DNA of 64,000 nucleotides from Citrus sinensis (lineage: Eukaryota > Streptophyta > Magnoliopsida > Sapindales > Rutaceae). The notes under the pieces were generated by a model. The model did not search any database and had not been told where the DNA came from. It saw nothing but the letters and a program-made list of their open reading frames with translations. Positions 1-64,000 of the stretch are shown one piece after another. A program made the position numbers and the translations under genes. Each line of letters begins with the position of its first letter. The first letter of the stretch is position 1. The stretch is taken from positions 32,331,001 to 32,395,000 of the forward strand of contig NC_068564.1 in the NCBI RefSeq assembly GCF_022201045.2, given 5' to 3'.

Positions 1-942
1 AGATTAAGTTACAATACTAAATATTTTAATAATAATGAAAGACAATTGGCATTTGGAATTTTTTAATAATAATGAGAACTGAGAGGTTACATGGAAACAA
101 CTCATATCGAGAACTAACAAAACAAAGATTGTAAAGAAAAAGCTCGAGAAGGTCTAAGAAAACTTTTTCAAGTACGTCCAAGACGACAACTCGGAAACTC
201 TTGTCTTCAATGATAAAAATATATATTTCTTAATTAATTCCTTGAATTAACTACATCGAAATAGACATAAAGTTTATACTAACAATAATTCTGTTCCTAG
301 CATTAATTATTGATCATCATATTCATGCAATTTTGTAAATTTTACAACAATTGATGTTACAACAACAATATCATTTTCCAACATCATCTTCACAACGTAC
401 TCCACATTAACACAGTAACATAATTCGATCATTAATAATTGATCACAGATTTTTGGCTGATCTCATGATCCTCGAAAAACAACTATAATATTCCCAGTTA
501 TGAAAATGTTGCGTTTGGGTGAAAAATCAACCCATGTGCACTCACTCAATGGCACGTAGACACCCAACGAGTTCGAAATGATAATAATACGTAGCATGTG
601 CAAGCTATACAACTCATTTCATTCAAAAATATAACAATAAGATAAACTAAAATAACATAAAAAGAAAATCCCACATGGCAAACCAAACCCACATGCCAAT
701 AAGCTTATCTTTAGATCATATATTATATATTTGACATGATTAAACTAAACATAAGATCCATCCATGATGGATATAATATCAAACAACCATAAAGTTGGAC
801 ACATCCAGTATATTTGATAATAAATTCCTTCGCTAATGGCCCCCCCCACCCTAACAAAAATTTGCAGATCAATTGCCAATTTCATCTTAACCTTGACTTA
901 ATTTACTCATGTGACAGAAAAAGAAAGTGAAAAGTAAGACTT
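1..942. other. Gene-free 3' flank of the AAA-ATPase gene
   Basis: AT-rich sequence with no coding signal seen on either strand. It lies downstream of the stop codon of the minus-strand AAA-ATPase, so its right edge should hold that gene's 3' UTR. A short C run near 841-849 is the only compositional oddity. No RNA gene or mobile element was recognised. Confidence 0.6.
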
Positions 943-2496
943 TCATTTTATTTTCTCTTCATGATCATCATCGCCTTCCTCGCAGTTATTAGCGTCTTCA
1001 ATGTCACTGCCTTCTATAGGACTCTCCAATGCTCTCTTTTCTTGCTCTTCTTCTTCATAATCTGAATTTTTCACAATAATCCCTCCATGTTTCACATTCT
1101 TTTCGGCTTTCACCTTCAAAGTCTCCAACAATTCCCTCACAGCCTTGCACTTATCCCTCTTGTTTTTAATCAAAACCTCACTAATATCAGCAGGAGTCAT
1201 CTCAGCCTTACCAACAACATCCTCCAGTTCCTTCAGAGTTTCATCTTCCAAGTCACTTTCCTCATACCCCAAGTAATTCTTCAGCAGAATCAACAATGCA
1301 GGATAAGAACAATAGCTCATGAAAATATGCATGTCCATTCTGCCACTTCTAAGCAATGCAGGATCAAGCTTCTCAATGTGGTTAGTAGTAAACACAAAAA
1401 TCTTCTCACTCCCGCAGCAAGACCATAACCCATCAGTAAAATTCAACAAGCCTGAAAGAGTAATTGAATTATTACCATCTTCACCGCCCACTGAACCTGA
1501 CCCACATCTCATTTCAGGCTCATAGTAATTGCCATTTCCACAATTACCCCTCGAACCTGACCCATTACTCCTCTTATTCCTATTACTCAAACTGATAGAA
1601 CAATCAATATCTTCAATCACAATAATTGACTTCGAACTTGTTTTCATTAGCAACTTTCTCAGCTCAGAGTTGTTGTGCACTTCAGTTAATTCGAGGTCAT
1701 AAATATCATAACCAAGATAATTAGCCATGGCAGCGATCATGCTAGATTTACCAGTACCAGGTGGCCCATAAAGCAAGTAGCCTCTCTTCCAAGCTCGCCC
1801 AGTCTTCTGATAAAACGACATCCCGTTTGCAAAATCTTTCAAATCCTCCATTATCTCAATCTTTTTCTCAGGATCAATGGCTAGTGTATCAAAAGTGCTC
1901 GGGTGCTTAAAGGACACGGATTCCCAAGGGTGGCCCCTTGAATCCAAAGACCCACCTCTCGAATTTGTATACAAGAGCCTGTCTTGATTCTTTCTTCTGA
2001 TATCATTAGCCTTCTCCATTATGAAGTCGAGATAGCTGTCGAGAATCAAAGACTTGTCCTTTTTCTTGATCCGTAAAGTGAACCCACGTTTCTCTTCGGG
2101 TAACGGTCTCCAGGAAAACGTTTGAGTTTGTCTTGGAGACACAACGTGTTCCCAGAGAACGCCAACGCCGTTAAAGGAGTCGTAAATGGAGTCATTATTT
2201 GACAAGCCGAAGGTGATGGCACTTGAGTTGAGAGCACGGGTGAGGCTCAGGCGGCTGCCGGAGATTGAAACGGAGCTGCTTAAGTAGAGCTGGACGGCGT
2301 TGTAGAGCTCGTTGGTGTTAACGCCGTCAATTTCGGTGATATCGAAGTAGCAGTAGGAGGAGAAGATGTTGAAGATTCTGTTGAATAATTTGAGAGAAGC
2401 GAACCGGAGTTCTGGTGGGAAAATGACTTGGAGGAGGCTCTGGCAGAAGGCCAAAACGCCAAGTAATGAGGCTAGTGATGTCCAATATTCTCTCAT
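943..2496 (-). CDS. AAA-ATPase of the plant BCS1-like / At5g57480 type
   Basis: Intronless gene for about 517 residues. The start is the ATG at 2496-2494 (protein begins MREYWTSLASLLG), because this family begins M-x-EYW. An in-frame ATG 17 codons further upstream (2547) opens with residues untypical of the family. Order of parts: an N-terminal hydrophobic segment at about residues 6-25 (membrane anchor), a plant AAA-ATPase N-terminal domain to about 210, then the AAA module. The module has Walker A GPPGTGKS at about 244-251, Walker B IIVIEDID at about 291-298, and the sensor/arginine-finger stretch LDPALLRSGRMD at about 377-388. A Gly/Asn/Ser-rich insert (about 305-345) separates Walker B from the second half, and the tail is very acidic. 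All core ATPase motifs look intact. Family members are membrane-attached ATPases of mitochondria, ER or plasma membrane with poorly known substrates, so the exact role is unknown. Confidence 0.92.
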   Translation of the reverse strand: MREYWTSLASLLGVLAFCQSLLQVIFPPELRFASLKLFNRIFNIFSSYCYFDITEIDGVNTNELYNAVQLYLSSSVSISGSRLSLTRALNSSAITFGLSNNDSIYDSFNGVGVLWEHVVSPRQTQTFSWRPLPEEKRGFTLRIKKKDKSLILDSYLDFIMEKANDIRRKNQDRLLYTNSRGGSLDSRGHPWESVSFKHPSTFDTLAIDPEKKIEIMEDLKDFANGMSFYQKTGRAWKRGYLLYGPPGTGKSSMIAAMANYLGYDIYDLELTEVHNNSELRKLLMKTSSKSIIVIEDIDCSISLSNRNKRSNGSGSRGNCGNGNYYEPEMRCGSGSVGGEDGNNSITLSGLLNFTDGLWSCCGSEKIFVFTTNHIEKLDPALLRSGRMDMHIFMSYCSYPALLILLKNYLGYEESDLEDETLKELEDVVGKAEMTPADISEVLIKNKRDKCKAVRELLETLKVKAEKNVKHGGIIVKNSDYEEEEQEKRALESPIEGSDIEDANNCEEGDDDHEEKIK

Positions 2497-2595
2497 TGTG
2501 ATTTGTGACGGCCAAGTTCCGATTTTGAACTGAGATTTGTGAAGCAATGAGAGAAACGGGAAGTGGGTTGAAGCGAAAGTATGTGTTTGTGGGTG

Positions 2596-2603
2596 AATTT
2601 ATA
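2596..2603 (-). promoter_or_regulatory. Probable TATA box of the AAA-ATPase gene
   Basis: Reads TATAAATT on the minus strand, about 100 bp upstream of the chosen ATG. That leaves room for a 5' UTR of roughly 70 nt. Position and sequence fit a plant core promoter; there is no transcript evidence. Confidence 0.5.
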
Positions 2604-2694
2604 GAGGAAAAACGAAGGGTTCAGGAATTTGGAGGGTGGGAGGAATAAAGCAGAAGGAAAAAGAGGAGCTGAAAAGGCCGAGGAGTTTTCTTTT

Positions 2695-2718
2695 GGGGGG
2701 AGGGGGGGAGGGGGGGGG
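2695..2718 (+). repeat. Long G-tract cluster upstream of the AAA-ATPase promoter
   Basis: Three G runs of six to nine bases separated by single A residues, about 95 bp upstream of the proposed TATA box. The coding strand of the gene carries the C-rich side. Such runs can form a G-quadruplex and are prone to length change; a functional role is inference. Confidence 0.6.
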
Positions 2719-2719
2719 C

Positions 2720-3254
2720 AAGAAAACAAAAAGGAGTTTTGGAGTTTAGAGGTTTTGAGTTGTGGGGAGAGATCAGTAATGGGGCCAATTGGATTTTTGA
2801 GTTTTGAGTGAATTACAGGGGTTATTGTCGAACTTTATGCCTGTACACACAGTATTATTATTATTATTGTGGGTTTGAATAATAAGTTGCTTTTTGCTGA
2901 TGATGCTTCTGCTTCCGCTTCAGTCGTTGCGAGAAAGCACTTCTAGCCTAGGATTGTGAAACGTGAGAGCGAGAGAAGAGGCGTGATTTGTATGCTTCAA
3001 GTTCAAGATTAGATTATTTAAAAAAAAAAAAAAGTTCAAGACTTCAAGATTTGGAAAAGTGACCGTGAGTGAGCTTAAAATAAAATAAAATCAAATCAAA
3101 TAACGAGATGCTGCTTCTGCTGCAAATTTGCAGGACTGCAAAACAAAACAAGCAAGCAAACGAAGCAATTGCCCACTTGCGTGAAAAGATAATAATTTCG
3201 TTTTTCAATTTTTAACTAAATGTGAGTTTTCTTAAAAAAACGAGAGATAGATCA
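2720..3254. other. Intergenic sequence, nothing recognised
   Basis: Promoter-distal flank of the AAA-ATPase gene. It contains short A runs and CT/GA-rich pieces but no gene, RNA or repeat that can be named. Confidence 0.5.
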
Positions 3255-4115
3255 AGGTAGCGTTTGTTTTTTCGTTTTAAATATGAATGGATCGAAATTT
3301 AGTTGAAATTTGAATAGTTATGAATATATAAATTTAAATGATTTTTTTTAAAAAAATATCTAAATATAAGTGTTAAGTTTTTTTATTTTTTTTAAAAAAA
3401 AATCTGAAATATGGTATTTTGACATATATAACCTCATCAATATTAGCAATACTTATATTTATTGGTTAAATATATGACAAGTTATAAATAAATTATTAGA
3501 TTAGTAAAAAAAAATTAATAATTTTTACTTTAACAAATCATAAAAAATAAAATATATATCAAACAAACATATTTTTTACATTGATATAGATACTTATAAT
3601 GTTATTTTTAGTATATTATATTATTTTTTTCTCATTAATCACATAAGTCAATCAATAATTGTTTAATCATTTGAATTAAAATTAGTGTATTAAATAAAAT
3701 TTAAAATCTATTATAAAAATAGTAAATATAAATACAGAGATATGGGCTTATTATAAAATACATTCACATAATGTTCTGTTCTGTTTAAAATTCTCATTCA
3801 CAAAATTCACCAAAAAAAAAGAGAATAATAGTTGAATACACGTACAACAAAAAGGGATAAATAAAAAATGATAAAAGGACAATTTGTATAATAGAAAATA
3901 AATTTATTTAGTAGGAGTATTAATGAGAAAGAATATTAAATTTCTATTTAAATATTTTGTCATTCAAATAAAAGTCAGAATATTTATTTTTTTTCATTCA
4001 GACTTAAACATCTTATAATTAGACATAAGTGATAAAAAAATAAATAAAATAAAAAATATAAATGTCTCAACATAATTAAGATTCAGACTTCAGACAAAAA
4101 ACAAATAACCCCTAA
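3255..4115. mobile_element. Foldback MITE-like element, about 860 bp (copy 1)
   Basis: The left end reads GGTAGCGTTTGTTTTTTC. The right end, reverse-complemented, reads TAGGGGTTATTTGTTTTTTG, giving terminal inverted repeats. The interior is very AT-rich with no coding capacity. Part of it (about 3600-3770) is clearly similar to the reverse complement of about 55720-55880, so a second copy of the family lies at 55.4-56.2 kb in opposite orientation. Target-site duplications are not convincing, so the superfamily (hAT-like by its ends) is tentative. Confidence 0.55.
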
Positions 4116-5772
4116 TGTTGGACTAATTTTGAAATTATTTATTTATTTTATATTTGTCAAGCTTCACTTTAGATTAGATTATTGGATTGGCAATCTCAAT
4201 TTACACATAGATTTAGTAGTATTAATTTTAAAAATAATTATTTATTTAATCAACCATTACTTTTATATCCAGTATATATTTAATTTAATAATCACTTTAT
4301 CAAAATTTATCATGAAAATGAATAATACAAGTAATTAGTTGCTTTTATATATATTATTACCTAGCTTTTTGATAAAATAAAACATATTTAAATAGTCTTA
4401 ATTTAATTTATTTCATCTGATCTAATTTATATTTGTTTATTATAATTATGTTTACCTAATAACTAATTTTCTATTTATTTAATTTTTTATTCATTATCTT
4501 TTAAATTAATTTTAATAATTATTTTATTATTAAATATTTATAAAGAGTTCATATTTATAGTTAAATGTCAACTTAAAAGGTATTAATTTTATTCAAATAT
4601 AATTTAATATAACCCAGTTCAGTATTGTACTAAATATAAAACAATATTATATAATATAGTCTAATTTAATTTAATCCAATTATAATAATTAGTTCAATCT
4701 AATTTTACATGGCAAATCTAGCCTTAAAGCATGTACATCACTAATATTATTAGATTGTAATGTAATATTAAAATGAAATACTAAATGTAAACTTGTAATG
4801 TAGCAAAAGACTACGGGTTTGTGGATCCAAGACCTTTCTTTCTTTTTCATTTTTTTGGGGGCACAGAAATCAAAATGAAACACAACTTTTAATGATCTTA
4901 TTTTATTGCCTAAATTTGCTCCAATTTAGAGGCACAACATTCGTGAATAGGTTTCGTATTCAGTTACTCTTCGGTCTTCACAAGCTTTCAATGATAATAA
5001 ACTTAGAAACAAGTCCAAATAAAAAGTTAGAAACAACTCAACTAGTCTTGTGCTTGCGTCAATTTCAGGGCGTGGCTACCCCTCAATGCCATTACCCACT
5101 GTATTTAAAAAAAATACATTATTTAATGTAATCCCAATATCAAATATTATATATATATATATATATATAATTAGTTACGATGGAATTATTTTAAGATAGA
5201 GTATATTTTTATTAAAATTATAACGTAATTTTTATTATTTATTATTTTATATATACAACTGTAATTTATGCTCTGCCTTTAAACAGCTCCTGGATAACCA
5301 TCGGTTTATGCATAAAATAAAATGAAAGATCCTTCTTTTTGTTGGTCAAAACTTACAAAATATTGAAAGGCCTGCCAAAATTACTTCATGTAGTTAATAA
5401 AATCTTAAAAGACTCAGGTTGCTTTTGAGTATAATCAATTGTTCACAGAGGAGATACGGTGAATGATTCTCTTTTCAGTCATTAATTTTTTGAAATTCTC
5501 AAAAATCAACTTGGTTTGAGGCTTAAAATTGGGATTTCCTATTTTACTTCATCTTTAATTTAATATATTACACGTGTCAAACTCTTACTGCGTACTTTAT
5601 GTTTAGTCGTTTCGATGGGCACTGTGGTCTGTGCACAAGGCTCTGTCCTCGTAGCCTGTCTGAAAGGTCTGAGAGACAGGCTCTCTGATTAATTTAATTA
5701 GTAATTATTTTTGTTTTTTAATTTAATTAATTCAATTCATTTTAATGAAAGTATTTAGTGGGTTATTAAATC
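4116..5772. other. AT-rich intergenic DNA, no gene seen
   Basis: Long AT-rich stretch with a (TA)n run at about 5147-5169. Open frames here are short, lack codon bias and resemble no family I know. Nothing else could be supported. Confidence 0.5.
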
Positions 5773-6458
5773 GGATAAAAACTTATTTAGTCCATATATT
5801 TTAATATTAGTATTTGTTTAGTTTTTATTTTTTTAAAAATGTCTCGAAATATCCTTGCCGTTAAAGTATTGATACCCCTAACGTTATTTTTTATTTCTTT
5901 TAACTTATTTTTACAATATTACCCTTTTATAATAATTTTTTTGTTTAGACATTAATAAAAAGAAAATAATTAAATTAGCAATTTCACCCTAGAAAATAAA
6001 AAAAATTATATTAATTTTTTTGCAAGCACCATTTGCACACTTCGTAGTTTGCATACAAATTTTGATAATTAAAAATTAATATTTTTATTTTTTAGGGTTA
6101 AATTGGTAATTTAATTATTTTCTTTTTATTAATGTCCAAACAAAAAAATTATTATAAAAGGGTAATATTGTAAAAGTAATCCAAAAGAAATAAAAAGTAA
6201 TAATTTAATTTTTGACAATTAAAAATTAATATAATTTTTTAGGGTTAAATTGGTAATTTAATTATTTTCTTTTTATTAATGTCCAAATAAAAAAATTATT
6301 ATGAAAGGGTAATATTGTAAAAGTAAGCCAAAAGAAATAAAAAGTAACGGTAGGGGTATCAATACTTTAACGGTAGGGATGTTTCGAGGCATTTTTAAAA
6401 ATATAGGGACTAAATGTATACTAATCTTAAAATATAGGGACTAAATGAGCTTTTACCC
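5773..6458. mobile_element. Mutator-like foldback element, 686 bp, long inverted repeats
   Basis: The ends read GGATAAAAACTTATTTAGTC and, reverse-complemented from the right, GGGTAAAAGCTCATTTAGTC. The two arms stay similar for roughly 200 bp, so the whole element can fold on itself. The flanks ATTAAATC (left) and ATTAAACC (right) look like an 8-9 bp target-site duplication, which fits Mutator-type transposition. The right arm contains an internal direct duplication: the stretch ending in the G-G-G-T-A-A-T-A-T-T-G motif occurs near 6160 and again near 6310. There are no transposase frames. A shorter relative lies at 49367-49784. Confidence 0.65.
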
Positions 6459-6950
6459 CATTAAACCACGCTCTCTGAGGTCGCGCGTGTTTCAAACAGC
6501 CCTTGTTATTGGAATAATATATTCAAGGGATAATTATCAGGAATGAAAGAAATCTCTGATGATAGTGCAGTTTTTTAGTTAATCAATAATTGTAGGCGAA
6601 TAAAAAATTGAAAATAATTTTACCTTCGTTGGTTACCTTTTATGATCTCTCAATAGAATGTTTTTTTTCTAAGTTTTAATCTCAAAAAGTCTAACCCCTT
6701 TACCTTTATTGGTTATCTTTTTATAACATTCCTTTGAATCCGGCCTTTCCTACAATCCACGTCTATCACTTCCCTCAACTCAAGGAAGTGGGTGCTTGAT
6801 TATCGTAATTGTGGCTGAGTGGACTTCGTGCCTTGATTTTCGAGCAGGAGTGTGCGTCTTGTCAACCGCCATTGACCGTGTCTACCCATTTCAACCTCTA
6901 GCAGGAATGGTCTTAAGCTCCTAGTAGGAGGCCGGCAACCGCTGTGGTCT

Positions 6951-7148
6951 CGTGGAGGGTGCATTCACAAACGAGCAAAATATTTCTGTTCGTGGAAACC
7001 TGCTATTAGACATCTACTCATCTACTCCATTATAAGGAGGCTGGCTCATCGTGGAGGGTGCATTCGTGAACAAGCAAAATATTCCTGTTCGTGGACACCT
7101 GCTACCAGACATCTGCTCATCTGCTCCATTATAAGGAAACTAACTCAT
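6951..7148. repeat. Tandem duplication, two copies of about 99 bp
   Basis: Copy 1 (6951-7049) and copy 2 (7050-7148) both open with CGTGGAGGGTGCATTC and run through a shared ATTATAAGGA block. They differ at scattered positions. The surrounding 6720-7190 is more GC-rich than its neighbours and may be a remnant of a larger repeat, but no terminal structure was found. Confidence 0.7.
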
Positions 7149-7265
7149 CGTCCAGGGCATGGCTGGTCTTGTTGAAGTATATCCCTCAAAAAATACTTAC
7201 CACCATTATATATTATAATATCGTCAAATTTTTATTATGTTTTTTTTTCAAGTTGTTATATATTA

Positions 7266-8225
7266 AGGTACCACCATTTATTTTTTTGGATTGAAATGAG
7301 AATTTTAGGATTGAAAGTGTGGGGTGGAAGTGAGAATATGTTATTTATTTACACTCGAATAAGAGTGTGGAGTATGAATCAAAATTTCATGTATATGTTT
7401 ACTTTGTCCATGTTTGGTATTAAAGTGTTGTGACTTTTAAATTATAGCTGCTGGTGGAAAAAAAATGTAATTATGGAATAAAAGTTAATATGATGCAGTA
7501 AATAAAATTTTTAAATAATAATTTTGACAAAATTGATGAAGATATAATAAATTTTTCATCATACAAGTATAAAATCAAAGCGACTTAACTTCTAAGTTAC
7601 ACCAATTAGAGTTTACAAAATATTTAAATGTTGTAACTTAGAAGTTACAACTGTCTAATCTCACTCCCAAAGAAGCATTTTGTCTTGGACTGAGAGTAGA
7701 TTGTCTCAAATTATAATTTTATCTTTATTTAAAAATATGTAGTTTTTAATTATAAAATGAATCAAAAATATATTTGTTAAATAAATATTTATTTTGTTAT
7801 TAATTTAATTATATAAATTAATAACTATTATTAATATTCTTAATCGTGTAAATTAAAAAGTATTGATAAGAGCAACACAAATGAAACATTGTTATTAATA
7901 ATAGAGTAGAAAATTAATATTTTCTTAGAATAAACCACTTATTATTATTAATTATTAATATTAAATAATTATAATACTATTAGAATTAAATAAATATAAT
8001 AAGTAATTTTAACTTAAAATCAATATAAATTATTTTTGGAAACTAATATGATAATATTATTTAATAAATACTATATTATTAATTAAAAAAACGTAATGCT
8101 GTTTATTTTAATAAATATAATTATATTATTTTAATAAGAAAAAGGATAAAAAAAAAGAAGTGGACACACTCCCATTTTTTGATGAGAGTGAAAGAATTTT
8201 ACTCATTTCTTTAAATGCGTTGCGT
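7266..8225. mobile_element. Degenerate TIR element related to 40081-40928, with a nested insertion
   Basis: Segments at about 7288-7440, 7684-7760 and 8145-8210 match, in the same order, segments of the 40.1-40.9 kb element (shared blocks such as AGTTTTTAATTA, and a GAGTGTGGAGT-type left end). An extra stretch at about 7426-7655 interrupts the order. It carries its own inverted ends (GTTGTGACTT at the left, AAGTTACAAC at the right) and looks like a second MITE nested inside. No protein is encoded. Confidence 0.5.
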
Positions 8226-10735
8226 AAGAGAAGGTTAGAATGTAAATTCTTCCACACTTCTCGCTTTTATTCATTCCAAGGAGGTAAAGCACAGAATAAT
8301 AACACCACGTATTTACTGGAGCGGCGCAAAATGAGCACCTCTTCCCACCATTCTTTGCACCGTTACGTTGCCGTTTAGTATGATCCACTGCCGCTAGTTC
8401 AGATATATCATTTCTCCTTGTCAACAACTGTCACACTCGCACACACTTCTAGTCTACTCGTCAAATGCGAACTGCAAAAATCACGTGCACATTAATTGAT
8501 ACACCGCTCCGCTCTTCTTGAGAAGTTGTATCTTGACTCTCTGTGAAACAAGCATTTTAAAAAAATTACTTTTTTTTTTTTTTTTTTAAATTTATCCGCG
8601 ACGTCTTCACTTCAACAAAACTAGAATACCACACTAACGAGTGATGACGTTATCTGGTGCGATAACAATAATCCCTTTGCTTTGCTTGGAGCCAGCTCGT
8701 TAAGTCCCAGCAAGTAACTCTTACCGAAACATGAATCTTGAAAAATATAAAGATAACAGTAAGTAGGTAGGCCGCTAGAAGGACCAGGGGATGCTGACGA
8801 GAGAGAGAGAGAGAGTGTGTGCCAGAGGACGTGATAAGAATCAAATCTCAATTCTCTTGTCACTTTCACACATCATATTTGTGTTTTTGGTTCATTTTGT
8901 TCGCTTATTAGGACAACTGACCTACAACGCACAAGAGATTGATTAAAGTCGTCTAGGGCACACTGTCCTAGATTCTTTTGTCTGTAGAGAATCCCTCCTA
9001 GGCTCGCGTTTTTTTTTAAAATTTTTTTTTTTAAATTTTTTTAACCCAATTTGAATTTTCATCAATCTATTTTGGGTATAAGTCACTTGGCTTGCGCTGC
9101 AGGACAAAAAATCAATCAACCCCATCTGCTGCTGGCTGCTGCACACAAAGTGTTTGCTACAAGTAAAGCTAAGCTCAACCACCAAGCAAAGCAAAGTAAG
9201 TTCCTCACCCGGTTGACTGGTTCTGTTTTGACTCACGTTTCAGTTTTCACGCTGAGTTACAGTGCAAAATGATAGTAAAATGCAGAGAACTGAAAAGGAT
9301 TGTGCGTACAGGCTCAGCTGCAGCTGCTCACGGTTCACGTAAACCAAACTATACTTGCTGCAGTAACAGTTGTACATCGGGCATTGGTGTCGTCAAACTG
9401 TGTGTAAACAGTGTAATTATTTTGCAGGCATCAATCATAATACAAGGAGGGTTAAAACTTGGAAGTTAAAAAGATGAAAGGGTAAAAATAATAATAATAA
9501 TAAATAAATAAATTTGACTTTGCTAGATGAATTCTTGATGGGTGTTTTTTGAGTTTGATCTGTAATTAGAGTCCGGCTTATGGTACCATAGCACAGTTGT
9601 TTCCATCCGTTAGATCCAACTTATGGTAACAACTGTAATTGGATCTAACGGCTCGATATAATTTTGCCCCTGTAATTAACCCATCGTAATCATTTTTTTC
9701 TCAAAAGTTCCCTTTTTTTTTTCTCCCCCTTGCGAGCTATGCTTTGCAGATTTACCTAGAGATAAAATCGACATGAAAAACAGAGATAAAATCGACATGA
9801 AAATGAAGGTATAAGGATCTTGAGCTTCGTTGAATAAAATACACACGATAATAGGTGGTTATATGATAAAATCATAAGAAAAACATAACAATGATTGATA
9901 TAAGCCTTTCCAAGTCATCAGTCCAGTTAGTCAATCAATTGTAGGGGCCGCCCGAAGCATCGGTTTTCCAAATCCATTTTGTGGAACTAGAATGCTTGCA
10001 CCACTGTTAGTTTATCATCTTCTTGCTATTATTCCTTTTTCAAGATGTTGGTAACTGCATAATATGCATCTCTGTACGCATTATTTTAATATTTTCCAAA
10101 TTATTGAAAAATACACCGCATTGTTTGAATTATAAGAATAACGAATTTTAGTTTAGGCTTCTTAGCCGTTAGCCTTAAGAATATATTTCCTCCTTTCGGG
10201 CAGATTAGTATAGAAGCAGAGTCCATCAACTAATTGGGAAAAAAAATTGAAAAATCAATACAATTTGGAGCAAAATTATGGACCGGAACATCTAATTGTT
10301 TTTGTGAGGTTCGAACAAAAATCAGCTTACCAAATATATAGAGCACACAGACTTCAGTATTCTTGAAAAAAATCAGTAGATATCATCATCAGAAATATAT
10401 GCCAACCACAGCCGAAGGCATTAAAACTGAATCTCCATTCAACAGTTTCATGCCTTTGCAGTAATTGTCATTTGGTTACAAACAATTGCAGCTTGAGCCA
10501 TATGGACCAACACTCCAACAAATATGATACATGCACAGAGACGCAGCGAAGTTCAATACAACTAGTATAATAATATTTTTTTGATATTAAGTAGATCTAG
10601 TCTCCAAGCATTTCAAGTAAGTGTCAAAAAATTGAATTAACATAAAAGCGGGATAAACCAAGGCACAAAATTCCTATATGACTACAAGTGAGTTACAATT
10701 GCATATTGGAATACCCTATAACAGGCACCATCACA
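8226..10735. other. Gene-free stretch with (GA)n and a knotted inverted repeat
   Basis: No gene recognised. GC content is higher around 8600-9450 than in flanking DNA, but frames there are short and unlike any family I know. It holds a (GA)n run at 8799-8815, a T run near 8570-8587, and the interleaved inverted repeat at 9579-9651. The last part (about 10400-10735) is the 3' flank of the YIP4-like gene. Confidence 0.5.
9579..9651. repeat. Two interleaved perfect inverted repeats plus a palindrome
   Basis: TATGGTACCATA (9579-9590) is a 12-bp palindrome. ACAGTTGTT (9593-9601) pairs with AACAACTGT (9628-9636). CCGTTAGATCCAA (9607-9619) pairs with TTGGATCTAACGG (9639-9651). The order is a-b-a'-b', so the two stems interleave as in a pseudoknot and cannot nest. 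Origin (MITE remnant or RNA element) is unknown. Confidence 0.65.
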
Positions 10736-13700
10736 TTAATCAATGGCAATGATGAGAAAACCAACAGAGACATACATGAGAAAGACAGGGTAGAGGGCGA
10801 GGGCTTTTCTTCTGGGGTTCACGGCAGAACTCATGAAAGGATAGGCAGCCCATGAGCTCCAAGCCAGTGTCACACACACTACAATCACTTTCACTAACAC
10901 GTTGTCCTTCAACATGCATATTAAGGCTCCAATATCAAGAGGAAATAGACAATAACCCAGCAGACTCAGACTCTGAAAGAAAATTATGTGTCCACCCTGA
11001 AACAATGTAAATACTCACCCAAGTCAATCTATACTTAATCACATATGCAGGCTTTCAAATTTAAAGATTTTAACGTAATGGGTATTCAGTGTTCACCCTG
11101 AAAAAATGTTAATGTTCACCCAAGTCAATGTATACTCAATCACATATGCAGGCTTTCAAATTTAAAGATTACAATGTAATGGCTATTCAGTGTTTTTGAG
11201 TTTCTCTTGTACACGTAGGAATAATGAGTTGATTTAAATCCAATAACTTGCAGCATCTAAAAGGAAGCAAATTGGTAAGAGAGAGAGTGCCATGCCCACA
11301 ACAGACACAGAGAAGGGAGGGGGGGCAGTAGAGAGAGAGAGTATTACCAGAAGTAGTACATTCAGGGTCAAGATCACAGCACCAGCAGCAAGTAGTGCAA
11401 ATGCAACAGCGAATACCTCAGACTAGAAGAAAAGTAGGCAAAATTAGAAACTCTGTCCGCAGAAAAACAACTGATTGTTCTAAATGAATGAAATTTCATG
11501 ATCTGTACTTCAACAGAAGAAATGATCATCACATAGAGAGAAGAACACTTTGAAATAGGAAACTCGCCACCATAAGCTGACAAAAATTCGGACATCTATA
11601 TACGAATACATGTCAACCTAAAAAGTAAGACCCCTACCATATAGTGTGGCCTATGACAATATTCGTTCGTAGATAAGGGCAAGGGTGTTGCTAATATCAT
11701 GCATTTCCTATATAACAAAAATCAACAGAAATAAAACTGTAGGAACCACAAAGTCCATATGTACAAATGGATGTGAAATCTTGGCATGCAATGCACTTAT
11801 GTTTTGATGCAGGCCAGTTTGAGGGAGACACTGGCTCATGAAGGTAATTCAATCAGATATAAATGCAGTCATGGAATATCTGGATTCCTTTTACGTGGTT
11901 CTTGTCAACAGTACAGTAGTGCAGTTACATTACTATTTATCTTCTAGGACTTGAGTGCATTTATTTATTTTTTAAAAATCTTTTTCTGCTTGTTTAATTT
12001 TATTTTTAAGAGATAATCCTGCATGCTACCTGTGTACTTGGATTGCACTCCCTTCATATTTCAAAATATAAAAATCCCCGCAATGTTGGCAAACAAGCAT
12101 TGACCAGAAATTTACTAAAATCAACCAAAAGCTTGACACGAGGTCAGAAGCAGGAAGCTGGAAGACCCAAGGACTTTAGTCATCCAGTATTTCTATCTTA
12201 CAAGCAACTCCTACGATGCCACTGGTGACTTATTAATTTTGACTTTAGTAGAGTAATGCATAAATGGTTATGACATAATATAAGCTGAATAAAGACACCA
12301 AACAGAGAATATAATGGAGTTAGTGATACAGCAGAAGATTCCTCTGATAATACAAAATGTATTAGGGGAACATACAACTGAGCAAGGCCAGACCTCTGGT
12401 TAAGATATTGCTATTGCATAGTATATATCATAACTGATTTCTAGGTTATGCTGGAAAAAAGTACCTCATTCAACGGAGATGAGACCAACATATTACCAGA
12501 GTGAGCAAAAAAATAGACAAAAACAAATAATTAAGAGGGTCCAGCCAAGTAAACTTCTACCGTACATTATACTATTCCAAATCATAATTAGCACAATAGC
12601 TACAGTTGAATTTGCAAAAAGCGAAAGAAAGAGGGAGAGCAGGAGAGAGAAAGATGAAACACTGACTCAATCTGATTAAGCCTCAACGGGAAAAGCCATA
12701 TCATACAACTTTGTCTCATGCCATAGGACTGCTTTAGGAACTGGGATTGAAACGAGACAGGTAAATATTAGCTGCAAATTGGACACATAGCTGCTTTGTC
12801 ATTTAGAGGTAAAATTGAGATCCTCCTGACCAATATTTTTTGCTTAAGCAAATATCATCCTGAAGACATCTTCGAATCATAAACTTGGAGCTATACAAAT
12901 CAAGACCATGTCTCTCAAAGGAAATATTAATGATGAAATCAGTTAAATTCATCCATTAATAAGTTTTAACACATTATGCGGTCACCTCACTCCTTATAGT
13001 TACACTGTTTGATGCTTTTACATATAATTAAACTACTGAAGCCAAAATATTTTGTCATCTGGTTCTGATTCAGTTTATTTTTACCAGGACTTAAGTATCA
13101 ACCTTGACCAAAATGCAAAACCCACTTTTTCATTCTTTCATTTCGACATAAACTAAATACTGGTATCACAATGTAAAGCCAGCCTGAAGCATGGAATAGC
13201 AAAAAAGCTTCCGAACAAAAGTTACATAATAGGTGAAACGTATTGTCTCAATCAAGCTGTCTCAAGAATAGGATGAAACCTAACTATACCAGCCACAATG
13301 TCCACAGCCATCAACTTAAAGTCATCCAAATCTTTCGAATAATACAATCGCAAGTTATAATCATACAAAGAGTGATAACCCAAACCGATCACAAAATGCA
13401 GATGATCATTTCCTATACTAGCCGCACTGTTACATGTTAATTGCTGCATAAACTGAAACTGCCTACTAAACAGCATCTATGCTATTGTAAAACGAAGGCT
13501 TAGACAACAGAAAAGATATCGATAGGACTAAAATGCAAAAGATAGAAAGCTGACCTTCTTGACAGAGGCTGACCATGAAAGAGTGAGTCCCAAAAACACT
13601 ATAAAGAAAAAGGGACCCCACAGATCCCAATCTCTAAGCGCCTTGCCGGGGTCTTCCCTGTATGGATTCGGAAACACAACGAGCTTCAAATTACTCACAA

Positions 13701-14058
13701 TTCGCGACAGATCTCTCTTGACAGTGTCCCAAACCGGCTCGGTCAGCGTGTTCGGGGGCGAGCCGAACCCAGTCGAGGCGATGTTAGGGCGGGAACCGCC
13801 AGAGATGGTGGAGGATGGGAGAGGGGGAGGGACGGGGACAGATGGCACCTTCTGATTGGAAGAGGTCGGGGGAGGAGGAGGGATGTTTGACTGGATGAAT
13901 GGTGCAGAAGAGACCGGGATGGTCGCCGGCCGCGGCGGGCTAGGGGGCCGAGCCGGGAGGACGGTGGCGGGGCTGGCGTTGATTAGGTTTTCGATCTCGT
14001 CGATGTCGGATTGGGAGGACGCGTGGAGAGGTATTGTATCGCTGTGCGGGTTCGACAT
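10736..14058 (-). CDS. YIP4: YIP4-type Yip1-domain membrane protein (Golgi/TGN)
   Basis: Three exons on the minus strand: 14058-13555, 11422-11348 and 10996-10736, with GT-AG junctions all in phase 0, giving 279 residues. The N-terminal 105 residues are Pro/Ser-rich and include the segment [17 protein letters not shown] typical of plant YIP4 proteins. The Yip1 hallmark DLWGPFF is at 145-151. Five hydrophobic segments follow (about 146-163, 169-193, 196-220, 227-245 and 258-278), matching the usual Yip1 topology. Arabidopsis YIP4a/b act with ECHIDNA at the trans-Golgi network in secretion of cell-wall material; that role is inferred here by family. Intron 1 is 2.1 kb. The acceptor of intron 2 is part of a 101-bp tandem duplication (10990-11191), so a second, copied acceptor lies just upstream. 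The symbol denotes the subfamily, not a specific paralogue. Confidence 0.9.
10990..11191. repeat. 101-bp tandem duplication spanning the YIP4 exon 3 acceptor
   Basis: Copy 1 is 10990-11090 and copy 2 is 11091-11191; both run from G-T-(C/T)-CACCCTGAAA to TATTCAGT with few differences. Copy 1 contains the real intron 2 acceptor (exon 3 starts at 10996, minus strand). Copy 2 therefore carries a copied polypyrimidine-AG (AG at 11099-11098) and the first seven exon bases. Confidence 0.85.
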
Positions 14059-15963
14059 TTTCTAAGAAAATGTTTAACGCTTATTTAAATTTTCTCGGGA
14101 AAGTGACGAGATCTAACAAGGAATTGGCAGATCTAGAGAGGGAAGCGAGACTGGAAAAAAACGAAGTGGTTTTTAGTGTGGAAGCATTTGGAATTTTTGA
14201 TTTTCTGTTGGATCTGGTACGGGGTTTGAGTTTATTGCGAATATTTCAAACGTCGTCGTCAAGAGGACCCCCAAGAAGGGAAAAATGAAAATTTGTGGGG
14301 GTGAAAATGAGAATAGAGACAACAACAAAAGTTATTTTTCATTTTCAAAATATTTTTTAAATAAGATTTTATTACTTATTTAAACAGTCACAACAGTATT
14401 TAAAATTTTAAAATATATTTTAATTAAGATTATTTAAATAAAAAATAATTTTATCTTTAATTTTATAAAATTACTTTTCCTCACTTCAATTTATATTTTA
14501 TTATTTTTATTAGAGAGAAAAATATTTTAATTAACATTATTTTTAAAATTTTTTTTATTTAATTAAGATAATATTAACTTATTTTTATTTAAAAAATCTT
14601 TTAGAGAATAATATATATTTTTAATATCTTTTTATCATATAAATAAGTAAATAAATATTTAAAAAATAAAATTAATAAAGACTTTTAAACATAATAATTT
14701 TTTTTTTCATTTCCTGTCAACCGGGTCCTGACCCTTTTCCCGTAATTATTATTACTTATCTCAAAAGTAGTTTATATTATCACATTTTTGGGCTTGAATT
14801 CCGTCTTCTCATATTATCTGGGCTATAAAGTATAAACTAGTCATGTCTTTGTTGTTAAACGGTACCAAACTTTTCATTTTAAATTGCATATTAATTCTCT
14901 AATTTAATTTAAACAACAAATCGATTATAAAGCATGATTATTTATTTATTTTATTATTATTATTATTATTCAATATTTATTTCAGTCGATGCATTTTAAT
15001 TGACAGCGAGGCCTGTTTTCGGCTCTTTCGAACTCCAAAGTTTGGGTCATGCTTCAACCTTCGGCCCCAAGTTTTAATTGACAACGACCGCGTCAGTCAA
15101 AAGTGTCGAACCCCCCAGCCGCCCTGCTGCCAAGTGCCAAGCCAAATGTTGCTGTTCATTCTTGATCAGCTGAAAAATTAAATTTTCTTAAAAAAATAAT
15201 AATAATACAATATATTAGTTGTTAATTAAAGGAAGGTACATATATCTTGTAGTAATTGACCATGCTGTGACAAAGCAAAGCCGTTATATTATTGGTTTCT
15301 AAGCCCACTGAAAGAAAGAAACCGAAAGTTAGCCACCTTTTTTTAACACTCCCTTCTCCATTCATGCTTTTACATAAAGGCAAAAAAACTAAGGGTCTAA
15401 ATGCCTAATATTAATATTAAAAATAAGCCGCAACAGGTCCATTTCACATGAAATATGAATGAGATAATCCAAACTTTTTATTTTTTTTATTTTTAGTTTT
15501 TAACTTTCATTTTTCGGTAATCTATAATAATAAAAATAATAAAATAAAATAAAAATTGAAAGTAAGATATTGTTTATTTATTAGTCTGAAGTTTGAAAAA
15601 ACATGTTATTCATACATTTTCATTCATACTTATTTAGATTTCAACTGAATAATTTTGGGAAAAAAAGAAAGAAATCTAATCTAACTTTTTGTTTCTTTTC
15701 TTATTATAGAGATAGATATATTCTTAAAATTTGTACATATAGAAATAGAAATAATCAAAGTTTTGACTGAATGTACTCTTCATCAACTTGTAGCTGTCAT
15801 GGAACACGCTAATCCAATTCCATACGCAAATTCCTCTTATATAAGTAATAAACTGCCCCAGCAACTTCCTATTACTTAAGTAGATAATTATAAATCTATC
15901 TACGCATCTTCTTGATAATACTCAGTCAAAAAAATTCCATAAACCCCTACATCGCTTTCTCTT
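14059..15963. other. Intergenic region between YIP4 (minus) and the DUF761 gene (plus)
   Basis: A divergent promoter region. Next to YIP4 (14059-14290) the sequence is mixed and probably holds its 5' UTR and promoter. From 14330 to 15000 it is extremely AT-rich. A short direct repeat (TTTTAATTGACA near 14996 and 15071) is present. No gene or named element was seen. Confidence 0.5.
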
Positions 15964-15971
15964 TATATATA
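15964..15971 (+). promoter_or_regulatory. Probable TATA box of the DUF761 gene
   Basis: TATATATA about 55 bp upstream of the ATG at 16026, followed by a short A/T-rich leader. Position fits a core promoter with a 5' UTR of about 25-30 nt. Confidence 0.5.
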
Positions 15972-16025
15972 GGTTTACCTCAGCCAAATTTATTCATCAA
16001 GATTAGCCAATTTTAATTGATCGAC

Positions 16026-16415
16026 ATGAAGTCAATGCTAAGCCGCTTAAGGAACGCTGTAAGGAAGGTGAAAGTCTTGCTGAACCTGAGCCTTCATCGC
16101 TGGCGCATAGCCTCCTCAATGATCGGCGCTTCAGGGGGCAAACGGCGGCTGAGTTTTAACGACAGGCCAGGTTTAAGAGCATGCACGGATGATAATTATG
16201 CGGACGAGTCATCACCTGATTCAGCATCAGTAGGCCCTCGCTCTCACGGCGGGGGATCGCTTCACAGAACAATTAGCTATCCGTCCGAAGATGATATCGA
16301 TAAGAGAGCCGAAATGTTTATTGCAAATTTTCATAGACAGCTTCAGATTGAGAGACAGATTTCTTTGGAGCTCAGATATTGTAGGGCAAATAGCTTCGAG
16401 TATATGTCTCCTTGA
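16026..16415 (+). CDS. Small DUF761 (cotton-fibre-protein-like) protein
   Basis: Single exon, 129 residues. The first ATG is at 16026; frame-open sequence further upstream uses a TTG and is not counted. The N-terminus (about residues 1-30) is basic and amphipathic (MKSMLSRLRNAVRKVKVLL). The middle is Ser/Gly-rich and low in order. The C-terminal block at about 90-118, DIDKRAEMFIANFHRQLQIE and onward, matches the DUF761 consensus found in many small plant proteins. No signal peptide or convincing membrane helix is visible. The molecular function of DUF761 proteins is largely unknown; several relatives affect growth or stress response. The gene stands alone with a plausible TATA box and an AT-rich 3' flank. 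Confidence 0.85.
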   Translation: MKSMLSRLRNAVRKVKVLLNLSLHRWRIASSMIGASGGKRRLSFNDRPGLRACTDDNYADESSPDSASVGPRSHGGGSLHRTISYPSEDDIDKRAEMFIANFHRQLQIERQISLELRYCRANSFEYMSP

Positions 16416-17132
16416 TCTTTTTAGATGACTTTCTTTTGGAGAATCCGTGATGGAGCCTGTGTTTTTTTTTGGGCAGGTTAATTTTTCCATTACAATTAAG
16501 TTTTTTCTTTCTTGGGATTTTTGGGTCATGTTGTGGGATTGGATTTTGTATTTCTACTCTCCTGTTGTTTTATTCTTTCATTCATTTGTGAATTTGCACA
16601 AAGGAATAGTTTAATGCAATTCATATTTTATTATGACTATGTGTCGGTTGTATATGTCCAATTTGATGATTAGGTTGTAATAGAAGATTATTGATAATTA
16701 ACTAAGATTATCTCTTTTCTTAAATATTGGATAATACTTTTACTGGTATCACAATTGAAAAATACGTCGAAACCCTGTCGTGATGCGTAGCAGAAAAACT
16801 TTTTATTTTTGCACTAAAAAGATTTAAGGTGAAGAGTTGGCAGTACTATTATATATTTATATTGTACAATGGCACAGATACAGCACACGTTTTAAAAGAG
16901 AGCAGGAGATCACGAGTCCACTGAAGTTACAGCACCGTTTACCAGTTCCGTTTCTTATCACAAAACAAAGGTTTGGGTGTGAATTAAGAGCTTTTAAGCG
17001 AGAAAATATTGTGACTAAGTTCGACTTATGGTTATAGTTGTCCTTTATCGTAATTACAATAAGGAGGAGGATAATGATTAATGAAGTGGTGCCAATTGCA
17101 ATACCCTTTGATAAATTTGCCAATATTAGTGG
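16416..17132. other. 3' flank of the DUF761 gene, nothing else recognised
   Basis: T-rich sequence after the stop codon, probably the 3' UTR to about 16650. No gene or repeat could be named before the hAT-like element at 17133. Confidence 0.5.
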
Positions 17133-17745
17133 TAGAGGTGGCAATATGGGTCAAGATTTATTTATTCGATTTGATTCAATGCGAATTAAATGAGTTTGAA
17201 TTTGAAAAAATTGATTCGTTTAGTAAATGGGTGAATTCGATTCGATTCACTAATTAAACGAATCGAATCCGAATTTGAAAATATTGATTCGTTTATTCGT
17301 TTAAGATTCGTTTAATAAACGGGTCATAAACGAACCAAATACAGGTCGATTCGTTTAATTAAATTACTTTTTTTTCTTAAATTTATTTGAATTTTTTTAA
17401 ATTTGAAGGTTAATATTGTAATTTGAATGACTGTATATTTAATTTTAAAATATGATTTTGGTTATTTGTATTTTGTTGTAGGATATTAAATTTGTGGTTT
17501 TTTTTATTTTGCTTAAGTTTGTTTATTAATTATATTTTTCTAAACGAATTGTAAATGAATCCTGATTCAATTTGATTCGTAATATGATAAACGAATGATA
17601 AACGAATCCGAATTCTATTAGTTTATTAATTATACTAATCTAATTGAAGTGGATATTCGTTTAATAAATGAATTGAATCTAAATTAATAAAATTTTAACC
17701 CAATTCATTTACGATTCAATTCGTTTATTCGTTTTGCCACCCCTA
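17133..17745. mobile_element. hAT-like non-autonomous element, about 613 bp
   Basis: The left end reads TAGAGGTGGCAA. The right end reverse-complemented reads TAGGGGTGGCAAAACG. The interior is filled with many variants of ATTCGTTTA in both orientations, so the arms are extensively self-complementary. Flanks ATTAGTGG (left) and AATTTAGTG (right) resemble an 8-bp target-site duplication with a slip. TAGGGGTGGCA ends are common in plant hAT-related MITEs. No transposase is encoded. Confidence 0.6.
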
Positions 17746-17995
17746 AATTTAGTGCGCGTAGAGAGATTGGGGTAAACTCTGGGCCGAGCTTCCGGCCCAA
17801 TACATGAGTTCAGGGCAGAATCCAGTCCGGCAACTTAAGGGTCTTACATTAAGAAAGGTCAATGTATTCACATCCGACGGTTGCTAATGCAACTTCCAAG
17901 CACCATTAAGATTAAGCGCACCGCACAGTTGCTGTGGCTCTGAACCGTTTCTGACTTTGTTTGTGCTTTCGGACGTGGCAAGAGGAAGAGAGAAA

Positions 17996-18727
17996 ATGGG
18001 AGGAGGAGATCATGGCGAGAGCGTTAAGTACAATGGAATGGCCTTGCACAGACCCAAGCGATGGCACACCGTCACCGGCAAGGGCTTGTGCGCCGTCATG
18101 TGGTATCCGGCATAACCCTAATTTTTGTTTTACATTTTAGATTAATTCTGTTACATCACTCGTTCATTTATGAACATAAAACCGGCGATTGAATCTAATT
18201 GTTTTGGCTGTGCCATGCTCCGATCCAAATGCTTTCTTGAAATCCATCTGGAATTGTGAGTTTAATTAAGATTGAATAGCTGAAGATTAAAAGCTTTTAT
18301 ACTTTCGGTTTTACGGCTCACCCCAGTTGTAGTTGTACTAAATTAGATTGCCTTTCTTTGTTGGATAATAAAGATGTTAGAGCTCCTGAGTCCTGATGAA
18401 AAAAATGAAAAAATTACAATCTGTGTGGGAGAAATGGTAAACCTTTTGGTTATCGTTATTTTATTAGTTTGCTGCTTCTAGAATTTGAATATTCCTGAAG
18501 TTGATAATTTTAGTGCTCTTTGTGTGCTCTTTGTTTCAGGTTTTGGGTTCTCTACAGGGCTAAGCAAGATGGTCCTGTAGTTTTGGTAAAGACACATTTT
18601 TGTTTCATCTTTCTTTTGTGAGTGAGTCCTCTGTCTTGCTTGTATTTGATGTTCTTTTTGTTTTCATCAGGGTTGGAGACATCCTTGGGAGGGCCATGAT
18701 GACCGCGGCCATGGGCATGATCATTAG
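17996..18727 (+). CDS. NADH dehydrogenase (complex I) beta subcomplex subunit 2-like
   Basis: Three exons, 17996-18102, 18540-18585 and 18671-18727, give 69 residues. It starts MGGGDHGE, has the conserved block RWHTVTGKGLCAVMWFWVLY, and ends in a His-rich tail (GHDDRGHGHDH). It strongly resembles the plant NDUFB2/AGGG-type accessory subunit in length and sequence. The hydrophobic stretch at about 30-43 would be the single helix in the inner mitochondrial membrane, placing the protein in the membrane arm of complex I, an accessory and not a catalytic position. The protein is too short for most gene finders because exon 2 is only 46 bp. A splice-donor-like GTAGTA directly follows the TAG stop, and an acceptor-like TTGATTGCAG lies at about 19622-19631, so the 3' UTR may be spliced; that is inference. 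Confidence 0.85.
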
Positions 18728-21700
18728 GTAGTACTCCTATTTTCACTTGTAGTTTTTGACGATTAGTTATACCATTATATAGCTAGCTCGATATCTGTGA
18801 GTGTGAACAGCTTTTATATGTCAAGATATTTTGTATATCACTATCTGTGTATGGAGCTTTTACTGCTTTAGTTGCTTATTGATGCTTAAATCCATAACTT
18901 TCTTTCATTTCAAAATAATGAACCATAACACCAACTGTGTTTGATCCTTCTGCTATAAAGCACGGACTATGTATTGGTTGTCCTCCTTAGGTGTTTTTTT
19001 CTAATGGTAGGAGCTAGGATTTTGGCATCACTCAATGAGGAAATTTTAGAGAGAAAAAGGCATCTTGTATGTGCTGTTAAATCATTGTGTTATCACACTT
19101 GATTAAATATATTCTCATTTTTCTGAAATTTTGCTTTAGATATGAAGTAGAATACTTCAACACTGATTTTTCCTTTTTATTTAAAAAAAAAAAAGAAGTA
19201 CTAAGGTACATGACCCCTTCCGAAGTTGGCCAGTTTGGAGTATAATACTTACTATTTCATGGATTCTAGTTTCATTGTTAAGGTCTTTTGGTGGAAGTAG
19301 ACCATTAATGGAATTATTTTTTTGCCTTGTCACCCCCTTCCTCTGTTCCTTTTTCTTTCTTCTTTGATATTGTGATTTGGAAAACGTGAACTGTAAGTAG
19401 TCACTCAGTTATTTAGTATGTTCTCATCTTTTGCTGATTTCTTGCACTTGCTTACGGTGAAGAGTGGCTTTCAATTCTTGGTCAACATTATGCATTTCAT
19501 ATTACTGCCTTCTTGTAGATGGTACATAAGTGAGCTAGATAATGAACTGACAGAGAAGTGATTCTAAGTTGTTCTCATATATCAAATGTTGGCCGAAATC
19601 AAGAAAAATGATTATTTTGTGTTGATTGCAGGTGTCCTGTTCTTTTGGTGGATTCTCATTTCTCAGTACCAATGTTGTTTGGAATATCTTTGTTGTTTTC
19701 CTTCCGGTTAATAATCAGGTTGTGATGGGCATCTTGCCATGGACATCAAATTTCATGTACTTGGTAGATTGTGAGCATGAATATCTGACCAAATTTCATG
19801 TTAACTTGGTATATGTACACAGTGCGCTTCGGTGTTGAATGTTTCAGTCATTGTTAAGTGAATTGAAGCCCAAATTCATGGGTTTTGCTAAGTTACTTAT
19901 GAAGTAACTTACAGCCCATGCAGAATGGTGCAAAAACTATTCAACATTTGCTCTTTGTCCTTTTTAAGCATCGGGATTGGAACCAAAATGGTAATGAGGT
20001 GCCGAATTTCCGTGGCAAATTGGTCCGCCAATCAAACGTTGACACATATATTAATTTAGAAACTAGAACAAGCGTTCCTTAAAGAAATGCGTTTTGATTG
20101 TTGAAAATTGAAATATTCTTTTATAATTGGAGTTTAATAAATGATATAATATCTGTAATTGGGAGTCGCCTATCGTGCCACCGCTTTTGTCTTTTCTGTG
20201 TAAAATTTCATGAAGCCCTTTCACATATTTTTATTTGAATTTTGCTTCACAAATATTAAGTTCATTTCTCCTAAACCTGTGAATCTTTCAACGACCGATC
20301 AACGGTAAATCAGCTCCTCCGGTGGCTGCGGTTGGTTAGAAAAGACAGAGGGAACTGTGGAGAACAAAACCCAAGTGGTGGCTTATCGGAAATCGGAGAA
20401 ACCGCGGCGAATTGAAGCGGGGATTTTGTGACTTTTCACGGCTTCGATCGGCAGCTTTCTGAATGCTTTACGGTAACAAGGATGGCATGGAGATCATCGG
20501 GGTCGCACGAGCTTCCGATCGGTACCAACCTTGGCCGGTGGAGTAGCTGAAAACGGAAACAAAATTCGGGTCGAGTTCGAGGGTCGGGTTGACCCGGTTA
20601 TTTTTGCGACAAGGATGACGTAGAGATGACTGGCGTCGCACGATCTTCCGATCGGTACCAACCTTGGGCGGTGGCGTGGATGGAAATGGAAATAAAATTT
20701 GGGTCAAGTTCGCCGGTATTTTGATAAAGAGAGGGGGTATTGTGATAAAGGTGCAATATAGAAGAAAAATGTATAAATAGCAAATAGTATAAGGTGCTAA
20801 TTATAATGTTTATATGGATGCAATAAAAATTAATTTAATATTTATGAGGTAAAGTTTAAATAAAAATGAATTAAAGGAGTTCAATAAAATTTTACAATAC
20901 TACTGGCACAAAAGACAAAACCAGTGGTACAGTACTACGGTGGTACCGTAGCTGGATCCCTGTAATTGACCATATTTATAAATTATAATTAAATAATGAT
21001 GCTTTCTTGGATCACAAACAGATCGAGCTGCTAATGGATGGTTCAGAAAGCACTTTGTGCGGGTCAACGAGGGTTGCTTTAATTCAAGTATTGTGAGAAG
21101 CACTTCAGGTCTTGAAGCAAGCCATGTTCATGTAAAAGTACCTAATTAAAGAAAAAGTTGACTTGGTTGACTTGGGCAACGTCCAAAGAACGACTAAATA
21201 TATGTATAGCCGGCAAAATTTGGTTCAATGCCACCATTTGGGCTACCATTTTCTTTTTCACACACGGATTTGCAAATTCTATGTATAAATAAATGCGAGA
21301 CACAAACCATAAAGTTATGGAAATGAAGGGCACTATATCTAACTGACAAAAAAAAAATCCTTGGTAATAATACAAAGCATTGTCTTTGAACACAATATAA
21401 TATAAATAATTATATGTCTGCCTGCTCAAAATTAGCCCATTGATGGTTAAACAACTTTCATCAAGTAAAATTAGTTATTAGAACCATCAAATCGCGTAAT
21501 AGTAAATCAATTGTGAAAAACTGTTCGAATCTTTATGCTTATTATTGGAGATTGATTTTTTTTCTTAAATATTTAGATATATTCAACCTATTAAAGACAC
21601 AGTTATCGGATTGCATTATCGGATTCCATAAATTTGTACATTCATGCTGTGATGATAATATAAAAAAGAAAATTAATTGCTAACTTTCCAGAATTTCAGC

Positions 21701-22010
21701 TTAAAATCTTGAATCGCCTTGCCTCTTAGAACCAAGGACATAATGGTATATTCACTCATTTGATTAATAAAATCAGTCCGTGCTTTCGCCCATTCACTCA
21801 TGCTTTTTTTCCACCATCACCTTCCTTAAAGTTGATGAAAAGTCAAATTGGTAGTCTCGAGTTCACGAAACTGACCATCCTAGCTAGCAAGGCCAATGCG
21901 TTCCATTCAAGAAATACTTCACAATTTATTAACATCGCCGATCACATTCACATGCAAAATCAATACCCTCTCCATAGTCTCAATCCAAGCTCAATTTACG
22001 CAAAACAATA
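18728..22010. other. Intergenic DNA between the NDUFB2-like and GT31 genes
   Basis: 18728-19900 is T-rich, has intron/UTR-like composition and may contain 3' UTR exons of the preceding gene. 20280-20740 is unusually GC-rich and carries a 133-bp tandem duplication (separate entry). 21100-22010 is AT-rich upstream sequence of the glycosyltransferase. No other gene was recognised. Confidence 0.5.
20476..20741. repeat. Tandem duplication with a 133-bp period, GC-rich
   Basis: Copy 1 begins at 20476 and copy 2 at 20609, both with ACAAGGATG. Both contain the identical block TTCCGATCGGTACCAACCTT. They differ at about one base in seven overall. The GC-rich composition differs sharply from its surroundings, suggesting a piece of a transposon brought in from elsewhere. 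No coding function was recognised. Confidence 0.7.
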
Positions 22011-22979
22011 ATGAAAGCCTCAACCTCAAGGCCACACCAACGCCAATTCATTGTCTGGTCTTTCTTCTTCATCTTGTTTCTTTGTGTCATTGCTTCCATC
22101 AACGAAGTTAGGTTCGACGGCTTACTCAAATTCGGCCGTTGCACTTTCCTCAACTCTTCGTCTCATCTATCCAACGATTCATTCTCGAATGCCAGTCATG
22201 TTGTTGCCACAAACTCTTCATCAGAAGATATCCGGATACTCATCGGAATCTTGACACTCCCAGATCAGTACCACCGCCGGCATTTTTTACGTATGATTTA
22301 CGGCACACAATCTCCAACTGGTGCACAAGTTGATGTGAAATTTGTGTTCTGCAACCTAACAAAAGAAGACCAAAAGGTACTCGTCGCACTAGAGATCATG
22401 CGTTATGATGATATTATTATTCTCAATTGTAAAGAAAATATGAATAAAGGCAAAACCTACACTTATTTTTCGAGCTTGCCCGAAATTTTTAACACATCAG
22501 ACAGACCTTATCCTCCTTATCATTATGTGATGAAGGGTGATGATGATACTTATATTAGGCTAGAAAATTTAGTCAAATCATTGGTGCCATTGCCTAGGGA
22601 AGATTTGTATTATGGGTATGTGATCCCATGCCGTAGCATGGACCCTTTTGTGGATTACATGTCAGGGATGGGGTATTTAGTTTCTTGGGATATTGCTGAG
22701 TGGATTAGGGACTCGGATATACCAAAAAATCATCTAGAAGGGCCCGAGGATAAGGTCTTCGGCGCATGGATCCGAGAGGGTCGCCGGGCGAAAAACCGGT
22801 ACAATGCCAAGTGGTCCATGTACAATTTTCCGGTGCCGCGCACGGCATGTACCCATGAGCTTTGGGCGGATACGATTGCTGTACATTTGTTGAAGAATCA
22901 GGAGAAGTGGATTGAGACGTTGACGTATTTTAATGTCACTGCCAATTTGAAGCCATCGAAATTATATCATATACCTTAA
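22011..22979 (+). CDS. GT31-like galactosyl/hexosyltransferase, type II membrane protein
   Basis: Single exon, 322 residues, starting at the ATG at 22011. A short basic cytosolic tail (1-12) is followed by one hydrophobic segment (about 13-31), the signal-anchor of Golgi glycosyltransferases. The lumenal part has about seven N-x-S/T sites (for example N48, N55, N60, N68). The catalytic core starts near residue 75 (IRILIGILTLPDQYHRRHFL, the usual GT31 opening with the R-R-x-x-x-R pattern). It has the acidic metal-binding motif KGDDDTYI with D177-D179, and the later conserved block LEGPEDKVFGAWI (242-254) around the GPEDV/GxED-like site. Family members transfer beta-1,3-linked galactose or GlcNAc to glycoproteins or arabinogalactan. 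The acceptor here cannot be told from sequence. All key motifs look intact. Confidence 0.85.
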   Translation: MKASTSRPHQRQFIVWSFFFILFLCVIASINEVRFDGLLKFGRCTFLNSSSHLSNDSFSNASHVVATNSSSEDIRILIGILTLPDQYHRRHFLRMIYGTQSPTGAQVDVKFVFCNLTKEDQKVLVALEIMRYDDIIILNCKENMNKGKTYTYFSSLPEIFNTSDRPYPPYHYVMKGDDDTYIRLENLVKSLVPLPREDLYYGYVIPCRSMDPFVDYMSGMGYLVSWDIAEWIRDSDIPKNHLEGPEDKVFGAWIREGRRAKNRYNAKWSMYNFPVPRTACTHELWADTIAVHLLKNQEKWIETLTYFNVTANLKPSKLYHIP

Positions 22980-24600
22980 ATAAAGGTAATAATTGACAAA
23001 GAGTTTACACCATTACGTTTATTCTTTTGATATAGATTTTGTTGTAATTCACAAATTCAATCGAATTTTGGATATTGATTGTTGAAATTTAATTATCTGT
23101 TTTTTTTTTTTTATTATTGTTATTATTTACTCGAGGGAGATAAATTTTACATTGGGAGTGAAGCAATCATTTCCTTTTAGCATCTTATTGTTATCCCCAA
23201 ATACATGTTCTGTTGGGCATCTCTTCCGCTTTTTGCCACCAAAGCCCACATGCTTCATGTTGAACTCTTCTTAGGGTCGGGATAGTAATTATATAATTTT
23301 AAAAATAATTGTTGTTAGTTATACTAATAAATAATTAGTCGTGAAAAAAATCAATTAAATGTTCAATAAAATTTATTCTTAAAAAGTGTCATGAGATTTA
23401 AAAATAACGGTATGTGTTTGGTAAATCTTATTATTAAACTACTGTAAGAATATAATTGACTGAATTAGACATAATATTAAATAAAATTTATTTAAACTGT
23501 TATAAAAATGTATATAAAATATTTTTATTTTGTAAATACAATAATTGATAACTAAAATAAATATTTTTTTTTATCTCAATATAATTGGTAACAGTAAAAT
23601 ATATTTAAAGTTAGTAATTTTATTTGTTAATTAATAAGGATTTATATTTTTATAATATTTATGAGGATATACAAGGAATTATATTAAATATAAAAGTGAT
23701 TCTCAAAATTAGATTTTAAAAAGGTATTTCTTCCTTACTTTTCAAAACATGCTGTAAAATATGATGATTTTACTAAAAGTGGTTTCTTAACAAATTTACC
23801 AAATACTAAAATTAACTTTTAATTTTTCAAGTTCATTTTTAAGCCTCCTAAAAGCAACCCTAAACGGGCACTTAATAGCAAATAAAATTTCTCAAACCCA
23901 TGAGTTAGCCATTTAGGTCCTTAATGAGCTATAATAAAATCAGCTTTTAATTTTTTAAAATCATTTTTGAGTCTCCTAAAAGCAACCCTAAACAAGTACT
24001 TAATAGTAAATAAAGTTTCTCAAATCCATGATTTAGCCATCAAGGTCCTTAGTGAGCTACAAGAAAATTTTCCTTTTAATCTTTTTCAGATGAAAAATAT
24101 AAACAAATTTTATTGTTTTTCAATTATTAATTTTATCATATTTATAATAATAGAATTAACTTGGGGTGCAAGAATGTTTTTTTAAAAAAAAACTTTTGAG
24201 TATAAGAACAAAAAAAGAGAAATTAAAAATTAAAAAAGAAATCCACGTGGACCAAGCGGGAACCCTAGAATCCCTCGAATAGCCAACGAAAGCCACCCGC
24301 GGGTCCAGCAGTCAGGAGAGCCCATGTGAATCCAAGCCACCGATTCCAGGACATAACCGTAAATTCAGTAATTCACTTGTGATCTTTCTCACCCGTCAGT
24401 GACTGTACTGCCGATGACGGACCAATAAATACCTCTACACAATAAACATTCCCGGTTAATGAATATCCACGTGTCAGCTGTCAACGTCAATCAGCTGTGA
24501 CCTAATCGCTGCCTACGCCAAGCCCCTTGACCTTCGCCCCGGCCTTGGTGAGAAAAAAAGGGAAAAAATACACTGCCAGTGCAAAATATCTTTTTCTCGC
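22980..24600. other. Intergenic DNA between the GT31 and VDAC genes
   Basis: AT-rich with no gene. 23400-23880 contains GTGTTTGGTAAA and, further right, TTTACCAAATACT in inverted orientation, so it is probably a degraded MITE. A 128-bp tandem duplication follows (separate entry). 24240-24600 is GC-richer and is probably the VDAC promoter. Confidence 0.5.
23815..24070. repeat. Tandem duplication with a 128-bp period
   Basis: CTCCTAAAAGCAACCCTAAA occurs at about 23845 and again at 23973, and the match continues through (A/G)TAAA(A/G)TTTCTCAAA and AGCCAT to the region of AGGTCCTTA. About one base in ten differs. Confidence 0.7.
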
Positions 24601-24647
24601 AAGCAAGCTGTCGCCTGAAGCGGTCCGAACAGCCGCTTTTCTCCATT

Positions 24648-24746
24648 GTAAGTCTTCTTCTTCATATGTAATTAAATTATTTGTTCATTTTTGCTTTTTC
24701 TAGCTTTATTGTTATTGATTTAATATTATATTTGCGTAATTTTCAG
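24648..24746 (+). other. Likely 5'-UTR intron of the VDAC gene
   Basis: A GTAAGT donor at 24648 and a TTTTCAG acceptor ending at 24746 bracket 99 bp of T-rich sequence, directly upstream of the ATG at 24779. Leader introns are common in plant VDAC genes. Not confirmed by transcripts. Confidence 0.5.
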
Positions 24747-24778
24747 ATTACAGTGTATTTTATCGTTTCTGAGAAGAG

Positions 24779-27700
24779 ATGGGGAGCAATCCGGCACCGT
24801 TTTCTGATGTTGGCAAGAGAGCCAAAGGTACATATTTGTGTTTAGGTTGATATATGGAAATTAAAAAAAAAAAGATTTTTTTCTTGAAGCGCAAACTTGC
24901 ATATTAATTTCTTTAAATGCAAATTTGCAAATTAACTTGATGGTCTAAATGTAAGTTTCAAACAAATGTGATGCAGTGGAGATGCTGTAATCAAATGTTT
25001 GTAATGAGACATGTTATGGGCTCTTAATGCTACATCACTTTGTTTAATGTTTGAATTTCAGCTATTTACTTGCTTTATTTATTAAATGCCATTTACTTAC
25101 GTTTGTGTGCAGACCTCTTGAACAAAGATTACGATTTTGGGCACAAGTTTACTCTCTCGGTGCCAAGCTCCACTGGCCTGGTATTCTCTGCTTCAACTTT
25201 TGCATTTTGCACTTGTGTTGCTGGATTTTAATTACCTATTTGTCGGAAGTGCTCTCTGTTTAGTGTCCAAACATATATTAATTTAGACTATTGTTTCCCT
25301 AGCTAGAACGTGTCTCTTGTCTATGCTTAGAGAACCTAAACAGCTTTGAACACTGCACATTCTTCTCAGTACTTTATCTTTATGTTTTTTTCTCCTTGGG
25401 TATATACCTAGGCATGCAAAAGTTGTTCAAGACACTAATGTATGACTAAATATGTCATTCTGTAATAAGCTTTCGCATGCTTGTTATTTTCAATATTTAA
25501 GGAATTTGGCTGGGAATGCTAATTTTGAATTATATGGTGCAGGGACTTTCAGCAACAGGTCTGAAGAAGGATGAAATTTTTATTGGTGACATAAATAGTG
25601 TGTACAAGAGTGGAAATACTACTGTGGATGTGAAAGTTGATACTTATTCTAGTGTAAGTGAAGATTTGGCTATTCTTAATTGGGTTTGATGACGCATGCT
25701 ATTATACAGCGTTGCAGAATAAATGCTTCATGATTTAAATCTCTGGTGTGTATTCTCAACAGTTTTAACATTTTCTGCAAAATCTACTTATCTGCAGGTA
25801 TCTACAAAAGTAACTATGGTTGATATCTTGCCATCTACCAAAGCAGCTCTGAGCTTCAGAATACCAGATCACAAGTCTGGCAAGGTCAGTGATTTTACCC
25901 CTATCGTCAAAAAAGGATGCTCACGCTGCCTATAACTGTAATGCATTTAGTATTTTATTCATCTTTGCTGAGGAGATTGCGGTGAATTTCATCTTATTGC
26001 CAAGAATCATTGATCTCTTGAAACTTAAGAATTATTAAGTTTCTTTAAGTGAGAGTAGTCACAAATGCGTTCTTTCATATGTCCTAGTGAATGTAGTTGT
26101 AGTTTTGACCATAGATGGTAGAGCTGGAAATGTGAAGCTTAAGACGTGTCAGATGAAGATTAGAAACGGGAGAACCAGTTATAATTCAGAAATTTTCATT
26201 TTACTGTATGTGAGATCTATTTTACTTATTTCTTTAAAATGACTGAGTTGATGCATCACTACAACCTGCTTAGAAAATTGGAGAGGCAAGTTGGAGTAAG
26301 GCAATTGTTAGTTGGTGTAGCATGGGAAAGAGAAAATATTGATGTGTTGGATCAAAATTTATATTTGAGGGCTTTAAAATTGAATTTCCTTAGGCATTGG
26401 TCCAACCAAGACGAATTTGCTGTCTCAAGTCTTGTATATTTACAATTGCACATGGTAGCGGAAAACATTTACACTTGCAGCATGTGATGGTCCTTACTTC
26501 CCCATTGTGCTTGAAAATCCTGTTCTTCCAACATCTTTTATTCTCTTTAGAGAAAAATTCGTCAATGAACGTGAACTTGTCCAGTTACATTTTCATCTCA
26601 TCGAATCTGCGGTGTTATCCATACCCACATGATTTATTCTGTTTAATTAACTAATATTTGTTTCTGAAGGAGCCTCCATGATTGCAGAAAAACAAATTTA
26701 ATATTTCTCTACAAAACTTCCTGTGGTGTATATTATGTTGTATGTCTGGCAAATTGTAGAAAATGTTATTTTGGAAGTAATCAATTCAGAATGCTGTAAA
26801 AGGTATCTGACTCTTTTGTTATATCATAAACTCAGTTGGATCTCCAGTACCTTCATCCCCATGCTGCCATTGATTCCAGTATTGGCCTTAATCCAACCCC
26901 ACTTTTGGAGCTATCAGCAACAATTGGAAGTAAAGAGCTTGTTTTAGGTGGTGAAGTCGGATTTGATACAGCTTCTGCTTCATTCATTAAGTACACTGCT
27001 GGGATTGGCTTGAACAAGCCAGATTTCTCTGCTGCCCTCTTACTGTAAGTGTCTATGAAATCTTTTTGCGGAAAATGTTTTTGTGTGTCTTGCTTGGCAG
27101 TCCTGTAGTCGAATGTACTATTTGTATGGTTTAATGAGGAATGGTTAACGCATAGGTAGCAAGGCATCGTACTATTGTCTGATGTAGGATTCAGATGCCC
27201 AACATGATGACTACAAAATGATGAGCTTTAGATGTTGCAACTGACAAGCAGTTTTACAGGAATATGTGGTTACACACTGTCCAATGTCCTAAATAATTCT
27301 TATTGTTCTGGCAAAGAAAGAAAAAAAGGAATGTGAGCTTTCTTTTTATGTAGATTGAGCTTCTGTTTGGCTTTCAAATTTAATAGGTGATTACTAGCAA
27401 CTCCTGGTCACTGTATAATTGTTATTATCATGTGATTGTGAGAATTATGATGCCAAGTTTTCACATTAGCACGACCTGGTAAAATTGTGGTCATTAAACT
27501 TCTGTTAAAGCCTTTGGTGCTTCCAGGTTCCATCTGGTTGGGAGTCTTGTAACCTGTGAATATTATGAACAAAAGAAAGAATATTATTAGTAGAAGCCTC
27601 ATCAGACCTTCAAAATTGAAGGATAACATGGGTGGATCTTAGGGGAATCCTAGTTTTTTCCAGTGAACAGTGAGCTTTTGCTTTCAGCAACTACTTTGAA

Positions 27701-28393
27701 GTAATTTATTTGCATTCTGTCGGTTTATTTTGGTGAAATCAAACTGAATTGTGGTGTCTATTACTTGTTTAAACAAATTTTACACATTTTTTAAGGTAGC
27801 AGTATAGTACACATTTTTTTAAGCAAGCAGGCATCTTCACCTAAATCTGGACCATTGGTCAGTTTTGAACCAAAAGTTTAAAATAAAATTCAAGAAAAGG
27901 AACACACTTGCATTGGGACCAATTTGTCAAAGTTCACCAAATGAGACTGGATTTATGTCTATATCTATGAGATTATTTCATGTGGTTTTTTAGTTCCATC
28001 AGCTGTTTGATTTTTCTTTCTTTTTCTATTTTCAGAACAGTTTGTTCTAAGCTGTCCTGCCTCTAAAATTTGCACCATTTTTGTCTACTTAGGGCGGATA
28101 AGGGACAGGCACTCAAGGCATCATACATTCATGCTGTGGATCCATTCACTTCAGTTGCCGCTGAAATGACTCATAGATTTTCTACATATCAAAACAGTTT
28201 CACCATTGGAAGCTCACATCTCGTAGATCCATTGACATTGGTAAAAACACGACTCTCAGATGGTGGGAAGTTTGCGGTGCAATTTCAGCGTGAATGGCGA
28301 CCTAAGTCACTGGTAACTGTTTCGGCTGAGTACGACTCAAAGGCCATTAATTCTGCTCCCAAAATGGGTCTTGCCATCGCTCTGAAGCCTTGA
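24779..28393 (+). CDS. VDAC: Mitochondrial outer-membrane porin (VDAC), VDAC4-like
   Basis: Six exons: 24779-24827, 25113-25180, 25543-25653, 25798-25884, 26836-27044 and 28093-28393. All have GT-AG borders, and the joined frame gives 274 residues, the normal VDAC length. It opens MGSNPAPFSDVGKRAKDLLN (the N-terminal helix). It has the GLK motif at 45-47 and the block STKVTMVDILPSTKAALSF, and ends REWRPKSLVTVSAEYDSKA...MGLAIALKP, which is the final beta strands with the C-terminal sorting signal. The rest alternates as short amphipathic strands, consistent with the 19-strand barrel. It passes ions and metabolites such as ATP across the outer mitochondrial membrane. The N-terminus is closest, from memory, to Arabidopsis VDAC4. 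The splice at exon 5/6 divides a codon (CT|G). No defect was seen. The symbol names the family only. Confidence 0.93.
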
Positions 28394-29825
28394 AATGGGG
28401 TCAACTTTGCCCTGTTCTGCTACTTTTTTTAAAGAAAAAAAAATTAAAAAAAAAAGAAAGAATTCAATACTTGAGCTTGTTACAATTTTTTTTTTTTGGC
28501 GAAACCGAGGAGGGCGATGCTTTACACATTCATGTTAGAAAAACTAAAAGATCCAGTCATGCATTGATTGAAAATTCAATCCCTTTGCGGGGGTACTGAA
28601 CCCAGTTTTGGAATATTTGATAAACATACGACATTTTTGTTGCATACAATGAGATAAAAATTAATGCTTATTTCTGATGTTCTAACTTTCTGATCTTTTT
28701 TATTATCTTATTAAAAGATTATTATTATTTTTTTAAATTCAAACATAATCTCCTCCTCTGGTATTCAGTGACATGGCGTGTAATCCAGAGCTACTGTGTA
28801 ATGATATATAATAAAGTTTGACTGGTTTGTTAAATATTACTTTTTCAAGTTACAATTATGACAAAGTATACGGGTAGTATCAATTCTTTATTGAACAGTT
28901 GTGGGAATAAAAATCACATTAATTTTCTAACTTTTTTTTCTATTTTTTTTCCTCCCACATATGACGGGGGATCATTGGACCGGTGTAAGGGTTTTCACGT
29001 AATGCGTATGCTAAACAGATCATCTATAGACGATTAATGAAGTTAATTTATCATATTACGTTATGTGACTAAAACATAATAGTAATCTATAAATCAGATG
29101 TAAATTACATATTGTTTGACTGTTGAATCTAATCACCAACTAAAACATAAGATAATCAATGTTCTTAAAAAATATAGTTTTGATTTTTAAATGAGCTATA
29201 AATTAATAGAGATTGGTTGGACTTTCATTTATAGCTCATTTAAAATCTATTTAGTGTAACGCCATTTGAGATTCACATGCATGACCAAATCCGTAGTTAG
29301 GTTATCAAGGAGCCTAATTGAAAATGATTTGCAACCAGAAGAATGATCAAAGCATACACGAAATTCATTTTCTTTCTTCTTTCATACGATTATTAATTGA
29401 ATCATCCTTCACCTCTCATTTGTTTGGATCAAAATTGAAAATTAGCAAAAGAAGTTTGATACGTAGTAGATGTGATAGGTGAGAACTTCGAGTTTCTTTA
29501 GTTGGGAACTTAATTTGCATCAAGTCAATTATCGTTTTACATAATTTGTCGACGATTTATAATTATTATGTTACAATCGATCATACTATTGAATCTCACG
29601 TATGAAGACAAACACTGCTTGTAATTATCACTTGTGAGGATCTAAAGGGAAGAAGATGAGTTTGTCATCTAAATAATGATGACTGTTTAACTATAATTAA
29701 AAAAGCCTATAAGGAAAAAAAAAATTGTAACCACATTTTTTTTTTCATTTTTTACCATAATATAGATAGGAAACAAACAAATTAAATATGAATGCCAAAA
29801 TTACAAGTGAAAATATATAGGGTAT
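28394..29825. other. 3' flank of VDAC and intergenic DNA
   Basis: Probable 3' UTR to about 28700. A poly-T/A-rich stretch follows, with a short inverted pair near 29190-29245 (GAGCTATAAAT against ATTTATAGCTC). No gene seen. Confidence 0.5.
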
Positions 29826-29827
29826 TT

Positions 29828-30532
29828 TAGAGTGTGTTTGGTATTGTTTTTGACTAGCCGTTTTTTGTTTTATGAAAACATAAAAGTGTAGAACTTGTTT
29901 AGTGGATGCGTTTTTGAACCATAAACAAAAAATACAAAAATTAAAAAAAAAAAATGTGTTTTTGAACCAAATTGGCGTTCTCTACCTTTTTGTTTTTTAT
30001 CATCATACGTCCCACACTTCCAATGCAATAATTACCACTAAAATCTAGTAGGTCCTACATGTTTGTTAGATAAATAAATTATTTTAATATAATAAATTTG
30101 TAATGAAAAAACTGCTATGCATACATTAATTAAAATAAATAAATATAACAATCAATAAATAAGTTTTAAAATTCTCACAAATCATTTAAATACAAAATTA
30201 ATTTCTTTCAAAACTTAAGAAATTTACAAAATCAACGGATGATATTTTTCTTAAATTTTGACTAAATTTTATTTTGAAAACATATTAAAATTAGATACAT
30301 ATATTATTATAATGTAATTGTTGAAATTTAATCTTTTTAAATATATATCAAATAATTCTTCATTATTTTTTAAGACAAACTACCAAATATATTTTTACAG
30401 TTTTTTTTAGACATTAGTTTAAAAGTAAGCTATCAAACATGTTTTTATTTTTATAAAAAAATAATTATTCTTATTCTATAAAACAAAATTAAAAACACTG
30501 TATGAAAAACAATATCAAACACATCTTTAAAG
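29828..30532. mobile_element. MITE with GTGTGTTTGGTATTGTTTTT-type ends
   Basis: The left end reads GAGTGTGTTTGGTATTGTTT. The right end reverse-complemented reads AGATGTGTTTGATATTGTTT. The interior is AT-rich, about 700 bp, without coding capacity. The end motif is typical of plant hAT-related MITEs. No clear target-site duplication was seen. Confidence 0.55.
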
Positions 30533-30642
30533 TTTATGTATATAGCCAAAAATGAATAAAAGGATAATCGTGAATGGCAATAAATGCATTATTATTCCTG
30601 TGGTTAACTGGTGGTCCACCAATATAAAAGGAACATTAAAAC

Positions 30643-30882
30643 AAATGAATGACAAAACCAACAAAGTGTTGGCTCCACTGGTAATGGAGTCCCCTTAAGT
30701 GGTTTGATTGGATTTGTTTCCTAGTTCGAGTCGTAGGGAAGTCGCTTTTATTGGGAGAACATGTTCCTCTCGATTCGAGCAAAAACTTCTAATTTAGATT
30801 GTGGTATGAGCTTAAAGGTACCTTCCACAATTGAGACCCTCCCTAAAATACTTCGTGGTAAAAAAAAAAATGAATGACAAAA
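30643..30882 (+). mobile_element. tRNA-derived SINE with 15-bp target-site duplication
   Basis: Flanked by identical 15-bp repeats AAATGAATGACAAAA at 30643-30657 and 30868-30882. The body (about 30658-30867) has a B-box-like GTTCGAGTCG about 60 bp in, an A-box-like TGGCTCCACTGG near its start, and a 3' poly-A tail. These are the marks of a Pol III-type retroposon moved by LINE machinery. Confidence 0.8.
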
Positions 30883-31872
30883 AAAAATTGGATAGCAGGG
30901 CCAATCCACGTAGAAGGCAAAAAGAGAAAATAGATTTTTAAAAAAGTGCATTAAAATGGCCCGACGATTCAATCAGAGTGAAGAATGTAAAACAAGAGCA
31001 ACTTTACGTTGCATAACAAATATCATCGGGATCGGCATTCTTTTTTCTGAACCTCGGCAGGCTAGGAAATTGAATAAGATGCAAAATAAAGAGTAACAAT
31101 AAATTAATAATTACATATTATTCATAACTAATTTGAAAAAGAAAACTTATAAGTCACAACTATATTTTTCTAAATTTTTTAAAAAGAAAAAATCCTTTTC
31201 ATTCTAAAGATTTGATATAATAGTTTATTTCATCCTTACTTTTTAAACAATATTCCTTTATTCTTATTTTTTAAATAATAATTCAAAATACAATTCTGTG
31301 AATTCAGCATTACTTTATTATATAATTCATTGAGGGCAAAATAGAATTTTCAATTAAATAAATACAAACCATTTTAAAATAAAAATTTCAAGAACAATTA
31401 AATGACATCTGATTTTGTGCATAAATTTAAAATTGAAAGATAACATAATGAAACAAAAATAACACAAAAGACTATGCAATATATATATGTGTGTGCGTGT
31501 ATGAGTGTGTGTGCGCACACGCGCATGTTCACTATTTTTTTTTTCTAAAGAAGTCAGCTAAATTTTTTAATAATAATAATAATAAATACAAATATTATAG
31601 AATAAAATACATTGCACTAGAATCCGTATTTTGTTATCTTTTACCTTATCCTTGACTTCGATATTGATAGTGATTGTTGAATTAAATAATAACAATAATA
31701 ATAATAAAGTTAGGGTAATTGTTTATTCATTAAGTTATCCTTAAATTTTAAATTTCTACAGATGTTATTTAATTATATTTGAGAATTTTATTTTAAAATA
31801 GTTTGTATATATTTAATTGAAAATACTATTTTGCCTTTAATGATTATACACTAAGATAATGGTAAATTAAAG
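30883..31872. other. AT-rich spacer with simple repeats
   Basis: No gene seen. It contains a TG/CG-alternating run at about 31488-31527 (TGTGTGCG-type, Z-DNA-prone), (AAT)n tracts near 31569-31586 and 31689-31706, and otherwise AT-rich sequence. Confidence 0.5.
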
Positions 31873-32040
31873 AAAAAGTGTTTTGGGCTCCCAAGGGCGT
31901 GGTCAGATTGGTTGCAGTGCAGCTATAACCTTTATCAAAACCCGGGTTCGATTATTGGGGGTGGTAAGGGGGGTAAAAAATTGTATTTGAGTTTGCCCAC
32001 CCCTCTTACCTTTAAAAAAAAAAATGAAAGAGTGTTTTGG
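31873..32040 (+). mobile_element. tRNA-derived SINE, short family, with 14-bp target-site duplication
   Basis: Flanks AAAAAGTGTTTTGG (31873-31886) and AAAGAGTGTTTTGG (32027-32040) match at 13 of 14 bases. The body, about 140 bp, has an A box (GTGGTCAGATTGGTTGC), a B box (GGGTTCGATTATTG) and a poly-A tail. A different family from the SINEs at 30.6 kb and in the 4CL introns. Confidence 0.82.
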
Positions 32041-33492
32041 CCTATTATTTAAATAGTAATGAAGTGAGTTATTGCATCAAACCTTAAGGGTGAAAAGGAC
32101 TTTTTACTCTTTTCAAAACTCTATAATAACCTTCCAAAAGTATCTATTAAGCATGTTTTAGCAATGGCGATTACCTGCCAAATATATGTTTACCATTCTC
32201 GTAAGGATGAAAAATAATTTTTATTATTCATTAATAGACAATAGTTATACTGTGTGTGGATGTGGGTTCATGTTAACAAAAAAATTGAGGATACTAAAAA
32301 ACAAAAAAAAAATTATAAATTTCAATATATTAATGGATAAGGAAAAAAAAAACACATCCTCTAATATATGATTTTTTGTATTTTAATGACATCTTCATTT
32401 TTTTAAAGATCACAAATTTTATTAAAATTTAAGAAAACTATTACACCATATACTGTAATAGTATAATAACATTACACTACACTATTACAATATATGGTGT
32501 AATAGTTTTCTTAGATTTTATTCTAAGTTATATATAAAGTATCATTGGATTCAAATTTGATGATCCTTTATTTATTTCGAAATAATGGGTAAAAAAAGTT
32601 CCAGATCCCGAATTGATTACATATGTGTGTGTTTGTCTCACATAAGTATTAGTCTCTCTTGAACTACTTTAGCGGGGAAATTGAAATCCTTTATGACCAC
32701 AATCAAATTTAGTGGTTGTAGAGTCGCAGACAGGTATGTGGTGTCGCTTGGTGCAAAACGACCGCCTCATCATTACCCCAAAAAGGGTTAAAGTACGCAC
32801 ATGCAATGCCCACATAACTGGTTGGTCACATCCTCCGTGGCTTATAATTGGTGGCTTACAGTCAAAGCTGATGACTTTCACGCACCATAGTCTATCCCCA
32901 AGTACGCCCTCTCACGTAAACCCATTTCCAAGAAGAGCACGATGGAACGGTTCTTGTAAAATTACATCATAAAATCAATTTCTTGATGATTGTCAAATGA
33001 TTCTGTAAAATTACTACTGCCTGATTTAATAATCTAAAGATAAATATTAATCAACAATGTAAGGATATCAGCACCTCCAATGTTTGACTTAACAAATAAT
33101 TAAACTCTCATGTTTTAAAAATGGACAGTTAAATTTGATTCGTTTCAAAAATAGATATTCATACTTTGTAAATTTTATCTATTTAAATGGATATTTAGTG
33201 TTAATGTGCAATATCAATACGTGTAATATCAATATGATAAGTTAATGCATGCAATCCTAGAATGCCACATTCGTGGTACAAAACAAGCAAGAAAATTTTT
33301 ATTTAACGACAAAAATTTGTTCTTCGTGTCATATGAGAGTAGGGTTGTATTGGAAATATATATGCTAAGATATATACGTAATATTTAATTAATAGCACCC
33401 TATTTTAAGAAAACTGATTGTCAATTTCTTCTCTTGGCAAATTCTAAATCAACTACTCAATCAATCTCACCACCTCCTTTTCTTCTACCTTC
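32041..33492. other. Upstream region of 4CL
   Basis: No gene recognised. It holds the 86-bp hairpin at 32429-32514 and a moderately GC-richer patch at 32660-32960 that has no recognisable coding signal. The last few hundred bases are the distal 4CL promoter. Confidence 0.5.
32429..32514. repeat. Long near-perfect hairpin, about 34-bp arms
   Basis: The left arm (32429-32462, containing GAAAACTATTACACCATATA) and right arm (32481-32514, containing TATATGGTGTAATAGTTTTC) are complementary with about two mismatches around an 18-base loop. It resembles a micro-MITE or small-RNA foldback. The arms match no conserved plant miRNA that I know. Confidence 0.7.
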
Positions 33493-33557
33493 ACCTACTT
33501 TGTATATTAACTCAACCAATACTCAAAACCAACTCAGGGAAGCAAAAATAACCAAAC
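33493..33557 (+). promoter_or_regulatory. 4CL core promoter: TATA-like box with AC-element-like motifs
   Basis: TATATTAA at 33503-33510 lies about 125 bp before the ATG. ACCTACT (33493), ACCAATA (33515), ACCAACT (33528) and ACCAAAC (33551) resemble the AC elements (ACCTACC/ACCAACC) bound by MYB regulators of lignin genes. None is a perfect consensus, and three fall at or after the expected start of transcription. Confidence 0.4.
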
Positions 33558-33630
33558 ACTCACCATCCCCTTTGCTTCCCAAAATTTCTCCCTCTCTCAT
33601 TTCTCTCATATCCATATTCTCTTTGCAAAA

Positions 33631-36600
33631 ATGGAGGCCAAACAAGATCACCAAGAATTCATTTTCCGATCAAAGTTGCCCGATATTTACATCCCAAATC
33701 ACCTCCCTTTACACACTTACTGCTTTGAAAACATTTCCCAATTCGCAGACCGCCCCTGCATCATCAATGGCCCCACCGGCGACGTCTACACCTACGCCGA
33801 CGTTGAGCTCACCTCACGTAAATTCGCTGCCGGGCTAAGTAAATTAGGCGTCCAAAAAGGCGATGTGATCATGCTTTTGCTCCAAAACTGCCCTCAATTT
33901 GTCTTTGCATTTCTTGGCGCCTCATATATTGGCGCCACAAGTACTACTGCCAATCCATTTTACACCCCAGCTGAAATTGCCAAACAAGCAATCGCTTCCA
34001 AGGCGAAAATCATCATAACACAAGCAGTTTATAACGATAAAGTGAGAGATTTATCAGAGCATCACGGTGCCAGAATTGTGACAATCGATCCCCCGCCTGA
34101 GAATTGTTTACATTTCTCGGAGCTGATCACTCAAGCGGATGAGAATGAAATCCCCGCCGTCAAGATCAATCCCGACGACGTCGTGGCGCTTCCTTATTCG
34201 TCCGGGACCACGGGGTTACCAAAGGGTGTCATGTTAACACACAGGGGACTCGTCACAAGCGTGGCCCAACAAGTTGATGGAGAAAACCCGAATTTGTATC
34301 TCCACAAAGAAGATGTTATCTTGTGTGTGTTGCCTTTGTTTCATATTTATTCGCTCAACTCAGTCTTGCTATGTGCCTTAAGAGTTGGTGCCGCAATCTT
34401 GATCATGCAAAAATTCGAGATTGTTAAGTTGATGGAACTAGTACAAAAATATAAAGTGACGGTTGCGCCGTTCGTGCCGCCGATTGTTTTGGCGGTAGCC
34501 AAGAGCGGGGATGTCGATAAGTACGACATGTCGTCGATTCGGACGGTCATGTCCGGAGCTGCACCTATGGGGAAGGAACTTGAAGATGCTGTGAGAGCTA
34601 AGCTCCCTCATGCCAAGCTCGGACAGGTTTGGTCTCTTTGTCTTTTTTACTTTTTATTTTTTTTTTTTATTTTCTTTCATATGATAAAATATCAATTAAT
34701 TAGTTCTATGTGTGGTGGGTAACTTATATTTTGAATTTCGTTTTTTTTTTTAAAAGATATTTGCATTTGATTTTTTTTTTCTTCTTTTTGTTTGTTTGTC
34801 GTGTGCTTTGTGATTGTTAGCTCTCTTATATTATTTTGGCAGGGCCGGAAACGTCCCATTAATGTTCTTCTCCCAATTCAGGAATTACCTATTCAGCGTC
34901 ACAAGAAATATTTAGTGTCATTTAATTTGTTGACGTTACCCAAAATATATCTATATATATATATCCTAGTCTTTTTTTTTTTGTGTGTGTGTCTCTCCTC
35001 TCTTTAAGAAAAGGCTTTTTTTTTTTTTTTTTTTGCTTGTGAGGGCAGCGGTTATAGCCCCCACAAAAGTATTGTGGGAGCTAAATGTTCTTTATATCTT
35101 TCTCCCTTGCGAAATGCAAGTGGAGTATGGACATTCTCTCCTGTGAGGGGTTATTTGTATTGGGCATGTACTTCATAGAATTCATTTTAATAATGTAAGT
35201 CCCAATCATGTATATCTGATTGTAAATATCAGTGTAATACTTCTGCTACAATAAGCAGTTGTTGTAAATATCTGTGTAATGCAGTAATCTGATGATTAAT
35301 CAGTCTAAAAAAAAAAAAAGGCTTTTTAACATAGGTAGGTTGGAGGAAAAGGAAGTCACCGCGTCTTTTTAGTTATTAATTAATATAACTAGTTATACAA
35401 GTTTTGTGCAATTGATAATCAAAATTTATTTATAAAAATTAACGTGACATATTATTAAATATCCACATGTTTTATATTATTATTATTTGTTTTTTGATTC
35501 TCTTCAAAATACAAATGTACATGTACAAATAAAATAATATGATACTGCTAAATTAACTTGTTGCACTAAGATTATTCAATCTGTATGTAATAAAATAAAT
35601 GCGGCAAATGACCAAATGGTTATTATTTATAATTATTGTGAAAGCCAATCAAACGTGCAGGGTTATGGGATGACGGAAGCAGGACCAGTTCTATCAATGT
35701 GTTTGGCATTTGCCAAGGAACCCTTTGAGATAAAATCCGGTGCCTGCGGCACCGTCGTGAGGAACGCCGAGATGAAGATTGTTCATCCTGATACCGGCAT
35801 TTCACTTCCCCGAAACCAAGCTGGGGAGATTTGCATTAGAGGCGCCCAGATCATGAAAGGTACATATCATATATATGCTCCATTTTTACTTTCTATTGTG
35901 TGCTACATATAGTTCATTTTTATTGGATGCACACGCAAATTGGAGGATGGGCAAGAGGGGCACAGGGCATATGGAATTTTGTTACTTTAACCATGACTTA
36001 ATTAATACCCTTCGGCCTTCGATTGTAGCATGCTGTTTTACTAGTCGATTTAAGACTCACTGGGTCTTAATCATCAAGATTAAGATAATAATGTAATATT
36101 GAGGAGGAAAAATTAAAATTAGTTTTAAGTTTTACCCCAAATTTAATCGTCGGTGTAGGTGTCAACCTCATCCCCTGCCTAAAGCATAAATGGGTTCAAT
36201 ATTTCGTTGCATCATCTGAGTGTGAACTAGCAAACAAAAAGAAAAGGAAAACAATCGTTCATCTACAGCCTTTATATATTTGAGTTTTTATTTATGCATG
36301 AGTGGACACAAATAAGTTAAAAATCAAACCTCATAATTCACTATCCTTGATGGTGACTAACCTTGTCCGATATCCAAAAGTCACGACCACAAGATCTACT
36401 TACTCTTTTAACCACTAGTCTCCTTTTTTATGTATGGTCATGAATACCTTGATTATTAATTTTTTTCAATTAAAACTTTAAATTTACTTGTCAAACATTT
36501 AGTGGGTGATAAAGAGAGAGACTTTGGACTTTGCGTGAGATATTTCCACCATGAGAAACTCTAAAATATTTGATAGGAATCATGTCAATCGTTAAAAAAA

Positions 36601-39600
36601 TAAATAATACATACTATACATATGTGTTAAATTAAATTAAATTATATATATCATACATACATTAATTAATTATAATATATATAAAAAATTTTAAAATTTC
36701 TTTTCCACTGCTAGTACGATGAGAGTAATAAGCATTATTTACATTTTTAAAAACTCTCTAATATTTAAGAATTGTCTATTTTATTTATATTTTATGAAAA
36801 AAAAATATTTTTACTCAATTATTTTATAATTAAAAAAAATTAAAACTAACCTTAATAATATTTTTATAAAATCTTTCATCACTACTCTCACATATTGTAA
36901 GCGTAAAAATTCTCCTCCCAAGCCCCATCGGTAATAGGATGTCATTTTTAATTTGGAGCTGGATAAGTATCATTTCAATCTGTGGGAAAAAAGTTTTTCT
37001 TTTTCATTTTTAATTTAATAGGTTTCAAAAAATTAAAGTGCATGGTCTTATGTTTGGTCCCACATATCCCCTCACTCGTCAATCTCTTCAAGACGACAAC
37101 AATATTATCTTTTCCCGTTTCCTTTTTAATTCCTCCACTTATCAATCTTTTATTGGACAATTTCATTGTATCAGCAGATAAAAGATTTTTTCCCGATAAA
37201 ATAATAACGTTGCTTGTAATTTTAAAATTACTTCTTCACTAAAGTTGTGGTGAGATGGGGTCTCGTGTTCGAGTCTCCTCACTGGTGACCTAAAACTTAT
37301 TTTTCCACAATTTTGGCATAGATATCTGAACTACGCTGACATTAATTTATAAGTTATAATTTGTAGAGCATTAATTAAGGCATACATTCATAGTTTTAAT
37401 AAACCTTTGGCAGAGTAGATGAGCTGTTGCTTTCACACTTGTGAGGGCAGCAATTTAAGCACGGGCTGAAATTTTTTTTTCAATTATGTAAATAATTGTG
37501 TAAAGACAGTGTTTTTTTTTCTCCAAATAAGAATAGAGTGAATATTTCTCGAATATTTAAGAGATTTGACCGAGTGGTTGAGCGGTTGCTCTCATACTCG
37601 TGAGGACAGCGGCTTAAGTGGAGGTTAATTTTTTCTTCTTAATTTTATAAATAATTGTGTAAAATCAATCTTTTCTCTTTCGAAATGAAAGTGGAGTGGA
37701 CGTCTCTCGAATATTAAAGAGGCTCAAAATGGAGCGGGCATATCGAATATTTGAGATGGTCAAAATTTAGACTTTCGTCCTAATAATTATCTAATTGTAA
37801 ATATATTAGTAAATATTTTCATGTAAGTCATAATCGTGGACATTAGTCCCTTATAATAATAATAAAAAAAACCCGAGAAAAGAAAAAAAAAAGTTTACTT
37901 GGATTAAATTGAATGAATTATTTGACAGGTTACTTGAATGACCGTGAGGCCACTGAAACAACCATAGACAAAGAAGGATGGCTCCACACGGGTGACATAG
38001 GATACATTGACGATGAGGATGAGCTATTCATCGTTGACAGATTGAAAGAACTGATCAAGTTCAAAGGGTTCCAGGTGGCGCCTGCTGAGCTGGAAGCGAT
38101 GTTGATTGCCCATCCCAACATCTCTGATGCTGCGGTTGTACCGTAAGTCTACCCACGGCTTAGCGCATTTATTGTATCATCACTCGGTTACTTTCAAATA
38201 ATAATTGCTTCCTGTTGACGCCTGTTTTTTTTCAGCATGAAAGATGAGGCAGCTGGAGAAGTGCCAGTTGCATTTGTTGTAAGATCCAACGGTTCTAAAA
38301 TCACCGAGGACGAAATCAAGCAATACATCTCAAAACAGGTGATTTTTTTTTCTCATAACTAAAAACTGGTAAAATAAATTATCGGATCATGTTGGTTTCG
38401 TGAGTTGAAATATATATCTATTAATATTTTATATATTTATACTATTAAAGTTTTAAATTTATATAAAATTTTATAAATTAAACATTGTGTATATGTTCAT
38501 CATTCTAAAAAATAAAAATAAAAAGAGAATTATGATTAATATTTAAGTTTTGATAATAAAAACTTATAAATTAATTTAAAATAAAAAATATAATCATGTC
38601 ATTAGAACTTTAACTTTAACTTGACACAAAAAAAATAATAAAAACTCATACCTGATCCATTTAAAAATTATATTAAATTTAATAATTAATATCTATTTAT
38701 TCGTATTAGATAATTGGTTCATACTAAATTTTATCGACTCTAACTAACAGTAATTTTCCAAATTCGCGTAGGATGTTAATTAGGATCACCGAAAAATTAG
38801 GTGAACAGATGCAACTAATTTACTGTTCACCTAATTTAGTTGGCCTAAGAAATAAAATGCACCGACAAAAACTGTTTTGCCACATGGTGTAAGCATGCAT
38901 AACAGCATGCAAGCAGTAATTATTATGATAATAAAAAATCATTAATTGACCAAAATTAAGTCGAAAAAGAACACGTGTCCAGGGCCGGGACACTGTAGTG
39001 GCTCGGGCCCGGGCCTAAGAAAAATTTCAGGAAACATAAATGAATATATTGAAATTTTACCAAATTTGGGCACATTTTTTATTTAGCCACCTTTATTTTA
39101 TAAGTTTTATTTTACGAGCTATTTAACTTTATGATTTTCGCATTAGTGTCATCATTGTTGCCCTTTCATTTTTTTTTTTTCTGATTTTATGTTATAGTTT
39201 ACTCAATCTTTTAGATTCTACATTATAACACTCATTAAACCAGAGTCTTAGTTCTACCATTACATGCGACCTACTATCATGTATTAATTTTACTTGTTGA
39301 ATCATTTTTCTTTAGTTCTCTTTAACCATTTTTCATGTTATCGTGATCGTGAGTAGAAAAAAAAAATTCTAAAAAATAAGAGGTTAAATTAAATTTTAGA
39401 ATAATTTTAGAGTGACAAACACTTATTCAAACAGTTTTGTACAAACTCAAATAGTAAAGATACGATTGTTTATACAAAAATATTTTACATGTGTATCATA
39501 ATTCTAAACTTTTTTGTCAAATACGGTCTCCTCATGTTTGCCGATTCTAAACTGCCTCTATCATCATAAACAAATTGAAAATTCATTTTAGCTTACATAT

Positions 39601-39746
39601 TTGTGAGGGGGACTATTGTGCAGGTTGTATTCTACAAGAGGATCAATCGGGTATTTTTCACAGACTCAATTCCAAAAGCTCCATCGGGCAAAATCTTGAG
39701 AAAAGACTTGAGAACGAAGTTGGCAGCTGGTGATTTGCGAAACTAG
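33631..39746 (+). CDS. 4CL: 4-coumarate--CoA ligase
   Basis: Five exons: 33631-34626, 35661-35859, 37929-38142, 38236-38338 and 39624-39746. The joined frame is 544 residues, the normal 4CL length. It opens with a 4CL-type N-terminus ([18 protein letters not shown]). Box I is [11 protein letters not shown] at 190-200 (AMP binding), followed by GYGMTEAGP at 333-341. Box II, GEICIRG, is at 387-393, then the hinge region [36 protein letters not shown]. The catalytic lysine sits in PSGKILRK (K527). It activates 4-coumarate, caffeate or ferulate to CoA thioesters using ATP, feeding lignin and flavonoid synthesis in the cytosol. Class (lignin or flavonoid type) was not resolved. Introns 1, 2 and 4 are 1.0, 2.1 and 1.3 kb and hold SINE insertions, yet all splice sites look sound. 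Confidence 0.95.
35009..35327 (+). mobile_element. 5'-truncated SINE in 4CL intron 1, with target-site duplication
   Basis: Flanked by AAAAGGCTTTTT at 35009-35020 and 35316-35327. The body has the family block TTGTGAGGGCAGCGG, then GAAATGCAAGTGGAGT, and a 3' A tail. It lacks the tRNA A box seen in the relatives at 37.56 and 53.2 kb, so it is truncated at the 5' end. The insertion is in sense orientation to 4CL. Confidence 0.75.
37404..37872 (+). mobile_element. Dimeric tRNA-derived SINE in 4CL intron 2
   Basis: Two head-to-tail copies. The first (37404-37559) has a worn A box (TTGGCAGAGTAGATGAGC) and stops at TTTCTCGAATATTTAAGAG. The second (37560-37872) has a good A box (TTGACCGAGTGGTTGAGC), the block CTCGTGAGGACAGCGGC, the block GAAAGTGGAGTGGACG, and a 3' A tail. 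The same order of blocks occurs at 35.0 kb and 53.2 kb. Confidence 0.7.
38794..38837. repeat. Perfect 15-bp inverted repeat in 4CL intron 4
   Basis: AAATTAGGTGAACAG at 38794-38808 and CTGTTCACCTAATTT at 38823-38837, separated by 14 bases. Likely a fragment of a MITE; no known function. Confidence 0.7.
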
Positions 39747-40080
39747 GTCTTGTGTGATATATACACATTTAATATTTTAAGGCCGAAGTCTAAGGCCAAA
39801 TGCTTTATTAAATAAGGGGAAAGGAAATCAATTTAATGCCATGAATTTAATTTGTTGCTATTGATACTGGTGGCCAGCCAAATAATCCACAACAGAGGGA
39901 GGGAACCAGAGAAAAAAGTGTGGGGGCTTTCTGTGAATTTGTTTTGTATATGATTTCGTGGACGATTCCGATTGCCGTACATGTTTGATCTTCGACAAAT
40001 TTGAAATCGAACTGGTTGTTTAGTGTTTATGTTTGTAGTAGCAGCAGCAGCACTACTACTACTGCTACTACTACTACTAT
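39747..40080. other. 4CL 3' UTR and trinucleotide repeat
   Basis: 3' flank of 4CL, ending in a run of mixed AGC/ACT trinucleotides at about 40036-40080, immediately before the left end of the element at 40081. Confidence 0.6.
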
Positions 40081-40928
40081 GGTAGCGTTTACTTTTTGAA
40101 TTGGATTAGGAATCCTGAGGAGTGGGAATCCTAGGATTGGGAGTGTGGAGTGGGAGTGAGAGTAGGTTGTTTACTTACACTGGAATGGAAGCATGGATTA
40201 GAGATCAGAATCCAATTTATGTGTTTACTTTGTCTTGAATTGGGAGTAAATAGTTTCAAATTACAATTTTATCCTTATTTAAAGAATTATAGTTTTTAAT
40301 TACAAAACTAATAAAAAATATATTTAATGAATAATATTTATTGTATTATATTTGTAAATTTATTATAATTATTAATATTCTTAATTATGAACAATAAATT
40401 ATTAATACAAAATGAAACCTTATTTTATTTTATTTAATATAATTATATTAAATTTATTATTATATAAAATAATAATATAATATTATTTAGTACAAAATTA
40501 ATATTTTCTTAGAATAAACTATTTATTATTATTAATATTAAATAAATATAGTACTATTATTTTTAAAATAAATATAATAATATTATATTTATTAATTCTC
40601 TATTAGTATAATAATATTATTTTAAAATAATTTTAACTTAGAATCAATGTAAATTATTATTTAGTTAAATATAATATTATTATTCAAATAAATATAATAA
40701 TATTATTCAAATAATATTTATTTTATTTTATTAATTATAAAATATTAAATTAAAAAAAAATAAAAGGATAAAAAAGGGAGAGGTGGGAGTCCCACTCCCA
40801 CTCCCCACTCCAAAAATGGGTGGGGCCCACAGAGTGGAATTCCCACTCCCTTTCTATTTAGAGGAAGTAAACGCTGGAGTGGGAGGAATCCACACTCCTC
40901 ACTCCTACTCCAGCAAGTAAACACAATA
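40081..40928. mobile_element. TIR element with GTTTACTT ends, about 850 bp
   Basis: The left end GGTAGCGTTTACTTTTTG pairs with the right end AAGTAAACACAAT. A second inverted copy of the right end (GGAAGTAAACGCTGGAGTG) lies 50 bp inside, so the right terminus looks duplicated. The sub-terminal parts are full of GGAGTGGGA-type repeats facing each other; the middle is AT-rich. A degenerate relative is at 7266-8225. No transposase is encoded. Confidence 0.6.
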
Positions 40929-43900
40929 TAATAGTAGTAATAATATTATCATTATTTACAGTTTAAAGTGTTAAGACTTAAAAGATAAAAACTACAATTT
41001 AAGAAATTCAACATTACGACTTAGGAGTGCAGTTAAATTATATATATATATATATATAAAAGGCAATGCTTTTCACACTCTTTTAATATTCTTATAAAAC
41101 CTCATTTTGGTAGTCATAGCTCTATTGTTAGAGGAAATTGCATTAAAATCCTAGTTTTTAATCAGAGAAAATGGGATTTCGTAATTTTCTTCTTAATTTT
41201 ATCAGAGATAGAGATATAAAAATAAAAAAAATGGGATTTCGTAAGAGTTTTGAAGGGTGTTAGAAGCACTTTTTTTTTTTTTTTTTTTAAAAAAAAAAGG
41301 TGTGGTGATGACTCGTGAAGAGAGATATGGATCAAATGTCAAAAAAGAACAAGCGATTTGGATCACTCGTTGGGCTAAAATACTGGGAGCCCGTGTGAGT
41401 ATCCTAAAGTAAGTAATTAAAAAGATACCTGAAGTTGGAATCTGATCCACTATTTTCATCTCAATGAATTTTAAAAAACCTGAACAAAGACGAAAAAAAA
41501 AACTTAATTCGTCTTTTGAATCTCAGAATCTGTAATTTATAATGGTCATAATTTCTTGCCATATATGTCATATGCATATTATAATAACAATTATTCTTGC
41601 GACATATCTGTACATGTCATCATTGTACAGATTTTCAGCTATATTTGTCTTGACTGGGGAGAATCTTTGTGAATTTCTTATCAAATTTGATCCCGAAATC
41701 CTGTAAATACGCAACATCTCTGTTTCCCCCGATTAACAATATCAACAATATTTTCTCACCATGGCATAACATTCATTTCTTTTTCTTTTTTCTTTTCTCT
41801 TTTGGGAACCCACTAGAGGCGTAAATACATCGTTGAAAAAGAAGAAATACAAAAAAATGTATGCGAACGTAGAACAAAAAGGTAAAATCAAAGCAAGACG
41901 TATCGAGATTAATTAAGAAAAGTAGTAACTCGCAGGGAATTCTGAGTAAAAGCTAAAATACTATTGCTTGGGTCCATAATTTGAAACTAAAACTTTTATA
42001 AGTCAAATGGGTTGTCAGTGCCCTCTTGATAAAATAAAATGCGAAGAACAATTGAAGTTCATCCAATTTGCTCCAAGATATGCCAAGCATGAGAGAACTG
42101 TGGACTGTACAAGCTACGAGGAGCACAGCACCAACGAATCGATTTTTGTTCAGGCCTTCTTAATAGCAAACTCTACAGCTAAGACCGATGATGAAACATT
42201 TAACACGAGTTAAAAGCTCCAGAAACTATTGAGTTCGAGCAGGCTATAGATTCTTGTTTAGGTTCTTTCCTACATATGTCTGTCGATGATCTCAGCAGAA
42301 ACAAAATTTCTTTGTATTATTAAATCTGATTGTCTAAATCTTTTTTACTTACCAAAATGATTAAAGAAATTTCTTTAATCATTAAATTTTAACTCATTAG
42401 AGAAGTGATGACTCTGCTTTTATTTCTCAAATTTCTCTCATCATGAAAGAGATCAATTTTCTGTCAAGCGCTTTTAGATTTCATAATGAAGGGGAATCTT
42501 ACTTATAATAATTTCACGAAGAGTTTTATCGTACATGATGCATTGATATATAAAGATCATATCCTTATCTTTCAAAATGTGCGGATTATACATTATTCAG
42601 CTGCTCGAAAATGAATTTGCAAGCCCACCACCACCAACGCCAGAGCTTTCTTCTTTTGTCTCTTGTCTTTACTTGTGTGCTAATTTTTGCTTTGTGATTC
42701 GTGGAGCATTATATTTCCCCACATGGCGTTGAGACTTGAGAGAATGATGGATCGAAGAATATCGAATACACGGTGATGATAAAACTTGTACGAAGAGTTA
42801 TTATATATCCTCATTTTCTTCATCCTCCACTTCAGAAACTCAGTGGTGACGCCTCAGCTTCCATTAGTTTAGCGCACGTTTACCCATCTATTTCCCTTTG
42901 GTCAACTCATTTAGCATCTTTTGTGTGCCCACTTATTACCATTTGAAAAGAATAAAGAAAGAAAAGAAACGAAAAGAAAAAAAACTAAACCCTAACCTCC
43001 TCGCTCGCTTATTCGAGGAAATTAACGTCATTTCCTCTTTCATATTTTAAAACTCATCAAAATCCCAGCTAAGTGCTGACGTTAATAAGATCGGTTATTT
43101 TCATAGTTCATAAAGATGGTTAATTTTGTAGAATTTAACGAACCATATAATAATAAAAATATGCTTTCACTCTTCTTGATTACAGTAGCCCAAAATTTAT
43201 ACAAAGCAATTGAAAATTACAAAAAAAAAAAAAAGAAAAAGGCGCAACTAGTGAAAATTTGAAATAACAATTGATTTTCATTGATTTCAACAAGCAATCA
43301 TTAATTTTGGCAATTAACAGGGATTTGGAGACAATCAATTTTTATCTTGATTTTTCTTCTTTTCCATTTTTCATTTTTCATTCCTTTCAAGCAAGTAGAC
43401 GGTTTTAGTTTACCCATTTGTCTCCTAAACCAACTTTTCTACCTTGTCTTTGTACTCATCTTTCTACTTCTCCTCTTAATTATCTCTTTGTTCATGAAAG
43501 GGAAATGTCCCCACTCCAGCATATTATTGAACATGGAGATGATTACTTAAAAACTCTAGAATATGGTCCACTCTTGGGATCCTTCACAGTCCAATTGTTT
43601 CTCCCCCCTTTTTTTTTGGTTTTTTGTTTTCCCCTTTTTACATTAAACGCCAAATATAGCTTGTTTTGAAAACAGAATTTCAATTTTCAATTCACGAAAC
43701 CTGGAGAAATAGGGTGAGAATGCCAGAGAGGGTGATATATCATGTTTGATAACAAATAAATAATGGTCATAATGCTAGATTAACTATACCAATGTTGACA
43801 TAACTTTGAGATTATTATGCTTTGTCGAGATTGGCCAGAGAGGTGATTAGCTGAAAATTTGGGTGTCAATTAAAGTAAATTATAAATACGATGGGATGAG

Positions 43901-46046
43901 AGAGCTGGATTAAGCAACTTATAATTGATGTTGATCTAGTCGACACGGCAGAAGATGATGAAAGTCAATTGTTTAAAGAACTTGAGGAGCTACGTAACAA
44001 AGATGATGAGAACAATATTTGGTCATCATAATGTAATTTTTATTATTTTTTAAAAGGTAAGGGGGTGTAAAGCCCAAATTTAATTTTTAGTCCCTTAACT
44101 TCCCATGATTCAAACTTAAATAACCAATTAAATACAACTGTTTGAAAACCACTTCACACTCTCTTTGTGGGGGGGGAGGGGTCGGGGGTGGAACCATCAT
44201 TATGCAATTGAAATTAAACTTAACCATCACGTGATTTTATTATCGCTAATTTGTGTAATGTTATACAAAGGCCTACGTAAAAATAAGGCCATGGATTTTT
44301 TAAGATTTAATTTATATTTTGAACTTTTGTTGTCTTATTTTGAAAATTAATAATATGAGAAATATGAGCTGTTGAGTGTTGAGTACCGCATCACGAAGCT
44401 GAAGTGGGGTTCTAACCCAAAGAAACATCAAGAACAAAAATGGCAAGAAATGCAAGAAAATATCGGCACAGCCTAGTATTTTAAATCTAACCCAAAAGAG
44501 TAACATATTATATGAATAAATTTTTCTTAATATTTAAAAATTCAAGTGACTTTTTTTCACCGGTTAATGTGAGACACGACTATATATATATAACCATTGG
44601 TTGAAAAGACTTGCATGCTTTCTATTGTAGGCAGAGTGAGCAATCCCAAATTTGTCAACATGACTGAAAATCTATTACTTTGCATATTTGACTTAGAAAA
44701 AGGAAATAAAAAGACGACTCTTGCTATCTTGGTAGGGTTATGTACATCTTGCAGCGAAAGAATCCAATTTTAAATTTTGTGTATGGATCCAAAACTGAAA
44801 CAGAGAAAATCCAAAGTTTACAGAGTGCTTGCAAAAAGCAGGTTCATGAGGGGCCCCTACTCTTTGGATCATCGGAACGCACCTTAGCACCAAAAGAAAA
44901 GAAAAAATCGTGGCAGCGACCGGGCCAGCCAAAGAGCTTGCATGCACTGAAAACTAGAGAAGAGACGTAATAAATGAGTTAAGTAAAGACAAAACTTCAT
45001 ATCAACCTCATGCCGACATAGCCACTTCACGAGGTATCATCATAACCCTTTGCAGCCTCAACAATTCAAAACCACATAACGCAAACACAAGAATCAAAAC
45101 TCGTAATCCTAGTAATTGAGTTAGAAAGAAGAAGATTATACAAAGAAATAGAGTTATTAGAGAAATTCTGGATAATCTCTCTCTCTCTCTATATATATTT
45201 CTGAAAGGTAAGGGATGAACTCAAATTCATTTTCCTTTGTTCCTTCTCTCTCTAAGATTTGAATTTGGTTTATCAACTAAATAGACGACTTAAAAACCAC
45301 TTGGACATGTCCTTGGACCGACATATTATAAAATAAATATATACTTTTTAAATTATTATTCATTTAATTGTTGTTCTAATTAAGATGTACTTAGACTTTC
45401 TCCAGTCGGGAATCACTACAATATAACCAAGTACAGCTTTGTCATTGCCTTCCACTCTTTGTTGAAAACTTCAAAATTTTCATTTATGACTTTTAGCTTA
45501 TGATATGCTATGAACTGTATAAAAATTGGAAAAAAAAAGGGAATTTTCAATAGAGATCTAGTGGAAGCCCTGTGCAAAAGAACGACAGTATAATAGATAT
45601 GCCCGAAACAATAATGTTGAGGAATGAAGTATGCATATGGTAGTAAAAAGATCATTATCCACGTGTAGGGAGAAAAGAGAACCAAGAGTCATATCGTTGG
45701 GCTGCTCCATAACCCATTTAATACTTTTAAAATCCGACAAAACACAAACATGTCCACTACCCATTTCCATCTGAGGTTCATTTTCTTCCTATGATATCCT
45801 CATGATATCCCATTTATTTAAAGCCAAAACCAGAGGCGGATCTCTCTCATCTCACATCTTAAACCACTGCTCTTTCCTTTACCCAAAAGTTGCATTTTCC
45901 CATGTGAGTCTCTGTCTTCCTCTCTTTGCTTGTTTTGTTTACTCAAATGATATATATTATTGTATGTGTGGTGTCCAATTACATGATGGTCAGGAGAAGG
46001 AGCGAGGAAAAAGCATTGAGTTTATTAAGTTCATTACTCTTTTAAT

Positions 46047-46096
<50 letters not shown>

Positions 46097-47612
46097 AAGG
46101 TTTGTTAAAGTACAAAGAGACACATACCATTGACTGATGATTTGCATATTATATGGTTTTTATTCAAAGGAATTAATGTTCCAAGCTTGGAAATTGGAAT
46201 CTTATGAATTTTAGACTTAACAGTTGAGTATGTAAACTGCAAAGCAAAAGAAGGTAGTTTCTTGGTTTGTGTTGTGTCCGTGATTAACAGACAGTGCTCA
46301 GCGCAATCATAGCCGACCTGCGAGATTATGATCCCATAATCATGGCGTAATGTGGTTTTGTTAATTATTAGGTTAATGAATATATTGAAACCCTATCTAT
46401 CTGTTTTTAGATTAATATTTTTTTTCTGTTCTAATTAGTGTGAGAGAAAGTACGTAGTGGATTTAATTTGTCTGCTTTTTCTACCGCTTCAAAGTTCAAA
46501 ACTTCAAATCCCCTACCCCATGTGCTTGCCTTTATTAACTATTGTCAAAATATTATGTGAGAGATAAATAAGACGCTGGACGTGATGTAAGGTAAACCAC
46601 TTAAAACCTTGTGTGTCCTTAACATAGCATTATGGGCAATATATAAACCTCTTTTCTACAATTCCGTAAAACCATTATTCTTCTTTTTCGTTAAAATTTT
46701 GACGTGAAAGAGTAACGGAATATTATAAAAACTTTATAAGGAGTAAGAGGTAAAATGACAATCTAGCTAAATGTGAACGTAGTTTATGAACTTGAGAGAC
46801 AATAGTGAAAATTAATGGAAGCTGCTTTGTACTTAAGCAAAAATCTGATTATTGTTCATGAAATCTCTTGGATTTCGGAAATGTTTGGTCAGACTGATTA
46901 TTGAAGTACAGTCTGGGAACATCATGTAGCCGTAAGAATGTTATGTATAATTTAGTTGGTTCACTGAAGAGAGCCTACATCTAGTCTTTCTGTACGGTTG
47001 CAATTTCTTGATAATTCAGTGCACCATATTGAGTGGAGATAATACACACAGACACACACACATATATATATGCGCTGGCATATGTAATGCAAATTATTAA
47101 AGTGGCTTTATCATGTTGCATGTTTAGTCTAGTCAAGATGGGTTTATCTTGTTTACAATTTATTACTTAGTTTGGCAAATTGATTAAAGCATTCATGATC
47201 TCAACTCAATGCTGATTAAAGATCATGAGAAAGAGTAAAGATTACAAACAAAATAAGATCGGACCCATGATTGGATTGGTAAATTACGTAGATTCACAAG
47301 TAATATTATATTAGCATTAAAAATTTAATTAAAATGAATGATTTGATTAATATTTATGTTAATATGGTGTTTTTTTTTTCCATGGACCGACAAGTGAGTC
47401 GAATGCTGCCCTTAATGGAGGCGACAGCCCTTCGATTCCCCACTGATCTTTGCAGCTTCATGTCTCTTTCTTTCTCACCCCCTCTCAATACCCATCTATG
47501 TTGTCACTACTCTTACTATTTGTTGTATTTTGCAGGAACAGTGAACCGATTTGCACATCTCTTATAATGCAAGATAATAAGCCTGAAAACCCTCTATATC
47601 AATTCACTTTTG
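40929..47612. other. Large gene-poor interval between 4CL and the C2H2 gene
   Basis: No gene could be supported in 6.7 kb. It contains a (TA)n run at 41038-41058, a facing T run/A run at about 41270-41300, a G run near 44168-44176, a (CT)n run at 45178-45190 and a (TG)n run at 46053-46093. Two frames of about 70 codons (42007-42213 and 44740-44970, plus strand) match no family I know and lack supporting signals. 45840-47540 may include a spliced leader of the zinc-finger gene (inference from a GTGAGT donor near 45904 and a TTTTGCAG acceptor ending at about 47535). Confidence 0.5.
46053..46093. repeat. (TG)n microsatellite, about 20 units
   Basis: Uninterrupted alternating T-G for about 41 bp. 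It is about 1.6 kb upstream of the zinc-finger ATG. Likely length-polymorphic. Confidence 0.9.
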
Positions 47613-47712
47613 TGTGACCAAAAGAGAAAAAAACTCTCTCCACGTCTCTCTCATTTTCTTCAAGCTTAATTATTAAGTAAACTTGTGCTCTTGCTTTTTC
47701 TTCTCTTTTGCT

Positions 47713-48189
47713 ATGGATTATCAGCCTAACACTTCACTTCATTTGAGTCTACCAAGCAACCAACTCAACCTAGATCTTGTTCTTGAACCATCACCATCAT
47801 CTAATTGTTCTTCTCCATCACCTCACAGTCCAGCTGCTGAGCCTCGAATATTCTCTTGCAACTATTGCCAACGCAAATTCTACAGCTCACAAGCACTTGG
47901 CGGCCACCAAAATGCTCATAAGCTTGAAAGAACTTTAGCCAAGAAGAGCAAGGAGTTCAGCTCAGCTGTAAGGGCACATGGAGTGTCTAATAACCCAAGG
48001 TCAGGATCTAGCTCAATCGGCTCCTCGAGCCATGCTTCACGTATTCATCAGGGTCATGCACATGCTGGTAAGTTTGCTGGAGAATTTGATTATGGCATAA
48101 GAGAGGTGAATTATAGTTCCATGAGTTACAGTCCTCATGAAAACGTTCAAGATGAGCTTAGCCAGCTTGATTTGTCTTTAAGGCTTTGA
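47713..48189 (+). CDS. One-finger C2H2 zinc-finger protein with EAR motifs
   Basis: 158 residues, single exon. The ATG at 47713 is the first in frame; the open frame extends 30 bases upstream only through a TTG. One plant-type EPF finger spans about 47-69, with C49, C52, H65 and H69 and the diagnostic QALGGH at 60-65. An N-terminal LNLDLVL (18-24) and C-terminal DLSLRL (153-158) are LxLxL-type EAR repression motifs. The middle is Ser/His-rich. This layout is that of the ZFP/KNUCKLES-like group (ZFP4/ZFP7-type) of small nuclear repressors, which recruit TOPLESS co-repressors through EAR motifs. It is inferred to bind DNA and repress targets; the targets are unknown. A CT-rich leader (about 47625-47660) precedes the start. 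Confidence 0.9.
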
Positions 48190-49072
48190 TCGATGATCTA
48201 GCTAGTATGGTCATGGTGCTAGTATTATTATTATCATTATCTGAATTGTATCTCTCCTATTGTGATTTACTCAAGTATCTGTTGATGATATGCAAATATT
48301 TCTATTGAGCACAAAAATGGTGTAGGGTCATGTGGGACTAATCAAAGTCCATTCATTGTAGAAAATTAATGTTAACTCATTAGAAGAAGAGATGTTGAGA
48401 TTGTCATTTTTTTTTTCTAAGGTATGTGTGATAATGATCAGCTGAATTTAATTAGTTCTGTCTTCCTTCTGTAATTCAATTACTTTATTTTAATAAATTG
48501 ATCGAGCATGAAGAAGAATCTGAAAAAGGCCAAGTACTAGGCTGCGTTAGTGATGATGATAGACTGATAGTGTGCAGTTTTAGTCACTGAAACAATATTC
48601 CAATTAATTTGTTCTTATGCATGTCTAAAATTCATCAAAATGGGATTCGAATCTCAAATAATTAGAATACATTTTTCTTTTTTTAATAATAAATAAAATG
48701 TAATTGGAATGTGATTTAACGTTGCTATTTAATTATAAAACTAAGTGCAGTGAAACTAATAGAGAGGATCCATTATTATATGAGTAATGCTACATATCTT
48801 AAATTTTTTATCTAAAAATATAATCTAAATGATGTGATATTTATCAATTAGTTGTTGAAATTATACAATTTAATCAATTGGATCTTGTAAAAAATTATTA
48901 ACTACTCAATAATGACACATCATTTGTGATAAAATTTAGAAGATCTGTCATTACTCTTATTATGTTGTTGTAAAAACCTATGTTTTTAGTTCTTTTTTTC
49001 TCTTCATTTTATGGGGTAATAAATTAACTTAAAATTTCATTGACTTTTCCACAGGCATTATGCTTAACGCAT

Positions 49073-49123
<51 letters not shown>

Positions 49124-49366
49124 ACAGAAGCTTGCAGTCGAGCAACATGTCTATTTTTTGTTCTTGTTTTTATGAAGTATTTTTTGTTATCTTAGCTTCT
49201 ATGAGTCATTGTGGGAGAAGCTTACAAACCCGGCAGCAGCATTGAATAGGGTATACGTACCTGCACTAAAAGGCTTTAATCAATAGATTCATCAAGGAAA
49301 ATTCGGGCAAATTCAAGCCTCCCGCAATCGGAAAAGCTACACAAGTTTTACAAAGTATTCAAATAT
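48190..49366. other. 3' flank of the C2H2 gene
   Basis: T-rich sequence, probably 3' UTR to about 48500, then AT-rich intergenic DNA with a (TA)n run at 49079-49119. No gene was seen. Confidence 0.55.
49079..49119. repeat. (TA)n microsatellite
   Basis: About 20 uninterrupted TA units, likely variable in length. Confidence 0.9.
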
Positions 49367-49784
49367 GGATAAATTTTCGTTTAATCCTTTTATTTTGGAT
49401 TAAATACTTGTTTAATTTCTATATTTTTTAAAATATCCTAAGCAACCCCACTAATATTTATATTACATTCCTGCCTTTTATTGTTTTTACAATAATACCC
49501 TTATAATAATTCGGGGACATAATGAAAAAATAAAGTGTTAATTTAATATTAATAACAAGAAATTTACATCAATTGTTATTTTACTTTTAAGATTAATTGG
49601 TAAATTGATTTTTTTCCATTAATGTCCCAAAGATTGTTGTAAGTGTATTATTGTAAAAACAAAAAAAAATTAAGGGCAAGGTTATAGCATAATTAACAAT
49701 AAGGATGTTTTGGAGAGTTTTTAAAAAATATAAAAACTAAATGGATATTTAACAAAAAATATAGCGACTAAACGAGTATTTACC
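49367..49784. mobile_element. Mutator-like foldback element, 418 bp
   Basis: Left end GGATAAATTTTCGTTTAATC; right end reverse-complemented GGTAAATACTCGTTTAGTCG. The arms are similar for about 180 bp and include the family block with ACATCC(T/C) and the GTAAAA-ACAATAATAC-type stretch shared with 5773-6458. No coding capacity, and no clean target-site duplication was recognised. Confidence 0.6.
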
Positions 49785-51084
49785 AAACCGATTTTTTTTT
49801 GCTATATATTACAATAAATATAAGGTGCCAGCTTAATATAGTTTAATTCATCATATAATTCATGTATGTATGCTAGTTTTCGAAAGCCAATCGACCTCGA
49901 GCTTCTCATTCAGAGCTTAAAAATACTCGGTTTCTTGCATGGTTTAAAACTGAATCTACTAGGGAATCTTTTGATATCAAGGAGGGGAAAAAGTTAGAAA
50001 AGAAAAGAAAAAATCGAGTCCCCTTTTTGCAAATCTAACCTTGAAAAAACTTTTAGGTAGGATGGTCCAAATATGCCCACATAACAAAATGATGATGTCA
50101 TATGTTAAAATTTTCTTTTATAATTGATTGATTTCAAAATCAATGCTATGTGTCATGACATTACTGAATAGGTGTACTGGAGTAAATCAAAAGCAAATGC
50201 GTAAGGACCATTTACTTCAATTCGGTTTTACAATTAAGAGTAAAAGTTCCTTATTTTCTAATTAGAAAGGGTCATTATTGACCCATACTTTCGAGGACGC
50301 GTTTTCAGTTTCAATATGAAACCTAATAATTGAATTTGAATGTAGCTAGCTTTATATGTTCTCCGCTTTTTTGGCGATGTAGGACAAATTTAGAATTTTA
50401 ATTGTTTTGGTTCTTTTAATATTTTCCATTTTAATTAGAGTTAAATTAGGATTAGATATATTTTTAGGACCTTTATTTTTAATCTTAATCCTTCTTTTAA
50501 TTCACTTTTCATATTTGAGTTAACATAAGAAAGGGAGTTTAAGGTGGCAGGTAGTCTCACAATGTGTATTGCCAGAGGTTTATTATCATATTTTATGTGT
50601 TAGGTTTCCATTAAACTTTATATGTTGGACTTTTTTTTTTTTGTTAGACTTAAACACTGACTTCATTATTATCATCATCATTAGAGTATCATTTAGTCGT
50701 CCGAAGTCTACAGTATTGGACTCATCTCCCTAAGGTTGGACAACGTGATATATCTTTTCTTCAAGAAATTTTATAATATATCAAAGGAATCATATCATGT
50801 ATATAACAAATAAATGATGATATTGCTTATTTTGAAAGATCATCTTACAAGTAGTGATTACATTAAATTCAATTATACATCTCATGCATGCATCAATTGG
50901 TTATATTACCTCTGGTGTATTGTAGAATTTCTTTTTTTCTTCTCCTATCCCATTGTGTCATCTTCCATAACCAATTAGGATCAAGATCCTTTACTAATTT
51001 GATTTTCTTCTAAGCAAATTTTATTAACGTAATTAGTAATTAATAAATTAAAAAGTAAAATAGTTAAATCCTAATATTGTGAAA
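49785..51084. other. Intergenic DNA, no gene seen
   Basis: Moderately AT-rich with no recognised coding or repeat structure. Open frames are short. Confidence 0.5.
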
Positions 51085-51091
51085 AGTATCA

Positions 51092-51562
51092 TGTGGCTTC
51101 TAGAAGCCGCAATGTTTGATAAAATAAAAAGAAAAAAAATCAAAACTCAAAAATTCAAAGTTTGAAAAATTGAAGTTTGCAGCTGTATTGCTTGAAGATT
51201 AGAGCCACCTTTTTTACATTTTAGGCAAAGTTTTGCCTATAAATACAAGCTCTCAATTTAGAGCTTGCATTCAATTGTGAAGAGAGTCGAGAGTTGGGAG
51301 AGAAATTCAGAGACCTTAAAATAAACTTTTGTTATATTGATTTGAGAGATTGGGTATATTGAGGTTCTGGAAAGTGAGCCAAAATATTTTAATACTTGTA
51401 ATCTTTATTCTACTAGTAAAATCTTTTTATTTTGTCTTCACCCGTGGACGTAGACTAAAAGTCGAACTATGTAATTTTTGATATCCTCTGTGATTATATT
51501 GTCTCATTATTTCTCAATTTCACTTTAATTGCGTGTCTGCTTCACCCATCAATTTCCCAACA
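51092..51562 (+). mobile_element. Solo LTR (Copia-like), 471 bp
   Basis: Begins TGTGGCTTCTAG and ends TTCCCAACA, the TG...CA pattern of LTRs. It is flanked on both sides by AGTATCA (51085-51091 and 51563-51569). An internal TATAAATA at 51238-51245 fits an LTR promoter. The 3' third has the CTTCACCCGTGGACGTAG and TTGCGTGTCTGC blocks common in plant Copia LTRs. No primer-binding site or internal domain follows, so it is a solo LTR. The 7-bp flank is longer than the usual 5 bp, perhaps by chance extension. Confidence 0.7.
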
Positions 51563-51569
51563 AGTATCA

Positions 51570-53190
51570 CACTAATACTAAAATACAAGTGACACAAAAT
51601 TTATAAAAGATCAGGAGAGAATCCTATTTTAACCAATAATTATCTTAGCATTTGTATTTGTGACTTGTGAGTGTATTCTTTTGCCTTAATGGCAACGAAA
51701 TATGTGGACCTTTTTGGCCAAGGAAACAGTGCCGTATAAACTCTGACTACTTAGTTACCTTCTATTTCTTCTATCTCCGGTAGAGAAAAATGTTATTTTC
51801 ATTCTTCTTGTTGTTATGATTTCCTTGGGTGAAAAATAAAATGAAGCCGTAATCAAGCCAAAGATGCTTTTAGATGATCAATTTCAACCAAAGAACCACT
51901 TAAGTCGATATTAATTTATTAATTTTCGATAATATATATTTGTCAATTTTTTTACCAATTAACACTGTAAACTCTTAACTCTTTTTCCAAGCTGTTTGGT
52001 AATATTAATATATCTGACTACGGTCATTGTTAGTTCACAAATTTTCCCATTAGATGGAAAGCCAAATGTAATGTCTTTATAATTAATTGTCGTAGCTCGT
52101 CGTTTTGTTTAACTTAGTGATAAATTAATTCATGGTGGTCCCTGGTCCTTGATTCTGATTAATCTCTTGTCCTTAGATCGATCTGAAGAACTCTTATATT
52201 GTGGTCCATACGCTTTAATATTTCTAGATTAAAAAAAAAATTATGAAATATAATGTTGGTAAATATTCCTTTAATCTTTATAGTTTGAGTCAATTATCCA
52301 ATTAGTTCTGGTATCCCTTAAAATTATTCAAAAAAACTTATGTTATATATTTGTTTCCGTTAAAATATACCTCATTATTTGTTTCAACTACAATATGCGA
52401 CTAGTTATTTTTTTTTTTAGTATATTAACTAGTTTGACGGAAAAACTTAATAAAATTAAATGCTATGATAATAAAATTACCTAATGGGGAACCTTGTGTT
52501 GCACCTCTCATAAGATGGTTACGGTCAATGAAATTCAATTATTGGCTAAAATTTTTCATTAAAATGGAGCAAAGATACATTCGTTTGATTAATGTACCAC
52601 AATGAGTTTTGTTAATTATTCTGGCCAGTACGATCGGTTAGAATCGGTTAGATAAATTTACATTTCTTATTCATGTAAAACTCAACCATATTGGTTAGAT
52701 AGAGAGCACTAATTAGATGAGCTGGTATATATATCGGATACATATGCTGATCAAGATTTCAATAGGCAAATGATTAAATAGAATTCGATGACTTTAATCA
52801 GAGGATTATTTTCTGAATTATAGGTATAGCTCTTGCATATGCAATTTTGAAGCGTAACACTTACCTTAATTATGTCTCCTAATTAAGTTAGATTATCTAT
52901 TAAAAGACTATCATTTTTACATTAAAGAAAAAAATGACTACGAGTTTCTTGTACCATCGAAATTGCTCTAACATGATTTTAAAAAAAATTACAAGTATAC
53001 AAGAATGAATCAATAACAAAGTGCAATTTATGTACCATTTAACTCACATCACACATTACCTTTTGAATTTTTTATATGCTTGTATTAATTTTGACAACAA
53101 TGTTTTAAAAGAAAATTTAGTTTTGTAAAAGGTTGATTCCACTACCAAGATTCGAAGGTTATGTAAATTAAATAAGTTATGAATGCATCC
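51570..53190. other. Intergenic DNA, with a possible worn foldback arm
   Basis: No gene recognised. About 52255-52330 opens with TTGGTAAATATTCCTTTAAT, which resembles the end of the foldback family at 49.4 kb, but no matching right end was found. Confidence 0.45.
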
Positions 53191-53194
53191 ATTC

Positions 53195-53492
53195 AGCCTT
53201 TGGCCGAGTGGTTAGAACAACTGCTTGACCCTCCATAAACGTATTATGGGGGGATTTATTCCTTCCTCAATTATTAATAATTGAGTGGAAATAATTTCCT
53301 GTCTTGCAAAATACGAGTGTAGTAGACATCTTTCGAATATTAGTGAAGATAAAAATCTAGACGGTGCTTCATAAGAATTGATGTAAACTAGTCCCAATAA
53401 TAATCTGATTTATAAATATCAATTATAGTCTCATATAATATTAGTTGTACACTTGTATTCTTAAACAACAGTCTCATGTAATAAAAAAAAAA
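53195..53492 (+). mobile_element. tRNA-derived SINE, nearly full length
   Basis: It starts with the A-box-like TTGGCCGAGTGGTTAGAAC at 53200-53218. It continues with the block CAAAATACGAGTGTAGTAGAC and ends in an A tail at about 53483-53492. The order of blocks matches the copies in 4CL introns 1 and 2. No target-site duplication could be found, so it is probably older. Confidence 0.65.
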
Positions 53493-55359
53493 CTGCCAAT
53501 TTTAATAATCATTTAACAAAATGTCTATGTGAGGCAAGTCATAATGACAACTACTTCGCGATAATATTTCACTTGTGCGTACTCTTTTAAGTTACCAAAA
53601 TTTTCTCTTGATTTGAGAGACTTCAACCACTTAAGTGACACAAGGATTACTTGAATTCAGAAAATAAAAATCGACACAAGGATTAGGAAAGTTTACACGT
53701 AAACGTAATGAATGCTTAGGGGCCCAATGTCCTTTCAACTTAACAGTCTATAGTCACTTAGTGTGTAGGACAACAATGTTACATTAAAGCCATAAACATT
53801 TTGATTGAAAAAAAAGAAAAGAAAAGCCATTATATCTCAAAGATTAATTGCTTTCAATCCCGTCATAATCTGTGGGTTTAGTTTGATTTTAAAGTCCCAA
53901 ATGAACTCAACTTGTGTTGTGTTAAAGCTTATCATTATGTGTTCCATGTGATCCGTAGATCTATCAACTTTTTGTGGTTTCCATTTTCATGAAAGATTGC
54001 AAGTTTGCAACACCAACACATTTAACATATTGTAATTATCTTCTGATTGCTTCTTCTTCTTCTTCCTCCTTTTTTTTAAATATATATTCTGAAAGTGGAC
54101 ACTTTAGCTTTATGTCAATGAATAACTACTTGAAATTAAGAAATCATGAAATTTGATCAAGCGCAAAATTTATGATCAAAGCTAAACTAGTAGCTTTAAA
54201 GCCAACTTTAACATATTTTCCTAATATGATTTGAATAAATTCATTCCAGACTTCTTGGGCTGCAGCCCATTCAGTACTCTATCCACCGCCATGGAGTGAG
54301 CCCAGTCACCTAGAGTTTCTCTCTGATCTCTAACAAAGACAGTTAGACAGCTAAAATCATTGAAGGGAAAATGGTGATCATATTCATCATCTTTTTTAAC
54401 TTTTCTTTTTTTCTTTCACCTTAAATCTACACCATTAGATTTAATAAAATGAAATGAATTGATAGGAAATTTAAGTTGATCAATCCCTATTACCGTTTAA
54501 AGTTGGTTAAGTGAGTTGAATAAATTTAACTCAGATATCAGTGAAAGTAATATGATTGTCCTAGAGTAATCTCTTTATTTAAAATTAAACTTAAAAAAAA
54601 TCGTGTTATCTTGTTGATGAGGTTATACTAATTACATTATATGTACTTCACATCTACCTAAGAGTAGAATCCACAAATTCAAATGTTGTTAAATTATCTA
54701 TATATCATAAATTATTGAGTGCACCTTTTGTATTAGATGTAAGTGATTAAGTTGGGTGTGGATTTTTGAATTAATGATTTTTTTTTCGGGGGGCCCAATC
54801 CTGTTGAAATAAAGCACGGCTGCAAATAAAGGCTAGTGTTAGTTGAAATATCCATTTTCCTAATAACTTCTTGTGCTGTACGTCACTGAATTCTGATGGG
54901 TACAAAACCAAATTTATGTCTTGTATTTTAGATCGGTACAGGGAAAATGATGGAACCTAAGCACTTATTTCCTTCGAAGGGCTTATTGATTCGTATCGTT
55001 TGTTGGCTAGCAATCACCGCACAATTGTAGCTTTTTTGGCCACGATAGGGATAGTATTTACTATTTTTTAGGAGATGCTATGGTGCAATTTATTGATACT
55101 ATGAACAAATGATCTCCGGAGAGCAGAGGTAGAACTAGGTACAAGTCTGGCTCTGGCCACCCTGGGTTGGAAAGATTTTTCACGGAGAATAACAGTTTGT
55201 ATTGAAATTTATCTATTTTTATGTATATTTTACATTTGGGTTTCTCATTTTACTTTTTTTTTCTTTTTAAATAACAATCCACTAACATTTGTAATTTCTC
55301 CATTATAGGCAGCTTCTATCGAATTTTAAACCTAATCACTGATTTGACAAAATGTCTAA
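53493..55359. other. Intergenic DNA, nothing recognised
   Basis: AT-rich with scattered short frames. No gene, RNA or named repeat could be supported. Confidence 0.5.
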
Positions 55360-55363
55360 GATG

Positions 55364-56215
55364 TTGTTTGTTTTTTATTTGAAATCTTAATTTTACTTAT
55401 TCTCAAACATTTATCACTTTTAATTTGTTTGTTTTCTATCACTTATATATGATTATAAAATGTTTAGGTCTGAATGGAAAAAAATTAGATATTCTAACTT
55501 TTATCTGAATGGCAAAAACATCTAAATGAAACTTTAATATTATCACTCATTAATATTCCCATTAAATAAATTTATCTCCTATTATGTAAATTGTTATTTT
55601 AATATTTTTTATTTATTCATTTCTTTTTGTTATATGCGTGTATTGAACTATTAATTTTTTCTTCTTTGTGAATAAAAATTCTGAACATAATAGAAGTTTA
55701 CGTGAGTGTGTTTTATAATTTGCCCATCTCCTTGTATTTATATTTACTATTGTTATAATAGATTTTGAATTTTATTTAACATATTAATTTTAATTCAAAT
55801 GATTAAACAAGTCTTGATTGGCTTTTGTAATTAACTAGAAAAAAAATCATTATAATATACTAAAAGTAACATTATAAGTATCATATATTAATGTAAAAAA
55901 ATGTGTTAGATATATATTTTGTTTTTTGTGCTTTGTTAAGGTAAACATTATCGATTTTTTTAACTAATTAAATAACTTATTTATAATTTGTCATGTGTTT
56001 AACCAATAAAATATAAGTATTGTTAATATTTATGATGTTATATATGTCAAAATATCATATTTCAAAGTTTTATTTTTGAAAAATAAACAACTTAACACTT
56101 ATATTAAGATATTGAAAAAAAAAAGTATGTCATTCAGATATATGTGTATAGACCTATTCAAATTTCAACCAAATTCAGACACGTTCCAATTTCAAACAAA
56201 AAAACAAACATTATC
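55364..56215. mobile_element. Foldback MITE-like element, about 850 bp (copy 2)
   Basis: Left end GATGTTGTTTGTTTTTTAT; right end AAAAAAACAAACATTATC in inverted orientation. The interior matches the reverse complement of the element at 3255-4115 over several blocks (for example around 55720-55880 against 3600-3770). No coding capacity. Confidence 0.55.
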
Positions 56216-56816
56216 TAAATTTATAGAATTATAGCAGAATATGGAGATCGGTCAAGAAAAGTTCAAAAACTACACGTAATACAAACAAGCTACTCCAAAT
56301 CCATTAACATTTACTAATGTCCATGGGATCTCAACACTAGGAAGAGCGGTTTAACGTCCAATGACCTACCAGGTGGCTCGGGGAGCCCTGGCCCAAGACC
56401 CAAAAAACGAAATATAGGAAAGATTAAGAGTAATTTTATCTGAAATTTAGCTCGTTTCTATTTATATTTTATGCTTTGGCCTGCTTGAATTTGATGTTTC
56501 TATATTTTAGCCCTTGCCGATCCAATATCTTGGTTCTGCCACTGGCAGTGAAAATATAGTATTTTATGCAGTGTATAGATATATAAATTTACTATTACGC
56601 AGATGTCCTTATATTTCATTTCATAAGGATCTTAAACCACAGCCGGTGGATTGCACAGGGATCAGTTGAATTATTGCAAAAGAAACCAAGTACTGATAAT
56701 GAGTGACAAAGTCAGTTAATTATTGAAATATTTGTTGACAAAAAGTAACTGTGACTTTATGATAAGATAGTAAAATGCAGTTTCTTGGAAGAAGAGGAAG
56801 TAAAGATACAAATTCA
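56216..56816. other. Flank downstream of the CASP-like gene
   Basis: 56340-56540 has a locally GC-rich block (GGTGGCTCGGGGAGCCCTGG) that looks like a worn transposon fragment. The rest is probably the 3' UTR of the minus-strand CASP-like gene. No other gene was seen. Confidence 0.45.
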
Positions 56817-57678
56817 TCATGTGCTCTTTAAGCGCAGAAATTTTTCTGATGAATAGAGCCTAAACAAATTGAAGGCTGAGATGGATGTCGCTAAAACCAT
56901 TAGAGCACAAGCTGCGTAGCCACTTACCAGAGCCCCCCCGATCTGGAAGCAGAATCTGGTAAACTTGTTGCACCATTTCATCCACTGAAATTCCTTCATG
57001 CCACTTAGTGCCAGTACTGAGTGCTCAACTGCTGCTGAGTTTGTGCCAAATGCTATGTACACTACCATCTTTTAAAAAATATACATGTCATACCATTATT
57101 GGCCAGCTAGTTGTACAATTACCATGAGGGTACAAAATATTTTTTTGTACACAGGCAAGCCAAAAAAAAACTAACGGCACATTAATTGGCATCTCACAGT
57201 TTGTGTTTTGCTTCCAAAAAATTGATTTCGAACACAATATTTTCTTTAGGTATGATCTCAATTTAACAGAATTTAACTTGAGGAAAGGGAAATTTACCTG
57301 GTCCAACAAATAAGAAACCCAAGCCAGATATCTGTAAGACCCCTTTGAGTTTCCCAGATAGCGGCTCACGAAGACACTTCTACCCAGTTGAAGAAGATTA
57401 TAACCCGCAGCAGCTGAAGCAACGTAAACCAAAGCTCTAATATCAAAACAAAACGAAACGATTACCAAAATATATAATAATAACGCCTAAATCATATGCA
57501 ACAGCCAGTGCATATAATAAATAACTTACCCGAGAGCATGCAATTCCTTGTAAGTAATTTTTCTGTCGACGTAAAAAATATACTTGGATTGAGTATCCAA
57601 GCCAACTAAACATGCTGTCAAGAGCAGGAGCAACGCTGCGCAAACCCTTACAAAAGCCTCAATTTTTTGTACATCCAT
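56817..57678 (-). CDS. CASPL2C1: CASP-like membrane protein, 2C type (CASPL2C)
   Basis: Three minus-strand exons, 57678-57530, 57436-57298 and 57068-56817, join to 179 residues. The start is the ATG at 57678 (MDVQKIEAFVRVCAALLLLL). Four hydrophobic helices lie at about 9-27, 50-66, 88-105 and 140-166, the MARVEL/CASP topology. The conserved block QWMKWCNKFTRFCFQIGGAL in the last part is typical of the CASPL2C group. Exon 3 opens MVVYIAF after a TTAAAAG acceptor; this junction is the least certain because the polypyrimidine tract is poor. CASP proteins scaffold plasma-membrane domains such as the Casparian strip; CASPL roles are mostly unknown. Symbol assigned by subfamily resemblance. Confidence 0.85.
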
Positions 57679-58810
57679 TTCAATTTCTATTGCTTATCTC
57701 TCTACAGCCGCCAAGCACTTTGATATTTGTGAGCTGGTTCTGCATGCAACTTGCGCTACATACACTCTGTAAACAAAAGTACTGTCATTCCAGAGTCCAA
57801 GAGGATTCATTGATTAAGAAAATATATATAATGATAATTATGAACTTTTTCTATACAAATTGATGATGATTCAATGTATTATTGCCTTTGGTTGAATGGC
57901 TTTCACATGGCCCATTTTATTAATTATATCAAATTTGTATTTTTATCAAGAAATAGTGTGTTTACACATCAATTTACATAAAAATCTATGTCCCTATCAT
58001 TATTCTATTAAAAATAGAGAAACCCAAAGGATCACTTTCTCCTATTGATGATAGAGTTATTGATGACGTATCGAGAAATAGCAAAATTTGTTCTACATTT
58101 CCCGGTCATCAATTAATTAACCAATGCATTAATTTGTTTCACGATTATCTGACAAATATAGAATGATAACTTTGTTACACAATTCTTGAACCCGCGATCT
58201 ATGTCTTAAATTCGCGGGTCGGTAATATCGGCTCCTAATCATGGAAGTGACCAAAACGGCCATGTGAATATGATTTAAAAATCCAACTAAAATGAAATGG
58301 ACACTTACGAAATATGATTAGCTGCAATATCGGTGTTGATATGGCCATAAAAAAAAATTTTATCATTAATTTTCAGGTCGCCATATTTAAATGGCTATTC
58401 AAGTTTAAATCTTAGAGAAAGTAAGGATCAAAAATAGATCTGGGCTTTATCGACCACTCTAATTTTGTTTTTCCTTTTTTTAATAAGAACATCTAACGTT
58501 GCCATTAGACTATCCATTTAGCAGCAGTCCAATAGTGGACCTATGCCCAGTGCCCTTAACATTGTTGAGAGAACTATTCAAATCGTCCTGGGAGCTCTTT
58601 CTCTTTTCGATGAAAAAATGAAATAAAAGGAGACTTATTTTCAATGTTGAACTGATGAACCAGCCTCGGTAAATTTATGAATATTATTGAAAATTTATAT
58701 ATCTAGAGGTCTTGTAGACATCAAATTGTAATACATCTATAAATTTTAACAATTAAATAAAACATACAACAAACATTAATATTCTCAAATCAGTCATCAC
58801 TTTTTTTTTT
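57679..58810. other. Upstream region of the CASP-like gene
   Basis: Contains the CASP-like promoter and AT-rich intergenic DNA. Nothing else recognised. It ends in a run of ten T residues (58801-58810), part of the apparent target site of the next element. Confidence 0.5.
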
Positions 58811-58925
58811 GGGAAATTTACACTAATAACCATAAAAATTTTAGTTTTTTTCATCTTAACCCCTCAAACAAATTTCTATCAACATTAGCCATAAAAGAAC
58901 CGTTGAGACCAAATTACCCTTCTCT

Positions 58926-59302
58926 CTCATCTCCCTTTCCTCTTCCTCTTGCCTTCTTCTCTCCAGTTCTCTATTAATTTCAACATCCACCTCTTTCTTC
59001 TTCTTCTCTCTCCTATAATCCTCGTAATCGTTCGGTCTAGCGGGGTCGTGCTCCTCGATTACGGTCGAAGTCACGTCGACCAATGCCGGTTGCGGCAGCG
59101 CTACCACGTCGTCGGGGGAAGGTGCGATTGCAGGTGAGGAATGGGGTCTAGTCGGGAGAGAATTTTGGGTGGTTTTGGGTTTGGATTGGGGCTTGAGGAT
59201 GGTTTGTGGTGGCGCGAAAATTGACCAGACAGTGGTGGTTGTGTTGGTGGGTTTGTCCTCATCGGAGGGTGGAGGTAGGTATCCGTACAGCCCGCCTAGC
59301 AT
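58926..59302 (-). pseudogene. Captured N-terminal fragment of a DRT111 / splicing factor 45-like gene
   Basis: The minus-strand frame begins MLGGLYGYLPPPSDEDKP and contains FAPPQTILKPQ, then QPALVDVTSTVIEEHDPARP, then a Lys/Glu/Arg-rich coiled-coil-like stretch. These are, in order, recognisable parts of the N-terminal region of plant DRT111 (SPF45-like splicing factor). The G-patch and RRM domains that follow in the real gene are absent. Here the frame runs into the terminal inverted repeat and stops at 58856. The part between VWS and FAPPQT seems shorter than in the parent family, as if a small internal deletion occurred. The sequence upstream of the ATG (59303 to about 59430) is AT/CT-rich and may be captured 5' UTR. 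There is no promoter evidence. A functional product is unlikely; an expressed fragment is possible. Confidence 0.7.
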
Positions 59303-59513
59303 TTCGCAACGTGGCTTTTGATGGAAAATCCCGGGGAATTTGAATTCCGAAATTGGATTTTAGAGAATTAAAAAGCTGATTTTGTTTTGTTGTTTGGGTT
59401 GTCTGATGAGATTCGATCTGAGGTAGAAGAAGATATTACATACGAATAAGAAGAGACGAACAAAGACGAAAGGACTGGCGAAAACAAACAAATACTGAGG
59501 TAGAAGAAGGCAA

Positions 59514-59825
59514 CCTGTCGCACGAAGCTTGGTGCGACAGGTGCCTGTCGCACGAAGCTTGGTGCGACAGGTGCCTGTCGCACGAAGCTTGGTGCGACAG
59601 GTGCCTGTCGCACGAAGCTTGGTGCGACAGGTGCCTGTCGCACCAAGGCATGGTGCGACAGGTGCCTGTCGCACCAAGGCATGGTGCGACAGGTTGCCTG
59701 TCGCACCAAAGTTTGGTGCGACAGGTGCCTGTCGCACCAAGGCATGGTGCGACAGGTGCCTGTCGCACCAAAGCTTAGTGCGACAGGTGCCTGTCGCACC
59801 AAGACTTGGGCTTGTCGCACCAAGT
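59514..59825. repeat. Array of 30-32 bp palindromic units, nine full and one degenerate
   Basis: Each unit reads CCTGTCGCAC(C/G), a 6-8 base centre, then GGTGCGACAGG and TG (or TTG). Units 1-4 start at 59514, 59544, 59574 and 59604; each is 30 bp and they are identical, with GAAGCTT at the centre. Units 5-9 start at 59634, 59665, 59697, 59728 and 59759; they are 31-32 bp and vary at the centre. A broken tenth unit ends near 59825. Every unit is a hairpin, and neighbouring arms also pair across the TG spacer. Several reading frames on both strands are open across the array purely because of its period. Confidence 0.95.
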
Positions 59826-59954
59826 TTCTTTTCGTTTGTAAAGAAGGGTAATTTGGGGAGAAAAGCGTGTATTTGGCTAATGTTGATAGAAAAAAGTTGA
59901 GAGGGTTAATTCGAAAAATAGTAAAAATTTTATGGTTATTTTCGTAAATTTCCC

Positions 59955-62900
59955 TTTTTTTTTTATAATATTGCTACTTTCCTTTTGAATAATATTAAAA
60001 AGCATTAACTGTGTTTAATTATGTAAATAATATTGTTTGGATTAGATTAGATTTGGCCCCATCCCAAGGGGCTGACCAATTCATGATGGTCATTAAATCT
60101 TCAATGACTTACCCATATGGTTAGTTGGTCTACCCAACTGCCTCTTTAAATACAGTTGCACTCGCTAACTTTAATTTCTTGAGTTTTCGAAATGTTATTC
60201 CACCAATTGTTACGGGAGATTGGATTCTCTGAATGTGTGGGTAAAGGTCTTTGTATGTTCAGTGTTCGACTGTCATGGCCGTATTGCCATTGCATTGAAT
60301 AAAGGTGTTTCTATGCTGTCAGTGAATAATATGCTAGCTGGCTAATGGCTATAGCTGCAAGCCTGCAACCCTTTCTTCCACTCTACTAACTCGGTACATA
60401 TATATATTCCTAGATTCTTCTACTGTAGTAGTAATGCTACAACATTTGTTTTTTCCAATTATCGACATGGATTTTAGTTCCAATTATGGGTAGGGATGTC
60501 AATTGTGCCTGCAAATCTATCAATCCGTCTAGATTTGTTTGTCAAAATTCATCCGCAGTGGATAATTTTACGGGTTGTGGGTGAGTTTGGTATTTCAAAT
60601 TGAAATGCGCACTTGGATACGGGTGGGTTTGATATTAACTTAATATCCGGCGGATACCTGTATGGATATCCGCCAGATCCATAATATTTATTTAAATATT
60701 TTTAATTTATTTTAAATTAAATTAAAAATATTTAAATCTAAAAAATATATAAAGAAAATAATGCAATTATGCAAAGTGCCAAATAACATAATAGCAGACT
60801 TCATCCAAAGATGTTGGAGGCTTTAATGTGTGCTCAAAATTGGTTGTGTGCTCAACTTAATGGTATGAAAATACATTTTTACTTAAATAGAATATAATAT
60901 CTATTATACATTACAAACTTATAATCATCTATCTTTTTTCTTGATATACTTGTTACTTGTAGATGTATAATCTTTTAATAAAGTAGGAAATAACAAATTC
61001 TCCAAAAATGAATATATTGTTGATGAGGTAAGAAACTAAGTTTATTTACCTTAATTAATGGATTATTATATATACTTATTATATTTTTTATGGACTATTT
61101 TTCTTTAACTTAATGCATGAATTATTTCATTATTATAATTTTTTTCTTCAGATTAATATTTGAAAAATATTATTATTTGGAAAATATTAATCTTAATTAT
61201 TATTGTAGGCATCATGTTAGATCGATGCTAATGGTGGTGAATAAAATGAAGATCTTTTCTTGGAGTTTGTGTTGAATAATAATATGAAATGTAATTATTA
61301 TTTTTAGATATTAGTTTGTGATTTTTTTTAATGGATTTGTGTAATTTACACTTAAAATTGAGAATTCGTGTTAGATTGATGTTAAAATTTTAATTTTTCA
61401 TTTACATTGGTTAAATTAAAATTGAGTATGTTATGTAGAATTTGAGGTTATTATTATAAATTTATATGTTGAATATTTGTTATTTTAAATGTAAAAACTC
61501 GCAAAAAATCCGCTGGATACCATTGCGGGTTTGGTAATTGTCAAAACCCATAGCAAGTAGGTTTTCTTTAAAAAATTAAAACCCGCTTACATTTTTTTTA
61601 TCAATTCAACCGATTATAATATGTCATATTAGTTTGTATAATAATCTTTTAATAAATACAAATATATTAACTGAGACTTTTTTAAGTAAATTTTAGAAAT
61701 ATGACGGTGCATTTGACTCAATCCTAAGGGGTGAAGGGACATTAACCCTTTCTATATTGATTTATCTCATAAATTTAAAGTTCTAACATCTCAACCGCTT
61801 AATGAATATGCAACAAATATAGTACAGAAGTAATTTATTGAAACGGTACAAAAATTAGTAAAAAGAAAACAAAAAGTAAAGATCTATTGAAAATTCTAAC
61901 TCATGATGGATATCATATAATAAAAGATCAACAGTAACTGGCCCAAATTAAAGCCTAAACTCGAATCGAGTTTCTAATTTCCAGTAAGAGGCTCGTGAGT
62001 GGTAACAAACCTAGATTTTTTGAGTATATCCACTGTCATATCTATACACACACAATGTCCATCTTATAGACTGAAAGGCCCAGTTGTAGAGAAAACATTG
62101 GAATAAAAAAATTACTGTTAATTTTGTTATGACCCAATTTAAGTACTATTGTTACTGGCACGTAAACCAGACAAAATTTAATACGATCCGATTACCCGAT
62201 ATAAAAATGATACAAACAAATGGGTATGAGTCATCAAATTTGACAAGATTATTAAATGGACTGAGTTCGGGTTTACACAATTTTTTTCATGTCGGGTTAG
62301 GGTTAAAGTTCTTAACCTATTTATCCGAACAATGACACGATTATATTTTCTATTTCAAATTAATTTTTAGATTCTTTTCATTAAAACTCAAATATTGGGC
62401 ACGATTCTCTTTTTTTAATTTTTTCGGGGAAGATGGATGTATACATAGTGTTTTATTTATAAAATTTGATATAAATTTAAAACTTTAATAGTGTAAGTGT
62501 GTAAAATATTGATACACATGTATATTTATGATATCGATATGTAATATTATTTATATATATATAATTTAAACTTTAAATAGTGTAAATGTGTAATATGTTG
62601 GGGTGTATGTGTTTAACACTTGTTAAATATTTAGATATCAAACAGGTTATTGGGTGACCCATTTATCTTTCGTGCCGAGTTTAAGTCTCAATATTTTAAC
62701 ACAATTATTCAATGGGTCGTGTTTGGGCCGACTTAAATTTGACACGATACGAACACGAGCCGGTGACCCATTTTGCCAACTCTACTACCACACTTAATAA
62801 TTTGAAGTTTTTAAAGTTCTTTAACTAACATAATACGCAGTTAAGGATTCAAGTAATTTGATTTTTTTTTTGTTTAAATATATAACGCGGAAATATATAC

Positions 62901-63416
62901 TTCTCCATTTGTTGGACCCAAAATATATTAATATTTATTTGATATTGCTTACGGTAGGGGGGGGGGGGGGTGGTCGTGGCTTGCCAAAACTCAACCCTTG
63001 TTTAGTATTAAAAACAATATTAAAAATCCACTATTTTGCTACTTTGAAAAGCTCAAGCGAAGTTGGCTGCGGTGCCCATGCCTTGTTGAATATCTTTGAC
63101 TCCAATTTCATTCTCATGTGCGAACATAAATATTCTTTGGTATTTCCTCACTTCTTCACAACCCTTCAAGGGAAATAGGAGCCGTGGTGTGAAAAGAATA
63201 CTAGCTAGCTAGCTAACTAGCTTTCTCCATCTAACAAAAATATAAAAAAACAAAATGTAAGCGGTACCAAATTAGAAAAGATTTTGAAGACATTTAAGCC
63301 CATAAGTTTTAAATGAACTATAGGCCAAAATCTCAGGGCATGGAACGTGCCATTAAGTTGACAATTATAATGGACAAATATCTGATGATGTCAATCAAAC
63401 TACCAGCTCTTACGCC
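59955..63416. other. Gene-free region with degenerate hAT-like repeats
   Basis: No gene supported. About 60490-61620 begins GGTAGGGATGTCAATTG and has scattered GCGGGTTT-type motifs, like worn hAT-type elements. About 62120-62787 ends with a GACCCATTTTGCCAACTCTA right border and contains ACACGA-rich stretches, another worn element. A G run of 14 lies at 62957-62970. The last 400 bp form the nicotianamine synthase promoter. Confidence 0.45.
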
Positions 63417-63424
63417 TATAAATA
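63417..63424 (+). promoter_or_regulatory. TATA box of the nicotianamine synthase gene
   Basis: TATAAATA, 76 bp before the ATG at 63493, followed by an A/C-rich leader. Good match in sequence and spacing for a plant core promoter. Confidence 0.65.
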
Positions 63425-63492
63425 CTAATACATAGCTAGCCAATTCCACAAGACAAACACCCCCCAAAAAAAAATAAAATTCTCAATCATCA

Positions 63493-64000
63493 ATGGCTTC
63501 CCTCCGAAGCCTTAGCTGTGAAAGCCAAATTCCGGCGGAGCTCTTAATAGCTAGCGTCATGCAAATCCATGCTAGCATATCCAAGCTTGAGTCTCTAAAG
63601 CCTTCGAAGCAAGTCAATAGCATCTTCTCTCGCCTTGTGAAATTATGTACCATCCCTTCATCCATTGACATAACGGCCTTACCACAAGAAGTTCAAAAAA
63701 TGCGAGAGAGCCTCATTGTTCTTTGTGGCCGTGCTGAAGGCCTATTGGAGCTAGAATTTGCAACATTTCTAACCAAAATTCCCCAACCCTTAAATAATCT
63801 CAGTCTCTTCCCTTATTATGGAAATTATGTAAAGCTATCCAAGTTGGAATATACAATCCTCAGTGAAAATGGAGTGGTGCAACCCAAGAAGGTTGCCTTT
63901 GTGGGTTCGGGCCCAATGCCTCTCACTTCTATTATAATGGCTAAACATCACTTGACATCCACTCACTTTGATAATTTTGATATTGATGAGGCAGCAAATG
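63493..64000 (+). CDS. NAS: Nicotianamine synthase, 5' part (runs off the window)
   Basis: Starts at the ATG at 63493 (MASLRSLSCESQIPAELLIA) and stays open to the window edge, giving the first 169 residues of a protein normally about 320 long. Recognisable parts are the helical N-terminal region, the LPQEVQKMRESLIVLCGRAEG-type block near 63-83, FPYYGNYVKLSKLEY near 107-121, and the S-adenosylmethionine-binding stretch VAFVGSGPMPLTS at about 134-146, followed by FDNFDID. The enzyme joins three aminocarboxypropyl groups from S-adenosylmethionine to make nicotianamine, a chelator that moves iron, zinc and copper in the plant; it is cytosolic. Plant NAS genes are usually intronless, and no splice site is seen here. 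The gene is cut only by the window, not visibly damaged. Confidence 0.93.
   Translation, partial: MASLRSLSCESQIPAELLIASVMQIHASISKLESLKPSKQVNSIFSRLVKLCTIPSSIDITALPQEVQKMRESLIVLCGRAEGLLELEFATFLTKIPQPLNNLSLFPYYGNYVKLSKLEYTILSENGVVQPKKVAFVGSGPMPLTSIIMAKHHLTSTHFDNFDIDEAAN

Follow-up and report, generated by a model that had tools for sequence, protein, structure and literature searches.

The 1,144-bp element at positions 58811-59954 of the window, the 64,000-nt stretch of Citrus sinensis DNA that was analysed, is a non-autonomous Mutator-like element (MULE) of the Pack-MULE type. It carries a host gene fragment similar to DRT111/SPF45 and an array of short palindromes. The MULE family as a whole has this array as a regular subterminal component, and it is nothing peculiar to the DRT111-bearing element. 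We give about an even chance to the reading that the array, retained in Pack-MULEs, is a putative anti-silencing target of the VANC type.

The features of the element are listed in Table 1. Its length is covered entirely by the ends, the DRT111 piece, filler, the array, and a short right flank; with the whole 1,144 bp accounted for, there is no transposase sequence inside it. The inverted ends, which the sequence-only reading had put at about 115 bp, align by BLAST over 113 nt and are ~77% alike. Positions 58811-58891 pair with 59874-59954 (81 nt, 80% complementary). The flanks lie in a run of T and are ambiguous alone, and the boundary is fixed by the 9-bp flanks of other copies.

Table 1. 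Features of the window element and its flanks, in positions of the window.
Feature	Position	Strand	Remark
Left 9-bp target site duplication, TTTTTTTTT	58802..58810	.	9-bp rule from other copies; within T run
Left terminal inverted repeat, starting GGGAAATTTAC	58811..58923	+	113 nt aligned at 77% with right end
Open frame of 148 aa, stop included	58856..59302	-	coordinates from ATG offset
Captured DRT111/SPF45-like piece, 5'UTR and start of CDS	58921..59497	-	match to resident L039
15-nt repeat of DRT111 5'UTR between captured piece and array	59495..59509	+	second copy at 59418-59432
Palindromic array, ~10 units of 30-32 bp, alternating half-sites CCTGTCGCACCA	59514..59809	.	tandem period 31
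Additional single half-site beyond the array	59811-59822		half-site search
Right terminal inverted repeat	59842..59954	-	matches transposase-gene side of 7.3-kb relative
Right 9-bp target site duplication, TTTTTTTTT	59955..59963	.	identical to left flank

A DNA search was performed on the genome of the window (299.7 Mb, 11 contigs), and 38 loci were examined. They are 36 DRT111-bearing loci, the parent gene (L039), and an array locus without DRT111 (L045). The 36 loci correspond to 39 protein-search matches minus the parent gene and minus two second pieces of one element. Both ends pair in 32 of the 38 loci. No end pair was observed in L036, L039, L041, L042, L043, and L045, the last because the examined stretch began inside the element. 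Identical 9-bp flanks are present in 29 of the 32 delimited copies, and the flanks of the other three have two or three mismatches. The 9-bp target site duplication of Mutator-like elements is thus seen across the delimited copies, and the ends are an insertion boundary, as had been proposed. All 32 copies contain DRT111 sequence, which is split or partial in L038, L040, and L044, and all contain at least two half-sites of the array. The host fragment, the absence of transposase, the resident parent, and the many copies sharing both ends agree with the Pack-MULE nature read from the letters of the window.

The captured piece (577 bp, element positions 111-687) shows 88% identity over 623 columns to the parent DRT111 gene, which is still resident in the genome on contig C2 and whose frame encodes a G-patch domain. 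This match supports the earlier assignment of a DRT111/SPF45-like fragment to the minus strand. The interval 58926-59302 claimed for it lies inside the piece, but the piece is longer and includes ~195 bp of 5'UTR, reaching 59497. At ~59220/59221, 45 bp of the parent are absent; this gap is counted in the 623 columns. The 45-bp loss is common to the copies, most of which align to the window piece without a gap, with few gaps overall. The shared gap suggests one capture followed by amplification, and such a history is likely. The 15-nt 5'UTR repeat at the junction of piece and array occurs twice in 29 of the 32 delimited copies. It looks like template-switch filler, and the DRT111 piece probably entered the element through repair synthesis in which the template was switched.

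In the 148-aa frame, 128 aa resemble the N-terminus of DRT111 and the remaining ~20 aa come from the left end. Of 28 copies, 22 retain a frame of 137-148 aa, among them L025, which has no ATG, and six have a broken frame; the survey left out L038, L040, and L044, and L022 had no ATG match. In comparison with the parent, the frame has a dN/dS ratio of 0.30-0.77 in 25 of 28 copies, with frameshift noise in L014 and L032 and three copies skipped for indels. Pooled over comparisons between copies, the ratio is 0.69. Some copies are rearranged. L040 (201-3005) is interrupted by an insertion of ~1.85 kb in the captured piece. L041, L042, L043, and L044 have a shorter DRT111 piece, and L044 has an extra, separate small piece of 5'UTR, which is a different internal rearrangement.

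The array of short palindromes noticed in the letters is far from random. The tandem repeat search returned a period of 31 with 9.6 copies (score 466). Allowing two mismatches, the half-site occurs 21 times in the window, and 20 of these sites fall within 59514-59822, against a mean of 1.00 and a maximum of 5 in shuffled windows. At the same threshold, the palindrome matches one strand of the genome 210 times and the other 207 times, and the reversed control matches neither. In five delimited elements, from loci selected for the presence of the array, 112 half-sites are found in 10,658 bp inside the elements versus 2 in 39,097 bp outside. The orientation of half-sites alternates, with gaps of 8-9 between facing sites and 6-7 between back-to-back sites. 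Of 202 spacings between sites of the same orientation, 179 are 30-32 bp, which corresponds to about three helical turns, and 19 are 21 bp. CC before and CAA after the core are also conserved, and the loop centers are variable; the conservation of the core is partly built in by the search (at most one mismatch in 8). In a comparison of 15 arrays excluding close kin, loops were identical in 113 of 390 pairs within arrays versus 157 of 4,863 pairs between arrays, and none of 500 shuffles was as high. Thus, arrays homogenize within copies while half-sites stay common to the family. The number of half-sites ranges from 4 to 20 among 14 copies that are at least 98.9% identical in their DRT111 part.

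The minus-strand RNA of the array is predicted to fold at -243.3 kcal/mol versus -125.5 for 100 shuffles (z -20), and the loops are palindromic themselves (0.69 versus 0.25 shuffled). These features are consistent with the array being a source of hairpin RNA. Transcripts reading through from the right end would then join the hairpins to sense sequence of DRT111 and give small RNAs against the parent or the family. Captured-sequence Pack-MULEs and Helitrons of maize are siRNA reservoirs acting on their donors, according to a review (PMC13317346). However, the array occurs without DRT111, and no inverted partner of the DRT111 piece is present within the window element. There is also an unmatched G on one arm in the first four units of the window copy (GAAGCTTG loops), indicating that pairing is not strictly maintained. 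Since a fold of this strength is expected of palindromes whatever their role, the hairpin idea is not favored over DNA binding; we regard it as quite improbable. Small RNAs from the array and anti-silencing would be compatible, as RNA-directed DNA methylation (RdDM) also targets such VANC-target regions (PMC10398659).

The palindromes are not restricted to DRT111-bearing elements. Outside the DRT111 set and L045, 31 places with the palindrome were listed, and 19 of them were read. In all 19, none of which contains DRT111, a family end adjoins the array. On the evidence of these 19 loci, joint acquisition of the array and DRT111 is rejected. The array does lie beside the captured piece, as the sequence-only reading stated, but it is a family module and not a peculiarity of this element. 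Genome-wide, the left-end pattern matches one strand 109 times and the other 119 times, and its control has 0 and 0. Both ends and palindromes are present in 32 DRT111 loci, and other members carry other captured genes. One member (L081, 3426-5424) carries a cytochrome P450 fragment (E 1.2e-68), and its long frame starts in array sequence. Another (L079, 4011-5960) carries a PADRE-domain fragment (E 1.7e-12) beside the left array, and its frame also starts in array sequence. In the window element, the DRT111 piece is likewise sense and downstream relative to the array, so the array is 5' of the sense frame in three of three sequence-supported captures. An LRR-like capture in L077, L083, and L084 is a likeness by eye only, with no Pfam match. 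A sub-threshold RhoGAP match lies ahead of the P450 fragment in L081. The neighbor of the DRT111 copy in L034 (1142-2187, contig C3) is a 1,046-bp element with the same ends, other content, and 9-bp flanks GATTTTCCG.

The sequence at C3:18330245-18337517 is a probable autonomous member of the family. It is the one full-length 7.3-kb element that was read. It spans 7,273 bp with the flank AAAAATCAG on both sides, and its ends are 87-89% identical to those of the window element. The transposase frame, on the minus strand, has 888 codons (878 aa from the first Met) and matches MULE (E 3.4e-20) and DBD_Tnp_Mut (E 2.8e-09). On the plus strand, a DUF1985 (PF09331) frame at 753-1550 covers 140 of 141 profile positions (E 2.7e-19), and an Ulp1-type C48 frame, separate from it, lies at 3320-3961 (E 7.1e-22). 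Twelve half-sites at 491-683 stand directly before the DUF1985 frame, which starts at 753, and three at 6899-6930 stand directly before the minus-strand transposase frame, which ends at 6851. Four scattered half-sites with one mismatch elsewhere in the element are likely due to chance. Three loci, L062, L071, and L080, have ends with 99-100% identity to the right end of the 7,273-bp element, indicating that this element has close kin.

Quick change in copy number and homogenization within arrays are also typical of neutral tandem repeats. The array could be a neutral satellite that hitchhikes with a successful family, its palindrome being easily extruded and multiplying through slippage or unequal exchange. 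The half-site, however, is common to diverged family members despite variable loops, arrays stand ahead of the transposase frame as well as the DUF1985 frame in the 7.3-kb element, and no delimited DRT111 copy has fallen below two half-sites. A neutral origin is rather improbable.

Alternatively, the arrays could be a platform to which the transposase, or a different end-binding protein of the element, binds, and could serve transposition and not anti-silencing. Comparable subterminal repeats are known in other DNA transposons, such as the TnpA sites of En/Spm. The subterminal position beside the family end in all 19 read loci, the retention in all 32 delimited DRT111 copies, and the helical-turn spacing and dyad symmetry of half-sites are in line with this role. 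On the other hand, L034 and L037 have only two half-sites and both show clean 9-bp duplications, so a large platform appears unnecessary for transposition. In addition, a single half-site is left in the 1,046-bp neighbor, and the arrays of the 7.3-kb element are 300-500 bp from its ends. A transposition platform is considered unlikely.

The VANC-type reading is favored because a DUF1985 gene is present in the family, arrays stand before the gene frames, and arrays homogenize within copies. The citrus protein resembles VANC by its Pfam domain. Counting against this reading are the alternating orientation of half-sites, the 113-bp inverted ends, and the presence of only three half-sites in the right-hand array of the 7.3-kb element. 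The DUF1985 (VANC/KIU-type) protein encoded by the element would have the array as its cis target and, by binding there to the repeated half-sites, would lift host silencing from any array-bearing copy. Pack-MULEs would have lost the genes, retained the ends and the array, and stayed active through help in trans. In them, a host fragment like that of DRT111 would occupy the former place of the transposase gene, in the same direction and downstream of the array. More tentatively, and with somewhat less than an even chance, the Pack-MULEs of this family may parasitize anti-silencing, the array being a portable desilencing module upstream of any captured fragment, through which both the copy and its chimeric gene would be kept active in trans. 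Such a module would account for the array 5' of the captured frame in the DRT111, P450, and PADRE copies.

Pack-MULEs are usually viewed as sources of siRNA or as passive vehicles of genes. If gene-carrying copies do retain a docking array for an anti-silencing protein, captured genes would rely on a counter-defense system for their spread, and VANC-type control would be extended to MULEs with terminal inverted repeats (TIRs) and to palindromic motifs. The system is testable, with a defined 31-bp palindrome, 1 to 12 units in near-identical elements, and a nearby, probably autonomous relative.

The citrus elements share with the Pack-MULEs of rice, Arabidopsis, and maize Mutator-like ends, 9-bp duplications, a host gene fragment, the absence of transposase, and multiple copies. 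They differ in bearing a palindromic tandem array shared with a probable autonomous relative. A literature search, mostly without subscription papers, brought up no Pack-MULE reported to carry an array that is palindromic or of the VANC type.

The VANC proteins of Arabidopsis contain DUF1985; they bind rapidly evolving tandem arrays of motifs and lift silencing. Their targets are tandem repeats that vary, lie within introns and upstream of VANA, are gained or lost from one copy to another, and evolve jointly (PMC5735166). As in VANDAL21, the citrus family has a DUF1985 gene in the element and non-coding tandem motif arrays before the transposase gene, and the arrays vary and homogenize between copies. 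In contrast, VANC21 motifs share one orientation according to that paper, whereas citrus motifs alternate as palindromes. The candidate target array of citrus is also kept by gene-carrying non-autonomous copies, unlike in the VANDAL21/VANC system. VANC systems are described in non-TIR or degenerate-TIR MULEs, while the citrus ends are 113-bp TIRs at ~77%. Some VANDAL-clade elements are reported to have TIRs (PMC6446971).

KIU/Kaonashi MULEs also have DUF1985 and Ulp1-type C48 frames on one strand and the MULE transposase on the other. KIU genes are VANC genes with an Ulp1 domain and act on motifs in the non-coding parts of their own kin, and these MULEs are described as non-TIR, as given in the review (PMC13317346); the citrus domains are known as separate frames. 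CitMule of Citrus clementina resembles the 7.3-kb element in being Mutator-like and ~7 kb with 9-bp duplications, but it is described with a FAR1 domain (PMC4334395). Its printed motif CTCATCTCGCTGCTCTCT has eight exact and three one-mismatch places in the genome, none of them among the listed places of the window element's family, and CitMule is ruled out as the autonomous partner. The motif place at C3:6790528 has a position near that of CitMule_1, which lies at 6785326 on clementine chromosome 3. Elsewhere in the window, two-copy tandem duplications of 99-147 bp are present at 6060-6347, 6950-7151, 10988-11194, and 23803-24068.
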